64,000 bases of DNA from a virus. Of the stretch, positions 1-64,000 are shown piece by piece; positions within the stretch are counted from its first letter, which is position 1; the number at the start of each line of letters is the position of its first letter. Below the pieces are notes generated by a model, which worked only from the letters and a program-made list of their open reading frames with translations, was not told the origin of the DNA and did no database searches. Where the stretch lies: the IMG/VR virus record IMGVR_UViG_3300017987_000003, positions 124,001 through 188,000 of that record; one strand, 5' to 3'. The translations under genes and the position numbers were made by a program.

Positions 1-1
1 G

Positions 2-271
2 GCGATCAAGAACAGCTCTTTGCGCGAGGATATTGTGCTGGATCCGTTCATAGGGAGTGGGACGACGATCATTGCTGCTGAGCGGTTGGGGCGCCGAGGC
101 TTTGGTGTGGAGATGGACACGAGGTATTGTGATGTGATCTGCCAGCGTTATCACGACATGACGAGCGTCTCTGCGACTCGTGTATCGGATGGGGCTCAGT
201 GGGTGGATCTGGCGCTGGAGCAGGACAAGAAGACTGGCAATCCGAAGAAGAGAAAGCCCGTGAAGAAGTAG
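2..271 (+). CDS. DNA amino-methyltransferase, C-terminal fragment
   Basis: The frame is open from the first bases of the window, so the gene begins upstream. The visible ~89 residues carry the AdoMet-binding motif I DPFIGSGTT, then RRGFGVEMDTRYCDV, the usual end of beta-class N6-adenine/N4-cytosine methyltransferases, where motif I follows the catalytic DPPY motif. The catalytic motif and target-recognition domain are not visible. Likely role: methylation of phage or host DNA, for example against host restriction. The tail is Lys-rich. Family assignment is firm; base specificity cannot be told. Confidence 0.85.
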   Translation, partial: AIKNSSLREDIVLDPFIGSGTTIIAAERLGRRGFGVEMDTRYCDVICQRYHDMTSVSATRVSDGAQWVDLALEQDKKTGNPKKRKPVKK

Positions 272-282
272 GGGAGAAGAGG

Positions 283-498
283 ATGCCAAAAGCTAGGGTT
301 CAGCCTGGGAAAAAGAGGCTTCAGTTTGACTTCACTACTGCCATGGTAGAGCGGATTGATCGCTGCCAGGAGAGGCTTGGAGCGGCATCGAAAAATGAGG
401 TGATACGACGGGCACTTTCTCTCCTCGACCGTTGTTTGGACGATGAATTGTATATCCAGAATGATTCTGGAGAGATGCAGCAGTTGAAAGTTATCTGA
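283..498 (+). CDS. Ribbon-helix-helix (CopG/Arc-like) DNA-binding protein
   Basis: A 71-residue protein. KRLQFDFTTAMVERIDRC gives the beta strand and first helix, and ASKNEVIRRALSLLDRCL the second helix, of the RHH fold, which binds DNA as a dimer. The start at 283 is chosen because GGGGAGAAGAGG precedes it; an upstream in-frame start overlaps the methyltransferase and lacks such a site. As a small regulator beside a methyltransferase it may control the early accessory genes; this is inference. Confidence 0.75.
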   Translation: MPKARVQPGKKRLQFDFTTAMVERIDRCQERLGAASKNEVIRRALSLLDRCLDDELYIQNDSGEMQQLKVI

Positions 499-541
499 TT
501 CGCGGTTGACAAACGTCGCCGCAGATGGTGGCAGGACCAAA

Positions 542-991
542 ATGACAGAAGAAGAAGTTACCGATCGTAATTCCTCCAAGGAAAAAAATGATCAGGCCGA
601 TCTGGAGGTGCTACAGAGGGAGAGCGAGGCTCATTTCAGGGAGGCTATTGCGAGGCTCAAGAGTGAGCATCCTGGTTCATTGATGCTGGTGAATCTGATG
701 ACGGATCCAGCGGTGACTCGGGCGGTATCCGCGTGGCCCTCTGTGCCGCGAACAGTTCGCTTGGACGCCAACGAACAATCAGATCCCTGGGACATGATCT
801 GGTTTGCCCCAGGAGAATGGATGGACGCGGCCCGAGTCCCTCTAGAACTGGAGAACAGCGTCATGCTTACTATCAAACAAAACAACCTCGTGTACCCAGA
901 TGGATCCATGCCCGATCAGATCAGAGCCTACCTGATCCAAAGAGGTAGAGATCTCCTCGGACTCCCCACACCCACCAGAGACGGAGGCTAA
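542..991 (+). CDS. Hypothetical protein
   Basis: 149 residues, not recognised. The first ~45 residues are charged and probably helical (EVLQRESEAHFREAIARLK), followed by a more globular part with WDMIWFAPGEWMDAA and a C-terminal segment DQIRAYLIQRGRDLLGL. No membrane segment or cofactor motif. The ATG at 542 is preferred over an upstream TTG because that TTG belongs to a GTTGACAAAC element (505-514) shared with promoter-like sites elsewhere in the window. Confidence 0.6.
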   Translation: MTEEEVTDRNSSKEKNDQADLEVLQRESEAHFREAIARLKSEHPGSLMLVNLMTDPAVTRAVSAWPSVPRTVRLDANEQSDPWDMIWFAPGEWMDAARVPLELENSVMLTIKQNNLVYPDGSMPDQIRAYLIQRGRDLLGLPTPTRDGG

Positions 992-1056
992 ACCCGATGT
1001 ATCCCCGTTATAACTTCCACCAGAAGGGGGTAGGCGGGCTGAAAAATAAAACGTGG

Positions 1057-1087
1057 TTGACGAACGCTCTTAAGATGGAGCGATGTT
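1057..1087 (+). promoter_or_regulatory. Weak promoter candidate
   Basis: TTGACG within the recurring GTTGACRAAC element lies upstream of the KH-like gene. No convincing -10 box is placed 16-18 bases away; GATGTT at 19 bases is the best. Reported mainly because the -35-like element is shared with the better sites at 4340, 7905 and 62890. Confidence 0.3.
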
Positions 1088-1109
1088 GTTGGTGTTGAAG
1101 GAGGACAGA

Positions 1110-1679
1110 ATGCCAAAGTTGGATCAGGAGAAGTTTTGCGCTGTTGCAGAAGACGCGAAAGATGTGATTCGAGTTATTCGTGTTTTTGTTGAGTATCCAG
1201 ACGATGTTCGGATGGAGGTTCGCCCTGGTCCATTTCGGGTAACTGTTGAGTTGTATACGCATCCTGACGATGTTGGTTCGGTTGTGGGGAAAAATGGAAC
1301 TGGGATGGCGTCGATCCGTGGGCTTCTTAAGGGCGTTGCAGAGAAGCACAAGATTAAGATTGATATTTATTATGTGACTGATGAAGACAAGGTGAGAGGG
1401 GCAAAAAAATACACTGAACCGAGGGGTGAACGAGTGTTGATCGATAAGAAGGAGGTTGCAATGTTGGGTCACAAGGTGAAGATGGAGGAGGCGAGACGAT
1501 CTCGGTTTGATTCTTTTACTACACTTTTTGTAGTGGTTGTTATCGTTATCGTGTTGTTGCTCGGTGGTACAGTCGGGTTGACGTGCATGATTATGTCCGA
1601 GATCGATGATTGCGGTGGGGTCTCCAAGTGCTTGGGCAAGTCCGTGCGGCAGTTTGATGAGGCTCGCAAGGGGGAGTGA
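1110..1679 (+). CDS. KH-like RNA-binding protein with C-terminal membrane segment
   Basis: 189 residues. Residues ~45-85 include VELYTHPDDVGSVVGKNGTG, a GxxG loop in the setting of bacterial KhpA-type KH domains, followed by a helix ASIRGLLKGVAEKH and a strand KIKIDIYYV. Near residue 137 begins a hydrophobic stretch (TTLFVVVVIVIVLLLGGTVG) that should span the membrane. The start at 1110 has a strong GGAGG six bases upstream. A second good ribosome site (AAGGAGG, 1448-1454) precedes an in-frame ATG at 1462, so a membrane-only short form is possible. A membrane-anchored KH domain is unusual; RNA binding is inferred from the fold only. Confidence 0.7.
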   Translation: MPKLDQEKFCAVAEDAKDVIRVIRVFVEYPDDVRMEVRPGPFRVTVELYTHPDDVGSVVGKNGTGMASIRGLLKGVAEKHKIKIDIYYVTDEDKVRGAKKYTEPRGERVLIDKKEVAMLGHKVKMEEARRSRFDSFTTLFVVVVIVIVLLLGGTVGLTCMIMSEIDDCGGVSKCLGKSVRQFDEARKGE

Positions 1680-2107
1680 TGGGCACTTGCCTGGGGTGTG
1701 ATGTGCGAGACGGGACGACGATGCGGCTCTGTGACTCGTGCCGGGGGATCCTGGAGTCGCAGCGGTTGCCTATAGGGGGATCGATGTGGGGCCTCCTGAT
1801 GCGGGTGCTCCGCGAGTATCGACGTCGGTGGCAGCAGGATATGGAGGCGCTGTTGGTGCATAATTCCGACGTGAAGAAGCAGGCCCACAACAATCGCATG
1901 GACGGGGAGTTGGCCGTGGGGGTTTGCCACCGTCTGGATGCCAAGAGCGCCAAGGCGTTCGTAAAGTGGCTCGGGCTGTCGGCTAGTACAGCGAGAGTCC
2001 ATGTGAGTGGTGTGGAGGGTGGAAATATGTACAGTCGGACGGTGTCGATATCTGATGCGCTGACTGATTTCCTGGCGCATATCGAGGAGCATGAAAGCGA
2101 GGGGTGA
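1679..2107 (+). CDS. Zn-ribbon/coiled protein of unknown function
   Basis: 142 residues. The N-terminus has CLGC and CDSC pairs spaced ~15 residues apart, a likely zinc-binding site, followed by a helical basic region (LLMRVLREYRRRWQQDME). It ends in ESEG, the tail shared by several neighbours because their stop codons lie in a common junction sequence. The start codon overlaps the upstream stop (TGATG), implying translational coupling. Confidence 0.65.
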   Translation: MGTCLGCDVRDGTTMRLCDSCRGILESQRLPIGGSMWGLLMRVLREYRRRWQQDMEALLVHNSDVKKQAHNNRMDGELAVGVCHRLDAKSAKAFVKWLGLSASTARVHVSGVEGGNMYSRTVSISDALTDFLAHIEEHESEG

Positions 2108-2307
2108 TGAGCAGACCAAACGAAAAATTGACGCGAGTGGTCGGTTGGAGTCTGATTGGATGGCCTTTGGTCGCATTGATGCTTTGGGCTGGCGGAAAAA
2201 TCGGTTACGGACAGGCGTTGATGTGGGGAGCGTGCGGCGCTTTAGTACTCATATCAATCCTGATAGGAGTAGCGTTATTGTATCGAGATAATGGGAGCGA
2301 GGGGTGA
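2107..2307 (+). CDS. Small membrane protein
   Basis: 66 residues with two hydrophobic segments, roughly residues 13-30 (VGWSLIGWPLVALMLWAG) and 38-58 (LMWGACGALVLISILIGVAL), joined by a short loop. The charged ends suggest an integral inner-membrane protein. It could be a small holin-like or superinfection-exclusion type protein, but nothing decides this. It sits between two copies of the 17-base junction and ends in GSEG. Confidence 0.6.
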   Translation: MSRPNEKLTRVVGWSLIGWPLVALMLWAGGKIGYGQALMWGACGALVLISILIGVALLYRDNGSEG

Positions 2308-2540
2308 TGGATGCGAACAATAAAACAGCCAATTTAAGGGTTTGCGCGAGTTGCGAGTGGATTTTTAAGCGCTCTGAGAGCGAGATGTGTCCGAAGTGTA
2401 AATTTGCTCATTACGGGGCACGGTATGTTTATGGGGCCAGGTGTTATCGCTATGCCAAGACGCAGAAGCCGTGGCTCGATAAGAAGATGTATGCCTATGA
2501 ATTGAAGTTATTGAAGGAGATTCAGGGGCTGCCCAGATAG
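2307..2540 (+). CDS. Small zinc-ribbon protein
   Basis: 77 residues. CASC near residue 12 and CPKC near residue 29 form a four-cysteine zinc ribbon; the rest is basic and Tyr-rich (YGARYVYGARCYRYAK). Function unknown; such proteins often bind nucleic acid or protein partners. It starts inside a junction repeat. Confidence 0.6.
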   Translation: MDANNKTANLRVCASCEWIFKRSESEMCPKCKFAHYGARYVYGARCYRYAKTQKPWLDKKMYAYELKLLKEIQGLPR

Positions 2541-2553
2541 AAAGCGAGGGGTG

Positions 2554-2823
2554 ATGACTGAAAAAGTTTTTACTCATAAGACAGAAGACCTTCGGTATAA
2601 AATATGTGAATGTTCTGGATGTGGGGTGATTGCGCGCTGTACTCCCAGCATGGATTTCTATGGTGAGATGGGAGATCCTCTCTTGTGCGAATCTTGTTTA
2701 TTGAAGGATATGGGGGTGAAGAAGGAGATGATGCATGTGATTCCTGATGGGGACGGTTTGCAGCAGGTCTCCAAGGAAGAGTTTGTTGACTATGTGACGA
2801 AGCACGAGGAGGGTAAGCAGTGA
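2554..2823 (+). CDS. Small Cys-rich protein
   Basis: 89 residues. CECSGC and CESC spaced ~25 residues apart suggest a zinc site. The C-terminal half is acidic and helical (VSKEEFVDYVTKHEEG). Not recognised. The start follows a perfect copy of the junction repeat (2540-2556). Confidence 0.6.
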   Translation: MTEKVFTHKTEDLRYKICECSGCGVIARCTPSMDFYGEMGDPLLCESCLLKDMGVKKEMMHVIPDGDGLQQVSKEEFVDYVTKHEEGKQ

Positions 2824-3209
2824 AAATTGTATATATTTGTGGGCCTTTTAGGGCGCCGACGCCGTGGGCTGTGGAGCAGAATGTTCGCCGTGCAGAGGCT
2901 ATAGCGCTTGAGGTCGCGGAGCGCGGTGCGATGCCCCTGTGTCCTCACACGAACACGCGTTTCTTCAACGGCCTTCTGTCTGACCAATTTTGGATAGAGG
3001 GGACGGCCGAACTTCTTCGAAGGTGTGATGCGATCTTTCGTTTGCAGGGGTGGTTCAGGTCGGAGGGATCCAAGGGGGAGACGCTGCTTGCTGCCGAGCT
3101 TGGCATTCCTATTTTTGACTATTTAGAAGACCTTGAAGCTTGGATTGTGGCGTGTGAGAAGGAAGAAAAACGAACTGGAGTTCGCGATGGGGGTGGTGAT
3201 GACTCGTAG
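2820..3209 (+). CDS. DUF4406-like / nucleoside 2-deoxyribosyltransferase-like protein
   Basis: 129 residues. VYICGPFRAPTPW at the start, then MPLCPHTNTRF, a conserved DQFW, and CDAIFRLQGWFRSEGSKGET match the DUF4406 family, which shares the Rossmann-like fold of nucleoside 2-deoxyribosyltransferases. A role in nucleotide or modified-base metabolism is plausible, but activity is not shown. GTG start overlapping the preceding stop (GTGA). The 3' end contains the first 14-base palindrome and overlaps the next gene. Confidence 0.7.
   Translation: MKIVYICGPFRAPTPWAVEQNVRRAEAIALEVAERGAMPLCPHTNTRFFNGLLSDQFWIEGTAELLRRCDAIFRLQGWFRSEGSKGETLLAAELGIPIFDYLEDLEAWIVACEKEEKRTGVRDGGGDDS
3171..3184. repeat. 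Palindrome copy 1 (CGAACT-GG-AGTTCG)
   Basis: Interrupted palindrome 14 bases before the ATG at 3199; lies in the end of the upstream gene. Confidence 0.9.
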
Positions 3210-3471
3210 TGTTCTGAGCTGGATCAAAAGGGTCGTCAAGCGGTCGGAGGAGAGGGGTGTCAAGCTCCATCGGGTGAAGCTGACGCAGAGGGACTATCTC
3301 ATTCTTTGGAAGGCGATCGAGCTGGTGAAGTCGGGCGAACTCAAGTTCGTGGAAGAGGAGGACACCACGAGCATGGAGGTGTTCGGACTTCCTATCACGT
3401 ACAGCAATACTGATGAGAACTTGATCGAGTGTGCTCCGATCGTGCTCTCGGAGGAGGATGAGAATGGGTAA
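3199..3471 (+). CDS. Hypothetical protein
   Basis: 90 residues, not recognised. Basic N-terminus (TRSVLSWIKRVVKRSEERG) and acidic C-terminus. The start at 3199 is chosen over upstream in-frame ATGs because it lies 14 bases after a palindrome, the spacing seen before six other genes. The gene contains an internal palindrome copy at 3336-3349, encoding GELKF. Confidence 0.6.
   Translation: MTRSVLSWIKRVVKRSEERGVKLHRVKLTQRDYLILWKAIELVKSGELKFVEEEDTTSMEVFGLPITYSNTDENLIECAPIVLSEEDENG
3336..3349. repeat. Palindrome copy 2 (CGAACT-CA-AGTTCG), internal
   Basis: Lies inside a coding region, 114 bases before the next start; one of two copies not near a start codon. Confidence 0.85.
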
Positions 3472-3715
3472 ATGTAAGACGTGTGGACTTCCGACCAAGG
3501 GGCTAGAGGGACTGCCTGGTCAGTGTTACGTTTGTGCTATTGGAGATCTTCTCGCGCAGAATGTTGAGCTGACCAATGCTAACAAGGATCTTAGGACGGA
3601 GATTCGGAGGATGAAGGCTCCTCACGTTCGGGACTACATTGGGTTGCCTGTTACGGTGGATGGGAAGGCGGAGGACGATGAGCGAACTCCAGTTCGTGGT
3701 AATGAGGCATTATGA
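3464..3715 (+). CDS. Zn-ribbon plus coiled-coil protein
   Basis: 83 residues. CKTCGLPTKG and CYVC form a zinc ribbon, followed by a coiled-coil-like helix (LLAQNVELTNANKDLRTEIR). GGAGG eight bases upstream of ATG 3464 decides the start. Function unknown. Its last codons carry palindrome copy 3. Confidence 0.6.
   Translation: MGKCKTCGLPTKGLEGLPGQCYVCAIGDLLAQNVELTNANKDLRTEIRRMKAPHVRDYIGLPVTVDGKAEDDERTPVRGNEAL
3683..3696. repeat. Palindrome copy 3 (CGAACT-CC-AGTTCG)
   Basis: 15 bases before the ATG at 3712, in the end of the upstream gene. Confidence 0.9.
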
Positions 3716-3930
3716 AACTCAAAGAATTAAAGAAGCATTTGGATGGATTGGAAATGCTTTACAGGGAGAAGAGGGATGCGGAGCACTGCATTGGTGATCC
3801 TCCCCTGTGGGCACCTCCTGGTTATAAAACCGTGGGGACATACGTTGGCGTTCACAAGAGAAAATTGGGACTGATTAAAAAGAAGATTAAAAAGATAGAA
3901 AATATTACAATTCGCATTGGCAAGAGGTGA
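3712..3930 (+). CDS. Small basic helical protein
   Basis: 72 residues, Lys-rich. Two helical ends (LKELKKHLDGLEMLYREK and LIKKKIKKIENI) flank a Pro/Gly-rich middle (DPPLWAPPGYKTVGTYVG). Not recognised. Start overlaps the upstream stop by four bases (ATGA). Confidence 0.6.
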   Translation: MKLKELKKHLDGLEMLYREKRDAEHCIGDPPLWAPPGYKTVGTYVGVHKRKLGLIKKKIKKIENITIRIGKR

Positions 3931-3933
3931 AAG

Positions 3934-4308
3934 ATGAAAGTCGACAGGGTGGGTGGCCGCGAGTACTACACGGTTCAATCTCGGGATGATTTCAGTGGCT
4001 GGGATGTACTTTTGATTGAGCGGTACAAATCTGGGGTGTGCCGAGTGCATCTGAAGACGCCTGTGTGGATGAAGCAGCAGCAGTCGAAGGTTGTCTATGC
4101 CGAGGATGGGCTATTGCCCGAGCACTGGGTGCGGCCAGCAGCATCGTTGGGTAGTCGTTCGGTGATTTTGCCTGCATTCATTCTTCTCTCGGATCACAAT
4201 GCTATACTGGAGCGGATACGGGTGATGATTGCTCGGTATGCGGATGAGGTCCCTGAGGCTCATGTCAAGGATGCGCTGGCTGTTATTCTGGCGAAGATGT
4301 ATGATTGA
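3934..4308 (+). CDS. Hypothetical protein
   Basis: 124 residues, not recognised. The first ~70 residues look like a beta-rich domain (REYYTVQSRDDFSGWDVLLI, SKVVYAEDGLLPEHWV), the rest helical. A short untranslated stretch with a promoter follows, so this gene closes the first run of coupled genes. Confidence 0.6.
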   Translation: MKVDRVGGREYYTVQSRDDFSGWDVLLIERYKSGVCRVHLKTPVWMKQQQSKVVYAEDGLLPEHWVRPAASLGSRSVILPAFILLSDHNAILERIRVMIARYADEVPEAHVKDALAVILAKMYD

Positions 4309-4339
4309 CAATTAGGGGCTTGATTGTTCGGCCCAGCAG

Positions 4340-4368
4340 TTGACAAACGCGGAGTAAGGCTTTAATGT
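4340..4368 (+). promoter_or_regulatory. Sigma70-like promoter
   Basis: TTGACA (4340-4345), 17-base spacer, TAATGT (4363-4368), in a 109-base gap before the gene at 4418. The -35 lies in the GTTGACRAAC element seen at four other places. Confidence 0.6.
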
Positions 4369-4417
4369 AGCTAATGATTGTCGCTGAGATGGCGGCAGGG
4401 GCGCGGAGGATCGAGGA

Positions 4418-4618
4418 ATGAAGCTCACGAATAAACAGGCGATGATGTTGTTGGATATTGTGAAGGATTCGGTTTCAATCATGGGTACCATGGGTGGGTT
4501 TAGCGTGGAGAATCGACTCAGGCTGGTGAATGCCATTTTGAGCCAGCAGAGTGATGAGTTGGTAGATTTGGAAAAGGTACCGAGCGGAGTGGATGATGAT
4601 AACATTAGAACAGATTAA
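4418..4618 (+). CDS. Small hypothetical protein
   Basis: 66 residues, mostly helical (NKQAMMLLDIVKDSV, ENRLRLVNAILSQQSDEL). First gene after the promoter at 4340. GAGG lies upstream of the start. It may be distantly related to the LLDEIExLR family that follows, but the motif is incomplete. Confidence 0.6.
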   Translation: MKLTNKQAMMLLDIVKDSVSIMGTMGGFSVENRLRLVNAILSQQSDELVDLEKVPSGVDDDNIRTD

Positions 4619-4985
4619 AGAATTTCGTGAGAGGGCCAGTGGGTGTCGCGGATTGAATATGAGTGATTCTTTTATTATTCTCGATGAAATAGAACAACTA
4701 AAATTAGATATTACTGGGGTGGTAGCTGCAATAGCTGATGCAGGAGATCAAAGAATTCCACACGAGCCTGATAGATATGGTCGAGTAGTATCACGAATAG
4801 TGACGCAACGTGATGAAGCCAAAGCCGAGATTAAACAATTAAAAGAAAACCAAGATGCACGACGATTGGCTATTACTCAGGAAATTTGTGAAGGATTGAA
4901 ACAACGTGGACATTGGGTGCCTAAGGACTGGGCTTCTGCCGATGTTATCACAGCAGTTTTCAAGGCGGTTGATGAAGAGGGGTGA
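4596..4985 (+). CDS. LLDEIExLR-family coiled-coil protein
   Basis: 129 residues. N-terminal LEQIKEFRERASGCRGLN, then ILDEIEQLKLDI, the motif shared with the proteins at 5897, 6193 and 6676, then a coiled coil (DEAKAEIKQLKENQDARR) and a C-terminal domain ending GHWVPKDWASADVITAVFKA. The layout resembles Ead/Ea22-like phage proteins, whose function is unknown. Start at 4596 (GGAG six bases before); 4593 is also possible. Confidence 0.65.
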   Translation: MITLEQIKEFRERASGCRGLNMSDSFIILDEIEQLKLDITGVVAAIADAGDQRIPHEPDRYGRVVSRIVTQRDEAKAEIKQLKENQDARRLAITQEICEGLKQRGHWVPKDWASADVITAVFKAVDEEG

Positions 4986-4988
4986 GTG

Positions 4989-5219
4989 ATGTCTCTTGAA
5001 ATGACAAAACGAGAAAAGAATTTATTGGACCTGCTTAAAGACCTCAATTATTTTGAGCGTCGGTGCCAATATCTGGATACAGATGGAGGTCCAGCGATAC
5101 CTCCCGAGGTGTACGCAGACCTAAAGAGTCTTCGGGATAAAATTGCGAAGTGGGGAACAGATGCTGTAGACGAAGAGAAAAGAAGTGGCGATAATCAGAT
5201 AGGGGCGTCATCAAGATAA
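4989..5219 (+). CDS. Small hypothetical protein
   Basis: 76 residues, charged and helical (MTKREKNLLDLLKDLNYFER, PEVYADLKSLRDKIAKWG). Not recognised. The start follows GAGGGGTGAGTG, a variant of the local junction sequence. Confidence 0.6.
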   Translation: MSLEMTKREKNLLDLLKDLNYFERRCQYLDTDGGPAIPPEVYADLKSLRDKIAKWGTDAVDEEKRSGDNQIGASSR

Positions 5220-5237
5220 ATAGAGAAGGACCGAAAA

Positions 5238-5474
5238 ATGAGTAACAAGACCATGGGGGAGATGTTCGAGGACGGAACACTGGATAAGATCGTGTTATCG
5301 CTTGAGAGATTGGCTTTTGATTCGAAGATTTCTAAGCAACTCGGAGAGCACCTCCTCATTGTTACGGCTGCGGTGAAGCATTATCGGAAAGTTCTGGCCG
5401 ATAAAGATGAAGAGATCGATGCGTTGAAATCATGGATTGAAGAGGAAACTGGTGTACCTTGGGACGATGACTGA
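5238..5474 (+). CDS. Small helical hypothetical protein
   Basis: 78 residues, entirely helical by composition with a final coiled-coil-like stretch (ADKDEEIDALKSWIEEETG). AAGGA-type ribosome site. Not recognised; part of the accessory run between promoters at 4340 and 7905. Confidence 0.6.
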   Translation: MSNKTMGEMFEDGTLDKIVLSLERLAFDSKISKQLGEHLLIVTAAVKHYRKVLADKDEEIDALKSWIEEETGVPWDDD

Positions 5475-5486
5475 AAGCGAAGGGTG

Positions 5487-5897
5487 ATGAGTGACAAACA
5501 GAAACTTGGGATAGAAGGACCAGCGGCTATTGCACGGCGATTGTGCAGCGTAAACAAATGCCGTCGATATGGTGACAGACGTTGTCCTGAGCTAGGCAAG
5601 GACGTACATGAGTATTCAACGTGTTGGCCATTTTATCGTGAAGGATACGAGGAACTTAAAGCCGAGATAGCCGAACTTGGCCAGGGTAAACATCCTGACT
5701 ACGTACCACGACACATATACGACATGGTTAGAGGCGAGCGCGACAAATTCAAGGCGAAACTGGAGGGTATCAGGACCGACATTGACGGGTTGCACAAGTG
5801 GGCGGCAGAGGGCGTTGAGGATTGTTTCGACATTGATTCACAAGAGCTTCTTGAGTTTGCCTTGGATTTAAGCGCAATTTTAGAAGGCGAGGGATGA
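5487..5897 (+). CDS. Cys-containing coiled-coil protein
   Basis: 136 residues. The N-terminal part has cysteines in RRLCSVNKCRRYGDRRCP and a later STCW, possibly a metal site; the middle is a coiled coil (YEELKAEIAELGQ, GERDKFKAKLEGIRTDIDG). The C-terminus ends LEGEG, set by the junction repeat at 5883. Function unknown. Confidence 0.6.
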   Translation: MSDKQKLGIEGPAAIARRLCSVNKCRRYGDRRCPELGKDVHEYSTCWPFYREGYEELKAEIAELGQGKHPDYVPRHIYDMVRGERDKFKAKLEGIRTDIDGLHKWAAEGVEDCFDIDSQELLEFALDLSAILEGEG

Positions 5898-6193
5898 TGA
5901 ACGACGATACTAAAAGGTATATAGAGTACCTGCGCACATGGGTCACATTTGGAAGGTCCGTAGAAGGGAATATGGCGTTGGCGCTTTGTGACGAAACAGA
6001 GAAACTCGATAACGAGAACAAGCGGTTGCGTAAAGGAATTTCCAAGTTGGCCTTGGCTTCTATCAAGGAGCTAGGAGACTCTCCGAAATTGTTCATGGAC
6101 AATAAAGTATTTACTCCAGCAGAGATAATCCAGTGGGCATCTGAACTGATTGACATACAAGTCGGTGATGCCACTGAGGAAAGTGAGGGGTGA
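5897..6193 (+). CDS. LLDEIExLR-family coiled-coil protein
   Basis: 98 residues. MALALCDETEKLDNENKRLR matches the shared LLDEIExLR motif with substitutions. The C-terminal part (FTPAEIIQWASELIDIQ) resembles the equivalent part of neighbouring paralogues. Ends ATEESEG inside a junction repeat. ATG 5897 is chosen by analogy with other junctions; 5894 is an alternative. Confidence 0.6.
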   Translation: MNDDTKRYIEYLRTWVTFGRSVEGNMALALCDETEKLDNENKRLRKGISKLALASIKELGDSPKLFMDNKVFTPAEIIQWASELIDIQVGDATEESEG

Positions 6194-6654
6194 TGGTTGA
6201 CTACAAAGATCTACGAGAGATGGCGGAGGGGATGATTCAGGGCGATCCAACACTAGAGGGACCTCCAGTGGTGATCGAATTGCTCGATGAAATCGAGCGG
6301 TTGAAAAGATCGACGCGTTGTGCGTATTGTGGCGAGGAGTTTCCTTTAGATACGGTCACGGCTGACCAGGTAGGTGCTCACATAAGCAAATGCGACAAGC
6401 ATCCGATGAGAAAAATGGAAGATGAGATCTTGAGATTGGATACTTTGTGTTGTGGGCAACGAGAGGAAAATGAAAAGCTCAAGGCCGAGATCGAACGATT
6501 GCGTGGGATAGTGGAAGTGATTAAGAAAGCCAGAAAACTTCATATTGAAAGAAGAGCCCCGCTTCCATATCGAAATGCCATCGATCAAGATTTTTTAGAA
6601 GAGCTGCGCGTTTTGCTTGATCAAGAAGGTGAGGGGTGTCTGGTATGTTTTTGA
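6193..6654 (+). CDS. LLDEIExLR-family protein with inserted zinc finger
   Basis: 153 residues. DYKDLREMAEGMIQGDP and VIELLDEIERLKR form the family N-terminus. CAYCGEEFPLD, then HISKC, makes a C2H2/C2HC-type zinc finger that the paralogues lack. A coiled coil follows (EENEKLKAEIERLRGIVEVI). The C-terminus GEGCLVCF arises because the junction repeat at 6625 is degenerate and reads through. Confidence 0.65.
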   Translation: MVDYKDLREMAEGMIQGDPTLEGPPVVIELLDEIERLKRSTRCAYCGEEFPLDTVTADQVGAHISKCDKHPMRKMEDEILRLDTLCCGQREENEKLKAEIERLRGIVEVIKKARKLHIERRAPLPYRNAIDQDFLEELRVLLDQEGEGCLVCF

Positions 6655-6675
6655 GCAACAGGAAAGTGAGGGGTG

Positions 6676-6918
6676 ATGACGCCTGAGAGAAAAGAAACAT
6701 TGCGCGAATGGGCAGGGTTGAAAAATATTGTCATTTCTATAGAAGAAGCAATTGACTTGCTTGATGAGATAGACCAATTGCGTGGGGTTTTAGAAGCAGT
6801 GAAAGACAATTGTGACGGGCTTGAAAGCCAGGGGCTTGAGTCGATTCCGATCTTTGTGGTTCGTGCTCTCCTGCCGGATATTGAGGGCGAGTCCAAGCAA
6901 CAGGAAAGCGAGGGTTGA
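6676..6918 (+). CDS. LLDEIExLR-family protein
   Basis: 80 residues. ETLREWAGLKNIVISIEE then AIDLLDEIDQLRGVLEAV is the clearest short form of the local paralogue family. Ends QQESEG at a junction repeat. Function unknown; likely arose by tandem duplication with its neighbours. Confidence 0.65.
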   Translation: MTPERKETLREWAGLKNIVISIEEAIDLLDEIDQLRGVLEAVKDNCDGLESQGLESIPIFVVRALLPDIEGESKQQESEG

Positions 6919-7190
6919 TGGGTTGCAAGGGATTCGGGAACAAGGATGCAGTGATATTTGTGTGCGATCGTACGCCGAAGCGAACGGAGGCATGTCAATC
7001 TTGTGGCTGGAGTACTACGAAGTCCTGTGACTTCCCTTTGAAGGGCGCGAAGGAGGGGCAGACGTGCGATCGTTGGGTCTGTGACAACTGCTCGACCGAG
7101 ATGGAAGTGGAGGGCGAGACGGTGTTGCTGTGCCCTGTTCACGCGAGGATCGTGAAGAAAAGGCAGGAGAGCAATGAGGAATCTACCTGA
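6918..7190 (+). CDS. Cys-rich zinc-binding protein
   Basis: 90 residues with nine cysteines, including CQSCGWSTTKSCDFP and CDRWVCDNCS, and CPVH near the end, suggesting two zinc sites. Basic C-terminus (ARIVKKRQESNEEST). It overlaps the next gene by 17 bases. Not recognised. Confidence 0.6.
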   Translation: MGCKGFGNKDAVIFVCDRTPKRTEACQSCGWSTTKSCDFPLKGAKEGQTCDRWVCDNCSTEMEVEGETVLLCPVHARIVKKRQESNEEST

Positions 7191-7806
7191 TTTTATTACA
7201 TTTACTGGTGCAGATGACAAAACCGACATCGGGGGGATGCTGGATCTGTCTCGGCATTATCCTATTGAGTGGGGGATCCTATTCAGCCCGAAGCGGCAGG
7301 GGGAGGATCCGCGCTATCCAGGCGAGGATACCGTAAGGCGGATCGTGAGTGCTGCGGTGCCTGTGGCAGCTCATCTTTGCGGGAGGCACAGCGGGGACGT
7401 GATGAAGGGCAATGTTCCGTTGCTTTCGCAGCCCCTGGAGATGTTTGGGCGTATTCAGGTCAATTCGCGGAAGCCAAGAGCTGAACGGATTGCTGTGTTC
7501 CAGCGCAAGATGGGCATCCCGTGCATCGCGCAGGCGCGCGGGGAAGCGTTCCCAGAGGAGAGGAACATCAACTGGCTCTTTGACACGTCAGGGGGGCGTG
7601 GGGAGGATCCGTTCGTGTGGCCAGCGTATCCAGGGCGCATGGTTGGGTATGCTGGAGGGCTCGGCCCTGAGACGGTCCTGGGGGCTCTGGAGGCGATCGA
7701 CGCGCAGGGTTCGTACTGGATTGATATGGAGAGTGGCGTCAGGACGGACGATTGGTTTGACTTGGATCTGTGCGAGAAGGTGTGCCGCAGTGTTTTTGGA
7801 GGATGA
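7174..7806 (+). CDS. TrpF-like (phosphoribosylanthranilate isomerase-like) TIM-barrel protein
   Basis: 210 residues, the usual length of a single TIM barrel. DIGGMLDLSRHYPIEWGIL at the N-terminus, WLFDTSGGRGEDPFVW, MVGYAGGLGPETV and YWIDMESGVRT match the order of TrpF motifs (LDS-GGTG, AGGL-PENV, D-SSGVE). In TrpF these loops hold the substrate phosphate. No other tryptophan genes are present, so the substrate is open; a salvage or base-modification role is possible. Confidence 0.65.
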   Translation: MRNLPDFITFTGADDKTDIGGMLDLSRHYPIEWGILFSPKRQGEDPRYPGEDTVRRIVSAAVPVAAHLCGRHSGDVMKGNVPLLSQPLEMFGRIQVNSRKPRAERIAVFQRKMGIPCIAQARGEAFPEERNINWLFDTSGGRGEDPFVWPAYPGRMVGYAGGLGPETVLGALEAIDAQGSYWIDMESGVRTDDWFDLDLCEKVCRSVFGG

Positions 7807-7810
7807 GTAC

Positions 7811-7930
7811 GTGATCGATGATGATGGTTGGACTGTCGTCGGTCATTCTTGGGTGAATCTGATCACTGGGAAGATCATTATGATGCCCGATGAGGAAGAG
7901 TCGGTTGACGAACCCTGTTTAAGTGAGTAA
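7811..7930 (+). CDS. Very small acidic protein
   Basis: 39 residues, GTG start with GGAGG eight bases before it. DDDGWTVVGHSWVNLITGKI is a short beta-like core followed by an acidic tail (MMPDEEESVDE). The 3' end carries the promoter at 7905. Not recognised; kept because it has a good ribosome site and fills the gap between two firm genes. Confidence 0.5.
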   Translation: MIDDDGWTVVGHSWVNLITGKIIMMPDEEESVDEPCLSE

Positions 7931-7933
7931 TAT
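7905..7933 (+). promoter_or_regulatory. Strong sigma70-like promoter
   Basis: TTGACG (7905-7910), 17-base spacer, TAATAT (7928-7933), 40 bases before the RNA ligase start. Uses the GTTGACRAAC element. Confidence 0.65.
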
Positions 7934-7973
7934 GACCCTTTGAAACGTGGCAAGATGTCATGGGAGGTTGAAA

Positions 7974-8927
7974 ATGGCGTTCAAGAAATATCCAAGTATC
8001 GACAATTCTTATCAGGAAAAGGAAATGCAGTGGTGGCTACGGTCTCACCCCGAGTTGACACTCGTCGACTACATTATCGAGGAGAAGATCCACGGTGCGA
8101 ATTTCAGTCTGGAATTCACGCCCGACGGTGAGCATTTCATTGGTCGGCGTAAGGCGCGTGTTCCTGATGGGGTCAACTTCAATAATGCACATGAGATTTT
8201 GGAGGGCGAGGACTACCAGAAATTGATCGCAGCGTGGACCAAGCAGGCGGTTGATGCGGGCGCTACTTATCATTTGTACGGTGAGATATTTGGCGGCAAG
8301 ATCTCCAAGGGAGTCAACTACGGCCCAGAGAGGCGAATCCTATTCTTCGACGTTGCCAAGGATGAGGTGATGTTTTCTCCCTCGGTGTTCATGGCGACGA
8401 TGACGGCTCATGAGCTTCTCCACTTTCATGTACCAGTCCTCGGGACGGTGAAGGGGTTGAGTGAGGCGCTCGCTTTTTCTGTTGAATTCAACACCAGGGA
8501 GGGGCCAGAGGATATCCCCGAGGGGGAGAATGTGGCCGAGGGAGTAGTGATCAAGCCTTTGTTCATGTCCTTTGCCACTCCGCAGGGATCTGTGTTCATG
8601 CTCAAGAAGAAGAACCCGAAATTCGAAGAGAAGAAACAGGCCAAGGCAAAAAAAGCGCCGCTGGAAGTGAGCGATGAGGCGCAGCGTCTGCGGGATGAGT
8701 TCGAGTCGTACTTGACCGAGACGCGACTTGAAAACCTCTTTTCGAAGGAGGGAGAGATCGAGAAGCTGTCTCAGATGGGACAGTACATCCAGATGTTCAT
8801 TGGTGATGCTCGCGAGGACTTCCTCAAGGATCAAGGGGACGCGCTCAAGGCGATCGACAAGAAAGAGAAAAAGTACGTCTTTAGCGTGGCGAAGATCGTC
8901 GTGGAGATGTTGAAAAAGCATCTTTAA
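7974..8927 (+). CDS. RNA ligase, T4 Rnl2-type
   Basis: 317 residues. FKKYPSIDN at the N-terminus is the Rnl2 signature. EEKIHGANF (~residues 36-44) is motif I with the adenylylated lysine at ~38; HLYGEIFGGKI is motif III; AEGVVIKPL is motif IV; LKKKNPKFEE is motif V. The helical C-terminal ~100 residues match the Rnl2 accessory domain. It seals nicked double-stranded RNA with ATP, classically to repair host-cleaved tRNA. The start at 7974 has GGGAGG upstream. Likely transcribed from the promoter at 7905. Confidence 0.9.
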   Translation: MAFKKYPSIDNSYQEKEMQWWLRSHPELTLVDYIIEEKIHGANFSLEFTPDGEHFIGRRKARVPDGVNFNNAHEILEGEDYQKLIAAWTKQAVDAGATYHLYGEIFGGKISKGVNYGPERRILFFDVAKDEVMFSPSVFMATMTAHELLHFHVPVLGTVKGLSEALAFSVEFNTREGPEDIPEGENVAEGVVIKPLFMSFATPQGSVFMLKKKNPKFEEKKQAKAKKAPLEVSDEAQRLRDEFESYLTETRLENLFSKEGEIEKLSQMGQYIQMFIGDAREDFLKDQGDALKAIDKKEKKYVFSVAKIVVEMLKKHL

Positions 8928-8948
8928 GGGAAGGAAGGAGGAACGCTG

Positions 8949-9203
8949 ATGGATACTAAGTGCATCGGATGTACCTTAGAGAGCAAGAAGTGTGATGGTC
9001 CAACGGATAAGGAGTACACATGCTACAGAGGTGTAGTTGGAGCCCGTGGTGCTGGTAAGTGCTTCAAATGTGGTTCGACTGATGTGAAATATCAAGACGA
9101 GATCACCGTCGCTGAATTGTGTGCGCTGTGCGAGGTGGATGGCGATTCCGAGGAGATCTTTACGCAGGAAGAATTGGAGGAGGGTCTTGAGGATGCGAAT
9201 TAA
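8949..9203 (+). CDS. Cys-rich zinc-binding protein
   Basis: 84 residues. CIGC, CFKCGS and CALC are spaced as zinc ligands, with more cysteines between; the tail is very acidic (EEIFTQEELEEGLEDAN). AAGGAGGA ribosome site. Overlaps the next gene by 11 bases. Not recognised. Confidence 0.6.
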   Translation: MDTKCIGCTLESKKCDGPTDKEYTCYRGVVGARGAGKCFKCGSTDVKYQDEITVAELCALCEVDGDSEEIFTQEELEEGLEDAN

Positions 9204-9633
9204 TATTGAAAATGCGATCCGTCACACGGAGATGCCCAAGGAGGGACGCTTCGTTATGGAGGAGCTGATCAAGCACATGAAGCAGTTTAGGGATCGGGCA
9301 CTGGAAGGCGATCCTGTTGTCCTTGCCGAGTTTTTCAACCTGTACCGATTTGATGATGATCAGTGCGGGCTCAAAGATGTTGAATTCCCCGAGCCTGATC
9401 GATTTGTAAAGCGATTTGCGGAGGTCCTGGAGGAGCTGGAACTGATGCGGGAGCGTCGTGCGGAAGCGCTGAATGTCGCGGAGGAACGACGGGGTGAGAT
9501 TTTGGAACTGAAGAAAAAGCTGGCGACGACTCAGTATTGGCTCGATCGGTTTCAGGAGGAGTTTGGCGATCTGGCGATCAAGAAGATCCAGGAGGAGCAT
9601 TCTGCGAACTCCAGTTCGCAAGAGGAGGGTTGA
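9193..9633 (+). CDS. Coiled-coil hypothetical protein
   Basis: 146 residues. A folded N-terminal half (VMEELIKHMKQFRDRA, AEFFNLYRFDDD) is followed by a long coiled coil (VLEELELMRERRAEAL to EILELKKKLATTQ). The last codons carry palindrome copy 4. GAGGGTCTTGAGG precedes the ATG at 9193. Confidence 0.6.
   Translation: MRINIENAIRHTEMPKEGRFVMEELIKHMKQFRDRALEGDPVVLAEFFNLYRFDDDQCGLKDVEFPEPDRFVKRFAEVLEELELMRERRAEALNVAEERRGEILELKKKLATTQYWLDRFQEEFGDLAIKKIQEEHSANSSSQEEG
9605..9618. repeat. Palindrome copy 4 (CGAACT-CC-AGTTCG)
   Basis: 15 bases before the GTG at 9634. Confidence 0.9.
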
Positions 9634-9858
9634 GTGGGATTCGTGCATGAGCGGAAATGTTGGTGTGTAGAAGTTCGTGAGGGGTCAGATGGTCTGATTG
9701 CTTGTGTGGATAAATATCCAGAGGCTGTGGTGCCAGAGGGGGAGGTTGTAAGATATGATGGGGAGCGGTTTCATTGTTTTGTATTTGCCGATTTTCGTAT
9801 GTATGCGGGCGCTCGGGCGAAGGAGCTTGTCCGAAAGAGAATAGGAGAGTTGAGATAG
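9634..9858 (+). CDS. Small hypothetical protein
   Basis: 74 residues, GTG start after GAGGAGGG. Beta-rich composition (HERKCWCVEVREG, ERFHCFVFADF) ending in a basic helix (ARAKELVRKRIGELR). Preceded by a palindrome at the standard spacing. Not recognised. Confidence 0.6.
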   Translation: MGFVHERKCWCVEVREGSDGLIACVDKYPEAVVPEGEVVRYDGERFHCFVFADFRMYAGARAKELVRKRIGELR

Positions 9859-9879
9859 CCCGTTAGAGTATGCTAATCT
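9850..9879 (+). promoter_or_regulatory. Promoter candidate
   Basis: TTGAGA (9850-9855), 18-base spacer, TAATCT (9874-9879), in the gap before the exported hydrolase at 9929. The -35 is not of the GTTGACRAAC type. Confidence 0.45.
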
Positions 9880-9928
9880 GCTCGGTGATAATGCTGGTGG
9901 TCAGTGTTGTGTTGACGGAGGACTGTTC

Positions 9929-10528
9929 ATGAGGTGGCATAATGTGGCTGTTTATGGTGCTTTGGCGATCGTCTGTTTCTTTTTGGGCATCTCTTTTTCT
10001 CGCATAGTTCGATCTGATGAGGGGCGCTGGGTTGGCAAACGAGTGCTGATCCTGGGTGATTCTCTCGTGGGAGAGGGGTCGGGGTTGGAGATGGGCCTTC
10101 GCAAGCGTCTCAAGGATCAAGGGGCCTACGTTGACACGATGGCTTCGATCGGTGGGCGAGCAAGCTCCTGGGCCAAGGATGAGAAGCTCTCCGAGCAGCT
10201 TTCTGGATGGCTCCCACATGCCGTCGTGGTGGCCTTGGGCATGAACTCGTGCAGGACGCCACCCCAGACTTACGGGCGCCACGTGAAGGCGCTTGCGAGG
10301 CGACTGAAGGGTAAGGAGTGCTACTGGATTGGTCCGCCGTTGCTGGTGGAGGGGACGGCCCCGTTTTTGATTGCATTGCCGAAAGCTGTGAAGGAGAACT
10401 CGTCGTGTCGATTTTTCGATACGGTGGAGCGTGTGACGTTCCCTGTGGGGAGCGTGAGCGGGTTTCATATTCGTCGTTGGAAGGGAAAGGGCTGGGCCAA
10501 GCAGGTCTGGGGGTGGATGAACGAGTAG
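9929..10528 (+). CDS. Exported or membrane-anchored SGNH/GDSL hydrolase
   Basis: 199 residues. Residues ~6-23 (VAVYGALAIVCFFLGISF) are a signal anchor. Then LILGDSLV is block I with the nucleophile Ser, SIGGRASSW is block II, VVALGMNSC is block III with the oxyanion Asn, and SGFHIRRWKGKGWA is block V with the catalytic His. SGNH enzymes cleave esters or remove acetyl groups from polysaccharides or lipids. In the envelope it could act on cell-wall or surface glycans; the substrate is not indicated. It probably has its own promoter (9850). Confidence 0.75.
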   Translation: MRWHNVAVYGALAIVCFFLGISFSRIVRSDEGRWVGKRVLILGDSLVGEGSGLEMGLRKRLKDQGAYVDTMASIGGRASSWAKDEKLSEQLSGWLPHAVVVALGMNSCRTPPQTYGRHVKALARRLKGKECYWIGPPLLVEGTAPFLIALPKAVKENSSCRFFDTVERVTFPVGSVSGFHIRRWKGKGWAKQVWGWMNE

Positions 10529-10536
10529 GAGGTAGC

Positions 10537-10767
10537 ATGGTCGATGTTGACAGGATGCTCAGGGCTGGACGGTGGAGAAGAAAGGCGCTTTATGATGGCC
10601 TTTGTCCGAAGTGCGACACCGAATTGGAGCTTTGTGAGCCAGCCGAGGCCCACGAGAACTACGCCAAGGTGCCCAAGGGGGATGCCTGGGCGAAGAGGTG
10701 TCCCAATGAGAGTTGTGACTTTGTGTTCGTGCAGCATGGGCCAGGCTTCAAGATGACGATGCCATGA
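10537..10767 (+). CDS. Small zinc-ribbon protein
   Basis: 76 residues. CPKCDTELELC and CPNESCDFVF make a four-cysteine ribbon; basic N-terminus (DRMLRAGRWRRKALYDG). AGGAGGTAGC upstream fixes the start. Overlaps the next gene by four bases. Function unknown. Confidence 0.6.
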   Translation: MVDVDRMLRAGRWRRKALYDGLCPKCDTELELCEPAEAHENYAKVPKGDAWAKRCPNESCDFVFVQHGPGFKMTMP

Positions 10768-10991
10768 AGTGTAAATGCGGCAGAGAGATGACGAAGACGG
10801 ACAGCGACGTGAAGTGCCTCGATAGCGCCGGTCAAGTCTTGCCGATCCCTGCTACCTACATCTTGTGGGAGTGCTTTCAGTGCGATCGGAAGTGTGTGGA
10901 GCGTGGTGGGTTCTACGTGAATCGCGGGGACGATCCGAAGGAAGAGTGGTCGGATGGCGAGACGGTGATGAAGGAGAGGGGCAATGGATGA
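10764..10991 (+). CDS. Small zinc-ribbon protein
   Basis: 75 residues. CKCGREM and CFQCDRKC form a zinc ribbon around a short beta segment (LPIPATYILWE). Acidic C-terminus. Coupled by overlap to genes on both sides. Not recognised. Confidence 0.6.
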   Translation: MKCKCGREMTKTDSDVKCLDSAGQVLPIPATYILWECFQCDRKCVERGGFYVNRGDDPKEEWSDGETVMKERGNG

Positions 10992-11535
10992 GTTTTACTG
11001 GACGATGATGGCGATCCTGGGAGGCATCTTTCTGCTGGCTGTCGTGGCCCTGTTTGTCTATGCGATCAAGAAGAAGAAAAAGGTGGTCTTTGATTTCGAT
11101 CTATTTCAAACCATCATCATTGCCAGGGAAGATGGGAGGGGGGAGACTCGTCGTTTTAGGGTGCGAGTAGGTGAGCGATCAATGCCAGAGGCTCCTTCGC
11201 GCATGTTACCTTATGGTGCGTTCGGTGAGTACCAGGTGGCATTTGAATGTGCTTTCGATCGGGAAGATATGGATGAGACGGTACGGTTTCTCATGGGTTT
11301 TTCAGCGGGGAATCGCGCCATTGTTCGGTTTGAAGATACAGTATTGAGGGGGCATATTCGGGATTTCCAAATACGCAATGATGATATTGAGTGGCTATCT
11401 AGGCAGCAGAAATGGGTGTTTGCTGAGTTTGTGTTGCTGTGCCCAGTTCCTGATGTGGAGATGTCGACATTTTACGATTCAGAGCTGGACGATCTGATGA
11501 TTCGGTTGCCTGATGGAGAGACAGCGGATGGCTAA
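10984..11535 (+). CDS. Membrane-anchored hypothetical protein
   Basis: 183 residues. Residues ~6-27 (WTMMAILGGIFLLAVVALFV) form one membrane helix followed by AIKKKKK, so the rest is probably cytoplasmic by the positive-inside rule. The soluble part is beta-rich (FDFDLFQTIIIARED, YQVAFECAFD) and not recognised. Overlaps both neighbours. Confidence 0.6.
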   Translation: MDEFYWTMMAILGGIFLLAVVALFVYAIKKKKKVVFDFDLFQTIIIAREDGRGETRRFRVRVGERSMPEAPSRMLPYGAFGEYQVAFECAFDREDMDETVRFLMGFSAGNRAIVRFEDTVLRGHIRDFQIRNDDIEWLSRQQKWVFAEFVLLCPVPDVEMSTFYDSELDDLMIRLPDGETADG

Positions 11536-12190
11536 AATGGCTAGAAATATTGTTGTGTGGTCAGGGGGGGCTGACTCGACGTGGCTCCTTCATCATTGGG
11601 CTGGTGCGTCATCCGAAGATCATCGCGTGGTGGCTCTCACGGTGCGGCATCATCGGTTTCTCAGTAAGCCATTTTTGAAGGCGCAGCGAAAGGCGCAGGA
11701 GGCATACTTGAAGCTGGCAAAGAAGCGAGGCTATCATATCGATCACCAGATGATTCGTGTGGACGGCCACTTTTCCTGGGGTGTGGATGTCAATAGTGGT
11801 CCGAGGGGGCGTGGCTGTCCGACCGCGCAGGCGATCATGTGGCTGTACGCGATCATGCAGGTCGTTGGCGATGGAGACAAGGTGCTGGTTGGGTACATCA
11901 AGGGTGATTCGTTTTGGCACTACCGCGACGAGTTCGCACGGACGTTCGACGCTATGTGCAAGCTGAAGGGAGTGAGGGCTACGCTGGTCTACGATCTGGA
12001 GTGGCAATCGAAGCCAGACATCTTGCGGCTTCTCAAGAAGGCCAGGATCCCTCAGCGGTGTTGGTTCTCGTGTGAGAGCGTGGGCGAGGATGGGAAGGCA
12101 TGTGGCAATTGTTCAAAGTGTGATGAGATTGCCTATGCCAAGAAGCACTGGCAGTACAAGACGGACGAGCGTCCGAAGGAGATGAGGTGA
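11528..12190 (+). CDS. QueC-like PP-loop ATPase (7-cyano-7-deazaguanine synthase-like)
   Basis: 220 residues. NIVVWSGGADSTWLLHHW is the PP-loop (SGGxDS) that binds ATP; the C-terminal CESVGEDGKACGNCSKCDE carries the Cys pattern of the QueC zinc site. QueC converts carboxy-deazaguanine to preQ0, a precursor of queuosine in tRNA and of deazaguanine DNA modifications used by some phages. The family is fairly clear, but no folE, queD, queE or DNA transglycosylase gene is seen in this window. Start 11528 or 11537. Confidence 0.7.
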   Translation: MAKMARNIVVWSGGADSTWLLHHWAGASSEDHRVVALTVRHHRFLSKPFLKAQRKAQEAYLKLAKKRGYHIDHQMIRVDGHFSWGVDVNSGPRGRGCPTAQAIMWLYAIMQVVGDGDKVLVGYIKGDSFWHYRDEFARTFDAMCKLKGVRATLVYDLEWQSKPDILRLLKKARIPQRCWFSCESVGEDGKACGNCSKCDEIAYAKKHWQYKTDERPKEMR

Positions 12191-12462
12191 TGGGATGTAC
12201 AAGAAGGTCGCCTAAGAGTCCGCGCCCCGTCTTGAAGGGGGAATTTGGGCATATCGATTCGTGTACTGGTGGTAGGTTTTACGGCGCGTGGGAGTGCGAA
12301 TACTGCCATCTGTACAACCTGACGAAGGAGAAGAAATGCCACCATTGCGGTGCGTCGAGGGTGCGGCCTGCGGTGGCGAAACCAGTCTTTGTGGAGCCTC
12401 CCGCAGGGGTGTACGCGCCGTACATTCCGATCCAGTTGCTTGATCCTGGGAAGGTGAAGTAA
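12190..12462 (+). CDS. RanBP2-type zinc-finger protein
   Basis: 90 residues. WECEYCHLYNLTKEKKCHHC fits the RanBP2/NZF pattern W-x-C-x2-C-x3-N-x6-C-x2-C exactly. In eukaryotes this finger binds RNA or ubiquitin; in phages its target is unknown. N-terminus basic, C-terminus Pro-rich (PVFVEPPAGVYAPYIP). Start overlaps the queC-like stop. Confidence 0.65.
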   Translation: MGCTRRSPKSPRPVLKGEFGHIDSCTGGRFYGAWECEYCHLYNLTKEKKCHHCGASRVRPAVAKPVFVEPPAGVYAPYIPIQLLDPGKVK

Positions 12463-12677
12463 TGGCACTTAATGATGCAGCGATCTTGGTTCCTGAGTGT
12501 CCCGTCTGTTGGACGATCAGTGTGGAGATTACACATTGGGCTGGGGCGTTTCGGAAGAAGCCTGATGGCTCATGGGCGAAGGTTTGGCTCAAGATAGGCG
12601 AGACCAAAACGATCCAGTGCAAGTGCAATAACTGCGGGAATGAGTGGGAAGAGTATGTGAAGGGAGTTGAAAGATGA
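12462..12677 (+). CDS. Small zinc-ribbon protein
   Basis: 71 residues. CPVC and CKCNNCGNEW form a ribbon with a long connecting hairpin. Acidic and aromatic. Not recognised; four-base overlaps couple it to both neighbours. Confidence 0.6.
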   Translation: MALNDAAILVPECPVCWTISVEITHWAGAFRKKPDGSWAKVWLKIGETKTIQCKCNNCGNEWEEYVKGVER

Positions 12678-12958
12678 CAGCGAGGGTGAAGGGTCAGTAC
12701 TGGAAGAGCGGTGAACTTTGGCTCATCGAAGTACCTGAATTGGATGTGATGACACAGGGGTACACCGAGCAGGAGGCCCTGGAGATGATCGTTGATGCGA
12801 TCGAGGAACTCGTGAACGTGGAGGGCTTTGGGATTGTTCTGACACAGTCCGAGGAGCAGAAGGCGGAGCACACCTTTTCGATGGAGGTGATTATCCCCGA
12901 GATGCGTCCTGTTTTCGTGAAGTGGCGCGAGGAGCGAAAGAAAAATGGTCGGAGCTAA
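12674..12958 (+). CDS. HicB-like protein
   Basis: 94 residues. LWLIEVPELDVMTQGYTEQE, then ALEMIVDAIEELV, is the HicB/UPF0150 pattern (strand, strand, then helix). HicB is usually the antitoxin of HicA. No HicA-like basic dsRNA-binding protein is adjacent, so this may be a solo domain, perhaps regulatory. The C-terminal part is helical and charged. Confidence 0.6.
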   Translation: MTARVKGQYWKSGELWLIEVPELDVMTQGYTEQEALEMIVDAIEELVNVEGFGIVLTQSEEQKAEHTFSMEVIIPEMRPVFVKWREERKKNGRS

Positions 12959-13226
12959 GTACAAGATCGGGAAGGACGAGTCTCCCGTGGTGTCGAAGGA
13001 GAGGGGTGGTCGCAATTCGTCTGCGATCCGTGCGGCGTTGGCGATATTGTACGACCTCAAGCAGCTCGGCTATCTCAACTACCACGCGGCGGCCCTCTCG
13101 AATTCGGACGGTGACGATGTGATTCACCGAGAGATGATTGAGATTGTGTATCGGGTGAAGCCGGACGATTTGCCCAAGAAACCAGGGAGAACGGAGGTGA
13201 AGCAGTGGAGTTTGGTCTGTATGTAG
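12945..13226 (+). CDS. Hypothetical protein
   Basis: 93 residues, basic. SSAIRAALAILYDLKQLGYL then YHAAALSNSDGDDVIHREMI. Not recognised; a DNA-binding role is possible from composition only. Overlaps the HicB-like gene by 14 bases and the next gene by 22. Confidence 0.55.
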   Translation: MVGAKYKIGKDESPVVSKERGGRNSSAIRAALAILYDLKQLGYLNYHAAALSNSDGDDVIHREMIEIVYRVKPDDLPKKPGRTEVKQWSLVCM

Positions 13227-13549
13227 CCTATGCCGTTGTCGTTGTTGTCATTTTCGTTGCGTGGTTTCTTGCTGGACGCGTTACACGGAAGGACTGCCCT
13301 GTGTGTGGCAGAAAGCGATCTGTTCGATTTGAGAAAGTCCATGTCTACCACCCAGAGGAACCACCCATGTTCGGTCAGTGGGTGTGCTGTGCTTGCGATG
13401 CATACACGCCGATTGTTCCTACTGGTCTGACGATCGATGTTGCCAAGAAGTTCGTCCGTGAGGGCAGGGCGAACGATGTGGTTAGGTCGATTGCGGAGAG
13501 TGGCGAGGCAAGCAATGAGGCCGATCAGTGGCCAATTGTAAAGGAATAA
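13205..13549 (+). CDS. Membrane protein with zinc ribbon
   Basis: 114 residues. Residues ~4-25 (GLYVAYAVVVVVIFVAWFLA) form a membrane helix; CPVCGRK and CCACDAY form a zinc ribbon just inside. GTG start after GGAGGTGAAGCA. Function unknown. Confidence 0.6.
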   Translation: MEFGLYVAYAVVVVVIFVAWFLAGRVTRKDCPVCGRKRSVRFEKVHVYHPEEPPMFGQWVCCACDAYTPIVPTGLTIDVAKKFVREGRANDVVRSIAESGEASNEADQWPIVKE

Positions 13550-13552
13550 ACG

Positions 13553-13780
13553 ATGATACCGAAGATTTTGAAGGTTGACGACTGCATCACGGTCAAGCAG
13601 CTCAAGGAGTGGGTTGAGGGGCTGGCCGAGGTCAACGGCATGGGCGCTGACACAGAGGTCTGGCTTGATAACGGAGACGGCACGTCGAGCGAGTGCAGAG
13701 AGCTGTGTCCTTTGAACGTGCGGGACAAGGGTTGGCCCGAGGAGTCGTGCGATATCATCATCGGGAAGGGGAGACCATGA
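13553..13780 (+). CDS. Small hypothetical protein
   Basis: 75 residues. CITVKQLKEWVEGLAEVNGM, then DTEVWLDNGDGTSSECRELCP, resembles small phage proteins with a helix followed by a beta hairpin; no firm family. Four-base overlap with the next gene. Confidence 0.55.
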   Translation: MIPKILKVDDCITVKQLKEWVEGLAEVNGMGADTEVWLDNGDGTSSECRELCPLNVRDKGWPEESCDIIIGKGRP

Positions 13781-14370
13781 GCAATCCGTTAACCGAAGGG
13801 AAGATCCGCAAGGGTGGTCGAAACGATCCGCCAACGAGCGAGCGACCTGCCGTGAGGCCGCAGCGGGAACCGTTGCCGAAGGTGGCGCGTCCTGCTCCGT
13901 GGCCTTATCCGAAGGCGCCCCCACAGGCAGATCCGAGGGGCAATTACCCTGACGCCATCGAGATGGCGCGTGAGCGTGGGGCCGAGGCCCTGCGTGTGGC
14001 TTTTGAGCTGCTGGCGGACAAGGACGACATCAGTGGGGAGGACATCATGGATGTTCTTGAGCGCATCGACGCTGGACAAGCCTTGGCCTATTTGGAGGGA
14101 CGTGACAGGGAGAAGGCGCAGCTCAAGAACCGTCTTCGCAGGACGGCCCAGGTTCTCATCGAGGAGGTGGGGGCAGACGGGCCGATGAACGCGGAGGAGG
14201 CAGCGGAGAAAGCTGTGGAGAAGATTCGGGGAATGAGGAAAGCGATCCGTTGTATGATCCTTGCTATCGAGGATGGTACTGAGGAAGAGCCGCGTAATGG
14301 AAAGAAGTGTTATCGCCAGGAGTTCGGCGAAGCCTTCGTCGAGATGCTGAAGGGACTACTGACTGGATGA
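13777..14370 (+). CDS. Hypothetical helical protein
   Basis: 197 residues. A Pro/Arg-rich unordered N-terminus (~60 residues) precedes helices (AIEMARERGAEALRVAFELL, EEAAEKAVEKIRGMRKAI). Not recognised. GGGGAGACC upstream of ATG 13777. Followed by a short gap with palindrome copy 5. Confidence 0.6.
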   Translation: MSNPLTEGKIRKGGRNDPPTSERPAVRPQREPLPKVARPAPWPYPKAPPQADPRGNYPDAIEMARERGAEALRVAFELLADKDDISGEDIMDVLERIDAGQALAYLEGRDREKAQLKNRLRRTAQVLIEEVGADGPMNAEEAAEKAVEKIRGMRKAIRCMILAIEDGTEEEPRNGKKCYRQEFGEAFVEMLKGLLTG

Positions 14371-14390
14371 ATCAGCACAAGTGATGATAG

Positions 14391-14404
14391 CGAACTGGAG
14401 TTCG
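14391..14404. repeat. Palindrome copy 5 (CGAACT-GG-AGTTCG)
   Basis: Intergenic, 13 bases before the ATG at 14418; the ribosome site GGGAGGG follows at once. Confidence 0.9.
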
Positions 14405-14417
14405 TGGGAGGGTTGAG

Positions 14418-14717
14418 ATGAGATATGCAACATTGGGCGAGAGGGATGCGCGCAAAACATATCGTTTAAAGAAGGGTGCTTGGCCTCCTGTTTTTGAGCC
14501 AGTTTTGTTTACTGATTTGAGGAAAGAGGATAGGTTTGTTCTTATAGAAGAAGATGGTTGTCCTGTGGCACTGGATGATGGGGGTGTTGTTGAGATTGCA
14601 TTGGGAGATCCTTTTGTTCATGACGGTATTCATGTGATTGAGGTTGAATCGCTTATCGTCTATTTATTGAGATTTTCAAGCAATTGTAAACGTGTAGCAG
14701 TAAATCAGGGAGGTTGA
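14418..14717 (+). CDS. Hypothetical protein
   Basis: 99 residues, beta-rich (FEPVLFTDLRKEDRFVLIEE, GGVVEIALGDPFVHD). The sequence KEDRFVLIEEDG with a later VDG/HDG step resembles small phage beta-barrel proteins, but no family is assigned. Preceded by a palindrome and a strong ribosome site. Confidence 0.6.
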   Translation: MRYATLGERDARKTYRLKKGAWPPVFEPVLFTDLRKEDRFVLIEEDGCPVALDDGGVVEIALGDPFVHDGIHVIEVESLIVYLLRFSSNCKRVAVNQGG

Positions 14718-14719
14718 AG

Positions 14720-15325
14720 ATGAAAGATGAAGAGTTGAGAGGGCTGAAAACTGGTGATCGTCTATGGGCCATAAACAGGATGGATGATGTTCCAGAGACT
14801 CATTTCTGGGCTGGGGAGCATGGTCCTGTAGAGGTGGTCTTTTTGCGTCTGCAAATGACTAGGGAGGGGGAATCTCAGAGGGCTTTTGTGGTTCCGATAT
14901 TTGACGGACACGAAGTTGCTTCAAATGCAGAGGCGCTTCATTTCACCAGAAAGGACGCGATCAATTGGTTCATTAGTGAACTGACGACACATTCAGAGAG
15001 GGTCGGAGCCAAGGTAGAGAAAATGAGAGCGATGCTAGAGGGCGTAGGCACCGAGCCTTCTCCATCTACAGCGGTTGAAAGATTGCTTGATGATGGTGGT
15101 TGTACTTTTGCGGGGCCAGGGCGTGGCGATTGTGAGCACGCTGTTGGTCTTCCTGGCATAAGCATTCCAGGGCGGCATGATGGAGATGATGACACTGTGG
15201 ATTTTGCTGGCAAGCCGAATGGTTGGTGTTGGTCATGCTGGAGGTCGAAGCGGATAGCGGATCTTGAGGCTGAATTAGGACATTTGCAATCGATTCAGGC
15301 CGCTGGGAAGCAGCTGAAGGAGTGA
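14720..15325 (+). CDS. Hypothetical protein with Cys cluster
   Basis: 201 residues. The N-terminal part (LKTGDRLWAINRMDDVPETH) is beta-rich and similar in style to the preceding gene; the C-terminal part has CTFAGPGRGDC and CWSCW and ends in a coiled coil (IADLEAELGHLQSI). Not recognised. GGAGG nine bases before ATG 14720. Confidence 0.6.
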   Translation: MKDEELRGLKTGDRLWAINRMDDVPETHFWAGEHGPVEVVFLRLQMTREGESQRAFVVPIFDGHEVASNAEALHFTRKDAINWFISELTTHSERVGAKVEKMRAMLEGVGTEPSPSTAVERLLDDGGCTFAGPGRGDCEHAVGLPGISIPGRHDGDDDTVDFAGKPNGWCWSCWRSKRIADLEAELGHLQSIQAAGKQLKE

Positions 15326-15329
15326 ATAG

Positions 15330-15851
15330 ATGCAAATGCCTCTTTTAGATATTGCGGGGTCTGGTGCGGAATTCAGCCTGGACCGAATGTACCGTTACAA
15401 GCTGTGGCGCGAGTGGGACAGCACCAAGGGCTGTGTTGCTTTTGTTGGTCTTAACCCCTCGACCGCTGATGAGAGGGTCGATGACCCTACTGTGAGACGT
15501 TGTATTAATTATGCAAAGGCGTGGGGATTTGGGCGTTTGGTCATGCTCAATATTTTCGCATTTCGTGCTACGGATCCGAAGATGATGATGGCGAACATGA
15601 ATCCAGTTGGCCCAGGGAATATAGAGACGATTGTCGAAGTTGCTCGGTCTTCCAGCATGGTCGTAGCGTGTTGGGGTGCTCACGGAGCATATAGGGGCCA
15701 GGGGCGGCAGGTCATGGAATTGCTTGATAGGGCACGCGTTCCATTGCATTGTCTTGGCGTGACCAAGGGAGGGCATCCGAAACATCCTCTCTATTTGAAG
15801 AAGGATTTGAAGCCTGAGCTTCTGGAGGGATCTCTGTATGGGAGACGGTGA
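15330..15851 (+). CDS. DUF1643 family protein
   Basis: 173 residues. VAFVGLNPSTADERVDDPTV, RRCINYAKAWGFG and LVMLNIFAFRATDPK are the conserved blocks of DUF1643, found in bacteria and phages. The family has a possible uracil-DNA-glycosylase-like fold, but no activity is established. Full length. Neighbours include an HhH-GPD glycosylase, so a role in DNA modification or repair is conceivable. Confidence 0.85.
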   Translation: MQMPLLDIAGSGAEFSLDRMYRYKLWREWDSTKGCVAFVGLNPSTADERVDDPTVRRCINYAKAWGFGRLVMLNIFAFRATDPKMMMANMNPVGPGNIETIVEVARSSSMVVACWGAHGAYRGQGRQVMELLDRARVPLHCLGVTKGGHPKHPLYLKKDLKPELLEGSLYGRR

Positions 15852-16158
15852 GAATCTGGGCGATGTAGTGACGCCTGACTTTGGATCTGCGCGATTGGAT
15901 GTGAAGCGGCGCCGACCGGGTGACTGCAAGCATACTCGTGTGATTGTTGATCCAGTCTTGCGGCGTGTGGAATGTCGTGATTGTGAATCTGTGGTGGACC
16001 CCATACAGGTGCTTGTCCAGTATGCGGAAGGGGAGAGAAATTTCCAATATCGGCAGGAATCTATAGATAGGTTAGCAAAACGTGTTAAAGAGTTGGCTGC
16101 TGAGGAGAAGCGCATCAAGGCGAGGATCTATCGCGCCAAGAAAAAGATTAGAAGATGA
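15838..16158 (+). CDS. Zn-binding coiled-coil protein
   Basis: 106 residues. CKHTRVIVDPVLRRVECRDC gives a C-x-H...C-x2-C zinc site, followed by a basic coiled coil (AKRVKELAAEEKRIKARIYR). Not recognised. Overlaps its neighbours by 14 and 4 bases. Confidence 0.6.
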   Translation: MGDGENLGDVVTPDFGSARLDVKRRRPGDCKHTRVIVDPVLRRVECRDCESVVDPIQVLVQYAEGERNFQYRQESIDRLAKRVKELAAEEKRIKARIYRAKKKIRR

Positions 16159-16844
16159 CTGAACAAGAGCAATTGATTATTGGAATCTACGAACATGCGT
16201 TGAGTACTGTTGTTGGTGCTGGGTTCGAGTGGGAAGTTGACCACGTTCGAAGTCTCAGTTTTGAGGCTTTGGATGAGTCGAGGTTTCTGAGCGAGTTCAC
16301 GTGGGTGGTGTTCAATTCGGGCATGCGCGAGTCTGTGATCAGTGCGAAGTGGAGAGATCTGACCGTGGCGTTCTCGGGGTTTTTGAGCGCTCAGTTGATG
16401 CTGGATGATGAGGCATTTGGGCGTGAGATGATGACGCGGATCTTCAACAACAAGCGGAAGATCGACGCGGTTTATTCGATGGCGAGGCGCGTGAAGAATG
16501 AAGGGTGGGAAGCGATCCATCAACGTATTGAGACGAAGGGGGTTGGCTATCTTCGGTGTTTCCCGATGATTGGTCCAGTTACGTGTTTTCATTTGGCTCG
16601 CAATTTGGGGATGGATGCTGTGAAACCTGATCGTCATCTTGTGCGAATGAGTGGGACATTGGGCTGTCGGGATCCCTTGGAGATGTGCAGTGTCGTTGCG
16701 GAGCATACAGGCGAGAGGATCGGTGTTGTCGATGTTGTTTTGTGGAGATGGGCCACGGTGGCCCCTAATTATATTGAATTGATGACAGGAGGAAAAGATG
16801 GAAGAAGCAGTGGTTGTGAAGTTGCCTGTGACGGTGCTGGCTGA
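16155..16844 (+). CDS. HhH-GPD-like DNA glycosylase
   Basis: 229 residues. FPMIGPVTCFHLARNLGM is a helix-hairpin-helix, followed by VKPDRHLVRMSG, in which the Asp corresponds to the catalytic Asp of the HhH-GPD superfamily. The helical N-terminal half fits. Such enzymes excise damaged or modified bases. No iron-sulphur Cys cluster like that of endonuclease III is visible. The C-terminus extends 47 bases into the next gene. Confidence 0.7.
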   Translation: MTEQEQLIIGIYEHALSTVVGAGFEWEVDHVRSLSFEALDESRFLSEFTWVVFNSGMRESVISAKWRDLTVAFSGFLSAQLMLDDEAFGREMMTRIFNNKRKIDAVYSMARRVKNEGWEAIHQRIETKGVGYLRCFPMIGPVTCFHLARNLGMDAVKPDRHLVRMSGTLGCRDPLEMCSVVAEHTGERIGVVDVVLWRWATVAPNYIELMTGGKDGRSSGCEVACDGAG

Positions 16845-17115
16845 ACTCGTAGCAAGCGCAGACAATCTGGCCGAGGGAGTACAAGCTCTCGAAAATCTAA
16901 ACAGACAGTGGGCTGTTGTTTTTCGGACGCGGGCTGCTGCGATTTCCGATCCTCCCGAGGGGTTGAAGACGCAGGTTGCGCCTTTCGAGGACCGCGAGGA
17001 GATGGTGGCTTTTTTGGAGAAGGCCCATACCGATCCGTATCTCGACGTGGTTGCGGCGCTGAAGAACGGTGTCCCGCGCAATGTGAAGATCAAGGTCCAG
17101 GTGCAATTCAGATAG
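16798..17115 (+). CDS. Hypothetical protein
   Basis: 105 residues, mostly helical (VTVLAELVASADNLAEGVQA, EEMVAFLEKAH). Not recognised. ATG 16798 with GGAGG eight bases before; the long overlap with the glycosylase is unusual here but the ribosome site supports this start. Confidence 0.55.
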   Translation: MEEAVVVKLPVTVLAELVASADNLAEGVQALENLNRQWAVVFRTRAAAISDPPEGLKTQVAPFEDREEMVAFLEKAHTDPYLDVVAALKNGVPRNVKIKVQVQFR

Positions 17116-17128
17116 GAGAGAGGATTTT

Positions 17129-17353
17129 ATGTCAAAGTCGACTGGGGACAGGGAGCATCTTCGGCACCCACATGATGTGATAAAGGTCGGTGGTCATTGC
17201 TACAACGAGATGGGGTATACCACTTGTCACTTTTGGCGTGCTAATCCAGGGCGATGCGATTTGTTCGGTGAGCATGGCGTGAAGAAGAGCGACAGTCGTG
17301 CCTTGGTAATTTGTGACAAGGTGTACGGGAAAGACTACAAAGGGAGGCCGTGA
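17129..17353 (+). CDS. Small hypothetical protein
   Basis: 74 residues with HPHDVIKVGGHCYNEMGYTT and CHFWRANPGRCDLFG. The His and Cys residues suggest metal binding. Not recognised. Ribosome site AGGAGAGAGG. Confidence 0.55.
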   Translation: MSKSTGDREHLRHPHDVIKVGGHCYNEMGYTTCHFWRANPGRCDLFGEHGVKKSDSRALVICDKVYGKDYKGRP

Positions 17354-17865
17354 TGGATGATAAGAAGCCTGACATTGATCAGCGCGAGGAGTTTTTTTTC
17401 GAGAAAGAGACACGCAAACACCAGCAGGAGGTGGCGAAGATTATGATAATGTTCGCCCAGGAACTGCTGCGTCGTGCGATGGTTCACGATGCTTCGAAGC
17501 TGGAGGATCCTGAGCGAGAGGGATTCAAGAAGGCTACGCCTGGTCTTCGCGATCTGACCTATGGGTCGGCTGAGTACTCGGAGGTGCTGAAGGAAATGGG
17601 GCCGACGCTGAGACATCATTACGCGCACAATGATCACCATCCCGAGTACTTCGACACGGACCCGAGTTGTAATGGCGTGGACGAGATGAGTTTGTTCCAG
17701 GTTGTGGAGATGATTTGTGACTGGATGGCGGCGGTTAAGCGTCATGCGGACGGGGACATATTCGATAGTCTACGGAAGAATAAAGTGCGGTTTGGGATGG
17801 GTCCTCAGTTGCACAAGATCCTTATCAATACGGCCCACCAGATCAAGGAGATGGACGATGACTGA
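17353..17865 (+). CDS. DUF5662 family protein
   Basis: 170 residues. MVHDASKLEDPEREGF, YGSAEYSEVLKEMGPTL, HHYAHNDHHPEYF and VVEMICDWMAA are the conserved blocks of DUF5662, common in phages and reminiscent of HD-type metal phosphohydrolases. The His/Asp set probably binds metal. Activity unknown. Confidence 0.8.
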   Translation: MDDKKPDIDQREEFFFEKETRKHQQEVAKIMIMFAQELLRRAMVHDASKLEDPEREGFKKATPGLRDLTYGSAEYSEVLKEMGPTLRHHYAHNDHHPEYFDTDPSCNGVDEMSLFQVVEMICDWMAAVKRHADGDIFDSLRKNKVRFGMGPQLHKILINTAHQIKEMDDD

Positions 17866-18370
17866 TGAAAAAAAAGTAGTCGAAAATGTAGAAGATGAGC
17901 CAGAAGACGATGTTGTTCGGGGTTTGCTGCAAGAGAGACTGGAGAGGCGCCGTGATAATGAGCGTCTTGAGATGCAGATCAAAGAGCTGATGACGCAGCT
18001 GGAAGATGAGCGCCATGAGTTTAAGCGCAAGCAGCTCGGGATGTCGACTCTCGTAACGGTCCTGATGGATGCGCGATTTGGAGAGGGTGGGGACGTCTAT
18101 ATTGGGCGCGAACAGTTTGTGCGCTGGGCGACCGAGGGAGCAGCTGCCAAAGAAGATAATGCAATGCTTCGCAAGGAGCTGGAGAAAGTGCGCGATGAGT
18201 TGCGGATGTTGCAGTCCAGCACTATTACGCACAGGATGGCTCTTCAGGAATCGACTGGGATCAGGCTTGCCGAGTTAATTGCAGAGCGTGATGAGCTAAT
18301 AAAATTGGTCAACGAAACTGTTGTTAGGGAGGATCCAGATGCCGATCCAGAAGAAAGTAAAGATAGCTGA
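17858..18370 (+). CDS. Coiled-coil protein
   Basis: 170 residues, dominated by coiled coils (LLQERLERRRDNERLEMQIK, MLRKELEKVRDELRMLQ) with acidic ends. Between them lies FGEGGDVYIGREQFVRWA. Not recognised. Overlaps both neighbours. Confidence 0.6.
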   Translation: MTDEKKVVENVEDEPEDDVVRGLLQERLERRRDNERLEMQIKELMTQLEDERHEFKRKQLGMSTLVTVLMDARFGEGGDVYIGREQFVRWATEGAAAKEDNAMLRKELEKVRDELRMLQSSTITHRMALQESTGIRLAELIAERDELIKLVNETVVREDPDADPEESKDS

Positions 18371-18800
18371 TGCGCTAGAGGTTCTGAATCGAGCGGTTGA
18401 GGCCGATCGTGAGGCGATGGCTGCGTTGCGTGGTGCCAAGGTGCCGTGCAATGAGAAGCTGGCGAAGGATCCGACGATTCAGTGCGGGATGGAGAGAGTC
18501 CCTGGTTCTGTTCACGATGTGTGGGAAGAGGATGACCCTGTGGAGGTTGGTGGTAGGGATGTCTACAATGTGGGTTTTCTTGGTATTTTGAACGGTATCT
18601 TTGGTGTGGATGATCGCACTGGGTATGGACCTATCGCTGCGGTATTTGAGGTGTTGTGTGCGAATTGCAAGCTGGATCCCCAAAAGGACAAAGTGCGTGT
18701 GGGCGATCCCTGTCCTCATTGCGGGGTTGCGTTGAAGCTCGGACCGCTACGTAAGTTTATAGCGGTCGATCAGAGCAAATTGCCAACGTTGGAACGGTAG
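18339..18800 (+). CDS. Hypothetical protein with zinc ribbon
   Basis: 153 residues. LCANCKLDP, then CPHCGVALKLG, is a zinc ribbon in the C-terminal third; the N-terminal helix is ADALEVLNRAVEADREAMAA. Not recognised. AGGGAGG upstream of ATG 18339. Confidence 0.6.
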   Translation: MPIQKKVKIADALEVLNRAVEADREAMAALRGAKVPCNEKLAKDPTIQCGMERVPGSVHDVWEEDDPVEVGGRDVYNVGFLGILNGIFGVDDRTGYGPIAAVFEVLCANCKLDPQKDKVRVGDPCPHCGVALKLGPLRKFIAVDQSKLPTLER

Positions 18801-18802
18801 CG

Positions 18803-18816
18803 CGAACTCCAGTTCG
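18803..18816. repeat. Palindrome copy 6 (CGAACT-CC-AGTTCG)
   Basis: Intergenic, 15 bases before the ATG at 18832; ribosome site GGAGGAG follows. Confidence 0.9.
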
Positions 18817-18831
18817 TGGTTGGAGGAGCTG

Positions 18832-19221
18832 ATGAGTCGAGAAGCCGAACTCTCTTTACTTGAATCGGTGGTGGGGATAGCGCGGGGTATCCGTCTCCCT
18901 CCTGTGCGTTTAGAGGCGGAAGTGGTGCAGGCGCTCGGGGAGGCTCTCACGGCTGTTGGCATTGCCTACGAGCGCGAGGTGACGGTTGCTCCTCGGTGCC
19001 GTGTGGACTTTCTTGTTGAGGGTGGCGTTGCGATCGAAGTCAAAAAGGGGAAGCCCAACACGAAGAGTGTGGCGGCACAGGTTCGACGCTATGCGGCTGG
19101 CGAGGATGTAACGGCCGTTGTGTTGGTGAGCGAACGCGGCTTGGTTTATCATATTGACGAGGCGCATGGTAAGCCGATCAGGTACGTAGCGCTCTCGAAA
19201 AACTGGGGTTTAACGATATGA
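18832..19221 (+). CDS. PD-(D/E)XK nuclease-like protein
   Basis: 129 residues. CRVDFLVEGGVAIEVKKG supplies the D and the ExK of the PD-(D/E)XK active site, with a preceding helix and strand (ALTAVGIAYEREVTVAPR) and a following KSVAAQVRRYAAG. This is a minimal nuclease core of the size seen in Holliday-junction or restriction-like nucleases. It is tightly linked (four-base overlap) to a small gene and then an SNF2 helicase, suggesting joint action on DNA. Confidence 0.75.
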   Translation: MSREAELSLLESVVGIARGIRLPPVRLEAEVVQALGEALTAVGIAYEREVTVAPRCRVDFLVEGGVAIEVKKGKPNTKSVAAQVRRYAAGEDVTAVVLVSERGLVYHIDEAHGKPIRYVALSKNWGLTI

Positions 19222-19550
19222 GCAACAAAACGGGTGACACATATTCTACGGTGAGTTCCTGGGATGAGAGCGTTTTGAGTTTTGAGGAGCTGAGGGGAAT
19301 GGTAGAAAAAGCGGCAAATAGCAGGGCGGAGTACATTTCGGAGGTGAGGAAGTACGTGGGTACTCTTAGGCTTTGCCCTTTGATTATCAAGATGTACGGT
19401 GGGATGGCCGAGGTGTTTGGGGTGGATTCCTTTGACAAAGAAGATATTTATTCTCCTCGGATGAAGATTGAGATGCCGAAGGCGTCGAAGGTTGATCCCC
19501 ATTATTATTTTATCCTTTGTGGCGGAGGTGCCAGATATGATGGTCCCTGA
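19218..19550 (+). CDS. Hypothetical protein
   Basis: 110 residues. FEELRGMVEKAANSRAEYI is helical, then LCPLIIKMYGGMAEVFGVDS and DPHYYFILCGGGARYDG. Not recognised; wedged between nuclease and helicase with overlaps, so possibly part of the same DNA-processing unit. Confidence 0.55.
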   Translation: MSNKTGDTYSTVSSWDESVLSFEELRGMVEKAANSRAEYISEVRKYVGTLRLCPLIIKMYGGMAEVFGVDSFDKEDIYSPRMKIEMPKASKVDPHYYFILCGGGARYDGP

Positions 19551-21450
19551 TTATCTGAAGGAGCCTACGCTGGAGGGGCACAAGTACGGGAAGTTGGTTT
19601 TCTCGGAGAAGGATAATCTGTTTCGTCTCACGGGCGAGGCGTTGTTGTTGCAGTATGCAAAGCGGATCTTCCCAGGCGCGCGCGTGACGCGTGGTGGTGG
19701 TGGTTTTTTGGAGTTCCATCGAACGCGACGTGAGGTGGCTGATCTGAATTGGCTGTTGATGCGTTTCCCTGTGGATGTGAGCCAGTGCAAAGGAGTGCTG
19801 GAGCAGGCACGGGGGGAAGCAATTGATCAGATCAATCGTCGGATATCGGGTGCGGATCGGCGCCGAACAACTCCTCCTGCTGACTTCCTTGGAGATCTTT
19901 ATCCGTTCCAGGAGACGGCTGTTACTTTCATGGCCACCAACCGACGTTGTGTGCTCGGGGATGGGATGGGGCTCGGGAAGACGTGGAGTGGTCTTGCGGC
20001 TGCGGCGACGGCGAATGAGTACCCGACTTTGATAGTGTGCCAGACGCACGTGCAGAAGCAGTGGCAGCGAATGATCGGGATGCTGTTTGATCTTCCTGGT
20101 CTGAAGGGCGCACGGGACATGGATCCCTTTGATCTGGCGACGAAGCGTGGGCAGGCGCTGGCTCCGATCCTCAAGACACAGACTCCGTACAGGCTTCCCA
20201 ATACGCCATTCGCTATCATCCACTATGGTTTGATTTCGTGGTGGAGTAAGGCGCTTCTGGCGCGTCGTTTCAAGTCGGTCATTTTTGACGAGGTGCAGGA
20301 GTTGCGGCATACGGGGACTGCGAAGTACTCGGCGGCATCGAGGATGTCTGAATCTGCGGAGAACGTATGGGGTCTCTCGGGGACGCCAGTCTACGGGTAT
20401 GGGCAGGAGATCTGGTCGGTGATGAATGCGATTGATTTTCATTCGTTGGGGTCTCACGAGGCGTTCACGCGGGAGTGGTGCACGGGGTACGGGGAGAAGA
20501 TCGTGTCCGATCCGAAGGCGTTGAACGGCCATTTGGCGCGCGAGGGTTTGCTCTTGCGGAGGAGGGCGACCGACGAGGAGGTAGCGATCGACTTGCCCAA
20601 GGTGATGCGGAAGGTGGAGGACCTAAACCACGATGAACGGCTGTACGATAAGCTGATCAGCAAAGTTCGGCAGCAAGTGCGTTCTTACGATTCGGCAAGA
20701 TTCCACATTAAAGGGCAGTTGGCGCGATCGATTGAGCGTGAGTCGCGTCGTGCCACGGGGGTGGCGAAGGCTGCATATGTCGCTGAGTTTATTGCGAGCC
20801 TGATCGAGAGCGGAGAGCGTCCTCTCGTCTATGCGTGGCACCATGATGTCCACGATATTTATCAAGGACGGTTGAAAGAATATAATCCTGCAATTTTCAC
20901 GGGAAAACAGTCGGTGGCCCAGAAGGACGCGAGCCTAAAAAAATACATGAACGGGGATACTCCATTGGCGCTCTTGAGTCTTCGTTCGGCTGCTGGGCTG
21001 GATGGCTTGCAGTACCGTGCGTCGATGTGTGTTTTTGGTGAGTTGGACTGGTCGCCTGCGATACATTCCCAGTGTGAGACGCGGATTGCTCGAATCGGTG
21101 TGGACAAGACGCTGGTTGATGTTCCGAGTTATTATTGCGTGACCAGTGTGGGTCATGACGAGATGATGCTTGACGTTTTGGGGGTGAAGACTGGACAGTT
21201 CGTTGGGCTGATGGGGGACGAGCCTGAGAGTTACGAGGAGAAGAAGGCTGCGGAGGAGCGTGCAGTTCGCAGAATTGATCTGTTGGTGGAAAAACTTGCT
21301 GACGAAGAAAAGGATCAGTGGAAAAAACCTCCCAAACAGAATAAGATAAAAAAGAAGCGGTTGAGTGTGTTGCCTCAAAAGACGAGGAATCGCAGACAGT
21401 TGTTAGGTGTTTTCAGTGGGAAGTTGAGAGATGGCAGAGCGAGCGATTGA
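19537..21450 (+). CDS. SNF2-family DNA helicase/translocase
   Basis: 637 residues. YPFQETAV (Q-like motif) is followed by LGDGMGLGKTWSG (Walker A, ~residue 140), VIFDEVQEL (motif II), WGLSGTPVYGY (III), YAWHHDVHDIY (IV), SAAGLDGLQ (V) and QCETRIARIG (VI), the full SNF2 set. A Lys-rich C-terminal tail follows. SNF2 enzymes move along duplex DNA; in phages they may serve recombination, repair or transcription control. ATG 19537 has GGAGG upstream; the preceding gene overlaps by 14 bases. Confidence 0.9.
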   Translation: MMVPDYLKEPTLEGHKYGKLVFSEKDNLFRLTGEALLLQYAKRIFPGARVTRGGGGFLEFHRTRREVADLNWLLMRFPVDVSQCKGVLEQARGEAIDQINRRISGADRRRTTPPADFLGDLYPFQETAVTFMATNRRCVLGDGMGLGKTWSGLAAAATANEYPTLIVCQTHVQKQWQRMIGMLFDLPGLKGARDMDPFDLATKRGQALAPILKTQTPYRLPNTPFAIIHYGLISWWSKALLARRFKSVIFDEVQELRHTGTAKYSAASRMSESAENVWGLSGTPVYGYGQEIWSVMNAIDFHSLGSHEAFTREWCTGYGEKIVSDPKALNGHLAREGLLLRRRATDEEVAIDLPKVMRKVEDLNHDERLYDKLISKVRQQVRSYDSARFHIKGQLARSIERESRRATGVAKAAYVAEFIASLIESGERPLVYAWHHDVHDIYQGRLKEYNPAIFTGKQSVAQKDASLKKYMNGDTPLALLSLRSAAGLDGLQYRASMCVFGELDWSPAIHSQCETRIARIGVDKTLVDVPSYYCVTSVGHDEMMLDVLGVKTGQFVGLMGDEPESYEEKKAAEERAVRRIDLLVEKLADEEKDQWKKPPKQNKIKKKRLSVLPQKTRNRRQLLGVFSGKLRDGRASD

Positions 21451-22468
21451 CAAATTCAAACGGATCAAAGCTCTGAAATGCTTTAACCAGGTGGAGGAGA
21501 TGCTGTACGCGGGATTCCCCGTGGCAGCAGTAGCAAGCTACATCCAAGTCAGGATGAACGAATACAAAGATGTGAAGCGCGGCTCCCTGATTGTTATGTT
21601 GAAGATGTTCAGGAAGACGTTGAGCGTGGATGGGTTGGTGCGTTCAAGCCTTCCTCGTGTATTCGTGGATGCGGAGAAGAAATTCGCGAACAAAATGAAT
21701 GAGCTGGAGCGCTTGGAAGATCAGTATTTGCTGGACCAGTATCGGATGGATGTCCTTCATGGGGAGGAGCGCATGACGGGGGCGATTAATCCTCAAGTGG
21801 ATAAGATCGGCAAGTCGATGCGTGATACTGTTGTAAAGATGCACAATATCAAGATGGATCTGGGGCTTGTTGGCTCTCGGGATCTGGGGACGATTACTGT
21901 GTCGGCGGAGCGTATTGAGTACATCAAAAATAAATATGGCGAGGGCGCTGCGAAGGCGTTTGCCGATCCTGTTTCTAGGGGCCGTGTGTTGGCTGCACTT
22001 AACGCTATCAGGCGTGCGGGTAATTTGCGCGATAAAGATGGGCAACCGTTGGAGCTTACACAGCACATGAAATTGTCTGATGAGGAGCGTGAAAAAATAG
22101 TAGATGTCGAATATGAGGTTACGGATGGCGATGATGTGCCCGACGATGATGGGGAGGGTGAAGGGTCAGCGGGTGACGGAGGGCCACCCGAGCCGCCTTT
22201 TGTGCCGCGTGGTGACGATTTGAATGAAGCCGAAGGCGAGGAGGATTATGACGAACGTGTAGAAGCTTTGTCGCCAGATCTTGAGCCAGGGGACGATGCT
22301 GTTCCTCCTCCAGTGAAGGATCCGCGTGTTGAGCCTGTGGAGATGGCTCCTGATCATGGGCGGATTGCGCCGAACTTGCCTCCTGGTCCAATGAAGCCAG
22401 GGATTCGTGCCAATGTTGAGAGTCGTATGACTACGAAGGTTCCGCCTAAGAAGGACAGTAAAGAGTGA
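21431..22468 (+). CDS. Candidate small terminase subunit
   Basis: 345 residues. The N-terminal ~70 residues are helical (CFNQVEEMLYAGFPVAAVAS), in the style of a helix-turn-helix, followed by a coiled region and a long acidic, Pro-rich disordered tail from ~230. Its position directly before terL, with a four-base overlap, is the usual place of the small terminase, which recognises packaging DNA. No sequence signature proves it; a general DNA-binding protein is the alternative. Confidence 0.5.
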   Translation: MAERAIDKFKRIKALKCFNQVEEMLYAGFPVAAVASYIQVRMNEYKDVKRGSLIVMLKMFRKTLSVDGLVRSSLPRVFVDAEKKFANKMNELERLEDQYLLDQYRMDVLHGEERMTGAINPQVDKIGKSMRDTVVKMHNIKMDLGLVGSRDLGTITVSAERIEYIKNKYGEGAAKAFADPVSRGRVLAALNAIRRAGNLRDKDGQPLELTQHMKLSDEEREKIVDVEYEVTDGDDVPDDDGEGEGSAGDGGPPEPPFVPRGDDLNEAEGEEDYDERVEALSPDLEPGDDAVPPPVKDPRVEPVEMAPDHGRIAPNLPPGPMKPGIRANVESRMTTKVPPKKDSKE

Positions 22469-24516
22469 TTATCACCAACAAGCACGGGCGTAAAAAATCC
22501 ATTGTTACGCCTGACGAGATTGATATGCGTGCTGGTGAGATTGTCTCTACTTTATCTGAAGCAGAACAGGAATTGTTTTTCGGGATGATTGACGGCGATG
22601 CTGAGGAGCAGATGTCAGTTACCGAGACGATGATGGAGCATCGCTATCACACGCAGCCTGTGTCGATGGAGCAATTCTTGGAGGATCCCTACTACCTTGG
22701 GGAGTCGTGCTCGACGTTGTATCCAGAGTTGCGGAAGGATCTGATTGATCTTTTTGACTATCCATATCGCGAGGTGGTGTTGACAGGCGGCATTGGCGTG
22801 GGCAAGACCTTCGTTCTTTCGATTGCCTTGTGCCGCGTGTTGTACGAGTTGTCATGCCTTGTGGATCCGCAGCGGACGTTTGGTCTGTCGTCGGGCACCG
22901 AGATGGTGATTCCGCTCATTTCGAAAAACTTGATTCTTGCACGTGAGGTGATGAAGACGGCGGTGGATGACAAGATCCGCGAGTCGGTTTATTTTATGGA
23001 GAAATTCGCTCCGAAGATCTCAAAAGAGAACACGGTTTTTCCTAACAATATTCGTGTAATTATAGGGTCGTACGGGTCGGAGCGTATATTGGGATCGAAT
23101 GTGTTTGCGGTGGGGTTGGATGAGACGAACTTTCCGCCTACGCGTAAGTCTCAGCAGATCACTACAGCGATTGGGCAACGCAAGACGGTTGCGCATTTCG
23201 ATCCCGTTGAGAAGGTGTATCGAAGCCTGTTGCGTCGTATCAAATCCAGATTTCAGAAGGCTGGAGGGGATTTCCCTGGGATGGTGATCTTGGCGTCGTC
23301 GGCTGCGACGCTGGAGAGTTTTACTGAGCGCAAGATGAAGGAGAGCGCGAACGATCCCGAGGTGTTTGTGCGTGATCATACGCCGTGGACTGCCAAGCCT
23401 GAGACGGAGTTTTGCGGTGAGAAGTTCTGGGTTATCTGTTCAACATCGTCTATCCGTGCGCGAATCTTGGATGAAGACGAGTATGACATGGTCACCGATG
23501 ATTACTTGCTGGAGAATGATGCATGGCTTATTGACGTTCCAATTGAATTTTTGAACGATTTTGAAACGGATCTGGAGAATGCTCTTCGAGATATTGCGGG
23601 TATTTCTACACAAGCAATTTCCGCGTTTATCCAGCGTGTTGACATGGTGGATAATTGTGCGGATGACAACTTGCCGCATGCGTTTTCGCTGGGGGAATGG
23701 ACGGCAGGCGGCCCTGGATCATTCAAGTGGAGGCAGCTGTGTAAGGAGTTCGAGCGCAAGCTTCCTGGGGGATTCACAGAGACGGCGTTCAGTCCTCGCA
23801 TCAACCCGAAGACATTACGTTGGTGCCATGTGGATACATCAGTCTCGGGCGACTGCACGGGATTTGCTGTGGGGCATATTGATCGTTGGGTGGAAGTTGT
23901 GCGTAGGGAGGGGGGCAACGAGCGGTACTTGGATGACGCGCCGTTTTACCATATGGACATTATTCTGCGGATCAATCCGCCGCCAGGCGAGCAGATATAT
24001 TTGCCTGATATTCGGCGCCTTGTGTACGAACTCCAGGCACATGGTTACAACTTTATGGGGTTCAGTACGGATAAATATCAGTACGTGGAAATGCATCAAC
24101 AGGTGAGGCGGAGGGGCATCCATTGTGAATTAATTTCGATGGACGAAAAAACTGATCCGTATGACGAATTGAAGCGTGCGGTGTACGAGGAACGCATACG
24201 CTATCATAGGTATGAGCCTTTTATTGAGGAGTTGAAGCTTCTGGAATATGATCGTCTTGTGGGTAAAATTGACCATCCCCAGGCTGGGTCAAAAGATGTT
24301 AGTGACGCCGTCGCTGGGGTAGTGTATGGTTTATTACAGGGTTCAGCGCGCTTGCCAATTGGCGTCGGAGCTGATACTCATAAGAGGAAGAGGCATGAAC
24401 ATGCGTGGGTGAGTCCTATGATTCCTGCATCGACGGTTGACATTGAAGAAGTTAGAGCGATGGCCGATGCGGCAACGGATGATTCGGATTTCATGCCTAT
24501 TTTGTTTGGAGACTAA
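22465..24516 (+). CDS. terL: Terminase large subunit
   Basis: 683 residues. VVLTGGIGVGKTFVLSIAL (~residues 104-122) is the Walker A motif; FAVGLDETNF fits Walker B (hydrophobics then DE); HVDTSVSGDCTGFAVGH begins the RNase H-like nuclease with its first Asp; KDVSDAVAGVVYGL carries the last acidic residue. The enzyme pumps DNA into the procapsid and cuts concatemers. GTG start, overlapping the upstream gene; the portal gene follows after three bases. Full length for the family. Confidence 0.95.
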   Translation: MIITNKHGRKKSIVTPDEIDMRAGEIVSTLSEAEQELFFGMIDGDAEEQMSVTETMMEHRYHTQPVSMEQFLEDPYYLGESCSTLYPELRKDLIDLFDYPYREVVLTGGIGVGKTFVLSIALCRVLYELSCLVDPQRTFGLSSGTEMVIPLISKNLILAREVMKTAVDDKIRESVYFMEKFAPKISKENTVFPNNIRVIIGSYGSERILGSNVFAVGLDETNFPPTRKSQQITTAIGQRKTVAHFDPVEKVYRSLLRRIKSRFQKAGGDFPGMVILASSAATLESFTERKMKESANDPEVFVRDHTPWTAKPETEFCGEKFWVICSTSSIRARILDEDEYDMVTDDYLLENDAWLIDVPIEFLNDFETDLENALRDIAGISTQAISAFIQRVDMVDNCADDNLPHAFSLGEWTAGGPGSFKWRQLCKEFERKLPGGFTETAFSPRINPKTLRWCHVDTSVSGDCTGFAVGHIDRWVEVVRREGGNERYLDDAPFYHMDIILRINPPPGEQIYLPDIRRLVYELQAHGYNFMGFSTDKYQYVEMHQQVRRRGIHCELISMDEKTDPYDELKRAVYEERIRYHRYEPFIEELKLLEYDRLVGKIDHPQAGSKDVSDAVAGVVYGLLQGSARLPIGVGADTHKRKRHEHAWVSPMIPASTVDIEEVRAMADAATDDSDFMPILFGD

Positions 24517-24519
24517 CGC

Positions 24520-27213
24520 ATGGCATGGCGTGACTGGATAAAGACATATCTGAAACGCGACAAAGAGACCAAGGTCGCGGATGAATCTCGTGGCGTCTCT
24601 ATCGGTACCCCACCGACGACGGCGGCGGGTGCCTCGATGGAGACGCATGGGAGCGGCTCTTCGATCCTGGGCGAGATGCTCGCGGTCGACACCGATCTTA
24701 TGCGGCGGTACGCGGATTACGAAAACATGGACGACTACGCGGAGACGTGCCTCGGTGCGGATTCGCTTGTTTTCACTGTTGAGCGTGGGTGGGTGCGGAT
24801 TCAAGAGTTGGCTGAATCGCGGGAAGATTTCCATGTTTTGGCCTACGATCGAGAACTCAGATCTTTGGTGCCTGCCAGGGGGTGTGACGCGAGGATGACG
24901 GGGAGACGTGGGCATTCTAAGCCCATGGTGCGTGTAGTTCTTGATGATGGCAGGGAAGTGCGTTGCACAGCAGACCATCTTTTCATGAGGAAGGATGGGT
25001 CCTGGGTGAAAGCTGCTGACTTATTGTGTGGGGATCGCTTGATGCCAGGGGTTGTGCGGATGCGGAGTTTAAATTCTGCTGAGAATCAACCGTACTGGCA
25101 AGTGCATCAGCCTCATTCGGATTCTCAGATTGAGGGGAGGCGCCAGGATCGCCAGCAGAGGTGGGTGTGGGTACATCGTCTTGTGGTCGAGTATATTAAT
25201 GGGGATATTGACGCTCCTCATGTTCATCACAAAGATGGAAACCCGCTCAACAATGCGCCAGGTAATCTTGAGGGCTTGAGTTTGTCGGAGCATGCCCATC
25301 GTCATATTGCGGGGATTGACAACAGTGAGCATTTTCCTGAGTGGACTGATGATCGTAGGGCAGAAATGGCTCTCCGTATGCAGGGGAATGCGTATAGGCG
25401 TGGGGCTGTAATGAGCGACCATGCTCGCCGCAAAATATCAGATGCACATACTGGGCGGTCCAAGAGCGAGGAGTGGAAAAAGAGGATCGGTTTGGCGCAA
25501 CCGAACCGTATCGATTTGAGACAAAAAGATGTAGAGGCCGCTCTTGAGTCTGGTGGAAGCGTGGCTGGTGCTGCGAGGATTCTTGGGGTTTCTTGGAGCA
25601 AGGCGAAGCGCGCAGCTGTCGAATATGATTTGCTGGCTGATGGGGGGAATCATCGTGTGATGTCGGTGGAGCGTGTTGCTGGTGGCGAGCCGGTTTATGA
25701 TCTTACCGTTCCAGGTTATTCGAATTTCGTGTGTAATGGAGTCGTGGTCCACAATTCGGCGGCTCTGGATATTTACGCGGACGACGCCACGATTCCCGAC
25801 AGTGTTCATGGTAAGACGATCTGGGGGACATCTCGTGATCGTGTGATTCGTGACATCATCGACGATTGCCTCCATCGGCGTTTGCGTCTTGAGGAAGATA
25901 TCTGGGTTGCGGTGCGTACGCTGTGCAAGTACGGCAACTGCTTCGCTGAGATTCTTGTTAATGAGATTGGTGTAGTTGGTCTGAATTGGCTCCCTGTTCC
26001 TACGATGCGTCGTATTGTGGACGAGAAGGGGGCTTTGATTGGTTTTGTGCAGGATACCACGGGCACATTTGGGTTTGATTATAAAGCCGTGGTTGCCGCG
26101 ATGAAGAAGAGCCGCCTCCCTGACGTTGAGGAAGAGGGTGGCAAGAATAAGCTCATCTTTTTCCGATCCTGGGAGGTTGTGCATTGGCGCCTCCGTTCGA
26201 AGATGATGCGGGCGCAGTATGGCTACAGCGTGTTGGATTCAGCGCGGTGGGTTTGGAAGCGCTTGCAGATGATGGAAGACACTGCGTTGGTTCAGAAGCT
26301 TACGCGGGCGCCTGGGCGATACGCATTTTATGTTGACACAGGAGATCTTCCGCCGAGGGAAGCGATGGCGCTGGTCAAGAAGGTGAAGCGCGCCTACAAG
26401 AAGAAGAAATTCGTTGATCCTGCGACGGGTCAGCTTGATTTCAAATACAATCCGCTGTCGCCCCACGAGGATTTCTTTATTCCTACGCGGGGTGGCAAAG
26501 AGAGCACGCGGATTGATGTTGTGTCTGGGCCTGATGTCCAGATGATGGACGATGTCGAGTACTTCCTGCGTAAATTGATTGCGGCCATCAAGATTCCTCG
26601 GAGCTATCTGGGGCTGGGTGAGGCAGCCGAGGAGACTTCGAAGTCATTGGCCGAGGCTGACGTTCGATTCGCGCGCGCGTGCATGCGTATTCAGCGCGAA
26701 TTCATCATGGGCGTACGGAAGATAATCCGTCTGCATATGGCGGCGCTGAACATTGATCCCGACTCGGTTGATTGGAAGATCAAGATGTCTGTGCCGAGTG
26801 CGATCTTTGAGATGCAGCAGGTTGAGCTGATGAATGCTCAGGCTGCGCTGGCGTCGTCCATGGCCGAATGGGCGAGCAAGCCGTGGATCTTGCAGCACAT
26901 CTTCCATTTCACCGAGGACGACTCGGCATTTATATGGCGTGAGAAGACTGAAGAAAACGACGAGACGGCGAAGAAGGATGCGGGTACCCAGGCGGACATT
27001 ATGCGGATGTATCCTGAATTGCAGGAGTTGCCTCCTGTGGGTGATGAGGGTGCTGTTGCCGAGTCGCAGATGGGTGCTGAGTTGATTGGTTTGAAGAAGG
27101 TGCTTCAAGAAACTAGTCAAACGTCTTCCGAAGTGGTAAAAAGATTCGAGAAGCTTGAGTCCCGAATGGTTAAATTGGAAAAAACCGCAAGGAGACGAGC
27201 TGTCTCGGGATAG
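24520..27213 (+). CDS. Portal protein, interrupted by an intein
   Basis: 897 residues as translated; removing the 336-residue intein leaves a 561-residue portal, close to T4 gp20-like size. The extein junction reads MDDYAET / SAALDIYADD, a conserved portal segment. Downstream, WLPVPTMRRIVDE, ARWVWKRLQMMEDT, the PTRGGKESTRIDVV clip region and IKIPRSYLGLGEAAEETSK match T4-like portals, which form the dodecameric channel at the capsid vertex. C-terminal coiled coil. Sits between terL and head core genes. Confidence 0.92.
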   Translation: MAWRDWIKTYLKRDKETKVADESRGVSIGTPPTTAAGASMETHGSGSSILGEMLAVDTDLMRRYADYENMDDYAETCLGADSLVFTVERGWVRIQELAESREDFHVLAYDRELRSLVPARGCDARMTGRRGHSKPMVRVVLDDGREVRCTADHLFMRKDGSWVKAADLLCGDRLMPGVVRMRSLNSAENQPYWQVHQPHSDSQIEGRRQDRQQRWVWVHRLVVEYINGDIDAPHVHHKDGNPLNNAPGNLEGLSLSEHAHRHIAGIDNSEHFPEWTDDRRAEMALRMQGNAYRRGAVMSDHARRKISDAHTGRSKSEEWKKRIGLAQPNRIDLRQKDVEAALESGGSVAGAARILGVSWSKAKRAAVEYDLLADGGNHRVMSVERVAGGEPVYDLTVPGYSNFVCNGVVVHNSAALDIYADDATIPDSVHGKTIWGTSRDRVIRDIIDDCLHRRLRLEEDIWVAVRTLCKYGNCFAEILVNEIGVVGLNWLPVPTMRRIVDEKGALIGFVQDTTGTFGFDYKAVVAAMKKSRLPDVEEEGGKNKLIFFRSWEVVHWRLRSKMMRAQYGYSVLDSARWVWKRLQMMEDTALVQKLTRAPGRYAFYVDTGDLPPREAMALVKKVKRAYKKKKFVDPATGQLDFKYNPLSPHEDFFIPTRGGKESTRIDVVSGPDVQMMDDVEYFLRKLIAAIKIPRSYLGLGEAAEETSKSLAEADVRFARACMRIQREFIMGVRKIIRLHMAALNIDPDSVDWKIKMSVPSAIFEMQQVELMNAQAALASSMAEWASKPWILQHIFHFTEDDSAFIWREKTEENDETAKKDAGTQADIMRMYPELQELPPVGDEGAVAESQMGAELIGLKKVLQETSQTSSEVVKRFEKLESRMVKLEKTARRRAVSG
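24748..25755 (+). mobile_element. Intein with HNH/NUMOD homing endonuclease in the portal gene
   Basis: 336 codons. It starts with Cys1 in CLGADSLVFT (block A). RCTADHLFMRKDGSW is block B with TxxH, and VYDLTVPGYSNFVCNG with VVVHN (blocks F and G) precedes Ser+1 of the C-extein. The middle has an HNH nuclease (HVHHKDGNPLNNAPGNLEGL), then NUMOD3-like DNA-binding repeats (MSDHARRKISDAHTGRSKSE) and a helix-turn-helix (GSVAGAARILGVSWSKAKRA). All splicing residues appear intact, so self-excision and homing are expected. Confidence 0.92.
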
Positions 27214-27222
27214 GGGTCGATT

Positions 27223-28080
27223 ATGTATGTCCAGGGTTCTGTGATTGACAAAAAGTTCAAAGGCAGTCTGGAGCATCAGGCGCTTTTGGTAAAAGAGGCG
27301 ATCCTTGAGCATTTTGGCGATTCGCCTGTGCGGATTCTCGCTACTCATCCCAAGCATGCGTACGCGGTGGACGCGGACGGTCAGATGCTGAAGGTGACCT
27401 ACAAGACTGAGAAGGGTGTTGTTGGCGAGGTCAAGGCCAAACCGACGAAGGAAATCCCTGTCATTGAAGATGAGGATATTCCTCGTTTTGTTGCAGGGCA
27501 GTTGCATGCGATGACCGAGGCTGCTCTCAAAGGCAAGGATGTGCCGCGAACTCAAGTTCGCGAGGTGACCCAGCTCTTGACCAGGGACGAGGACTATTGG
27601 ACGTCGGATATTCTGGAAAAGATCAACGAGGCTGTGGATGCGGCCGAGTGGTTTGGGATGTACGAGGCTAACCAGGAGCAGATTCGTACCACGTTGTACG
27701 GAAAAATCCGCGAGATTGAGAGCCCTTTCCCCACCACTAAATTTGCGAAAATTGCACCATCTAAGCTGTCGAAATTCGAAGATGAGTTGCGTGAAGCGTT
27801 GAATCTCGTTGCCAACTTGGTAACAGAGATGGTTGACGAATGCTCTCAGATGGTGTTTGATCAGGATCAGGATGAATTTTTCTGTGCTATCTGTGAATCG
27901 TTGAAAGTTGAAGCGCAAGCCATAGGTGGTTTGCTCGGCAAGGCCGAAAAGTTGATGCGACCCATGGATATTGGGCGCATGGCGGAAGCACATGATAGGC
28001 TTGCTGAACGAGCAAAAACCATGGCTGTTGTGACCGCGTACATGAGAACCCGATCGCAACCCAACGACAACGAGGAGTAG
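27223..28080 (+). CDS. Head-module protein of unknown function
   Basis: 285 residues. The N-terminus is beta-rich (VRILATHPKHAYAVDADG, QMLKVTYKTEKG), the rest helical (EDELREALNLVANLVTEMVD). Not recognised; its place between portal and core genes suggests a prohead component. Palindrome copy 7 lies inside (VPRTQVREV). Confidence 0.6.
   Translation: MYVQGSVIDKKFKGSLEHQALLVKEAILEHFGDSPVRILATHPKHAYAVDADGQMLKVTYKTEKGVVGEVKAKPTKEIPVIEDEDIPRFVAGQLHAMTEAALKGKDVPRTQVREVTQLLTRDEDYWTSDILEKINEAVDAAEWFGMYEANQEQIRTTLYGKIREIESPFPTTKFAKIAPSKLSKFEDELREALNLVANLVTEMVDECSQMVFDQDQDEFFCAICESLKVEAQAIGGLLGKAEKLMRPMDIGRMAEAHDRLAERAKTMAVVTAYMRTRSQPNDNEE
27547..27560. repeat. Palindrome copy 7 (CGAACT-CA-AGTTCG), internal
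   Basis: Inside a coding region, far from any start codon. Confidence 0.85.
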
Positions 28081-28084
28081 AAAA

Positions 28085-29098
28085 ATGGGAAAACGAGCAA
28101 TCCACACTTCTCTCGAAGAGGATCTTCAGAATCTTGGACTGCCAAGTTTCAACATGGCCGAGCAGGCTGCGTTGGGTGGCGTTCCTCTGACCGAGGAGAA
28201 GGACAAAGATGGTAGTGTCGCCGAGGGTGACGACGATCCCACATGCCCGAAGTGCAAAGCCAAGATGGAAGAGGGCAAATGCACGAAGTGCGATCATGTA
28301 ATGGAGTCCAAGGACGAAGATGTCGATAGCACCAATGCCGAGGATTCCGAAGGTGATGATCCCCTGGAGGGCGAGGTCGTCAACGAGGAGTTGTTCTCTG
28401 CGATTATGGAGCTGCCGTTCGAGGGGCTTCAGGCCGAGGATATCGAGGAGATTCTAGAGAAGCTTGCGGAGAAAAAGCTTCCCGAGGATTCCTCTGAAGA
28501 ACTCAAAGAGCGTGCCAATGAGGTCGTGGACTTCCTGCTGGCCGAGGTTGCCGCGAAAGTCACGCGCCGACACAAGGCAGGCAAGATGAGCGCGAAGAAG
28601 TCCTTCCAGTGTCCTCCTGGAACACGGCGTGTTGGTAAGACCCGCAAGTGTGAAAAAGCTGCGAAGGTTGCCGGTGGCAAAGGCAAGCTTATGAAGGAGA
28701 AGCGCAAGAAAGTCAGATGGGGCAAGAGTGGCCTGGGTGCGAAATCCCAGCGCAAGTCTGCCCGCATAGCGAAGCGTCGAGAAGATGTCGATTCTCCATT
28801 CGCGATGGAGCTGGCTGGGTTGCTGGAAGACAACCAGACGGAGGCGATCACGGTACGTGACGATCTCCTTGATCGTGTCGGCAACATCATGGAAATGCTC
28901 GCTGAGGAATTCGCAGATGAGGCTGTGACGCGGGTTCTGGAAGAGGCTTACGAGCCGATCGCGGCATCCTGGGATGCGGGGCGTCTGGACGAGGTCGTCA
29001 TGGACGAGGACGAGTTTATTGCTGAAATCAAGCCGGTTCTTACCCTGATCCACAAGTCGCTGGAAAAAATCGGGGCTGAGGAAGAACTGGGAAACTGA
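28085..29098 (+). CDS. Head core/scaffold-like protein, zero-frame form
   Basis: 337 residues. CPKCKAKMEEGKCTKCDHVM is a zinc ribbon at ~55-75; an acidic region follows; ~165-240 is strongly basic (FQCPPGTRRVGKTRKCEKAA, AKSQRKSARIAKRRED); the C-terminus is acidic and helical. Position between portal and prohead protease suggests an internal core protein, like T4 gp67/gp68 by place only. The stop TGA at 29096 directly follows a GGGAAAC slippery heptamer, so a longer product is predicted. Confidence 0.7.
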   Translation: MGKRAIHTSLEEDLQNLGLPSFNMAEQAALGGVPLTEEKDKDGSVAEGDDDPTCPKCKAKMEEGKCTKCDHVMESKDEDVDSTNAEDSEGDDPLEGEVVNEELFSAIMELPFEGLQAEDIEEILEKLAEKKLPEDSSEELKERANEVVDFLLAEVAAKVTRRHKAGKMSAKKSFQCPPGTRRVGKTRKCEKAAKVAGGKGKLMKEKRKKVRWGKSGLGAKSQRKSARIAKRREDVDSPFAMELAGLLEDNQTEAITVRDDLLDRVGNIMEMLAEEFADEAVTRVLEEAYEPIAASWDAGRLDEVVMDEDEFIAEIKPVLTLIHKSLEKIGAEEELGN

Positions 29099-29118
29099 CG
29101 AGCCGCCTCGGCGAGGCG
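29089..29118 (+). promoter_or_regulatory. Programmed -1 frameshift signal
   Basis: GGGAAAC at 29089-29095 is in the correct phase (G GGA AAC before TGA). After an 8-base spacer comes a hairpin CGCCTC-GGC-GAGGCG (29104-29118). This is the heptamer, spacer and stem layout of known -1 sites; the lambda gpG/GT site uses GGGAAAG. Confidence 0.75.
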
Positions 29119-29316
29119 AAATGGCGACGCCGTTTAGGGACATCGTCGGGGCGCAAGGAGCTGGTAGGGTTTGAGTCGCTCAAAAAAGCTGCTCGGGGTG
29201 ATGGGAAAAAGACGGATAGACGAGTCTCCCCTGAAGCCAAGAGGAAACTCGACAGGAACCCACTTGCACGAACATCGTTCCGGCGGTGGCGTGGAAAAAC
29301 TGGCAAGAGAGGGTGA
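29095..29316 (+). CDS. -1 frame extension of the head core protein
   Basis: 73 codons open in the -1 frame from the slip site to TGA at 29314-29316, five bases before the protease ATG, so it fills the gap exactly. No ATG, GTG or TTG occurs in the frame. Translation is very basic: 25 Lys/Arg against 7 Asp/Glu, with stretches such as GRKELVGFESLKKAARG, SPEAKRKLDRNPLA and SFRRWRGKTGKRG. The fusion would have 410 residues. A basic tail could bind DNA or the acidic scaffold. A competing open frame, in phase with the protease, also exists here. Confidence 0.65.
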   Translation: MTSRLGEAKWRRRLGTSSGRKELVGFESLKKAARGDGKKTDRRVSPEAKRKLDRNPLARTSFRRWRGKTGKRG

Positions 29317-29320
29317 TGAA

Positions 29321-30940
29321 ATGCCGAATTTGCTGATTGAATCAAGTCCCGTCCATCTTACGCTGACAGAAGGCGCGGGTGGAAAAACGATAGCTCGTGG
29401 CGAGTTCGGGCGTGTTGGCGTGCCGACTCAGAATGGGCGTATTTATCCCGAAGAGTTGATGATGCGCGAGATCAAGAGGCTCTCGGAAGATATTAGCAAG
29501 CGCAGAATCCTGGGGGAGCTGGACCATCCGACCGATGGTAAGACTTCTCTGAAGCGCGTCTCCCATGTGATCACTGGGCTCAAAATCAAGGACGGTATTG
29601 TCGTTGGGGAGGCTGAGATTCTCAACACGCCCGAGGGTAAAACCTTGAAGGCGCTGATCGAGGCGAACGTACAGATCGGAATCTCCTCACGGGGATTTGG
29701 GTCTACGCGGCCATCGGAGGATCCGAAGATTGAGGGCGAAGTCGTACAGGGTGATTTCGTCTTGAAGACCTGGGACTTTGTTGCGGACCCCGCGATGAAG
29801 ACTGCGGTGCCTGGCATTTTCACTGAGGATGTCGATGAGAATCAGCCCGACGTGGCCCAGCTGTTCCTGGACGAGTTTCCTGAGATTGCTGCTTCCTTGC
29901 AGGAAGATGCGGTTACCAAGGCGAAGCTCAAGGTCAACAAGGGTGTCGATGAGGCGGTTGCCGAGGCCGAGTCCCGCGTGCGCGAGGAGATGACTGAGGC
30001 GTTTGAGAAGAAGTTCGCTGGTGCTTTGCTAGAGACGAAGGAGACGATTGCCGAGGAGCTGCGCGAGGAGTTTGCGGCTGATCCTGACATTGGGGGTGCG
30101 AAGGCGGTGCTGGCTGCTGTGTGGGATATGGTTGCACCGTTTCAGGCGACGCCAGATGAGAAGGCAGCGTCTGACGCGGTCAAGGCCAGGGAGCTGGAGG
30201 TTTCCGAGGCCAAAGAGTCGGCCAGGGAGAGCGAGGAGCGTGCGGTCCGTGCTGAGTGTATGGAGTACATTGAGCGCGAGATCGGTGGTCATCCGATGGC
30301 TGAGTCGATTCGTAAATTGGTGTCAAAGCAGCAGTTTGCTGGCCTGGATGATGCCAAAGAGAAGCTCGCTGCGATTCTTGCGGATCTCCCCGAGCGGACG
30401 GACGAAGGAATGGTCTCCGAGGAGGAGGCCGAACTGAGAGAAGAAAACGCAGCAATGCGTGAAAAGGTGTCCCTCCTTACGGAGAGGGTAGAAAAGCTGG
30501 ATGCGAAACTGAAGAAAGCTGTAGAGGTAGGAATGGAGGCAGATTCTCAGCGACAGGATGCTGAGAGCCGCGTGGAAGAGGCCGAAAAAGAGAGAGACAA
30601 CGCCCTGGAAGAAGCGACAAATGCAGAGGCGAAGCTCGAACTTGAGGTCTACAAACACGATAAGGTTGTGGGATTGTCAAATGGTAGAGAGTTGCTTGGT
30701 CTCATGGAGGATATAACTTCACGGGCCGCAGTTGACAGGTTGGTGACGAAGGATGGAGTCAAGGATGTCTCTGAGCGGCGACTCGCGGATGCGCGTAAGA
30801 GTTTACAGCGTGGCGTGGGCGAGCGGCAGGAGAAAGAACAGCTGAATGAGGGTGTCAGAGCTTCGAGGAGTCCCAAAAAGGATGATCTCGGGAATGACAT
30901 GGGTCTCATGAAGCGATTGGCGGGTGTCTCATTAGAGTAG
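29321..30940 (+). CDS. Prohead protease fused to a scaffold-like coiled coil
   Basis: 539 residues. The N-terminal ~180 residues match T4 gp21-type prohead core proteases: GRIYPEELMMREI, RRILGELDHPTDG (catalytic His) and VQIGISSRGFGS (catalytic Ser). The remaining ~350 residues are acidic coiled coil (EEAELREENAAMREKVSLLT), like a scaffold core protein. One polypeptide thus seems to combine T4 gp21 and gp22 roles. ATG 29321 is chosen for its GAGAGGG site; an upstream TTG at 29171 is in frame but overlaps the frameshift extension. Confidence 0.85.
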   Translation: MPNLLIESSPVHLTLTEGAGGKTIARGEFGRVGVPTQNGRIYPEELMMREIKRLSEDISKRRILGELDHPTDGKTSLKRVSHVITGLKIKDGIVVGEAEILNTPEGKTLKALIEANVQIGISSRGFGSTRPSEDPKIEGEVVQGDFVLKTWDFVADPAMKTAVPGIFTEDVDENQPDVAQLFLDEFPEIAASLQEDAVTKAKLKVNKGVDEAVAEAESRVREEMTEAFEKKFAGALLETKETIAEELREEFAADPDIGGAKAVLAAVWDMVAPFQATPDEKAASDAVKARELEVSEAKESARESEERAVRAECMEYIEREIGGHPMAESIRKLVSKQQFAGLDDAKEKLAAILADLPERTDEGMVSEEEAELREENAAMREKVSLLTERVEKLDAKLKKAVEVGMEADSQRQDAESRVEEAEKERDNALEEATNAEAKLELEVYKHDKVVGLSNGRELLGLMEDITSRAAVDRLVTKDGVKDVSERRLADARKSLQRGVGERQEKEQLNEGVRASRSPKKDDLGNDMGLMKRLAGVSLE

Positions 30941-30969
30941 GCCGTCACAACCACGACTGAGGAGAAAAA

Positions 30970-32604
30970 ATGGGCAACGAAAGTACAGAAGCCAGGGCTC
31001 TCTTGGAGCAAGCTGGTCCGAAGACAATCCACGACAATAGCTATGCCAGCGCTTGTGTGAGCAAGTGGGGCGAGTTACTGGAAGGTATTCCTGTAGAGCA
31101 TGATCGTGGCTACACCAAAAAAGCAACGGCGATTCTTCTGGAAAACGAGATGGAGCACATCAAGTCTTTCCATGAGGATACTCTGAGCACCAATGCGGGT
31201 TCGTTCACGAAGTACATCTTCCCGATCCTGCGGAGGGTGTTCCCGAACCTGATCGCCAACCAACTCGTCTCGGTTCAGCCGATGACGGCGCCGGTAGGAG
31301 GCATCTTCTACTACGAGAAAAAGTACGATGATCGCAAGGGTACGAAACTACCCCAGTCCGCGATCACCAACACCCCGACAGACGCGAACTACGACGGTGA
31401 GCTGGACGCTGGTGACAACATCAACCAGAACTTCGCCAAGTACTACAGCTCGGAGTTCATCGACTACGACGCGATCTGCACGGACACGGGTGTAGCGACT
31501 TCTGGTGCGATCACGAACGCGTCGGCCAATTCTCGCGTTCCCGAGTGGAGCCCAATTCGCGCGCCTGCGACTGCTGGTCAGCGCACTTTCTACGTGCGTG
31601 TGTACTACCGCATGTTGGACGCTGACGCTGCGAGCGCCCCGACCGAGGTCATGGCCGAGCTGGACCCGACTGGTGCCACTACCAACCTGGTCGACAACAC
31701 GGCGAACACCAACACCGTCGGGACCTTCAACGTGACCACAGGTGCATGGTCGGTTAATGCGGCTGGTTCCGCTGGTACCAACAGCCCCTTCGCCAACAAC
31801 ACAGTCATCTATGTCCAGTACTTCGTGAACTGGGAGCTGGTGGGTTACACCACGGGTGCCGAGATCCCGAGCATCAGCCTGGACATCGCCCTTCACACCG
31901 TGCAGGCCGAGAGCCGCAAGCTCAAGGCTCGCTGGACGGTAGAAGCGGTCGATGATCTCCGTGCGCTCCATGGCATGGATGCCGAGGCCGAGCTGGTCAT
32001 CACCTTCTCGAACGAGGTGATGCTGGAAGTGGATCGTGAGATTATCGGTGATCTCATCAACGGTGCGGGGCATTCGATTCCTTACGCCTACGCCCCAGGC
32101 ATCCCTGGTGAGCTGGAGAGCATCCGTCGGCTGATCACCCAGATCAGCGCGATGTCGGCTGAGATTCACAGGACTTCTGGCAGGGCTCCTGCCAACTTCC
32201 TGGTTGTGCCTCCAGGCATCGGTGGGCTCCTCGACCAGCTGTCGACTCACGGCGACTACGCCTCGATCGAGCAGAACGTCCAGGCGACGAGCTACGGCCC
32301 TGTGACTGCCAACTACGGCATCGCAAGGATCGGTACGCTGCTCCGCAAGTACGCGGTCTACCAAGATCCGTACATGCCCTCCACGCAGATTCTGGTGGGC
32401 CTCAAGGGGAACAGCTTCATCGATGCGGGCTATGTGTATGCGCCATATGTGCCGCTGCAAGTCACCCCGACTTTCCTCGATCCCAACGACTTCACGTTCC
32501 GCAAGGGCGTGAGGACTCGGTACGCGACACGCATGCTGCGTCCCGAGTACTATGGCGTTATCAACGTCACTGGTCTGCCCGTAGTCACTACGTCCTTGCC
32601 ATAG
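30970..32604 (+). CDS. Major capsid protein (T4 gp23-like)
   Basis: 544 residues. NSYASACVSKWGELLEGIP at the start, then LRRVFPNLIANQLVSVQPMT, PVGGIFYYEKKYDDRKG, LKARWTVEAVDDLRALHGMD and NFLVVPPGIGGLLDQL match the T4-like HK97-fold capsid family. Insertions near residues 180-310 (Thr/Ala-rich) may be surface domains. N-terminal processing by the protease just upstream is likely. A strong terminator follows, fitting high expression. Confidence 0.93.
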   Translation: MGNESTEARALLEQAGPKTIHDNSYASACVSKWGELLEGIPVEHDRGYTKKATAILLENEMEHIKSFHEDTLSTNAGSFTKYIFPILRRVFPNLIANQLVSVQPMTAPVGGIFYYEKKYDDRKGTKLPQSAITNTPTDANYDGELDAGDNINQNFAKYYSSEFIDYDAICTDTGVATSGAITNASANSRVPEWSPIRAPATAGQRTFYVRVYYRMLDADAASAPTEVMAELDPTGATTNLVDNTANTNTVGTFNVTTGAWSVNAAGSAGTNSPFANNTVIYVQYFVNWELVGYTTGAEIPSISLDIALHTVQAESRKLKARWTVEAVDDLRALHGMDAEAELVITFSNEVMLEVDREIIGDLINGAGHSIPYAYAPGIPGELESIRRLITQISAMSAEIHRTSGRAPANFLVVPPGIGGLLDQLSTHGDYASIEQNVQATSYGPVTANYGIARIGTLLRKYAVYQDPYMPSTQILVGLKGNSFIDAGYVYAPYVPLQVTPTFLDPNDFTFRKGVRTRYATRMLRPEYYGVINVTGLPVVTTSLP

Positions 32605-32643
32605 GCAGGGTCTGAGCTACGGCGCAAATAGCGCGTGAACCCT

Positions 32644-32682
32644 GGGGCCGGGTCGGTATCCACCGGCTCGGCCCCTTTTTTT
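32644..32682 (+). terminator. Rho-independent terminator after the capsid gene
   Basis: A 13-pair stem (GGGGCCGGGTCGG with CCGGCTCGGCCCC, two G-U pairs), a six-base loop TATCCA, then seven T residues (32676-32682). It is the clearest terminator in the window. Confidence 0.92.
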
Positions 32683-32697
32683 GAAGGAGAATTTTTC

Positions 32698-33192
32698 ATG
32701 CCGAAGAAGCGATATATGTTGACAGGGCACCATGCTAAGCCTTGTACGCACAGTGGTTTTCGTGTTCTTGAGCGCCCTGGCAATCAGCCGAATGGGATAG
32801 AGGCTGTGCAGGTTCCGTTTGTTCCTGGCAAGATTACCTCTGTTGAAACCGACATAGACATGACGGTGTCCGTCGAGGCTGGTTTCATAGTCGAGATCAG
32901 AGAGGTGGCGCCAGAGGCCCCTGATGCCCCTACAGGCCCCGAAGAGACAGAGGCGACCAAGGATGCCCCTGACCCTCCCAAGGAGGACGACGCGCCCCCT
33001 GCGGACGACCAGAACTCGGAACCAGAGGGTGACGACGAACCCGAGGAAGAGGAAGAGGAAGAGGAGGAAGAAGCCTCATACGAAGAGTTGCCTGACGGTC
33101 GTTTCCAATGCTTGATTTGCAAGCTGAATGTTGAGGAGAAGATCCTCAAGACAGAGAAGGGGATGATCGATCATATCCAGGACAAGCATTAA
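32698..33192 (+). CDS. Acidic head-associated protein with C2H2 finger
   Basis: 164 residues. A basic N-terminus (PKKRYMLTGHHAKPC) and small beta domain are followed by a long Pro/Asp/Glu linker with a run of ten Glu, and a C-terminal C2H2 finger (CLICKLNVEEKI then HIQDKH). Placement after the capsid gene suggests a decoration or head-vertex protein; this is inference. Confidence 0.6.
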   Translation: MPKKRYMLTGHHAKPCTHSGFRVLERPGNQPNGIEAVQVPFVPGKITSVETDIDMTVSVEAGFIVEIREVAPEAPDAPTGPEETEATKDAPDPPKEDDAPPADDQNSEPEGDDEPEEEEEEEEEEASYEELPDGRFQCLICKLNVEEKILKTEKGMIDHIQDKH

Positions 33193-33213
33193 GTTGAAAA
33201 TGTAGGAGGCATC

Positions 33214-33930
33214 ATGAGCCTGGAGTACGAGAAGAGATTGGACGATACGATCCCGCATGGGAAGTTTGGTGATGAGGAGGCTGTTGAGGTGCGTACCAAG
33301 ATGGGCTCTGTTGTTACCACTGGGCGGGTGATGTCGGTCATGCCGTTCGGTCTGATCGTGCGCGACACGATTGGCGAGACCAAGTTTTTCGCCGAGGGCT
33401 TGTATTTGTTTGCGTCCTTGGAGAGAGATCCCCCCACTGTTGTCAAGGATCAGCTGCATGACGTATCTTTGGATGCGAGAGTGCAGCGTAAGCTCTCTAC
33501 GATGGGAGAGGCGGGGGATCCAACTCCATCTGAGACGGGTGCAAAGCCGATCGATCCGAAAGCTAAGGACGACGAGTACAAGGACAAAGACGGCGAGAAG
33601 GACAAAAAAGGCGACGACTCTGACAAGAAAAAGAAGGACGAGAAGCCTGAGAAAAAGGATGACAAGAAGAAAAAGGATGCTGTTGCTGATCCTGAGTCGG
33701 CTATTGATACGGAGAAGCTGCCCGATGACATCAAGCAGGCGATCATTTCGACGAACGAGATGGACGAGGGGCAGCTGAACGGGGTGTTGAGTGACATTTC
33801 TGATGCGGCTCTCAAGGCTTTGAAGCGGACTGGGATTGCTGAAGGTGAGATTTTTGGGCTGATACAGAAGATCAACGATGCTTCTTTTGAGGTGCTCACG
33901 GGTAAGAAGCCCCAGAAGAAAGAGGGGTAG
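33214..33930 (+). CDS. Head/neck-region protein with charged linker
   Basis: 238 residues. The N-terminal ~90 form a beta domain (VRTKMGSVVTTGRVMSVMPF, ETKFFAEGLYLF); residues ~115-165 are almost only Lys/Asp/Glu (KDKDGEKDKKGDDSDKKKKD); the C-terminal ~70 are helical. Not recognised. It may tether two virion parts. Confidence 0.6.
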   Translation: MSLEYEKRLDDTIPHGKFGDEEAVEVRTKMGSVVTTGRVMSVMPFGLIVRDTIGETKFFAEGLYLFASLERDPPTVVKDQLHDVSLDARVQRKLSTMGEAGDPTPSETGAKPIDPKAKDDEYKDKDGEKDKKGDDSDKKKKDEKPEKKDDKKKKDAVADPESAIDTEKLPDDIKQAIISTNEMDEGQLNGVLSDISDAALKALKRTGIAEGEIFGLIQKINDASFEVLTGKKPQKKEG

Positions 33931-33933
33931 CGT

Positions 33934-34650
33934 GTGAGATTTACTGAGGCTCAAGTCAAGGAGTGGGTTTGCAGGCGCCTTGGTAAGGGCGTCGTAAAGG
34001 TGGAGTTGACCGATGATCAGGTTGACGATGCGATCAATGATGCCAAGGAATGGTGGCAGATGTGGGTGGGACAATGCAAGTCGGTGTTGTTCACGCTCAC
34101 GGGTGGAACAGAATATCCAGAGGCGTTGATTGCTTCTGATATTGATTCCATTGTGGATGTTGTTTTCGAGATAGAATCAGCGAGTTTTGCGAACTTATTT
34201 AGCTGGGCGGATGTGGAAGTAAACCCCTACACCTGGATCTATGGGGGTGAGGGTGATTACTCCACGTTGGTGCAGTATATGCAGTATCGGGAGATGGCGA
34301 AGCAGATCACGTCTTCAGACAAGGACTGGGATTGGGATCGTGCGAAGCGGTCGTTGATCATTACGCCGACCCCTGACGCGGGCGCGCGTGTACTGGTCAC
34401 TTACATTTCAACCACGATGGTGGTGGATTACATGACCAATTATGAGATGCGGATATTCCGCAATTATGCGCTGGCCCAAGCCATGCGAACGTTGGGTATG
34501 ATTCGGATGAAGTACGCGGAGAAGCCTTCGGCGATGGGTGGTTTCTCGATGGATGGTGATGCGGTCTGGGCGAATGCCGAGGCTATGGAGGCTGACGCGG
34601 AAGAGAAGGCGCGCCAGTTGCAGGCTCCAACTGGATTCTTTGCAGAATAG
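33934..34650 (+). CDS. Neck / head-completion protein candidate
   Basis: 238 residues, GTG start. VELTDDQVDDAINDAKEWW at the N-terminus and repeated Trp/Tyr-rich segments (VNPYTWIYGGEGDY) resemble myovirus neck or connector proteins in which a short helix pair precedes a beta domain. The C-terminus is helical. Family assignment is tentative; the place after the head genes supports it. Confidence 0.5.
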   Translation: MRFTEAQVKEWVCRRLGKGVVKVELTDDQVDDAINDAKEWWQMWVGQCKSVLFTLTGGTEYPEALIASDIDSIVDVVFEIESASFANLFSWADVEVNPYTWIYGGEGDYSTLVQYMQYREMAKQITSSDKDWDWDRAKRSLIITPTPDAGARVLVTYISTTMVVDYMTNYEMRIFRNYALAQAMRTLGMIRMKYAEKPSAMGGFSMDGDAVWANAEAMEADAEEKARQLQAPTGFFAE

Positions 34651-34664
34651 CGAACTGGAGTTCG
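34651..34664. repeat. Palindrome copy 8 (CGAACT-GG-AGTTCG)
   Basis: Intergenic, starts directly after the upstream stop and lies 13 bases before the ATG at 34678; GGGAGGA follows. Confidence 0.9.
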
Positions 34665-34677
34665 CGGGAGGATATTG

Positions 34678-35775
34678 ATGGATAACGAACTCAAAAGGCT
34701 GGCTGATATTGTCGATGGGATCATCTCTCCCGAAGAGCGTGTGGCCATGGGCATTGATCCCGAGGATGATAGCGACTTGCGTACGCGCGCGAAGCAGTTA
34801 GTGGAGGCTGACATTGCTCGGTCCATGACTTTGGAACCGCTGGTCAAGATGGTGAGCAAAAAGACGCTCTATCCTTGGCAGGGCAAGGAGGCGGACTCGG
34901 AGATCGCGTTCAATTTCGAGAGCGTAATGGATGCACAGCAGCTCTATGATTTCGTGGTCAACACGGGATTGCTGGAGCCTGGCGAGATCAAGCTGAACGT
35001 CACTGAGCATCAGACATCCGTCCATTTCATGTCGCATGTCATGGTGACGAAGCCCGAGGTTCTTCAGGCTGCCTTGCTTGCCTACTACGATTATGTAGAG
35101 GATGGGGAGCAAAACGACGAAACGTTCGAGTCGTTGGTACAGGATCTGGACGAGATCCTCACCGAGCGTGTCAAGGTCTCGGGGGCGCCGAAGGGTAAGA
35201 AGGGCAACCCGTTTCACAATAAGGAGACGGGAAAGTTTTCTGGTGGTGAGGCAATCGCATCGGATGACGGGGGCTCTTTTGCGGTCGGCAAGACGAAGCT
35301 CAAGTTTGCGAAATCCAAAAAGTCAAAGGGTGGCGACACGGTGGTCCACTTCGCGTCGACCAAGCACCCTTGTGGGCGTGCGGCGAGGAAGGAAGGCAAG
35401 GATATTCGTTGCTGGGACGGCAAGAAGGGGATGGGCATCCGTCTGGCAAAGGTGATGGGCAAACGGATCAAAGGTGAGGAGATCACTGACGATGATCTGA
35501 GAGGGATGCTGGCGGCCGTGGACTACATCAACGGGATGGCGGCGCTGGTCGAGGAGGAGTTGTTCGAGGCCAGGCTAGATATTTCTCCATATGTGAATAA
35601 TCACGGTGCGAAGCCTCGCGGCAAGGGATCGGCTCTCTGGATGTTCGGGTTTGATGACAAGACTCCGACGAATGATAAGGTTTTCCAGTTCAATGGCAAG
35701 CTGGCTGACGCTAAGAAGGCAGCGCTGAAGGCTGGCAAGTCGGCTGGTGCTCGTGTTGTCTACCTGCTTCCGTGA
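34678..35775 (+). CDS. Structural-module protein with NPFHNKETGKFSGG motif
   Basis: 365 residues. An N-terminal helical part, then KKGNPFHNKETGKFSGG, a motif often found in phage head or morphogenesis proteins, then a basic region with a Cys/His set (FASTKHPCGRAARKEGKDI). The C-terminal domain ends GKSAGARVVYLLP. Function unknown. Preceded by a palindrome and a strong ribosome site. Confidence 0.6.
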   Translation: MDNELKRLADIVDGIISPEERVAMGIDPEDDSDLRTRAKQLVEADIARSMTLEPLVKMVSKKTLYPWQGKEADSEIAFNFESVMDAQQLYDFVVNTGLLEPGEIKLNVTEHQTSVHFMSHVMVTKPEVLQAALLAYYDYVEDGEQNDETFESLVQDLDEILTERVKVSGAPKGKKGNPFHNKETGKFSGGEAIASDDGGSFAVGKTKLKFAKSKKSKGGDTVVHFASTKHPCGRAARKEGKDIRCWDGKKGMGIRLAKVMGKRIKGEEITDDDLRGMLAAVDYINGMAALVEEELFEARLDISPYVNNHGAKPRGKGSALWMFGFDDKTPTNDKVFQFNGKLADAKKAALKAGKSAGARVVYLLP

Positions 35776-35793
35776 CGGGAGTGAAGGAGCAGG

Positions 35794-36342
35794 ATGCCAC
35801 GGGTTTATTACGATGAGGACGCAACTTACCTGAGATCGCTCGCTGAGGAACGGATCGAGCTGGTCGGACCTCTCTGTGAATATTATTCACTGAACCGAGG
35901 TGAAAACGTCGATGCTCTGTATGGAGAGCCGACGAATGATCCGCTGTACGGAGGATCCTCTCCTCGTGGGGCGCCATCTGAATCTGATAAAGCGTGGAAC
36001 TTTTTCCCTGATATTGATGGCGGGGATGAGCCTGTCTCCTTTCCTTGTGCGATTGAATACCAAGAGTCTGACAATCGTACTCCGATGGCGAGGACCGAGG
36101 GGTTCGTCTACGAGTATGATGCGATCGTGGAAATTTCTCGTAACCATTGGGAGTGTGCGTGGGAGGATACCGTGATCGAGGGGAGATTGCCGAAGGAGGG
36201 TGATGTGATGTACCTTTTCGGCGAATGGTGGGATGTTGTGAAAGCTGGGAGGGCTGGGTATGTGCTTGACTCTCCTGAGTATGTTTCATTCAAGCTGGAG
36301 CTGCGGAAACGTACGCAGTTCACGCCAGACAGGAAAATCTAA
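35794..36342 (+). CDS. Putative head-tail joining or tail-completion protein
   Basis: 182 residues. Beta-rich C-terminus (GDVMYLFGEWWDVVKAG, PEYVSFKLELRKRTQF) of the kind seen in head-closure or stopper-like proteins; N-terminal EDATYLRSLAEERIELVGPL. Assignment rests on position and general composition only. Confidence 0.45.
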   Translation: MPRVYYDEDATYLRSLAEERIELVGPLCEYYSLNRGENVDALYGEPTNDPLYGGSSPRGAPSESDKAWNFFPDIDGGDEPVSFPCAIEYQESDNRTPMARTEGFVYEYDAIVEISRNHWECAWEDTVIEGRLPKEGDVMYLFGEWWDVVKAGRAGYVLDSPEYVSFKLELRKRTQFTPDRKI

Positions 36343-36707
36343 TGTTGGATAAGATGAAAGTTGAGCCAGCGATTCGTAGCGGTCTTGCTGCGATTTGCGC
36401 GTGGTGTGAGCATTATTGGGTGGCGAGTGATCAGATGCCCGAGGATCATTCTGGGTGTGTCAAGCCTCAATGTGGTGGTCCAGCAAGTCACAGGGCATTT
36501 CCTTTGTACAAGGGGCCGTGGCGTCCAAAGGAAAAATTCTGTTTCTTGTGCGGGAAAGGCGCGGATGAGATGGTGGACATACAAAATAGTGGGAGCATTG
36601 GAGTGTGCGAGGAGCATGTGTCGAAACTGAAGGAGCTTCTAACTGCGGGAAATGGGAAAGTGGTCGTCCGCGAGGAAGTTGTTCCTGTGTTGGATGGGCG
36701 GAATTAG
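36342..36707 (+). CDS. Zinc-binding protein
   Basis: 121 residues. CAWCEHYW, CVKPQC and CFLCGKG with further Cys/His (CEEH) suggest two zinc sites. Overlaps the upstream stop by one base (TAATG). Function unknown; last gene before the adhesin block. Confidence 0.6.
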   Translation: MLDKMKVEPAIRSGLAAICAWCEHYWVASDQMPEDHSGCVKPQCGGPASHRAFPLYKGPWRPKEKFCFLCGKGADEMVDIQNSGSIGVCEEHVSKLKELLTAGNGKVVVREEVVPVLDGRN

Positions 36708-36709
36708 GA

Positions 36710-47211
<10,502 letters not shown>

Positions 47212-47212
47212 T

Positions 47213-47695
47213 ATGGCGAAGTATAAAAAGGGTTGTATTTTTGGAGATTTTGACAGAATTCATGCTGGACACAAGGCAGCAATGACCACGTTATTAGATC
47301 AGTGCAAAACGGTGCTCATAGTACTGACTCGCTCTCCAGAAAAGAAGAGTCCTCCTGGTAAATCCTGGGGTATCAATGATGAGTTGAAACGCAAAAATGA
47401 GCTGTTGGATTTTGTCGACTCGCTGGGTGCTACGGATAGAGTATCGTATGTAGCATATGAAAATCTTGAGGAGGCTGTGGCTGATGGGCACAATCTAGAA
47501 ATTGATGCGATTATCAATCCAGTGAAGGATATTGGTCCATGCTTAGACACGAATTATGCAATAGTTGAGGCCAATTGTATAAAGGCAGGTATAAAACCTC
47601 CTGCATTGGTCTGGGTGGATACTGTGATGGAACCTGGTGGAGTAAAAACGCTGTCATCATCGAGGCTTCGAAAACGAGCAAAAGATGAGGTCTAA
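47213..47695 (+). CDS. HxGH nucleotidyltransferase (PPAT/cytidylyltransferase-like)
   Basis: 160 residues. GCIFGDFDRIHAGHKAAM is the nucleotide-binding loop with HxGH; LSSSRLRKR at the end is the second substrate motif (SSTxxR type). The order NYAIVEANCIKAGIKPPALV then LSSSRLR resembles eukaryote/archaeal-type pantetheine-phosphate adenylyltransferases, though a sugar- or polyol-phosphate cytidylyltransferase is possible. Lying among fibre genes, it may supply an activated donor for glycan modification. Confidence 0.75.
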   Translation: MAKYKKGCIFGDFDRIHAGHKAAMTTLLDQCKTVLIVLTRSPEKKSPPGKSWGINDELKRKNELLDFVDSLGATDRVSYVAYENLEEAVADGHNLEIDAIINPVKDIGPCLDTNYAIVEANCIKAGIKPPALVWVDTVMEPGGVKTLSSSRLRKRAKDEV

Positions 47696-49096
<1,401 letters not shown>

Positions 49097-49107
49097 AGGA
49101 GAATAAA

Positions 49108-50550
49108 ATGGCGGCTACAAAGTACACGTATTCAATTAGTGGTGATTTTCCAAATGAGAAAGTGGATGATGACAAATTGCAAATCCAGATTGGAGACAGC
49201 GCAATTGCGACAGCGATAAGCTACATAATCACGCATGGCGATGACTGCGACATATGGTTTGCGGATGCGCTGTCTAGCGGCGATGAAACGATTCTTGACG
49301 GTCTTGTTGCAGCTCATGATGGTGAGCCAATACCGATGGAGTCAAACGATGTCAAGAATTTCCTTGATTCCAATGCGAAGGTAACAGATCCTGATACAGA
49401 TCTTTTTGGTCCGTTCTTAGTCATGCAGGTTTTAACGAATAGAAGAGAGCTATTTAATGATGTAGAAAATCCGATTTACGATTCTAGTATCACGCCATTA
49501 CTAGGTTCTGGGGGTTCGGTAACGAATCTGAACAATATTCATGGAAAGCTTGGTTGGCATAACCAGGAAGTACAGCAAGCCATGTGGCAAAGGCCGACCG
49601 ATCTGTTAATTTACTATGGCTATCCAAATAGTTTCAATTCCGCCGTCAATAGTTGGAATAATGAGAAAGTCGCACAGGATATGGCCAAGTACGGCATCGT
49701 TGTACTTGGTAATGGAGTGGCGAATCCATCGCACCCAGATTACTCCAATACTGAGGTAATTGTCCCAAGGATCAAGGCACTGAATCCAGGTTGTAAGATT
49801 TTCGGTTATGTGACCGTGAACCAGTCAACTGGTGACTTCGAGGATGAAGTTGATGAATGGGAGGTGCTTGAGGTTGACGGCATCTTCATGGACGAGGCTG
49901 GGTACGACTATGGTAGTGTGGCTACGAACGGGCGTGTCGCTTTCAATACAAAAGTGGACTACGTTCACGATCAAACTTATGCCAAGCTCTGTTTTGTGAA
50001 TGCTTGGAATATGGATCATATCATCGGGACAGCGAATGATCCAAGTTACCCGAACAGCACGTGGAATTCTGGAGCAGTGGCGTCTGATTTGACTGCAAAT
50101 GATTGGTATCTGCTGGAGTCGTATCCAATCAATACGACGGCATACACGGCCAGCACTCCTGATGGGTACGAGCCGAAGGCAGACTGGGCGTCCCGTGGAG
50201 TAAAAGCGCAGGGACATCGAGCGACCTACGGGATCAATCTTGCTGGGAGCGGAATTATAAATAATAGTAATGTTGACGGACAGGGGCTTTTCGATTTTCT
50301 ATTTGTGTCTGCTATGATATTTTCGTTGGATGCTGTTGGGTCGAGTGATACTAGCTATGGTGCGTCGAGTGCTGCTGTAGATTGGTGGACTAGGCCAGAC
50401 GTGAGCAAGATGGGGCCGTTGTACTCGTTGAATGCATCGGTTCAGGTTGATGTTGGTGATTCTGATGTATATGGGCGTTACGTGGACTTTGGGCGTTTTG
50501 CACTTGATTTTTCTGATAGTGCTCAAGCTGCCGCTGTAACAAAATGGTAG
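49108..50550 (+). CDS. Spherulin-4-like glycoside hydrolase (TIM barrel) tail protein
   Basis: 480 residues. The N-terminal ~150 residues are a possible attachment domain. Then DLLIYYGYPNSFNSAVNSW, YGIVVLGNGVANPSHPDY, IPRIK-like VPRIKALNPGCKIFGYVTVN, and VDGIFMDEAGYDYG follow the strand order of the spherulation-specific family 4 barrel (polygalactosaminidase-like, GH135-type), with DE as probable catalytic acids. It may degrade host capsule or surface polysaccharide. Confidence 0.7.
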   Translation: MAATKYTYSISGDFPNEKVDDDKLQIQIGDSAIATAISYIITHGDDCDIWFADALSSGDETILDGLVAAHDGEPIPMESNDVKNFLDSNAKVTDPDTDLFGPFLVMQVLTNRRELFNDVENPIYDSSITPLLGSGGSVTNLNNIHGKLGWHNQEVQQAMWQRPTDLLIYYGYPNSFNSAVNSWNNEKVAQDMAKYGIVVLGNGVANPSHPDYSNTEVIVPRIKALNPGCKIFGYVTVNQSTGDFEDEVDEWEVLEVDGIFMDEAGYDYGSVATNGRVAFNTKVDYVHDQTYAKLCFVNAWNMDHIIGTANDPSYPNSTWNSGAVASDLTANDWYLLESYPINTTAYTASTPDGYEPKADWASRGVKAQGHRATYGINLAGSGIINNSNVDGQGLFDFLFVSAMIFSLDAVGSSDTSYGASSAAVDWWTRPDVSKMGPLYSLNASVQVDVGDSDVYGRYVDFGRFALDFSDSAQAAAVTKW

Positions 50551-50566
50551 AGGAAAGGATGTTGAA

Positions 50567-51706
50567 ATGTTGTCACTGTCGATGGTTGTTAAAAATGAGA
50601 TACAGACGATCGAGCGCACAATTCAGTCTGTCAACGATTATGTGGATGAGATTGTAGTAGGGCTCGATACTCATTCAAGTGATGGAACGAGGGAAATTGT
50701 AGAGAAGCTTGCTGACAAGGTGATCGATATCCATCTGACTGATGAGCTGGCGAAAAAAGGGTCAATTGACGACGATCCTGACTGGGGCTTTTCAAAGGCT
50801 AGAAACGCTGTCTTCGATGCCTGTGAGCCTGAAAATTGGCGATTGGTGCTGGACGGGCACGAGACGATTTTGAATCCCAATGCAATGGATCGTGAGATCG
50901 AAAAAGCCATCAAGGCGGGATGCGACGGAATAGAAATCTGGATGCATTTTGAGCCTCCTGTCGATGGAGGTATACCAGTACAAATGTTCGCGACTTCGCG
51001 TTTTATGGCACCGTCTGTTAGATATCAGAATGCAATTCATAATGTGCCTTATATAGCGAAAACCCATGTGGCGCATAACATACAGGTTGAGCATCGAAAG
51101 GCTGACCAGGCGACAAAGGATCGCGTTGAGCGCGATCAGCAGAGATCTGACTCTAATATTAAAGGCTTGCAAGAGCGGCTCAGGATTAATTCTGGAGAGG
51201 CACGAAGTTGGTTCTACCTGGCCACTGCTTATAAAGAGAATGGAAGGTATGAGGAGGCTGTGAAAGCATTTGCTGAGTGCTTGAAGTTCAGCGTGTGGAA
51301 TGAGGAGCGTTGGCATTCTCGACATAATAGTGGTGTCTGCTATACTTATCTTGGAGAGAATGAGAAAGCTAGAGAGCAATTTACCTTGGCGTTGGAGGAG
51401 TTTCCTGTGATGGCCGAGGCATATTATTGTTTGGCCAATCTTGCATACAAGCAGGAGAGATTCAGAGAGGCCGAGGTGTGGATTGATAAGTGTTTGCAGC
51501 TTGAACTTCCACATTGTAAGCTGTTCGTGAATCCTCGCACATACATGGTTGACAGGTATGACTTGGCGTCGATGATTTACGACCATATCGGGCAATATGA
51601 CAAGGCTGTCGAACAGGCTGAGAAGGCTTTGAGTGCAGAGGAAAATGAGCGAATCGCAAAGAATGTTCGCATCTGGAAGGAGCATCTAAATGGACGGCCC
51701 GATTGA
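50567..51706 (+). CDS. Family 2 glycosyltransferase with TPR repeats
   Basis: 379 residues. MLSLSMVVKNE, SVNDYVDEIVVGLDTHSSDG and WRLVLDGHE are the GT-A fold nucleotide-sugar site (DGHE replaces the DxD). From ~210, WFYLATAYKENGRYEEAVKA, RHNSGVCYTYLGENEKA and AEAYYCLANLAYKQERFREA are TPR repeats. TPR repeats often hold protein acceptors, as in O-glycosylation of repetitive proteins. Four-gene cassette start. Confidence 0.87.
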   Translation: MLSLSMVVKNEIQTIERTIQSVNDYVDEIVVGLDTHSSDGTREIVEKLADKVIDIHLTDELAKKGSIDDDPDWGFSKARNAVFDACEPENWRLVLDGHETILNPNAMDREIEKAIKAGCDGIEIWMHFEPPVDGGIPVQMFATSRFMAPSVRYQNAIHNVPYIAKTHVAHNIQVEHRKADQATKDRVERDQQRSDSNIKGLQERLRINSGEARSWFYLATAYKENGRYEEAVKAFAECLKFSVWNEERWHSRHNSGVCYTYLGENEKAREQFTLALEEFPVMAEAYYCLANLAYKQERFREAEVWIDKCLQLELPHCKLFVNPRTYMVDRYDLASMIYDHIGQYDKAVEQAEKALSAEENERIAKNVRIWKEHLNGRPD

Positions 51707-52316
51707 TATTTGTTCGCATAAGAGAAGCGGAACACATCTGTTGGCTGCGTCGATCTGGAAGAACTTTGAGTTGCCAGACTTGACTGTCCGCGCAGTTGTG
51801 CATTCTGGTAAGAAGTTTGTGATGGGTTCGAAAATGTGGACTACGGGAGATCGTGTGGACATACCGTGGGGAGGGTTGTGGCGCAGCCATAATTTCTTCA
51901 ATCCTCCGTGGTTCAAGGATCCGAAAAGAGTTTTATATATCATCAGAAATCCTGTGGATACGCTGGTGTCATTTTGGAGGTTCTTGGATCCGTTGTGCAA
52001 GGACGATCTTGAGGTTCACTTCGGAAAGGGCCGCGTTGCTTTTTGGTTGAAACATGTAAGGGGGTACACGGATAATTGTCGCTGGGTACGATACGAGGAT
52101 CTTGTTGGCGATAAGCATGATGAAGTTCTTGATCAAATTGCTGAGTGGTTTGATCTAACTGCGAGGGTGGACACGTACCAGAGGGTGGTTGGTCGCGTTG
52201 GTTGGTATTCGTCTGAGTCTCCCGTGAAATCGAAGCGTCCCACTAAGACGATCCTCAGAATGATTGAGAAGAATTTCCCCGACGAGTTTCTTGGGTATTC
52301 AGTTGATGGAGGTTGA
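51690..52316 (+). CDS. Sulfotransferase-like protein
   Basis: 208 residues. ICSHKRSGTHLLAASI near the N-terminus is the 5'-phosphosulphate loop (P-K-S-G-T type) and VLYIIRNPVDTLVSFWRF is the 3'-phosphate motif of PAPS-dependent sulfotransferases. RWVRYEDLVGDKHDEV is the conserved RYEDL block. It would move sulphate from PAPS to a sugar or protein hydroxyl. Overlaps the glycosyltransferase by 17 bases. Confidence 0.85.
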   Translation: MDGPIDICSHKRSGTHLLAASIWKNFELPDLTVRAVVHSGKKFVMGSKMWTTGDRVDIPWGGLWRSHNFFNPPWFKDPKRVLYIIRNPVDTLVSFWRFLDPLCKDDLEVHFGKGRVAFWLKHVRGYTDNCRWVRYEDLVGDKHDEVLDQIAEWFDLTARVDTYQRVVGRVGWYSSESPVKSKRPTKTILRMIEKNFPDEFLGYSVDGG

Positions 52317-52813
52317 TGATGCCGAGTTGTAGGCCGGATGTGATCCCTGCTGTGTTGTACAAGTTGATTGAGATGAGCCCTAAAACCATTTTGGACGTTG
52401 GAGCTGGCCACGGCAAGTGGGGTGTTTTGTGTGGCGAGTACCTCAAGTACTGGAAGAATATAGAGCCGGTGATTGATGGTGTTGAGGCATTCGAAAAGTA
52501 CAAGTCTCCTGTTCACGGTGTCTATCGCCAGGTTTTTTACAGGGACGTGACAGAGATTATGCACATAGTTGGGAATTATGATCTTGTTCTTGCGATAGAT
52601 GTTATCGAGCATTTGAGCAGAGACGATGGTTTAAAGTTGTTGGATGTTGCAAAGAGCTATCTTGTGTCGACTCCTGGGTATTGGTCGCCCCAGGGTGCAT
52701 GTTTCGGTAATGAACATGAGACACATATTTCAAAATGGTCAACGGACGATTTTGTTAATAGCCAGTTAATTGTTGACCAAGTTGGACGCAACCATATTTT
52801 AGGGTGGAAATGA
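52316..52813 (+). CDS. Class I AdoMet-dependent methyltransferase
   Basis: 165 residues. TILDVGAGHGKWGVLCGEYL is motif I; YDLVLAIDVIEHLSRDDG is motif IV with the following helix. Compact, lacking a recognisable target domain, typical of small-molecule or sugar O-methyltransferases. Start overlaps the sulfotransferase stop. Inferred role: methylating the glycan built by its neighbours. Confidence 0.82.
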   Translation: MMPSCRPDVIPAVLYKLIEMSPKTILDVGAGHGKWGVLCGEYLKYWKNIEPVIDGVEAFEKYKSPVHGVYRQVFYRDVTEIMHIVGNYDLVLAIDVIEHLSRDDGLKLLDVAKSYLVSTPGYWSPQGACFGNEHETHISKWSTDDFVNSQLIVDQVGRNHILGWK

Positions 52814-53709
52814 TGAAACTGTTGATACTGGACAATTACGAAAGCTTCACGCTTGTTCCGCATCTCAAGAGTCGGCTTGAGAGCGAGCATGAAGTTTTCA
52901 AAATGGGCAACCTGTTCACTGAGCAGATGTGGCAGATCTTCAAAAATGTAGGCCCAGATGTTGTCTTCGTTGATTTCTGCAATGAAAATGCAGTCACGCT
53001 GACACAGAGAGTGAAGGAGCTACCACAAAAACCAAAAATTGTTATTCGGCTGCATGGCTACGAGGCTCAGAGCTGGTTCATGGAAAAAATCCACTGGGAT
53101 GAAGTCTCGGACCTTATTGTTGTTTCGCCAAAGTTCAAAGAAATCGTGGAGAGCAAGATAAGTGGGGTGAATGTTCATGTCGTGAACAACGGCATCGATC
53201 TAGAGAAATTCACACTGGGTACTGATTTCGATCTCAATCAGGTAGCGTATGCTGGATATTTGAACAAGAAAAAAGGGCCGACGCTTCTCAGAACGGTGAT
53301 GGCATCGCTGCCCCTGAAAAAGTTCCATGTGGCTGGCACTCATCAGGATGAGCAGGTGCGGCTGTATTTCGAAGCGTTGAAGCTTGACAACGTGACGTTT
53401 CACGGATGGGTGGAGACGCAAGAGTTTCTCAAAGGGAAGCAGTTTATCCTGTCCACGAGTGTCACGGAAAGCTTTGGCATGTCGATAGCGGAGGGGATGG
53501 CCATGGGCCTGACTCCTGTCGTGCATGGGTGGCCAGGGGCTGAGCTTTTGTGGCCCAAAGAGTGTATATGGAATACTTTTGAGGAGTTGAATGACATTTT
53601 GTGGACACCCAGAGAGCCCGCGTGGTGCAGGGAGTGGATTGAAAATCGTTATTCGATGGACAAGTGTATCGATCGAGTTGTAGAATTGTTGGGTCTTTCT
53701 GATGAATGA
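52810..53709 (+). CDS. Glycosyltransferase family 4-like
   Basis: 299 residues. GT-B fold: N-terminal Rossmann part (VVFVDFCNENAVTLTQRV, VVNNGIDLEKF) and C-terminal part with VAYAGYLNKKKGPTLLRTVM, VTFHGWVETQEFLKGK and TSVTESFGMSIAEGMAMGL, the ESFG...EAMA donor-binding motif of GT4. Overlaps the methyltransferase by four bases, completing a coupled cassette. Confidence 0.87.
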   Translation: MMKLLILDNYESFTLVPHLKSRLESEHEVFKMGNLFTEQMWQIFKNVGPDVVFVDFCNENAVTLTQRVKELPQKPKIVIRLHGYEAQSWFMEKIHWDEVSDLIVVSPKFKEIVESKISGVNVHVVNNGIDLEKFTLGTDFDLNQVAYAGYLNKKKGPTLLRTVMASLPLKKFHVAGTHQDEQVRLYFEALKLDNVTFHGWVETQEFLKGKQFILSTSVTESFGMSIAEGMAMGLTPVVHGWPGAELLWPKECIWNTFEELNDILWTPREPAWCREWIENRYSMDKCIDRVVELLGLSDE

Positions 53710-53731
53710 GGCACGAGAGGAGACCGATGCT

Positions 53732-54184
53732 ATGACAAGATCAAAAGATAGTGATCCTTCGCTCAATCCTGTAATAGAGTTACTTCGGGTGGTTAAGAAG
53801 GATGTCGGAAAAACCAAGGAGACTGTAGACAACATGAATCGCGAGCTGGGGGGTGTGCAGGCTACATTGAACTCAATGGAGAAGAGGAACGTTGAGAGAG
53901 ATAAGAAGATTGATAGTGTTCAGACGGAGCAGCTGAGTTGTCCTGCGAGGGCTGGATATGGTGCTGTGAATGCCAGGTTGAAAAAACATGATAAGGCCCT
54001 ATTTGACAGTACTGGCACTGTCAATATCCCTGTTGTGCCTGCTGTTTCGGCGGCAGCGCAGTTTTCTGAAAGCGAGATATCCTTTAAAGATGCGCTTATA
54101 AGGATGCTGCCAATCATAGCGTTGTCATTTGCTTGCGGTGCTGGAATGTTGGCGATTTTGTGGTATCGGATGTTTGGGGAGTAG
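53732..54184 (+). CDS. Coiled-coil protein with C-terminal membrane segment
   Basis: 150 residues. ~15-70 is coiled coil (VVKKDVGKTKETVDNMNREL); ~125-145 is a membrane helix (LPIIALSFACGAGMLAILWY). The layout recalls XhlA-like or other lysis-associated membrane proteins, but nothing proves lysis function. Start 53732 chosen for GAGGAG upstream; 53702 is in frame and overlaps the glycosyltransferase stop. Confidence 0.6.
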   Translation: MTRSKDSDPSLNPVIELLRVVKKDVGKTKETVDNMNRELGGVQATLNSMEKRNVERDKKIDSVQTEQLSCPARAGYGAVNARLKKHDKALFDSTGTVNIPVVPAVSAAAQFSESEISFKDALIRMLPIIALSFACGAGMLAILWYRMFGE

Positions 54185-54241
54185 ATGCTGAGTTGTTCTT
54201 GTCGTCTGTTGATGATAGAATTGGTGTAAGGAAAGAGAGCC

Positions 54242-54739
54242 ATGATATTTTTGCCAAATCCGCCCCAGGTCGTTTTGCAGGTATATGCCTTGAATCCCGA
54301 TGGCTCTCGGAAGTTCAACATAACCTCGGGGACTGTGCGTGTGTTTCATATTGCGGCTGGATCTGAGGTGGATGATCTGGCTGTTGTTCCGTTGGCCCAG
54401 GTGGGGGTGACGAACAAATGGCGTTACGTTTGGATGACGCCAACGCTGTCTGCGGGGGAGTATTTTGCAGAGTATATTATGCAGGACAGTGCGGGGGTGA
54501 CTACGAAGTTTGCCGAGGATATCAATGTCAAAGATATTGCGAAGCAGTCGACGTTGCTCTTGGTGCAGTCTGATGCTGATATTATTCGGAAGGTGGAGAC
54601 GGGGCGGTGGAAGATTATAGGCAACCAGATGATCTTTTACGAGGACGATGACGTGACGCCATTCCTGACGTTTGATCTCAAGGATCTGGGTGGTCTTCCG
54701 TCAATGGACGACGTTTTTGAAAGGATTCCAGTTCCATGA
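54242..54739 (+). CDS. Hypothetical beta-rich virion protein
   Basis: 165 residues. RKFNITSGTVRVFHIAAGSE, NKWRYVWMTPTLSAGEYFAE suggest an Ig-like or BppU-like beta sandwich, as seen in baseplate or fibre attachment proteins. The C-terminal part (GRWKIIGNQMIFYEDDD) also resembles small baseplate-region phage proteins. Not assigned. Confidence 0.6.
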   Translation: MIFLPNPPQVVLQVYALNPDGSRKFNITSGTVRVFHIAAGSEVDDLAVVPLAQVGVTNKWRYVWMTPTLSAGEYFAEYIMQDSAGVTTKFAEDINVKDIAKQSTLLLVQSDADIIRKVETGRWKIIGNQMIFYEDDDVTPFLTFDLKDLGGLPSMDDVFERIPVP

Positions 54740-54900
54740 ACAGGATTGTTACCAGAGGTTTTGGCCCGAGTCATCTCGTTGTGACGCGGGGATATGGGGC
54801 TGTGAGTGTTGGGCCTTTTTTTAAGAGGATATTGCGTCTTTGTTCGTGCATCGGACGCGAGATGAATTTGGTGTCTAAATGGAAGACCAACTGTGCGTGA
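54736..54900 (+). CDS. Small VTRGYG-type phage protein
   Basis: 54 residues. MNRIVTRGFG and LVVTRGYGAVS form a repeated (I/V)TRG(F/Y)G motif common in short genes between neck genes of many phages; function unknown. Four-base overlap with the preceding gene. Confidence 0.6.
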   Translation: MNRIVTRGFGPSHLVVTRGYGAVSVGPFFKRILRLCSCIGREMNLVSKWKTNCA

Positions 54901-55025
54901 CATCGGCTATTGCGACGGATCTGGCTTTGGTATCGGCCATTGATGCAGACGGCCAGATGGATATTGTGTCCCCTGTCTCAATGGTTTTGAGTGTCGTTTC
55001 AATGATTGAGTTAGAGGAAGTGTAA
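54879..55025 (+). CDS. Very small hypothetical protein
   Basis: 48 residues, acidic and Val/Ser-rich (DIVSPVSMVLSVVSMIELEE) with internal repeats of a TDLALVSAIDADG kind. Overlaps the preceding gene by 22 bases. Not recognised; kept because it fits exactly between two firm genes. Confidence 0.45.
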   Translation: MEDQLCVTSAIATDLALVSAIDADGQMDIVSPVSMVLSVVSMIELEEV

Positions 55026-55026
55026 A

Positions 55027-55332
55027 ATGGCGTGTGATACTTCGTGTGATGGCCCTGATAAGTATTATGTTGGGGATGTTGGAACGCAGCTTCTCGTCGA
55101 TGTTTGTAGTGACATTACGACGGCCACGCTTGTTGCGTTGGATGTGACAAAACCAGATGGCACGGCTGTTCGATGGGTGGGGACGGTATCGGACACAACG
55201 AAGATTTTGTATGTTGTGGCGGTTGGTGACTTTGATCAAGCTGGGGAATACAGACTCCAGTCTTATATTGAAATGCCTGGGTGGATTGGACACGGGGGTA
55301 CTGTAACCTTCAAAGTTACTGCTCTGGGGTGA
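55027..55332 (+). CDS. Small beta-sandwich protein
   Basis: 101 residues. KYYVGDVGTQLLVDVCSD, LVALDVTKPDGTAVRW and GEYRLQSYIEMPGW give an Ig-like/BppU-type pattern similar to the protein at 54242. GGAAGTGTAAA upstream. Probably virion-associated. Confidence 0.6.
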   Translation: MACDTSCDGPDKYYVGDVGTQLLVDVCSDITTATLVALDVTKPDGTAVRWVGTVSDTTKILYVVAVGDFDQAGEYRLQSYIEMPGWIGHGGTVTFKVTALG

Positions 55333-55339
55333 GGGAATA

Positions 55340-56206
55340 GTGGCAAAGCGATACCGATATCGAAAGCCTAAAATGTCGACCATGTCGTCTGTTCCCGCGA
55401 TCTACGGGTTGCATTCGTATGTAGATATGATGAATACGCTGGTGCGAGATGTGCCGAAGCGGATTGACCGTGGGCGTATGCTGTTTTTGCTTTCGATGTC
55501 TGACTTTGTTCGTCGTGCGGTTGAACGGCGCGCTCCTGATATTAGGCTGGGACAAAAAACGGTTTCATACGCCGAGCATTTGCGGATTGGCATTGTTGAT
55601 GGTGCCCCGTCAGACCACGATTCTGTGGTGATCTATTTTGATAACCAGACTTTGTTGCTGGACGCGGACAATATGGATGGGAAGGCTCTCTACTTTCAGG
55701 CGACGCAGGAGTCTCCGAAGTGGGTGAACGTTTTGATGATCTACGGCCCGTGGCCCGCACACTTGGTCCCTGTGGCGTCGAGCAAGATAAAGGCGAGGGT
55801 GATATCCCGTAACGCGCGCGAGGACGAGCTGAAGGCGTTGTCGGACCGTATCTACGCTCACAGGGGTGAGATTGAAAGTGCTCTCAGGCGCGCGGGCGCG
55901 GGGGATGTTAGTATCGAGAAAACACCGAGTGCAGTGGGTGTTGTGGTTCACGAAGATGTGGGTTACAATATTCTTCGGACGGAGTTTGGTTATGACGGTG
56001 AGAGTCAGGTTGCTCATTGGCGCCCTGCTCTTCGGGAAATCAAGGATGCGATGCCTGATCTGATGCGGCGATATTTGATATATCTTCAAACTGGGCGTGA
56101 GAGTGCATTTGATTTGCCAAATAATGTGGCGAATGTTACAGCCACACAGTTGAACAAGAGTGATGCGTTTGCAAGAACGCTCGCTCCATTTGCCCCAAGA
56201 GGGTAG
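55340..56206 (+). CDS. Hypothetical neck/tail-module protein
   Basis: 288 residues, GTG start. Basic N-terminus (AKRYRYRKPKMSTMSS), helices (MLFLLSMSDFVRRAVERRAP), a beta part (SDHDSVVIYFDNQTLLLDAD) and a long helical C-terminus. Not recognised; probably structural from its position. Confidence 0.6.
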   Translation: MAKRYRYRKPKMSTMSSVPAIYGLHSYVDMMNTLVRDVPKRIDRGRMLFLLSMSDFVRRAVERRAPDIRLGQKTVSYAEHLRIGIVDGAPSDHDSVVIYFDNQTLLLDADNMDGKALYFQATQESPKWVNVLMIYGPWPAHLVPVASSKIKARVISRNAREDELKALSDRIYAHRGEIESALRRAGAGDVSIEKTPSAVGVVVHEDVGYNILRTEFGYDGESQVAHWRPALREIKDAMPDLMRRYLIYLQTGRESAFDLPNNVANVTATQLNKSDAFARTLAPFAPRG

Positions 56207-56217
56207 TTGAAGGTGGA

Positions 56218-56514
56218 ATGATGACAACAGGTGAAAAGTTGGGAACCTTGGATCAGACTCTGACAGGGGTCGAAAACGAGCTTCTGAGAAGGAAGGTCGC
56301 TAGGCAGGACGATACGATAGATGGCGCGCTCGACATCATTAACCAGGCAGCAGAGGCAGGGGCGATTGCCCTTGACAATTGTGATGGCTGCGACGATGAC
56401 GACGGCGATGGCGGAACTCAAGATGGTGGCGGCTCGGATGACGATGGCGGTTCGGACGATGGCGACGGCTCGGGCGGCGAAGACGATTCGGACGGCGGAG
56501 ACGCAGAAGAGTAG
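56218..56514 (+). CDS. Small protein with Asp/Gly-rich tail
   Basis: 98 residues. A coiled-coil N-terminus (LDQTLTGVENELLRRKVARQ) is followed by ~45 residues of almost only Asp and Gly (CDDDDGDGGTQDGGG style), which could bind calcium. Two adjacent ATGs (56218, 56221). Confidence 0.55.
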   Translation: MMTTGEKLGTLDQTLTGVENELLRRKVARQDDTIDGALDIINQAAEAGAIALDNCDGCDDDDGDGGTQDGGGSDDDGGSDDGDGSGGEDDSDGGDAEE

Positions 56515-56517
56515 GTA

Positions 56518-56531
56518 CGAACTTGAGTTCG
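56518..56531. repeat. Palindrome copy 10 (CGAACT-TG-AGTTCG)
   Basis: Intergenic, 13 bases before the ATG at 56545. Confidence 0.9.
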
Positions 56532-56544
56532 CAGTTGGTGGTGC

Positions 56545-57261
56545 ATGACAGTAATTGGCACGGTCAATCTGCGGGACTGGGACGAGGGTTGCATGAAGAC
56601 CCTCGGTGCCGAGATAGAGCATTACATAGTCGATGGTGAATCGCGGGCGATCTATGCTTGCGATGTTCCTTACCTTGATTCGGGATTTCCCGAGATAAAC
56701 AACAAAGTTCCGTGTCAGTTCCAGGATCCCGAGGATGTGTACCAGGAATTCAAGCTGCCGTGTTTTCAGTTTCGTCAAAATGACTACACTCCAGCGTTCG
56801 ATCGGCACCCCTGGTACACCTGGGTTGCGCGTGCACCATCGAAGGATGCTGAGAAGGTCACGTTGCCCGATGGGACGGTGGGCTATACCAAATATGACAA
56901 TCAGTGGCGGGCCACTCAGTTTGACATGACCTATGATTGTATGGTGATGGGGCGCAGAAAGCAGGAGACGCTTTTGATGTTGCACTACGCGCTTCGACAC
57001 TTTATTGCGCCGTGGTTTATATTCAAAGTAGTTGACAGCAAGGGTGATGTGCGAGAATATGATGCAGGAGAGGTTTCAATTTCCAACACCTCGGAGCTGG
57101 CCGATATTGCGGAGAGGACAGTGAGCTACACGATTTCATTTACAGTTCGAGGAGAAGTTGATCTTCATGACGATCGGGTATTCCCTGCGTTGATAGGCGA
57201 TCCGCATGTCACTTACGCCAAGTTTAATCCTGCAAACCAAGGGGTCGAGGAAGGCTCCTGA
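56545..57261 (+). CDS. Candidate tail-completion (terminator-like) protein
   Basis: 238 residues. A mixed domain (VPCQFQDPEDVYQEFKLPCF, DNQWRATQFDMTYDCMVMGR, TVSYTISFTVRGEVD) with the strand-helix-strand order of many tail terminator and neck proteins. It lies three genes before the sheath, a common place for them. No decisive motif; preceded by palindrome copy 10. Confidence 0.45.
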   Translation: MTVIGTVNLRDWDEGCMKTLGAEIEHYIVDGESRAIYACDVPYLDSGFPEINNKVPCQFQDPEDVYQEFKLPCFQFRQNDYTPAFDRHPWYTWVARAPSKDAEKVTLPDGTVGYTKYDNQWRATQFDMTYDCMVMGRRKQETLLMLHYALRHFIAPWFIFKVVDSKGDVREYDAGEVSISNTSELADIAERTVSYTISFTVRGEVDLHDDRVFPALIGDPHVTYAKFNPANQGVEEGS

Positions 57262-57280
57262 TTCGAGGTGAGGAGGTAAT

Positions 57281-57814
57281 ATGCCGTGGTTTTACTATTC
57301 AGGTCCTACGCCTAAATCGATGCCTGTGAAGAAGGGGGTGTCGGTTGCGGTGCGCCCTCATTCCAGGGTTGAGATTTTCGAGCCTGGCGTTCGGGAGATA
57401 CAGGCGCTCCAGAAGAAGGGGGTTCTCCGTCGGACGGGGCCACCTCCGCGTTCGGAGCGGCCAGTTCAGGGGGTTGTTACAACGTCTGCTGATATCAAGG
57501 CCGTCACTCCGAAGTCGGATATGGCTAAGAAGATTGCAGAAAAGGGTGTGACGACCGACAAAGGGCAGGCCCCGAAAAAGCCTGCGGGTGCGCCCGAGAT
57601 GACAGAAGGTGAGTTGACGGTTGCGGCCCAGGAAAAGGCTGAGAGAGACTCGCCGAAAAAAGATTCAGAATCGGATTCTGTTGTTGTGTCCGATTCTCCT
57701 CCTTCCGGTGTTGATGTTGTTGAAGCGTTGTCAAAAGCTGATGGAAGCCCCGATGAGAACCCAGGGGGCGGTGAAAATTCCAAGAAAAAGAAGAAGAAAA
57801 AACGCCACAAATAG
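57281..57814 (+). CDS. Hypothetical protein with Lys-rich tail
   Basis: 177 residues. A small beta domain (MPWFYYSGPTPKSMPVKKG, VAVRPHSRVEIFEPGV) is followed by a long disordered Ser/Glu/Lys part ending KKKKKKKRHK. Found directly before the sheath; possibly a minor virion protein. Not recognised. Confidence 0.55.
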   Translation: MPWFYYSGPTPKSMPVKKGVSVAVRPHSRVEIFEPGVREIQALQKKGVLRRTGPPPRSERPVQGVVTTSADIKAVTPKSDMAKKIAEKGVTTDKGQAPKKPAGAPEMTEGELTVAAQEKAERDSPKKDSESDSVVVSDSPPSGVDVVEALSKADGSPDENPGGGENSKKKKKKKRHK

Positions 57815-57841
57815 GGTGGTTTGACAACACGGAGACGAGCA

Positions 57842-60800
57842 ATGTCAGAATACACACATCCTGGTATCTATATCAAGGAAGTTCCAGGTGGACCTGGTCC
57901 GATCAGTGGCGTCTCGACGTCGACTCTTGGCCTGATTGGGTTTACCACGAAGGGGCTCGTAGACGAGCCGATTCTTTGCACGAGCTATGCTGAGTTCGTG
58001 ACGAATTTCGGAACCTTTACCGAGAAGGGTCTGACGCCGACGATGGCGTATGCCTTTTTCCAGAATGGTGGTCAGCAGCTGTATGTCGTGCGTGTCACTG
58101 CGAGCGACGCGGCCGATGGTCTTTGGGATTTCTTGTACTCGATCCCGAGTACGGCTCCTGATGACTTGGGCAATACAGTGGAGGCGAGCGGCATCTATTC
58201 GTTGCAGCTTTCCAATCCTCCCGCGAAGCCCACGACGGTCGAGATCACCTTCAATGCAGCAGTCACAGATAACGTCTTTACGGACGCTGCTGGCGATGGT
58301 GTGTTGACGGCGACTGGTGGCGGTGGGTCGGGTGGGACTGGTTTTGTCGATTACACGACGGGTGAGGTTTCGATTACTCTGGCGGTTCCAGGCGATTACG
58401 CTGGTGGTGCGAACGACATCGAAGCGGTGTACGACTACACCATCTTCCGCTTCCAGATGAAGTGGCCTGGTCTTGCGGGTAATTATTATCGCGTGTCGAT
58501 CGTTCCTGGGTCCAGCGATTATCTCACTGACGCCACGGCTTCGTATAGCCGGTTTACGGTATTGGTTGAGGAAGATACTGACGCGGGTGTGACAGGGACT
58601 CCTTCTTGGAGCACTGTTGAGCAGTTCACGGATCTGGACTTCTCTGACACAAACAGCAAGAACTACATTGCCACAGTGATCAATGCCGATATAGGCGGAT
58701 CGGACTACATCGAGGTTGTCGAGTACGGCAACGAGATGGATCCCGAGGCCCTGGCGGGTGTTTCAGTTTCGGCTGAGGACTTTTCGGCAACGATGGTGCA
58801 CTCGGATGCCTCGTCAGTAGTGACGCCTGATTACTACAACGGCAAATGGAAGGGTTGGGACTACGAGCTGACGAATGGCTGTTTCCCGACGACCTTTGAT
58901 GCGAGCTTCACGTTTGCGGAGGGTGGGCCTTTGATGGCGACCATTGTGGGCGCTCTGGCTACGGCTGTTGTAGTTGGCCCAGATGCCTTCGACACGACCT
59001 TGCTGCCGCTGGCGATGGATCCTGCTGTTCCTTCGGTTCTCATTTCTTGCGAGCTGACGGGTGTTGGCAAGACGAACATCATCGACACTGGCGTGGCTGG
59101 TCCTGGCAATCTGGTCGAGACTTCAACAGGTGTTGTAGTGGGTTCGATCGATTACACGACAGGTGCAATCACTGACCCGACGGGCGTGACGGCGAATACT
59201 TTGGATGTGAGCGGTGCTGGCCTTGCAGACACCTTCGCGGCGGCTTCGACGATTCACTGGGTCAATGGGACTCAGATTGGAACGGGCGGTGGTGCGGCGA
59301 CGGCGGCAATCACTTCTCCTGGGACGGCAACGACACCTGCGGCGATTACGCCTGGTAGTGTTCGTATCTCGGCGCGCACGGGCGACGTGGCAACCAACAC
59401 TGGTGTGACGATATCGTTTGCTTTCGCAGCGGGTACTGTGACGCTGGCTGATTCGACCAATCCATTCGGAAGTACGGCTGTAGGCGACATTGTGACGGTG
59501 CAAGGTGCGACGACTCCTGGTAACGACGGCACATTCGTCGTGACGAGTGTTGCGGCAGCCCCTGCTTCCATCGATTTCGTGAATGCTGCTGGTGCAGCCG
59601 AAGCTGGTGTGGCCGCTACCCAGTGGGATACGCTTGGTAAATTCTTCGACATCGAGGATACGGGTGTTGCGGGTGCTGGCAACCTCGTCGAAGCTGGGAC
59701 GGCGAACGCCGTTGGTACGATCGACTATACCACGGGCCAGATCAGTGATGCTGCTGGGACCACGGATGATACTCTGGACCTGACGGCTTCCTCGACTACT
59801 TTCGCGAGTGGCTTCCCGATCTATTTCGAAGCAGCGTATGCTGTTCCGGTGGCGATCGAGGATGATGGCGACGGTAATCTGTCGGTTGCGAGTACGCAGG
59901 CGACGGGGTATCCGCAGAAGTTTGGCCTTGATGCCAATGGCACCAATGAGGTCACTTACACCACGGGCGCTTTTACATTGACGTGGGCGTTGACGGGATT
60001 CCCGTCGGCCGGTCCTGCTGGAGCATCCGCACAGGTGGCTTCCTACTACACCTATCCCTCGACGAGCATTGAGGGGCAGATGACGGGCGGCCTGGACGGT
60101 GCGGCCATTGCCTCCAGTGATGTGGTTGGGGCGTCTCTCGCGGCCGACCAGAGGGGTCTGTGGGCGTTTGGCAAGGTTGATGCGCTCATGCAGCTGGTCG
60201 CTTCTGACTTCCAGACCGACACGGTGGTTGCTGATGCACTGATTACATATGCCGAGCTGGTCAAGGATAAGTTCGTGATCCTGACTGTTCCGTCGGGACT
60301 TACTCCGCAGGAAGCGGTCAACTGGAAGAAGTTCCAGTTGCAGAAATTCACTTCCTACGCGGCGCTGTACTACCCACACATCAAGATCATCGATCCTGTA
60401 ACTGAGGTGGCGACGGACGTTCCATGTGGTGGTCACGTAGCGGGCGTGTACGCGCGTACCGATATTTCGAAGAATGTCGGCAAGGCGCCTGCGGGCACGA
60501 ACGATGGACGGTTGAACTGGTCCATTGGTCTTGAGCTGGATCTCACGCCGACTCAGGTGGGCGTTGCTTATCCAGAGAAGATCAACTGCCTCGTGCAGTG
60601 GCCACACACTGGACGATGTGTGTGGGGTGCAAGGACCCTGGATATTGCGGGCGGTGAGTGGCCGTTCATCCAGATGCGGCGGCTGTTCATGTTCGTCGAG
60701 AAGTCGGTCTTCAATGCGACACACAGCCATGTCTTCAAGAATAATGGGCCGCCATTGTGGTCCGCAATTCGGACACAGCTTACGAGTTTCTTGCTTGGGT

Positions 60801-60982
60801 TGTACCAGGCGGGATATTTCGCTGGAACTAGCCCCGAGGAGGCGTTCTACGTTACGTGTGATCGCACCAACAACCCACAGAATACTGTGGATCAGGGGCT
60901 GGTGTTCTGCGACGTGGGACTTGCGCCGAACAAACCAGCTGAGTTTATCGTGTTCAGATTTCAACAGAAAGCGTTGTCATAA
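57842..60982 (+). CDS. Tail sheath protein (very long)
   Basis: 1046 residues, far above T4 gp18 (659). The N-terminus YTHPGIYIKEVPGGPGPISG and the C-terminal ~300 residues (GHVAGVYARTDISKNVGKAP, WGARTLDIAGGEWPFIQMRR, EEAFYVTCDRTNNPQNTVDQ) are the conserved sheath core that forms the contractile tube. Between lie ~600 residues of inserted beta modules; two are internal repeats (DTGVAGPGN near 415, DTGVAGAGN near 604, each leading to IDYTTG), and one at ~130-200 (FTDAAGDGVL to VDYTTGEVSITL) matches the next gene. Thr/Gly/Ala-rich. Confidence 0.93.
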   Translation: MSEYTHPGIYIKEVPGGPGPISGVSTSTLGLIGFTTKGLVDEPILCTSYAEFVTNFGTFTEKGLTPTMAYAFFQNGGQQLYVVRVTASDAADGLWDFLYSIPSTAPDDLGNTVEASGIYSLQLSNPPAKPTTVEITFNAAVTDNVFTDAAGDGVLTATGGGGSGGTGFVDYTTGEVSITLAVPGDYAGGANDIEAVYDYTIFRFQMKWPGLAGNYYRVSIVPGSSDYLTDATASYSRFTVLVEEDTDAGVTGTPSWSTVEQFTDLDFSDTNSKNYIATVINADIGGSDYIEVVEYGNEMDPEALAGVSVSAEDFSATMVHSDASSVVTPDYYNGKWKGWDYELTNGCFPTTFDASFTFAEGGPLMATIVGALATAVVVGPDAFDTTLLPLAMDPAVPSVLISCELTGVGKTNIIDTGVAGPGNLVETSTGVVVGSIDYTTGAITDPTGVTANTLDVSGAGLADTFAAASTIHWVNGTQIGTGGGAATAAITSPGTATTPAAITPGSVRISARTGDVATNTGVTISFAFAAGTVTLADSTNPFGSTAVGDIVTVQGATTPGNDGTFVVTSVAAAPASIDFVNAAGAAEAGVAATQWDTLGKFFDIEDTGVAGAGNLVEAGTANAVGTIDYTTGQISDAAGTTDDTLDLTASSTTFASGFPIYFEAAYAVPVAIEDDGDGNLSVASTQATGYPQKFGLDANGTNEVTYTTGAFTLTWALTGFPSAGPAGASAQVASYYTYPSTSIEGQMTGGLDGAAIASSDVVGASLAADQRGLWAFGKVDALMQLVASDFQTDTVVADALITYAELVKDKFVILTVPSGLTPQEAVNWKKFQLQKFTSYAALYYPHIKIIDPVTEVATDVPCGGHVAGVYARTDISKNVGKAPAGTNDGRLNWSIGLELDLTPTQVGVAYPEKINCLVQWPHTGRCVWGARTLDIAGGEWPFIQMRRLFMFVEKSVFNATHSHVFKNNGPPLWSAIRTQLTSFLLGLYQAGYFAGTSPEEAFYVTCDRTNNPQNTVDQGLVFCDVGLAPNKPAEFIVFRFQQKALS

Positions 60983-61002
60983 CGCATAGATAGGGGAGTT
61001 TG

Positions 61003-61776
61003 ATGACTACAGGGGTCAATCCGAATATTTCTATTCAGGAGATCTACTCTGGCAATAAATTTCTGGGATTGCCCCCAGATGGCACTCCTTCAGAGGAGAC
61101 GTTGTACCGTGGTCGTATCCAGAAGTGGATCGGCGGATCGGCGGCTGGTGAATGGGCCGCGCCTGAGCTGGAGGGGATGCGAGTAGAACAGGTCTGGTGG
61201 TATTTTGATTGCTCAACAGCTCCCGATGTGTCAATTTATCTTGTTGATGATGACGATGTTGAATATCTGATTCACACGGAGACTGGCTCTACGAGTGGTT
61301 CGTATGTGCAGACGAATCATGGCTTCCTGGTCCCACCCTCATTTAAGGTGAGAGTAAAAACTGACCAAAATGTCGATGCTGAGGTATCGGTGGCAGCAGA
61401 AGATACGGGAGTGACTGGAGATGGTATAACGGCCACTTACAATCTTCAATTGGTAAACGGTCGTGTGGATCCTGGCTCTGTTTCGATTACTGCGGGCAGT
61501 GTTGTTTTCACGGATCCAGCGTCGGATGGCATTCTTGTTGGGGCAGGCGGTGGCGGGGGGTCTGGAACGATTGATTACCTCACTGGTGCAGTTGTAATTA
61601 CTCTCAATACTCCTGGGAGTTTCAGCGCGGTGAATGCTCTGGCGACGTATGACTACGATCTTATTGGCCGGGTCGGTCTCGTTATTGGCAATGGGTGGGG
61701 TCAGACGGTACCGAGTCAGACTGGAATAATTGGCGAAGAAAATCTGCCGCCGACCATGGAGCGGTCGCCGGTTTAA
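61003..61776 (+). CDS. Tail protein sharing a beta module with the sheath
   Basis: 257 residues. The N-terminal ~125 residues are unlike the sheath (IQKWIGGSAAGEWAAPELEG, VWWYFDCSTAPDVSIYLVDD). Residues ~130-225 (EDTGVTGDGITATYNLQL, FTDPASDGILVGAGGG, IDYLTGAVVITLNTPG) match the sheath insert. Probably a virion protein near sheath or tube. AGGGGAG before ATG 61003. Confidence 0.65.
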   Translation: MTTGVNPNISIQEIYSGNKFLGLPPDGTPSEETLYRGRIQKWIGGSAAGEWAAPELEGMRVEQVWWYFDCSTAPDVSIYLVDDDDVEYLIHTETGSTSGSYVQTNHGFLVPPSFKVRVKTDQNVDAEVSVAAEDTGVTGDGITATYNLQLVNGRVDPGSVSITAGSVVFTDPASDGILVGAGGGGGSGTIDYLTGAVVITLNTPGSFSAVNALATYDYDLIGRVGLVIGNGWGQTVPSQTGIIGEENLPPTMERSPV

Positions 61777-61786
61777 GGAGAAGAAA

Positions 61787-62317
61787 ATGTCACGAGCAGC
61801 AGTCGATGATCTGATGCAGGGATTTCGGTTCCATGTAACAGCTACCAAATCCGATGGGGCAACTCCCCTGGTATTTAATCGTCCAGGTGAGTTTGATGGA
61901 GCTGGGGAGGCTGGGTTTCAGAGTGTGTCGATCCCTGAGCTAACTGTCGAAGCTGTTGAGTACCGCGAGGGTACTTTTCAGTGGACGCAGAAGTATCCAG
62001 GGCCACCCACCGTCTCTGACGGCACTCTGATGCGCGGTGTAGCGAAATCGGACACCACGTTTTATGATTGGGTCCGCGACTCGGTCGACGGGGACGAGTA
62101 CCGTTGCGATGTCACGATCTATCATTATCAGCGGACTGAAATGGCATCGGCCACGCAGGCCGAGGCGGGAGACGATTTCCGTCGCATTGAATGCAAGAAC
62201 TGTGTTCCTACGCGTGCCAAGCCTGCTGGTGATTTTGATTCGATGTCGGGGGAGGTTTCCCTGGCTGAGGTCGATTTCTCCCTGGAGTCATTTGACGTAT
62301 TCCCGAAGCCTGCGTAG
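61787..62317 (+). CDS. Tail tube protein, paralogue 1
   Basis: 176 residues, the size of T4 gp19. AAVDDLMQGFRFHVTATK, GFQSVSIPELTVEAVEYREG, KYPGPPTVSDGTLMRGVAKS and DFDSMSGEVSLAEVDFSLES follow the T4-like tube family (pfam phage_T4_gp19-type). It forms the inner tube in the sheath. Strong GGAGAAG site. Confidence 0.85.
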   Translation: MSRAAVDDLMQGFRFHVTATKSDGATPLVFNRPGEFDGAGEAGFQSVSIPELTVEAVEYREGTFQWTQKYPGPPTVSDGTLMRGVAKSDTTFYDWVRDSVDGDEYRCDVTIYHYQRTEMASATQAEAGDDFRRIECKNCVPTRAKPAGDFDSMSGEVSLAEVDFSLESFDVFPKPA

Positions 62318-62337
62318 CCAAGGGAGGAGAGCGTTGA

Positions 62338-62877
62338 ATGGCACGGTCGCGCATTGCAGATTTCATGCAGAACCATCGCTTTTGGCTTCTGGATGTGGTG
62401 CCAAGTGCGACGTTTCCCTTTCTTGTATTGGGCGCTCCCATTCTGGGGTTTCAGTCAATAACTACGCCTGAATACACAGCTGAAGTAGACGAGATCAAGC
62501 AGCTTAACTCGATGTACAAGCGCAGTGCGTACTCGGGTGGCGGCGTGGCGCCGATCACTTTGACGCGTGGAGTTCTTGGATACGATGACACGATGTGGCA
62601 GTGGATGATGCGTGCGATCCGTGGGTTCGACATGACGAATCGCAACCTGCTGCTTCTTCATTTCACGAATATTGGTCACACGGACGACGAGATTGGTATT
62701 GCAGCCTGGGAGTCAGCTGCGTTTTTGCCTGGAAAAGCCTGGCTGTTGTGGGATTGTATTCCTACACGGTACAAGGCGGGATCTGATTTTGACGCCAAGG
62801 GCGGCGAGGTCAGCATTGCGGAATTGGAGATTCAACCGTGGGCGGTGACGGAATTTACGCTTTTGTCGCCACTTTAG
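62338..62877 (+). CDS. Tail tube protein, paralogue 2
   Basis: 179 residues. It has the same frame of motifs: SRIADFMQNHRFWLLDV, GFQSITTPEYTAEVDEIKQL, APITLTRGVLGYDD and DFDAKGGEVSIAELEIQPW. It aligns end to end with the preceding protein at clearly lower identity, so it is an old duplication. It may form a specialised tube end or alternate ring. GGGAGGAG upstream. Confidence 0.8.
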   Translation: MARSRIADFMQNHRFWLLDVVPSATFPFLVLGAPILGFQSITTPEYTAEVDEIKQLNSMYKRSAYSGGGVAPITLTRGVLGYDDTMWQWMMRAIRGFDMTNRNLLLLHFTNIGHTDDEIGIAAWESAAFLPGKAWLLWDCIPTRYKAGSDFDAKGGEVSIAELEIQPWAVTEFTLLSPL

Positions 62878-62889
62878 AGAGACCATTGG

Positions 62890-62917
62890 TTGACAAACCC
62901 GTTATAGCGGGTAACAT
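62890..62917 (+). promoter_or_regulatory. Promoter with operator-like inverted repeat
   Basis: TTGACA (62890-62895), 16-base spacer, TAACAT (62912-62917). The spacer holds ACCCG-TTATAG-CGGGT (62897-62912), a likely repressor or activator site. It would drive the genes after the tube genes. Confidence 0.6.
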
Positions 62918-62950
62918 ATCTGAGTAGATGATGTTTGAAGGGAAAAGATC

Positions 62951-63580
62951 ATGAGAAAATTGATTGAGAAATTGGGCAATGCGATCGAGGGCGATGGGCA
63001 GGTTGAAGATGGCGCGGAGGATTCTGTATCTAGTGTGCCGAATGTGATGCGAAAGGGGTTGGTTGAGGAGCTGGGGGATGCAATCGATGGTAAGCCCCAG
63101 GACGAGTCCACAGATGCCAACACTGTCGATGCGGCTGCATCTCTGGCCGAGGCGTCCAACCTGCTTGATGAGGAGGCCAAGACCGAGGGTGCGATCAAGG
63201 CTCTGCGCGACACTGACTACAGAGACCAGGACGCGTTCTTCAAGATGGTGCAGCTCCTCAAGGGGCTCGCCACCGTCACTAAGGAGGACGAGCAGGCCAA
63301 GAAGTACATGGCGGCGGTGTCTGATGCGCTGACCACGGCGGCCAAGAAGGTACTTGGCGAGGACGCCGATGGCCTGGACGAGGCGAAGCGCAAGTCGCAG
63401 GGAGAGATTCGCATCTTTTCCATAGAGGGATATGGTCAGCCCGAGAAATACGAATACAGCGTCAAAGAGCGCCAGGATAGTGGCAAGACGGCGCTCGCTG
63501 ACAGGGGATCTGCTCCGACGGCTCGGAAGGCATTCGACAAGGCGTTCAAGGTCTGCAAAGACGACTATGGATGGGAGTAA
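62951..63580 (+). CDS. Putative tail-module protein
   Basis: 209 residues, acidic helical N-terminal half (LIEKLGNAIEGDGQVEDGAE, VEELGDAIDGKPQDES, a repeated ELGDAID-type element) and a C-terminal domain (EIRIFSIEGYGQPEKYEYSV). Position after the tube genes is where tail assembly chaperones occur, but no slippery site joins it to the next gene. Not recognised. Confidence 0.55.
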   Translation: MRKLIEKLGNAIEGDGQVEDGAEDSVSSVPNVMRKGLVEELGDAIDGKPQDESTDANTVDAAASLAEASNLLDEEAKTEGAIKALRDTDYRDQDAFFKMVQLLKGLATVTKEDEQAKKYMAAVSDALTTAAKKVLGEDADGLDEAKRKSQGEIRIFSIEGYGQPEKYEYSVKERQDSGKTALADRGSAPTARKAFDKAFKVCKDDYGWE

Positions 63581-63583
63581 ATC

Positions 63584-63976
63584 ATGATCACAAGAACGAA
63601 AAAACAGTTGCTCAGTGAGATGGTTCAGAACGCTGGTGTAGACCCCAAGAAGATCCTTGGTGATGATGCTGAAATTGAAGGGGATCCCGAGGAGGCTATC
63701 GAGCCAGTGGCAGAGGCCATGTACAAGGTGCCACGCAGCAAGAAGGATCTCGCGCCCAAGACCCCTGCAAACCTGAAGAAGCGGGCAGATCTTGCCAAGA
63801 GTGCGGTGGCGCACGTCGAGGCTGCGATCAAGGATCTGAGTAAGATTCCTCCCCTGGATTTTATGGGCGACATTTATCACTTCTCCGAGCTGTTGGATCA
63901 AGCAATCGGTGGTGATGGAGGTGGTCTTAAGTGGCTGGCCAAGGCGTACGATAGGGATGCCAAGAAGGGAAAATGA
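63584..63976 (+). CDS. Hypothetical helical protein
   Basis: 130 residues, helical and charged (NLKKRADLAKSAVAHVEAAI, FSELLDQAIGG). Three bases after the preceding stop, so co-translated. Not recognised. Confidence 0.55.
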   Translation: MITRTKKQLLSEMVQNAGVDPKKILGDDAEIEGDPEEAIEPVAEAMYKVPRSKKDLAPKTPANLKKRADLAKSAVAHVEAAIKDLSKIPPLDFMGDIYHFSELLDQAIGGDGGGLKWLAKAYDRDAKKGK

Positions 63977-63977
63977 T

Positions 63978-64000
63978 ATGAGTCGCAAAGATCTGATAAT
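63978..64000 (+). CDS. Start of a further gene (truncated by window end)
   Basis: ATG two bases after the preceding stop; seven residues visible (MSRKDLI). Too short to identify. Confidence 0.4.

Follow-up and report, generated by a model that had tools for sequence, protein, structure and literature searches.

A very probable programmed -1 frameshift at the end of a prohead core gene, and a basic, putatively cleavable protein it may carry into the head of T4-like phages

Introduction

How could a phage express a reading frame of 73 codons that has no start codon and lies between the end of a head core gene and the gene for the prohead protease? This question is raised by a locus in a 64,000-nucleotide stretch of viral DNA, called the window here (positions 124001-188000 of IMG/VR record IMGVR_UViG_3300017987_000003, which has 194,905 bases). 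The original prediction was that a programmed -1 frameshift adds this frame as a basic tail to a head core protein, and that the minor, extended form enters the prohead.

In tailed phages, programmed frameshifting is known from the tail chaperones, and the shell proteins of T7 and Listeria phage are the main other cases. Xu, Hendrix and Duda are said to have described in 2004 the frameshift of the lambda tail chaperone gpG/gpGT and its relatives, which a review also covers (PMC5009743). No case of frameshifting in prohead core or scaffold genes was found in the open-access literature.

Results

The core gene and its neighbors

The window contains a T4-like head module made up of terminase (22465-24516), a gp20-like portal split by an HNH intein (24520-27213), a gene of 285 amino acids, the core gene, a gp21-like prohead protease and a gp23-type capsid protein (30970-32604). 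The core (scaffold-type) gene is located on the plus strand at 28085-29098 (frame 0), encodes 337 amino acids with a pI of 4.75 and ends in G_GGA_AAC TGA. It sits between the portal and the gp21-like protease, as do the prohead core proteins of T4. The protease (29321-30940, plus strand; Peptidase_S77) is 539 amino acids long, including a C-terminal scaffold-like extension. Relatives in IMG/VR share the same gene layout. The capsid protein shares just 31-37% identity with its best matches in the phage collection. Judged by its sequence, the phage is therefore of a T4-like lineage that has no close cultured members in that collection. The clade is known from uncultured phages only, with no isolate in the collections searched.

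AlphaFold gave a helical, partly confident model of the core protein (pLDDT 77.8), and a structure search with this model found no neighbor below E 0.6. Homology of the core or tail to T4 gp68 was considered and not detected: profile comparisons with a single T4 sequence gave probabilities of 0.2 and 0.1 percent, and a distant relation is possible. Searching INPHARED for relatives of the core and tail produced none beyond chance, and a scan of GTDB genomes produced none. No significant tail domain was detected in six frames of regions fetched from T4, P-TIM68, S-SCSM1, MED4-213, Cr30, 121Q, Mel-JY01, RM378, Streptococcus and Stenotrophomonas phages, and two megaphages. Separately, codons ~54-71 of the core gene encode a four-cysteine, zinc-ribbon-like motif, CPKCKAKMEEGKCTKC, which is present in L001, L002, L008 and L015 and absent from L003 and L005.

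The junction in the window

Re-reading the sequence confirmed every element of the predicted junction. The slippery heptamer G_GGA_AAC (29089-29095, plus strand) is in phase with the core gene, and the frame-0 stop, TGA (29096-29098), directly follows it. After a spacer of 8 nt comes a candidate stimulatory hairpin, CGCCTC-GGC-GAGGCG (29104-29118), with 6 bp and a GGC loop. The -1 frame extension (29095-29316, plus strand) reads LTSRLGEAKWRRR...GKTGKRG and stays open for 73 codons before its stop, TGA at 29314-29316, with the protease ATG at 29321. This frame has no in-frame ATG, GTG or TTG. Its product is strongly basic, with a pI of 12 and 25 Lys/Arg versus 7 Asp/Glu in 73 residues.

As a bare word, GGGAAAC occurs 7 times in the window against 8.9 expected and so shows no enrichment, and the case for it rests on position, phase and conservation, not on word frequency. 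Only 1 of 268 open -1 runs in ten neighboring genes reaches 73 codons, and canonical in-phase heptamers occur within core genes at a background rate of ~0.0007 per codon. Both are rare, and therefore the junction is not a product of chance. An upstream Shine-Dalgarno-like stimulator was also looked for. Its signal is weak (13 of 31 junctions, against a background of 19%) and is confounded by Glu-rich codons.

Conservation of the heptamer and the -1 frame

Related phages were collected from IMG/VR in scans that took the core protein, the tail and broader tail alignments as queries and produced over one hundred loci. The first round gave 43 loci, 27 of them distinct. G_GGA_AAC was invariant in all 27 distinct junctions, at core identities down to ~28-35%. 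In these first-round loci the tail was always in frame -1 relative to the core, and the frame-0 stop came directly after the heptamer or one codon later in most of the relatives. Overall, a canonical in-phase heptamer lies within the overlap at 31 of the 34 non-redundant junctions, compared to 0.38 expected from the core-gene background. Where GGGAAAC is replaced, this occurs at single junctions, by A_AAA_AAC (L063, L087), C_CCT_TTG (L065) or A_AAA_AAA (L104). In two further loci (L159, L160) the tail has diverged beyond the reach of the profile, and the peptides of both frames imply the same heptamer.

The canonical heptamer is absent from L088, L089 and L107 despite a conserved -1 tail. C_CCT is found in all three overlaps, and we speculate that slippage of one tRNA at this site may serve there. 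Several of the most distant relatives (L171, L179, L182, L194) are without a clear-cut junction, and we count this against the account preferred below. Other distant loci (L174, L177, L187, L190, L195) have possible slippery words of other kinds, AAAAAAG, CCCTTTC, GGGAAAA and TTTTTTT, farther from the stop.

The tail is conserved as protein. Among close relatives, tail identity is 84-92%, compared to 56-66% for the core (L001-L005, over the alignment). Across 11 close relatives, the -1 frame has a pN/pS of 0.17 and zero stops, and broken frames of the kind that would speak against the prediction were thus not found among them. The two other frames contain 21 and 52 stops, with pN/pS values of 1.66 and 2.14. 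These values show that the -1 frame is under purifying selection. The original prediction had cautioned that the frame in phase with the protease is also open in the window. This is the frame with 21 stops and a pN/pS of 1.66 in the relatives, indicating that it is non-coding, and an N-terminal extension of the protease within it was rejected on the same grounds (stops in relatives, pN/pS above 1).

Several other readings of the overlap were tried. A CTG at 29095 (codon 3) was rejected as a start, since it is CTG in ten relatives and CTA in L003. A start codon of the tail's own was rejected for the window clade, as none is conserved among the relatives. The conserved GATAGACGAGTCTCCCC stretch was striking enough in five relatives to suggest an additional element, yet its codons vary in eleven. 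The comparison of related phages that had been proposed as a check thus found the heptamer and the -1 frame conserved and a start codon not conserved. Together, the conserved heptamer, the coding -1 frame and the missing start codon strongly support a programmed -1 frameshift at the end of the core gene, which these alignments make very probable.

RNA structure downstream of the heptamer

For its 27 nt, the hairpin in the window is the most favorable fold (-9.7 kcal/mol), with a z-score of -0.88 against shuffled sequences, which is not clearly better than chance. Over 45 nt, a different fold beats the 6-bp hairpin. To survey the family, 45-nt windows around the junction were folded in 28 loci less than 80% alike. 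Directly past the heptamer the mean z-score is -1.46 ± 0.24 (s.e.), versus about -0.2 at most other offsets. The stems in the relatives differ and do not form one conserved helix. The predicted stimulatory hairpin is therefore present as a local fold and is not unusual alone, the structure signal being significant only family-wide. We read this as a family-wide need for downstream structure, which may be satisfied by varied hairpins.

In E. coli, heptamers ending in AAG are the most shift-prone, above A_AAA_AAC (PMC5009743). The efficiency of slippage at G_GGA_AAC in the host is therefore uncertain. Among haloarchaeal viruses, HCTV-1 and HCTV-2 shift at precisely G_GGA_AAC and A_AAA_AAC (PMC5009743), both of which also occur at the present junctions.

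The tail domain and a predicted protease site

RKRRTAYSSGRREL.GFE is common to the aligned tails, as are a basic middle part and a terminal ARTP....WRK, with a conserved motif RRxGTSSGRxE...DGKKTDRRVSPEAKRKLDRNP.ART. The tail has zero matches to Pfam or PHROGs families, and its AlphaFold model is of low confidence (pLDDT 65, pTM 0.24). Judged from charge alone, it probably binds DNA.

Directly before RKRRT and the basic domain, the tails carry L/I-x-E, followed mostly by Ala or Gly. The motif was present in 21 of 26 tails at the first count (shuffled mean 3.0) and in 47 of 60 at the final count, where 2000 shuffles gave a mean of 7.7 and a maximum of 20. It is a short motif; in a minority of the tails, the L/I position is taken by V, F or another residue, or the motif is missing. 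In the window it is Leu-Gly-Glu, in the -1 frame at 29107-29115 (plus strand). Cleavage at this predicted prohead-protease site would release a basic peptide of 66 amino acids, with 24 Lys/Arg and 6 Asp/Glu (29116-29313, plus strand). The capsid protein has a predicted site of the same type, Leu-Leu-Glu at 31135-31143 (plus strand; ILLE/NEMEH, where the slash marks the cut), which is conserved in the clade. A fixed [LI]xE (AILLE/NE and variants) lies ~20 residues before the mature domain of the clade's capsid protein, the start of which we presume from T4 gp23.

In T4, the logo of the gp21 protease is L/I-X-E, and the core proteins are cut by this protease (PMC9026906). T4 internal proteins reach the core by means of leaders of 10-19 residues, which the protease removes (PMC9026906). 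The original prediction of a DNA- or scaffold-binding tail that enters the prohead holds with respect to the basic charge and the prohead-core gene slot. We refine it to cargo that is probably protease-cleavable, and not only a permanent binding tail.

Relatives in which the domain is its own gene

A further scan used only the protease and was thus free of bias towards the tail. In nearly all relatives it retrieved, the tail domain adjoins the protease upstream; L191 appears to lack the domain. Within one subclade the domain stands as a separate gene, the start of which overlaps or closely follows the upstream stop. These stand-alone proteins have leaders of 10-15 residues with L-x-E-type ends, namely MSLIPLSLLLGE/G, MSWVPLEWLFE/A, VILIPLSALLGE/G and MLIRLSDLIE/G (the slash marks the leader end). 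With its own leader, the domain therefore needs no frameshift.

In a midpoint-rooted protease tree, which has weak deep support, all tail-bearing phages are separate from six reference T4-likes. The frameshift forms fall on both sides of the main split, and the own-gene forms fall within one part. Homologues with a start codon and no heptamer, which had been named as evidence that would count against the frameshift, do exist, but only in this separate subclade. They appear to point to the function of the tail rather than to refute the frameshift.

Discussion

We propose that, at the end of the core gene, a fraction of the ribosomes slips one base backwards on G_GGA_AAC, assisted by RNA structure just downstream, and would then add 73 residues from the -1 frame. 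The majority would end at TGA and produce the plain core protein. The minor core-tail fusion would join the prohead core through its core part. There, the prohead protease would cut past Leu-Gly-Glu, seven residues beyond the slippery codons, freeing a 66-residue, strongly basic peptide within the head. This peptide would be an internal protein that probably binds DNA. The ratio of cargo to scaffold would be set by the frameshift. We regard this whole account, a frameshifted core carrying a cleavable basic internal protein, as likely. The heptamer, the -1 coding frame, the structure, the conserved cleavage motif and the synteny are strongly supported by the sequences compared; from them we infer that ribosomes slip in the cell, that the fusion is incorporated and cleaved, and that the tail binds DNA. 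Carriage, cleavage and DNA binding taken together, as suggested by motif, synteny and charge, seem reasonably probable.

Other explanations share some of this evidence. The frameshift could be real and the tail could stay attached, so that the basic arm of a minority core subunit binds DNA, the portal or the shell and is degraded with the core. All of the evidence for frameshifting applies equally here, and the C-terminal half of T4 gp68, whose gene occupies the same position, is basic and in frame. We consider permanent attachment unlikely, since L/I-x-E is retained in 47 of 60 tails though the linker around it varies, and the leader of the free-standing versions ends at the same place, which cleavage fits better. 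It is also conceivable that the frameshift serves chiefly for translational coupling. Ribosomes in the -1 frame would stop 5 nt upstream of the protease ATG and could thereby set protease output, with the tail sequence being secondary. The tail does stop within a few bases of the protease start in many relatives. However, coupling would not need a particular sequence, and the tail is 84-92% conserved, versus 56-66% for the core, with a pN/pS of 0.17, which makes coupling as the main purpose very unlikely. Coupling as a side role beside the function of the tail is possible.

The remaining alternatives involve no ribosomal frameshift. The -1 frame begins at the core stop and finishes just before the protease start, and one subclade has stand-alone genes with ATG or GTG starts, as would be expected if the frame were an independent short gene, read by ribosomes that reinitiate past the core stop at a non-standard start. 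This is highly improbable given that no ATG, GTG or TTG precedes the domain in the window, L065, L089, L097, L104 or L107, that the CTG is not conserved (CTA in L003), and that the invariant heptamer and its slippery replacements would be left without explanation. Transcriptional slippage could also shift the frame. GGGAAAC has runs of only three and is hence a poor site for it, so it is unlikely there; at the A6-A7 variants it is possible. That the window record holds a misassembly or a gene broken only recently has nothing in its favor except the frame change itself. Dozens of independent contigs show the same -1 relation and refute it, leaving it a vanishingly small chance.

Cleavable carriage by a frameshifted core resembles several known systems in part. 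As in lambda gpG/gpGT, a morphogenesis gene would give a minor, C-terminally extended form by a -1 slip close to its 3' end, at a heptamer of the GGGAAA type. Lambda G/GT lies between the tail tube and the tape measure, whereas the gene here lies between the portal and the prohead protease, and the core gene does not have the position of a lambda-type tail chaperone. The extension here is also basic and apparently protease-cleavable, unlike that of gpGT. In T7 gene 10A/10B, a -1 frameshift likewise gives an abundant head protein a C-terminal extension, but 10B is a shell variant that is left in the capsid, and here the carrier would be an internal core protein whose extension has a predicted cleavage site. 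T4 gp67/gp68 occupy the same slot, between portal gp20 and protease gp21, and combine acidic and basic segments; no frameshift is annotated there, and the basic part of gp68 is in frame, in contrast to the -1 tail of the window. The stand-alone forms are laid out like T4 IPI-IPIII, in which a short leader ending in the protease motif precedes a small internal protein (PMC9026906). The whole core protein, attached by means of the frameshift, would take the place of this leader in the window clade, and the likeness to IPI-IPIII noted here is one of leader layout.

In retroviral Gag-Pro-Pol, a frameshift on a structural scaffold sets the ratio of a co-packaged passenger that the protease releases. 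The virus here is unrelated, its passenger would be a small basic peptide and its protease has its own start codon. If our account is true, this locus would be a phage counterpart of Gag-Pol co-packaging, and programmed frameshifting would occur in the prohead core of a broad T4-like lineage, tied to proteolytic maturation. Frameshift delivery would offer a phage an uncomplicated means of fixing how many internal proteins each head receives. We lean slightly towards the more general reading that this lineage uses its scaffold as the carrier of a packaged basic protein, with the frameshift setting the ratio and the protease freeing the cargo, and that delivery of the cargo has switched between frameshifting and a separate gene that supplies a targeting leader of its own. 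Since the domain is frameshift-coupled in some phages and its own gene in others, it can be used as a natural experiment. A conserved small protein family is also added, which was overlooked by standard annotation because most members are without a start codon and a Pfam or PHROGs match.

Other features of the head module

The intein of the gp20-like portal gene (24520-27213) is in frame and contains an HNH endonuclease, with the splicing domain at about residues 91-412. At the position of this intein, the portal of L108 has a gap of ~960 bases, suggesting an insertion. The protease and a scaffold-like coiled-coil are encoded in a single ORF (29321-30940), while gp21 and gp22 of T4 are separate genes. 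In L012 and L041 the protease ORF is 930-931 amino acids long, compared to ~540 in relatives, probably due to inteins or other insertions. In L080 the protease match begins ~1.4 kb past the tail, probably due to an intein or another insertion inside the prohead protease. Further downstream, the window encodes an 865-amino-acid collagen-like protein with Gly-X-Thr repeats (36758-39355), which is probably a fiber or decoration protein.
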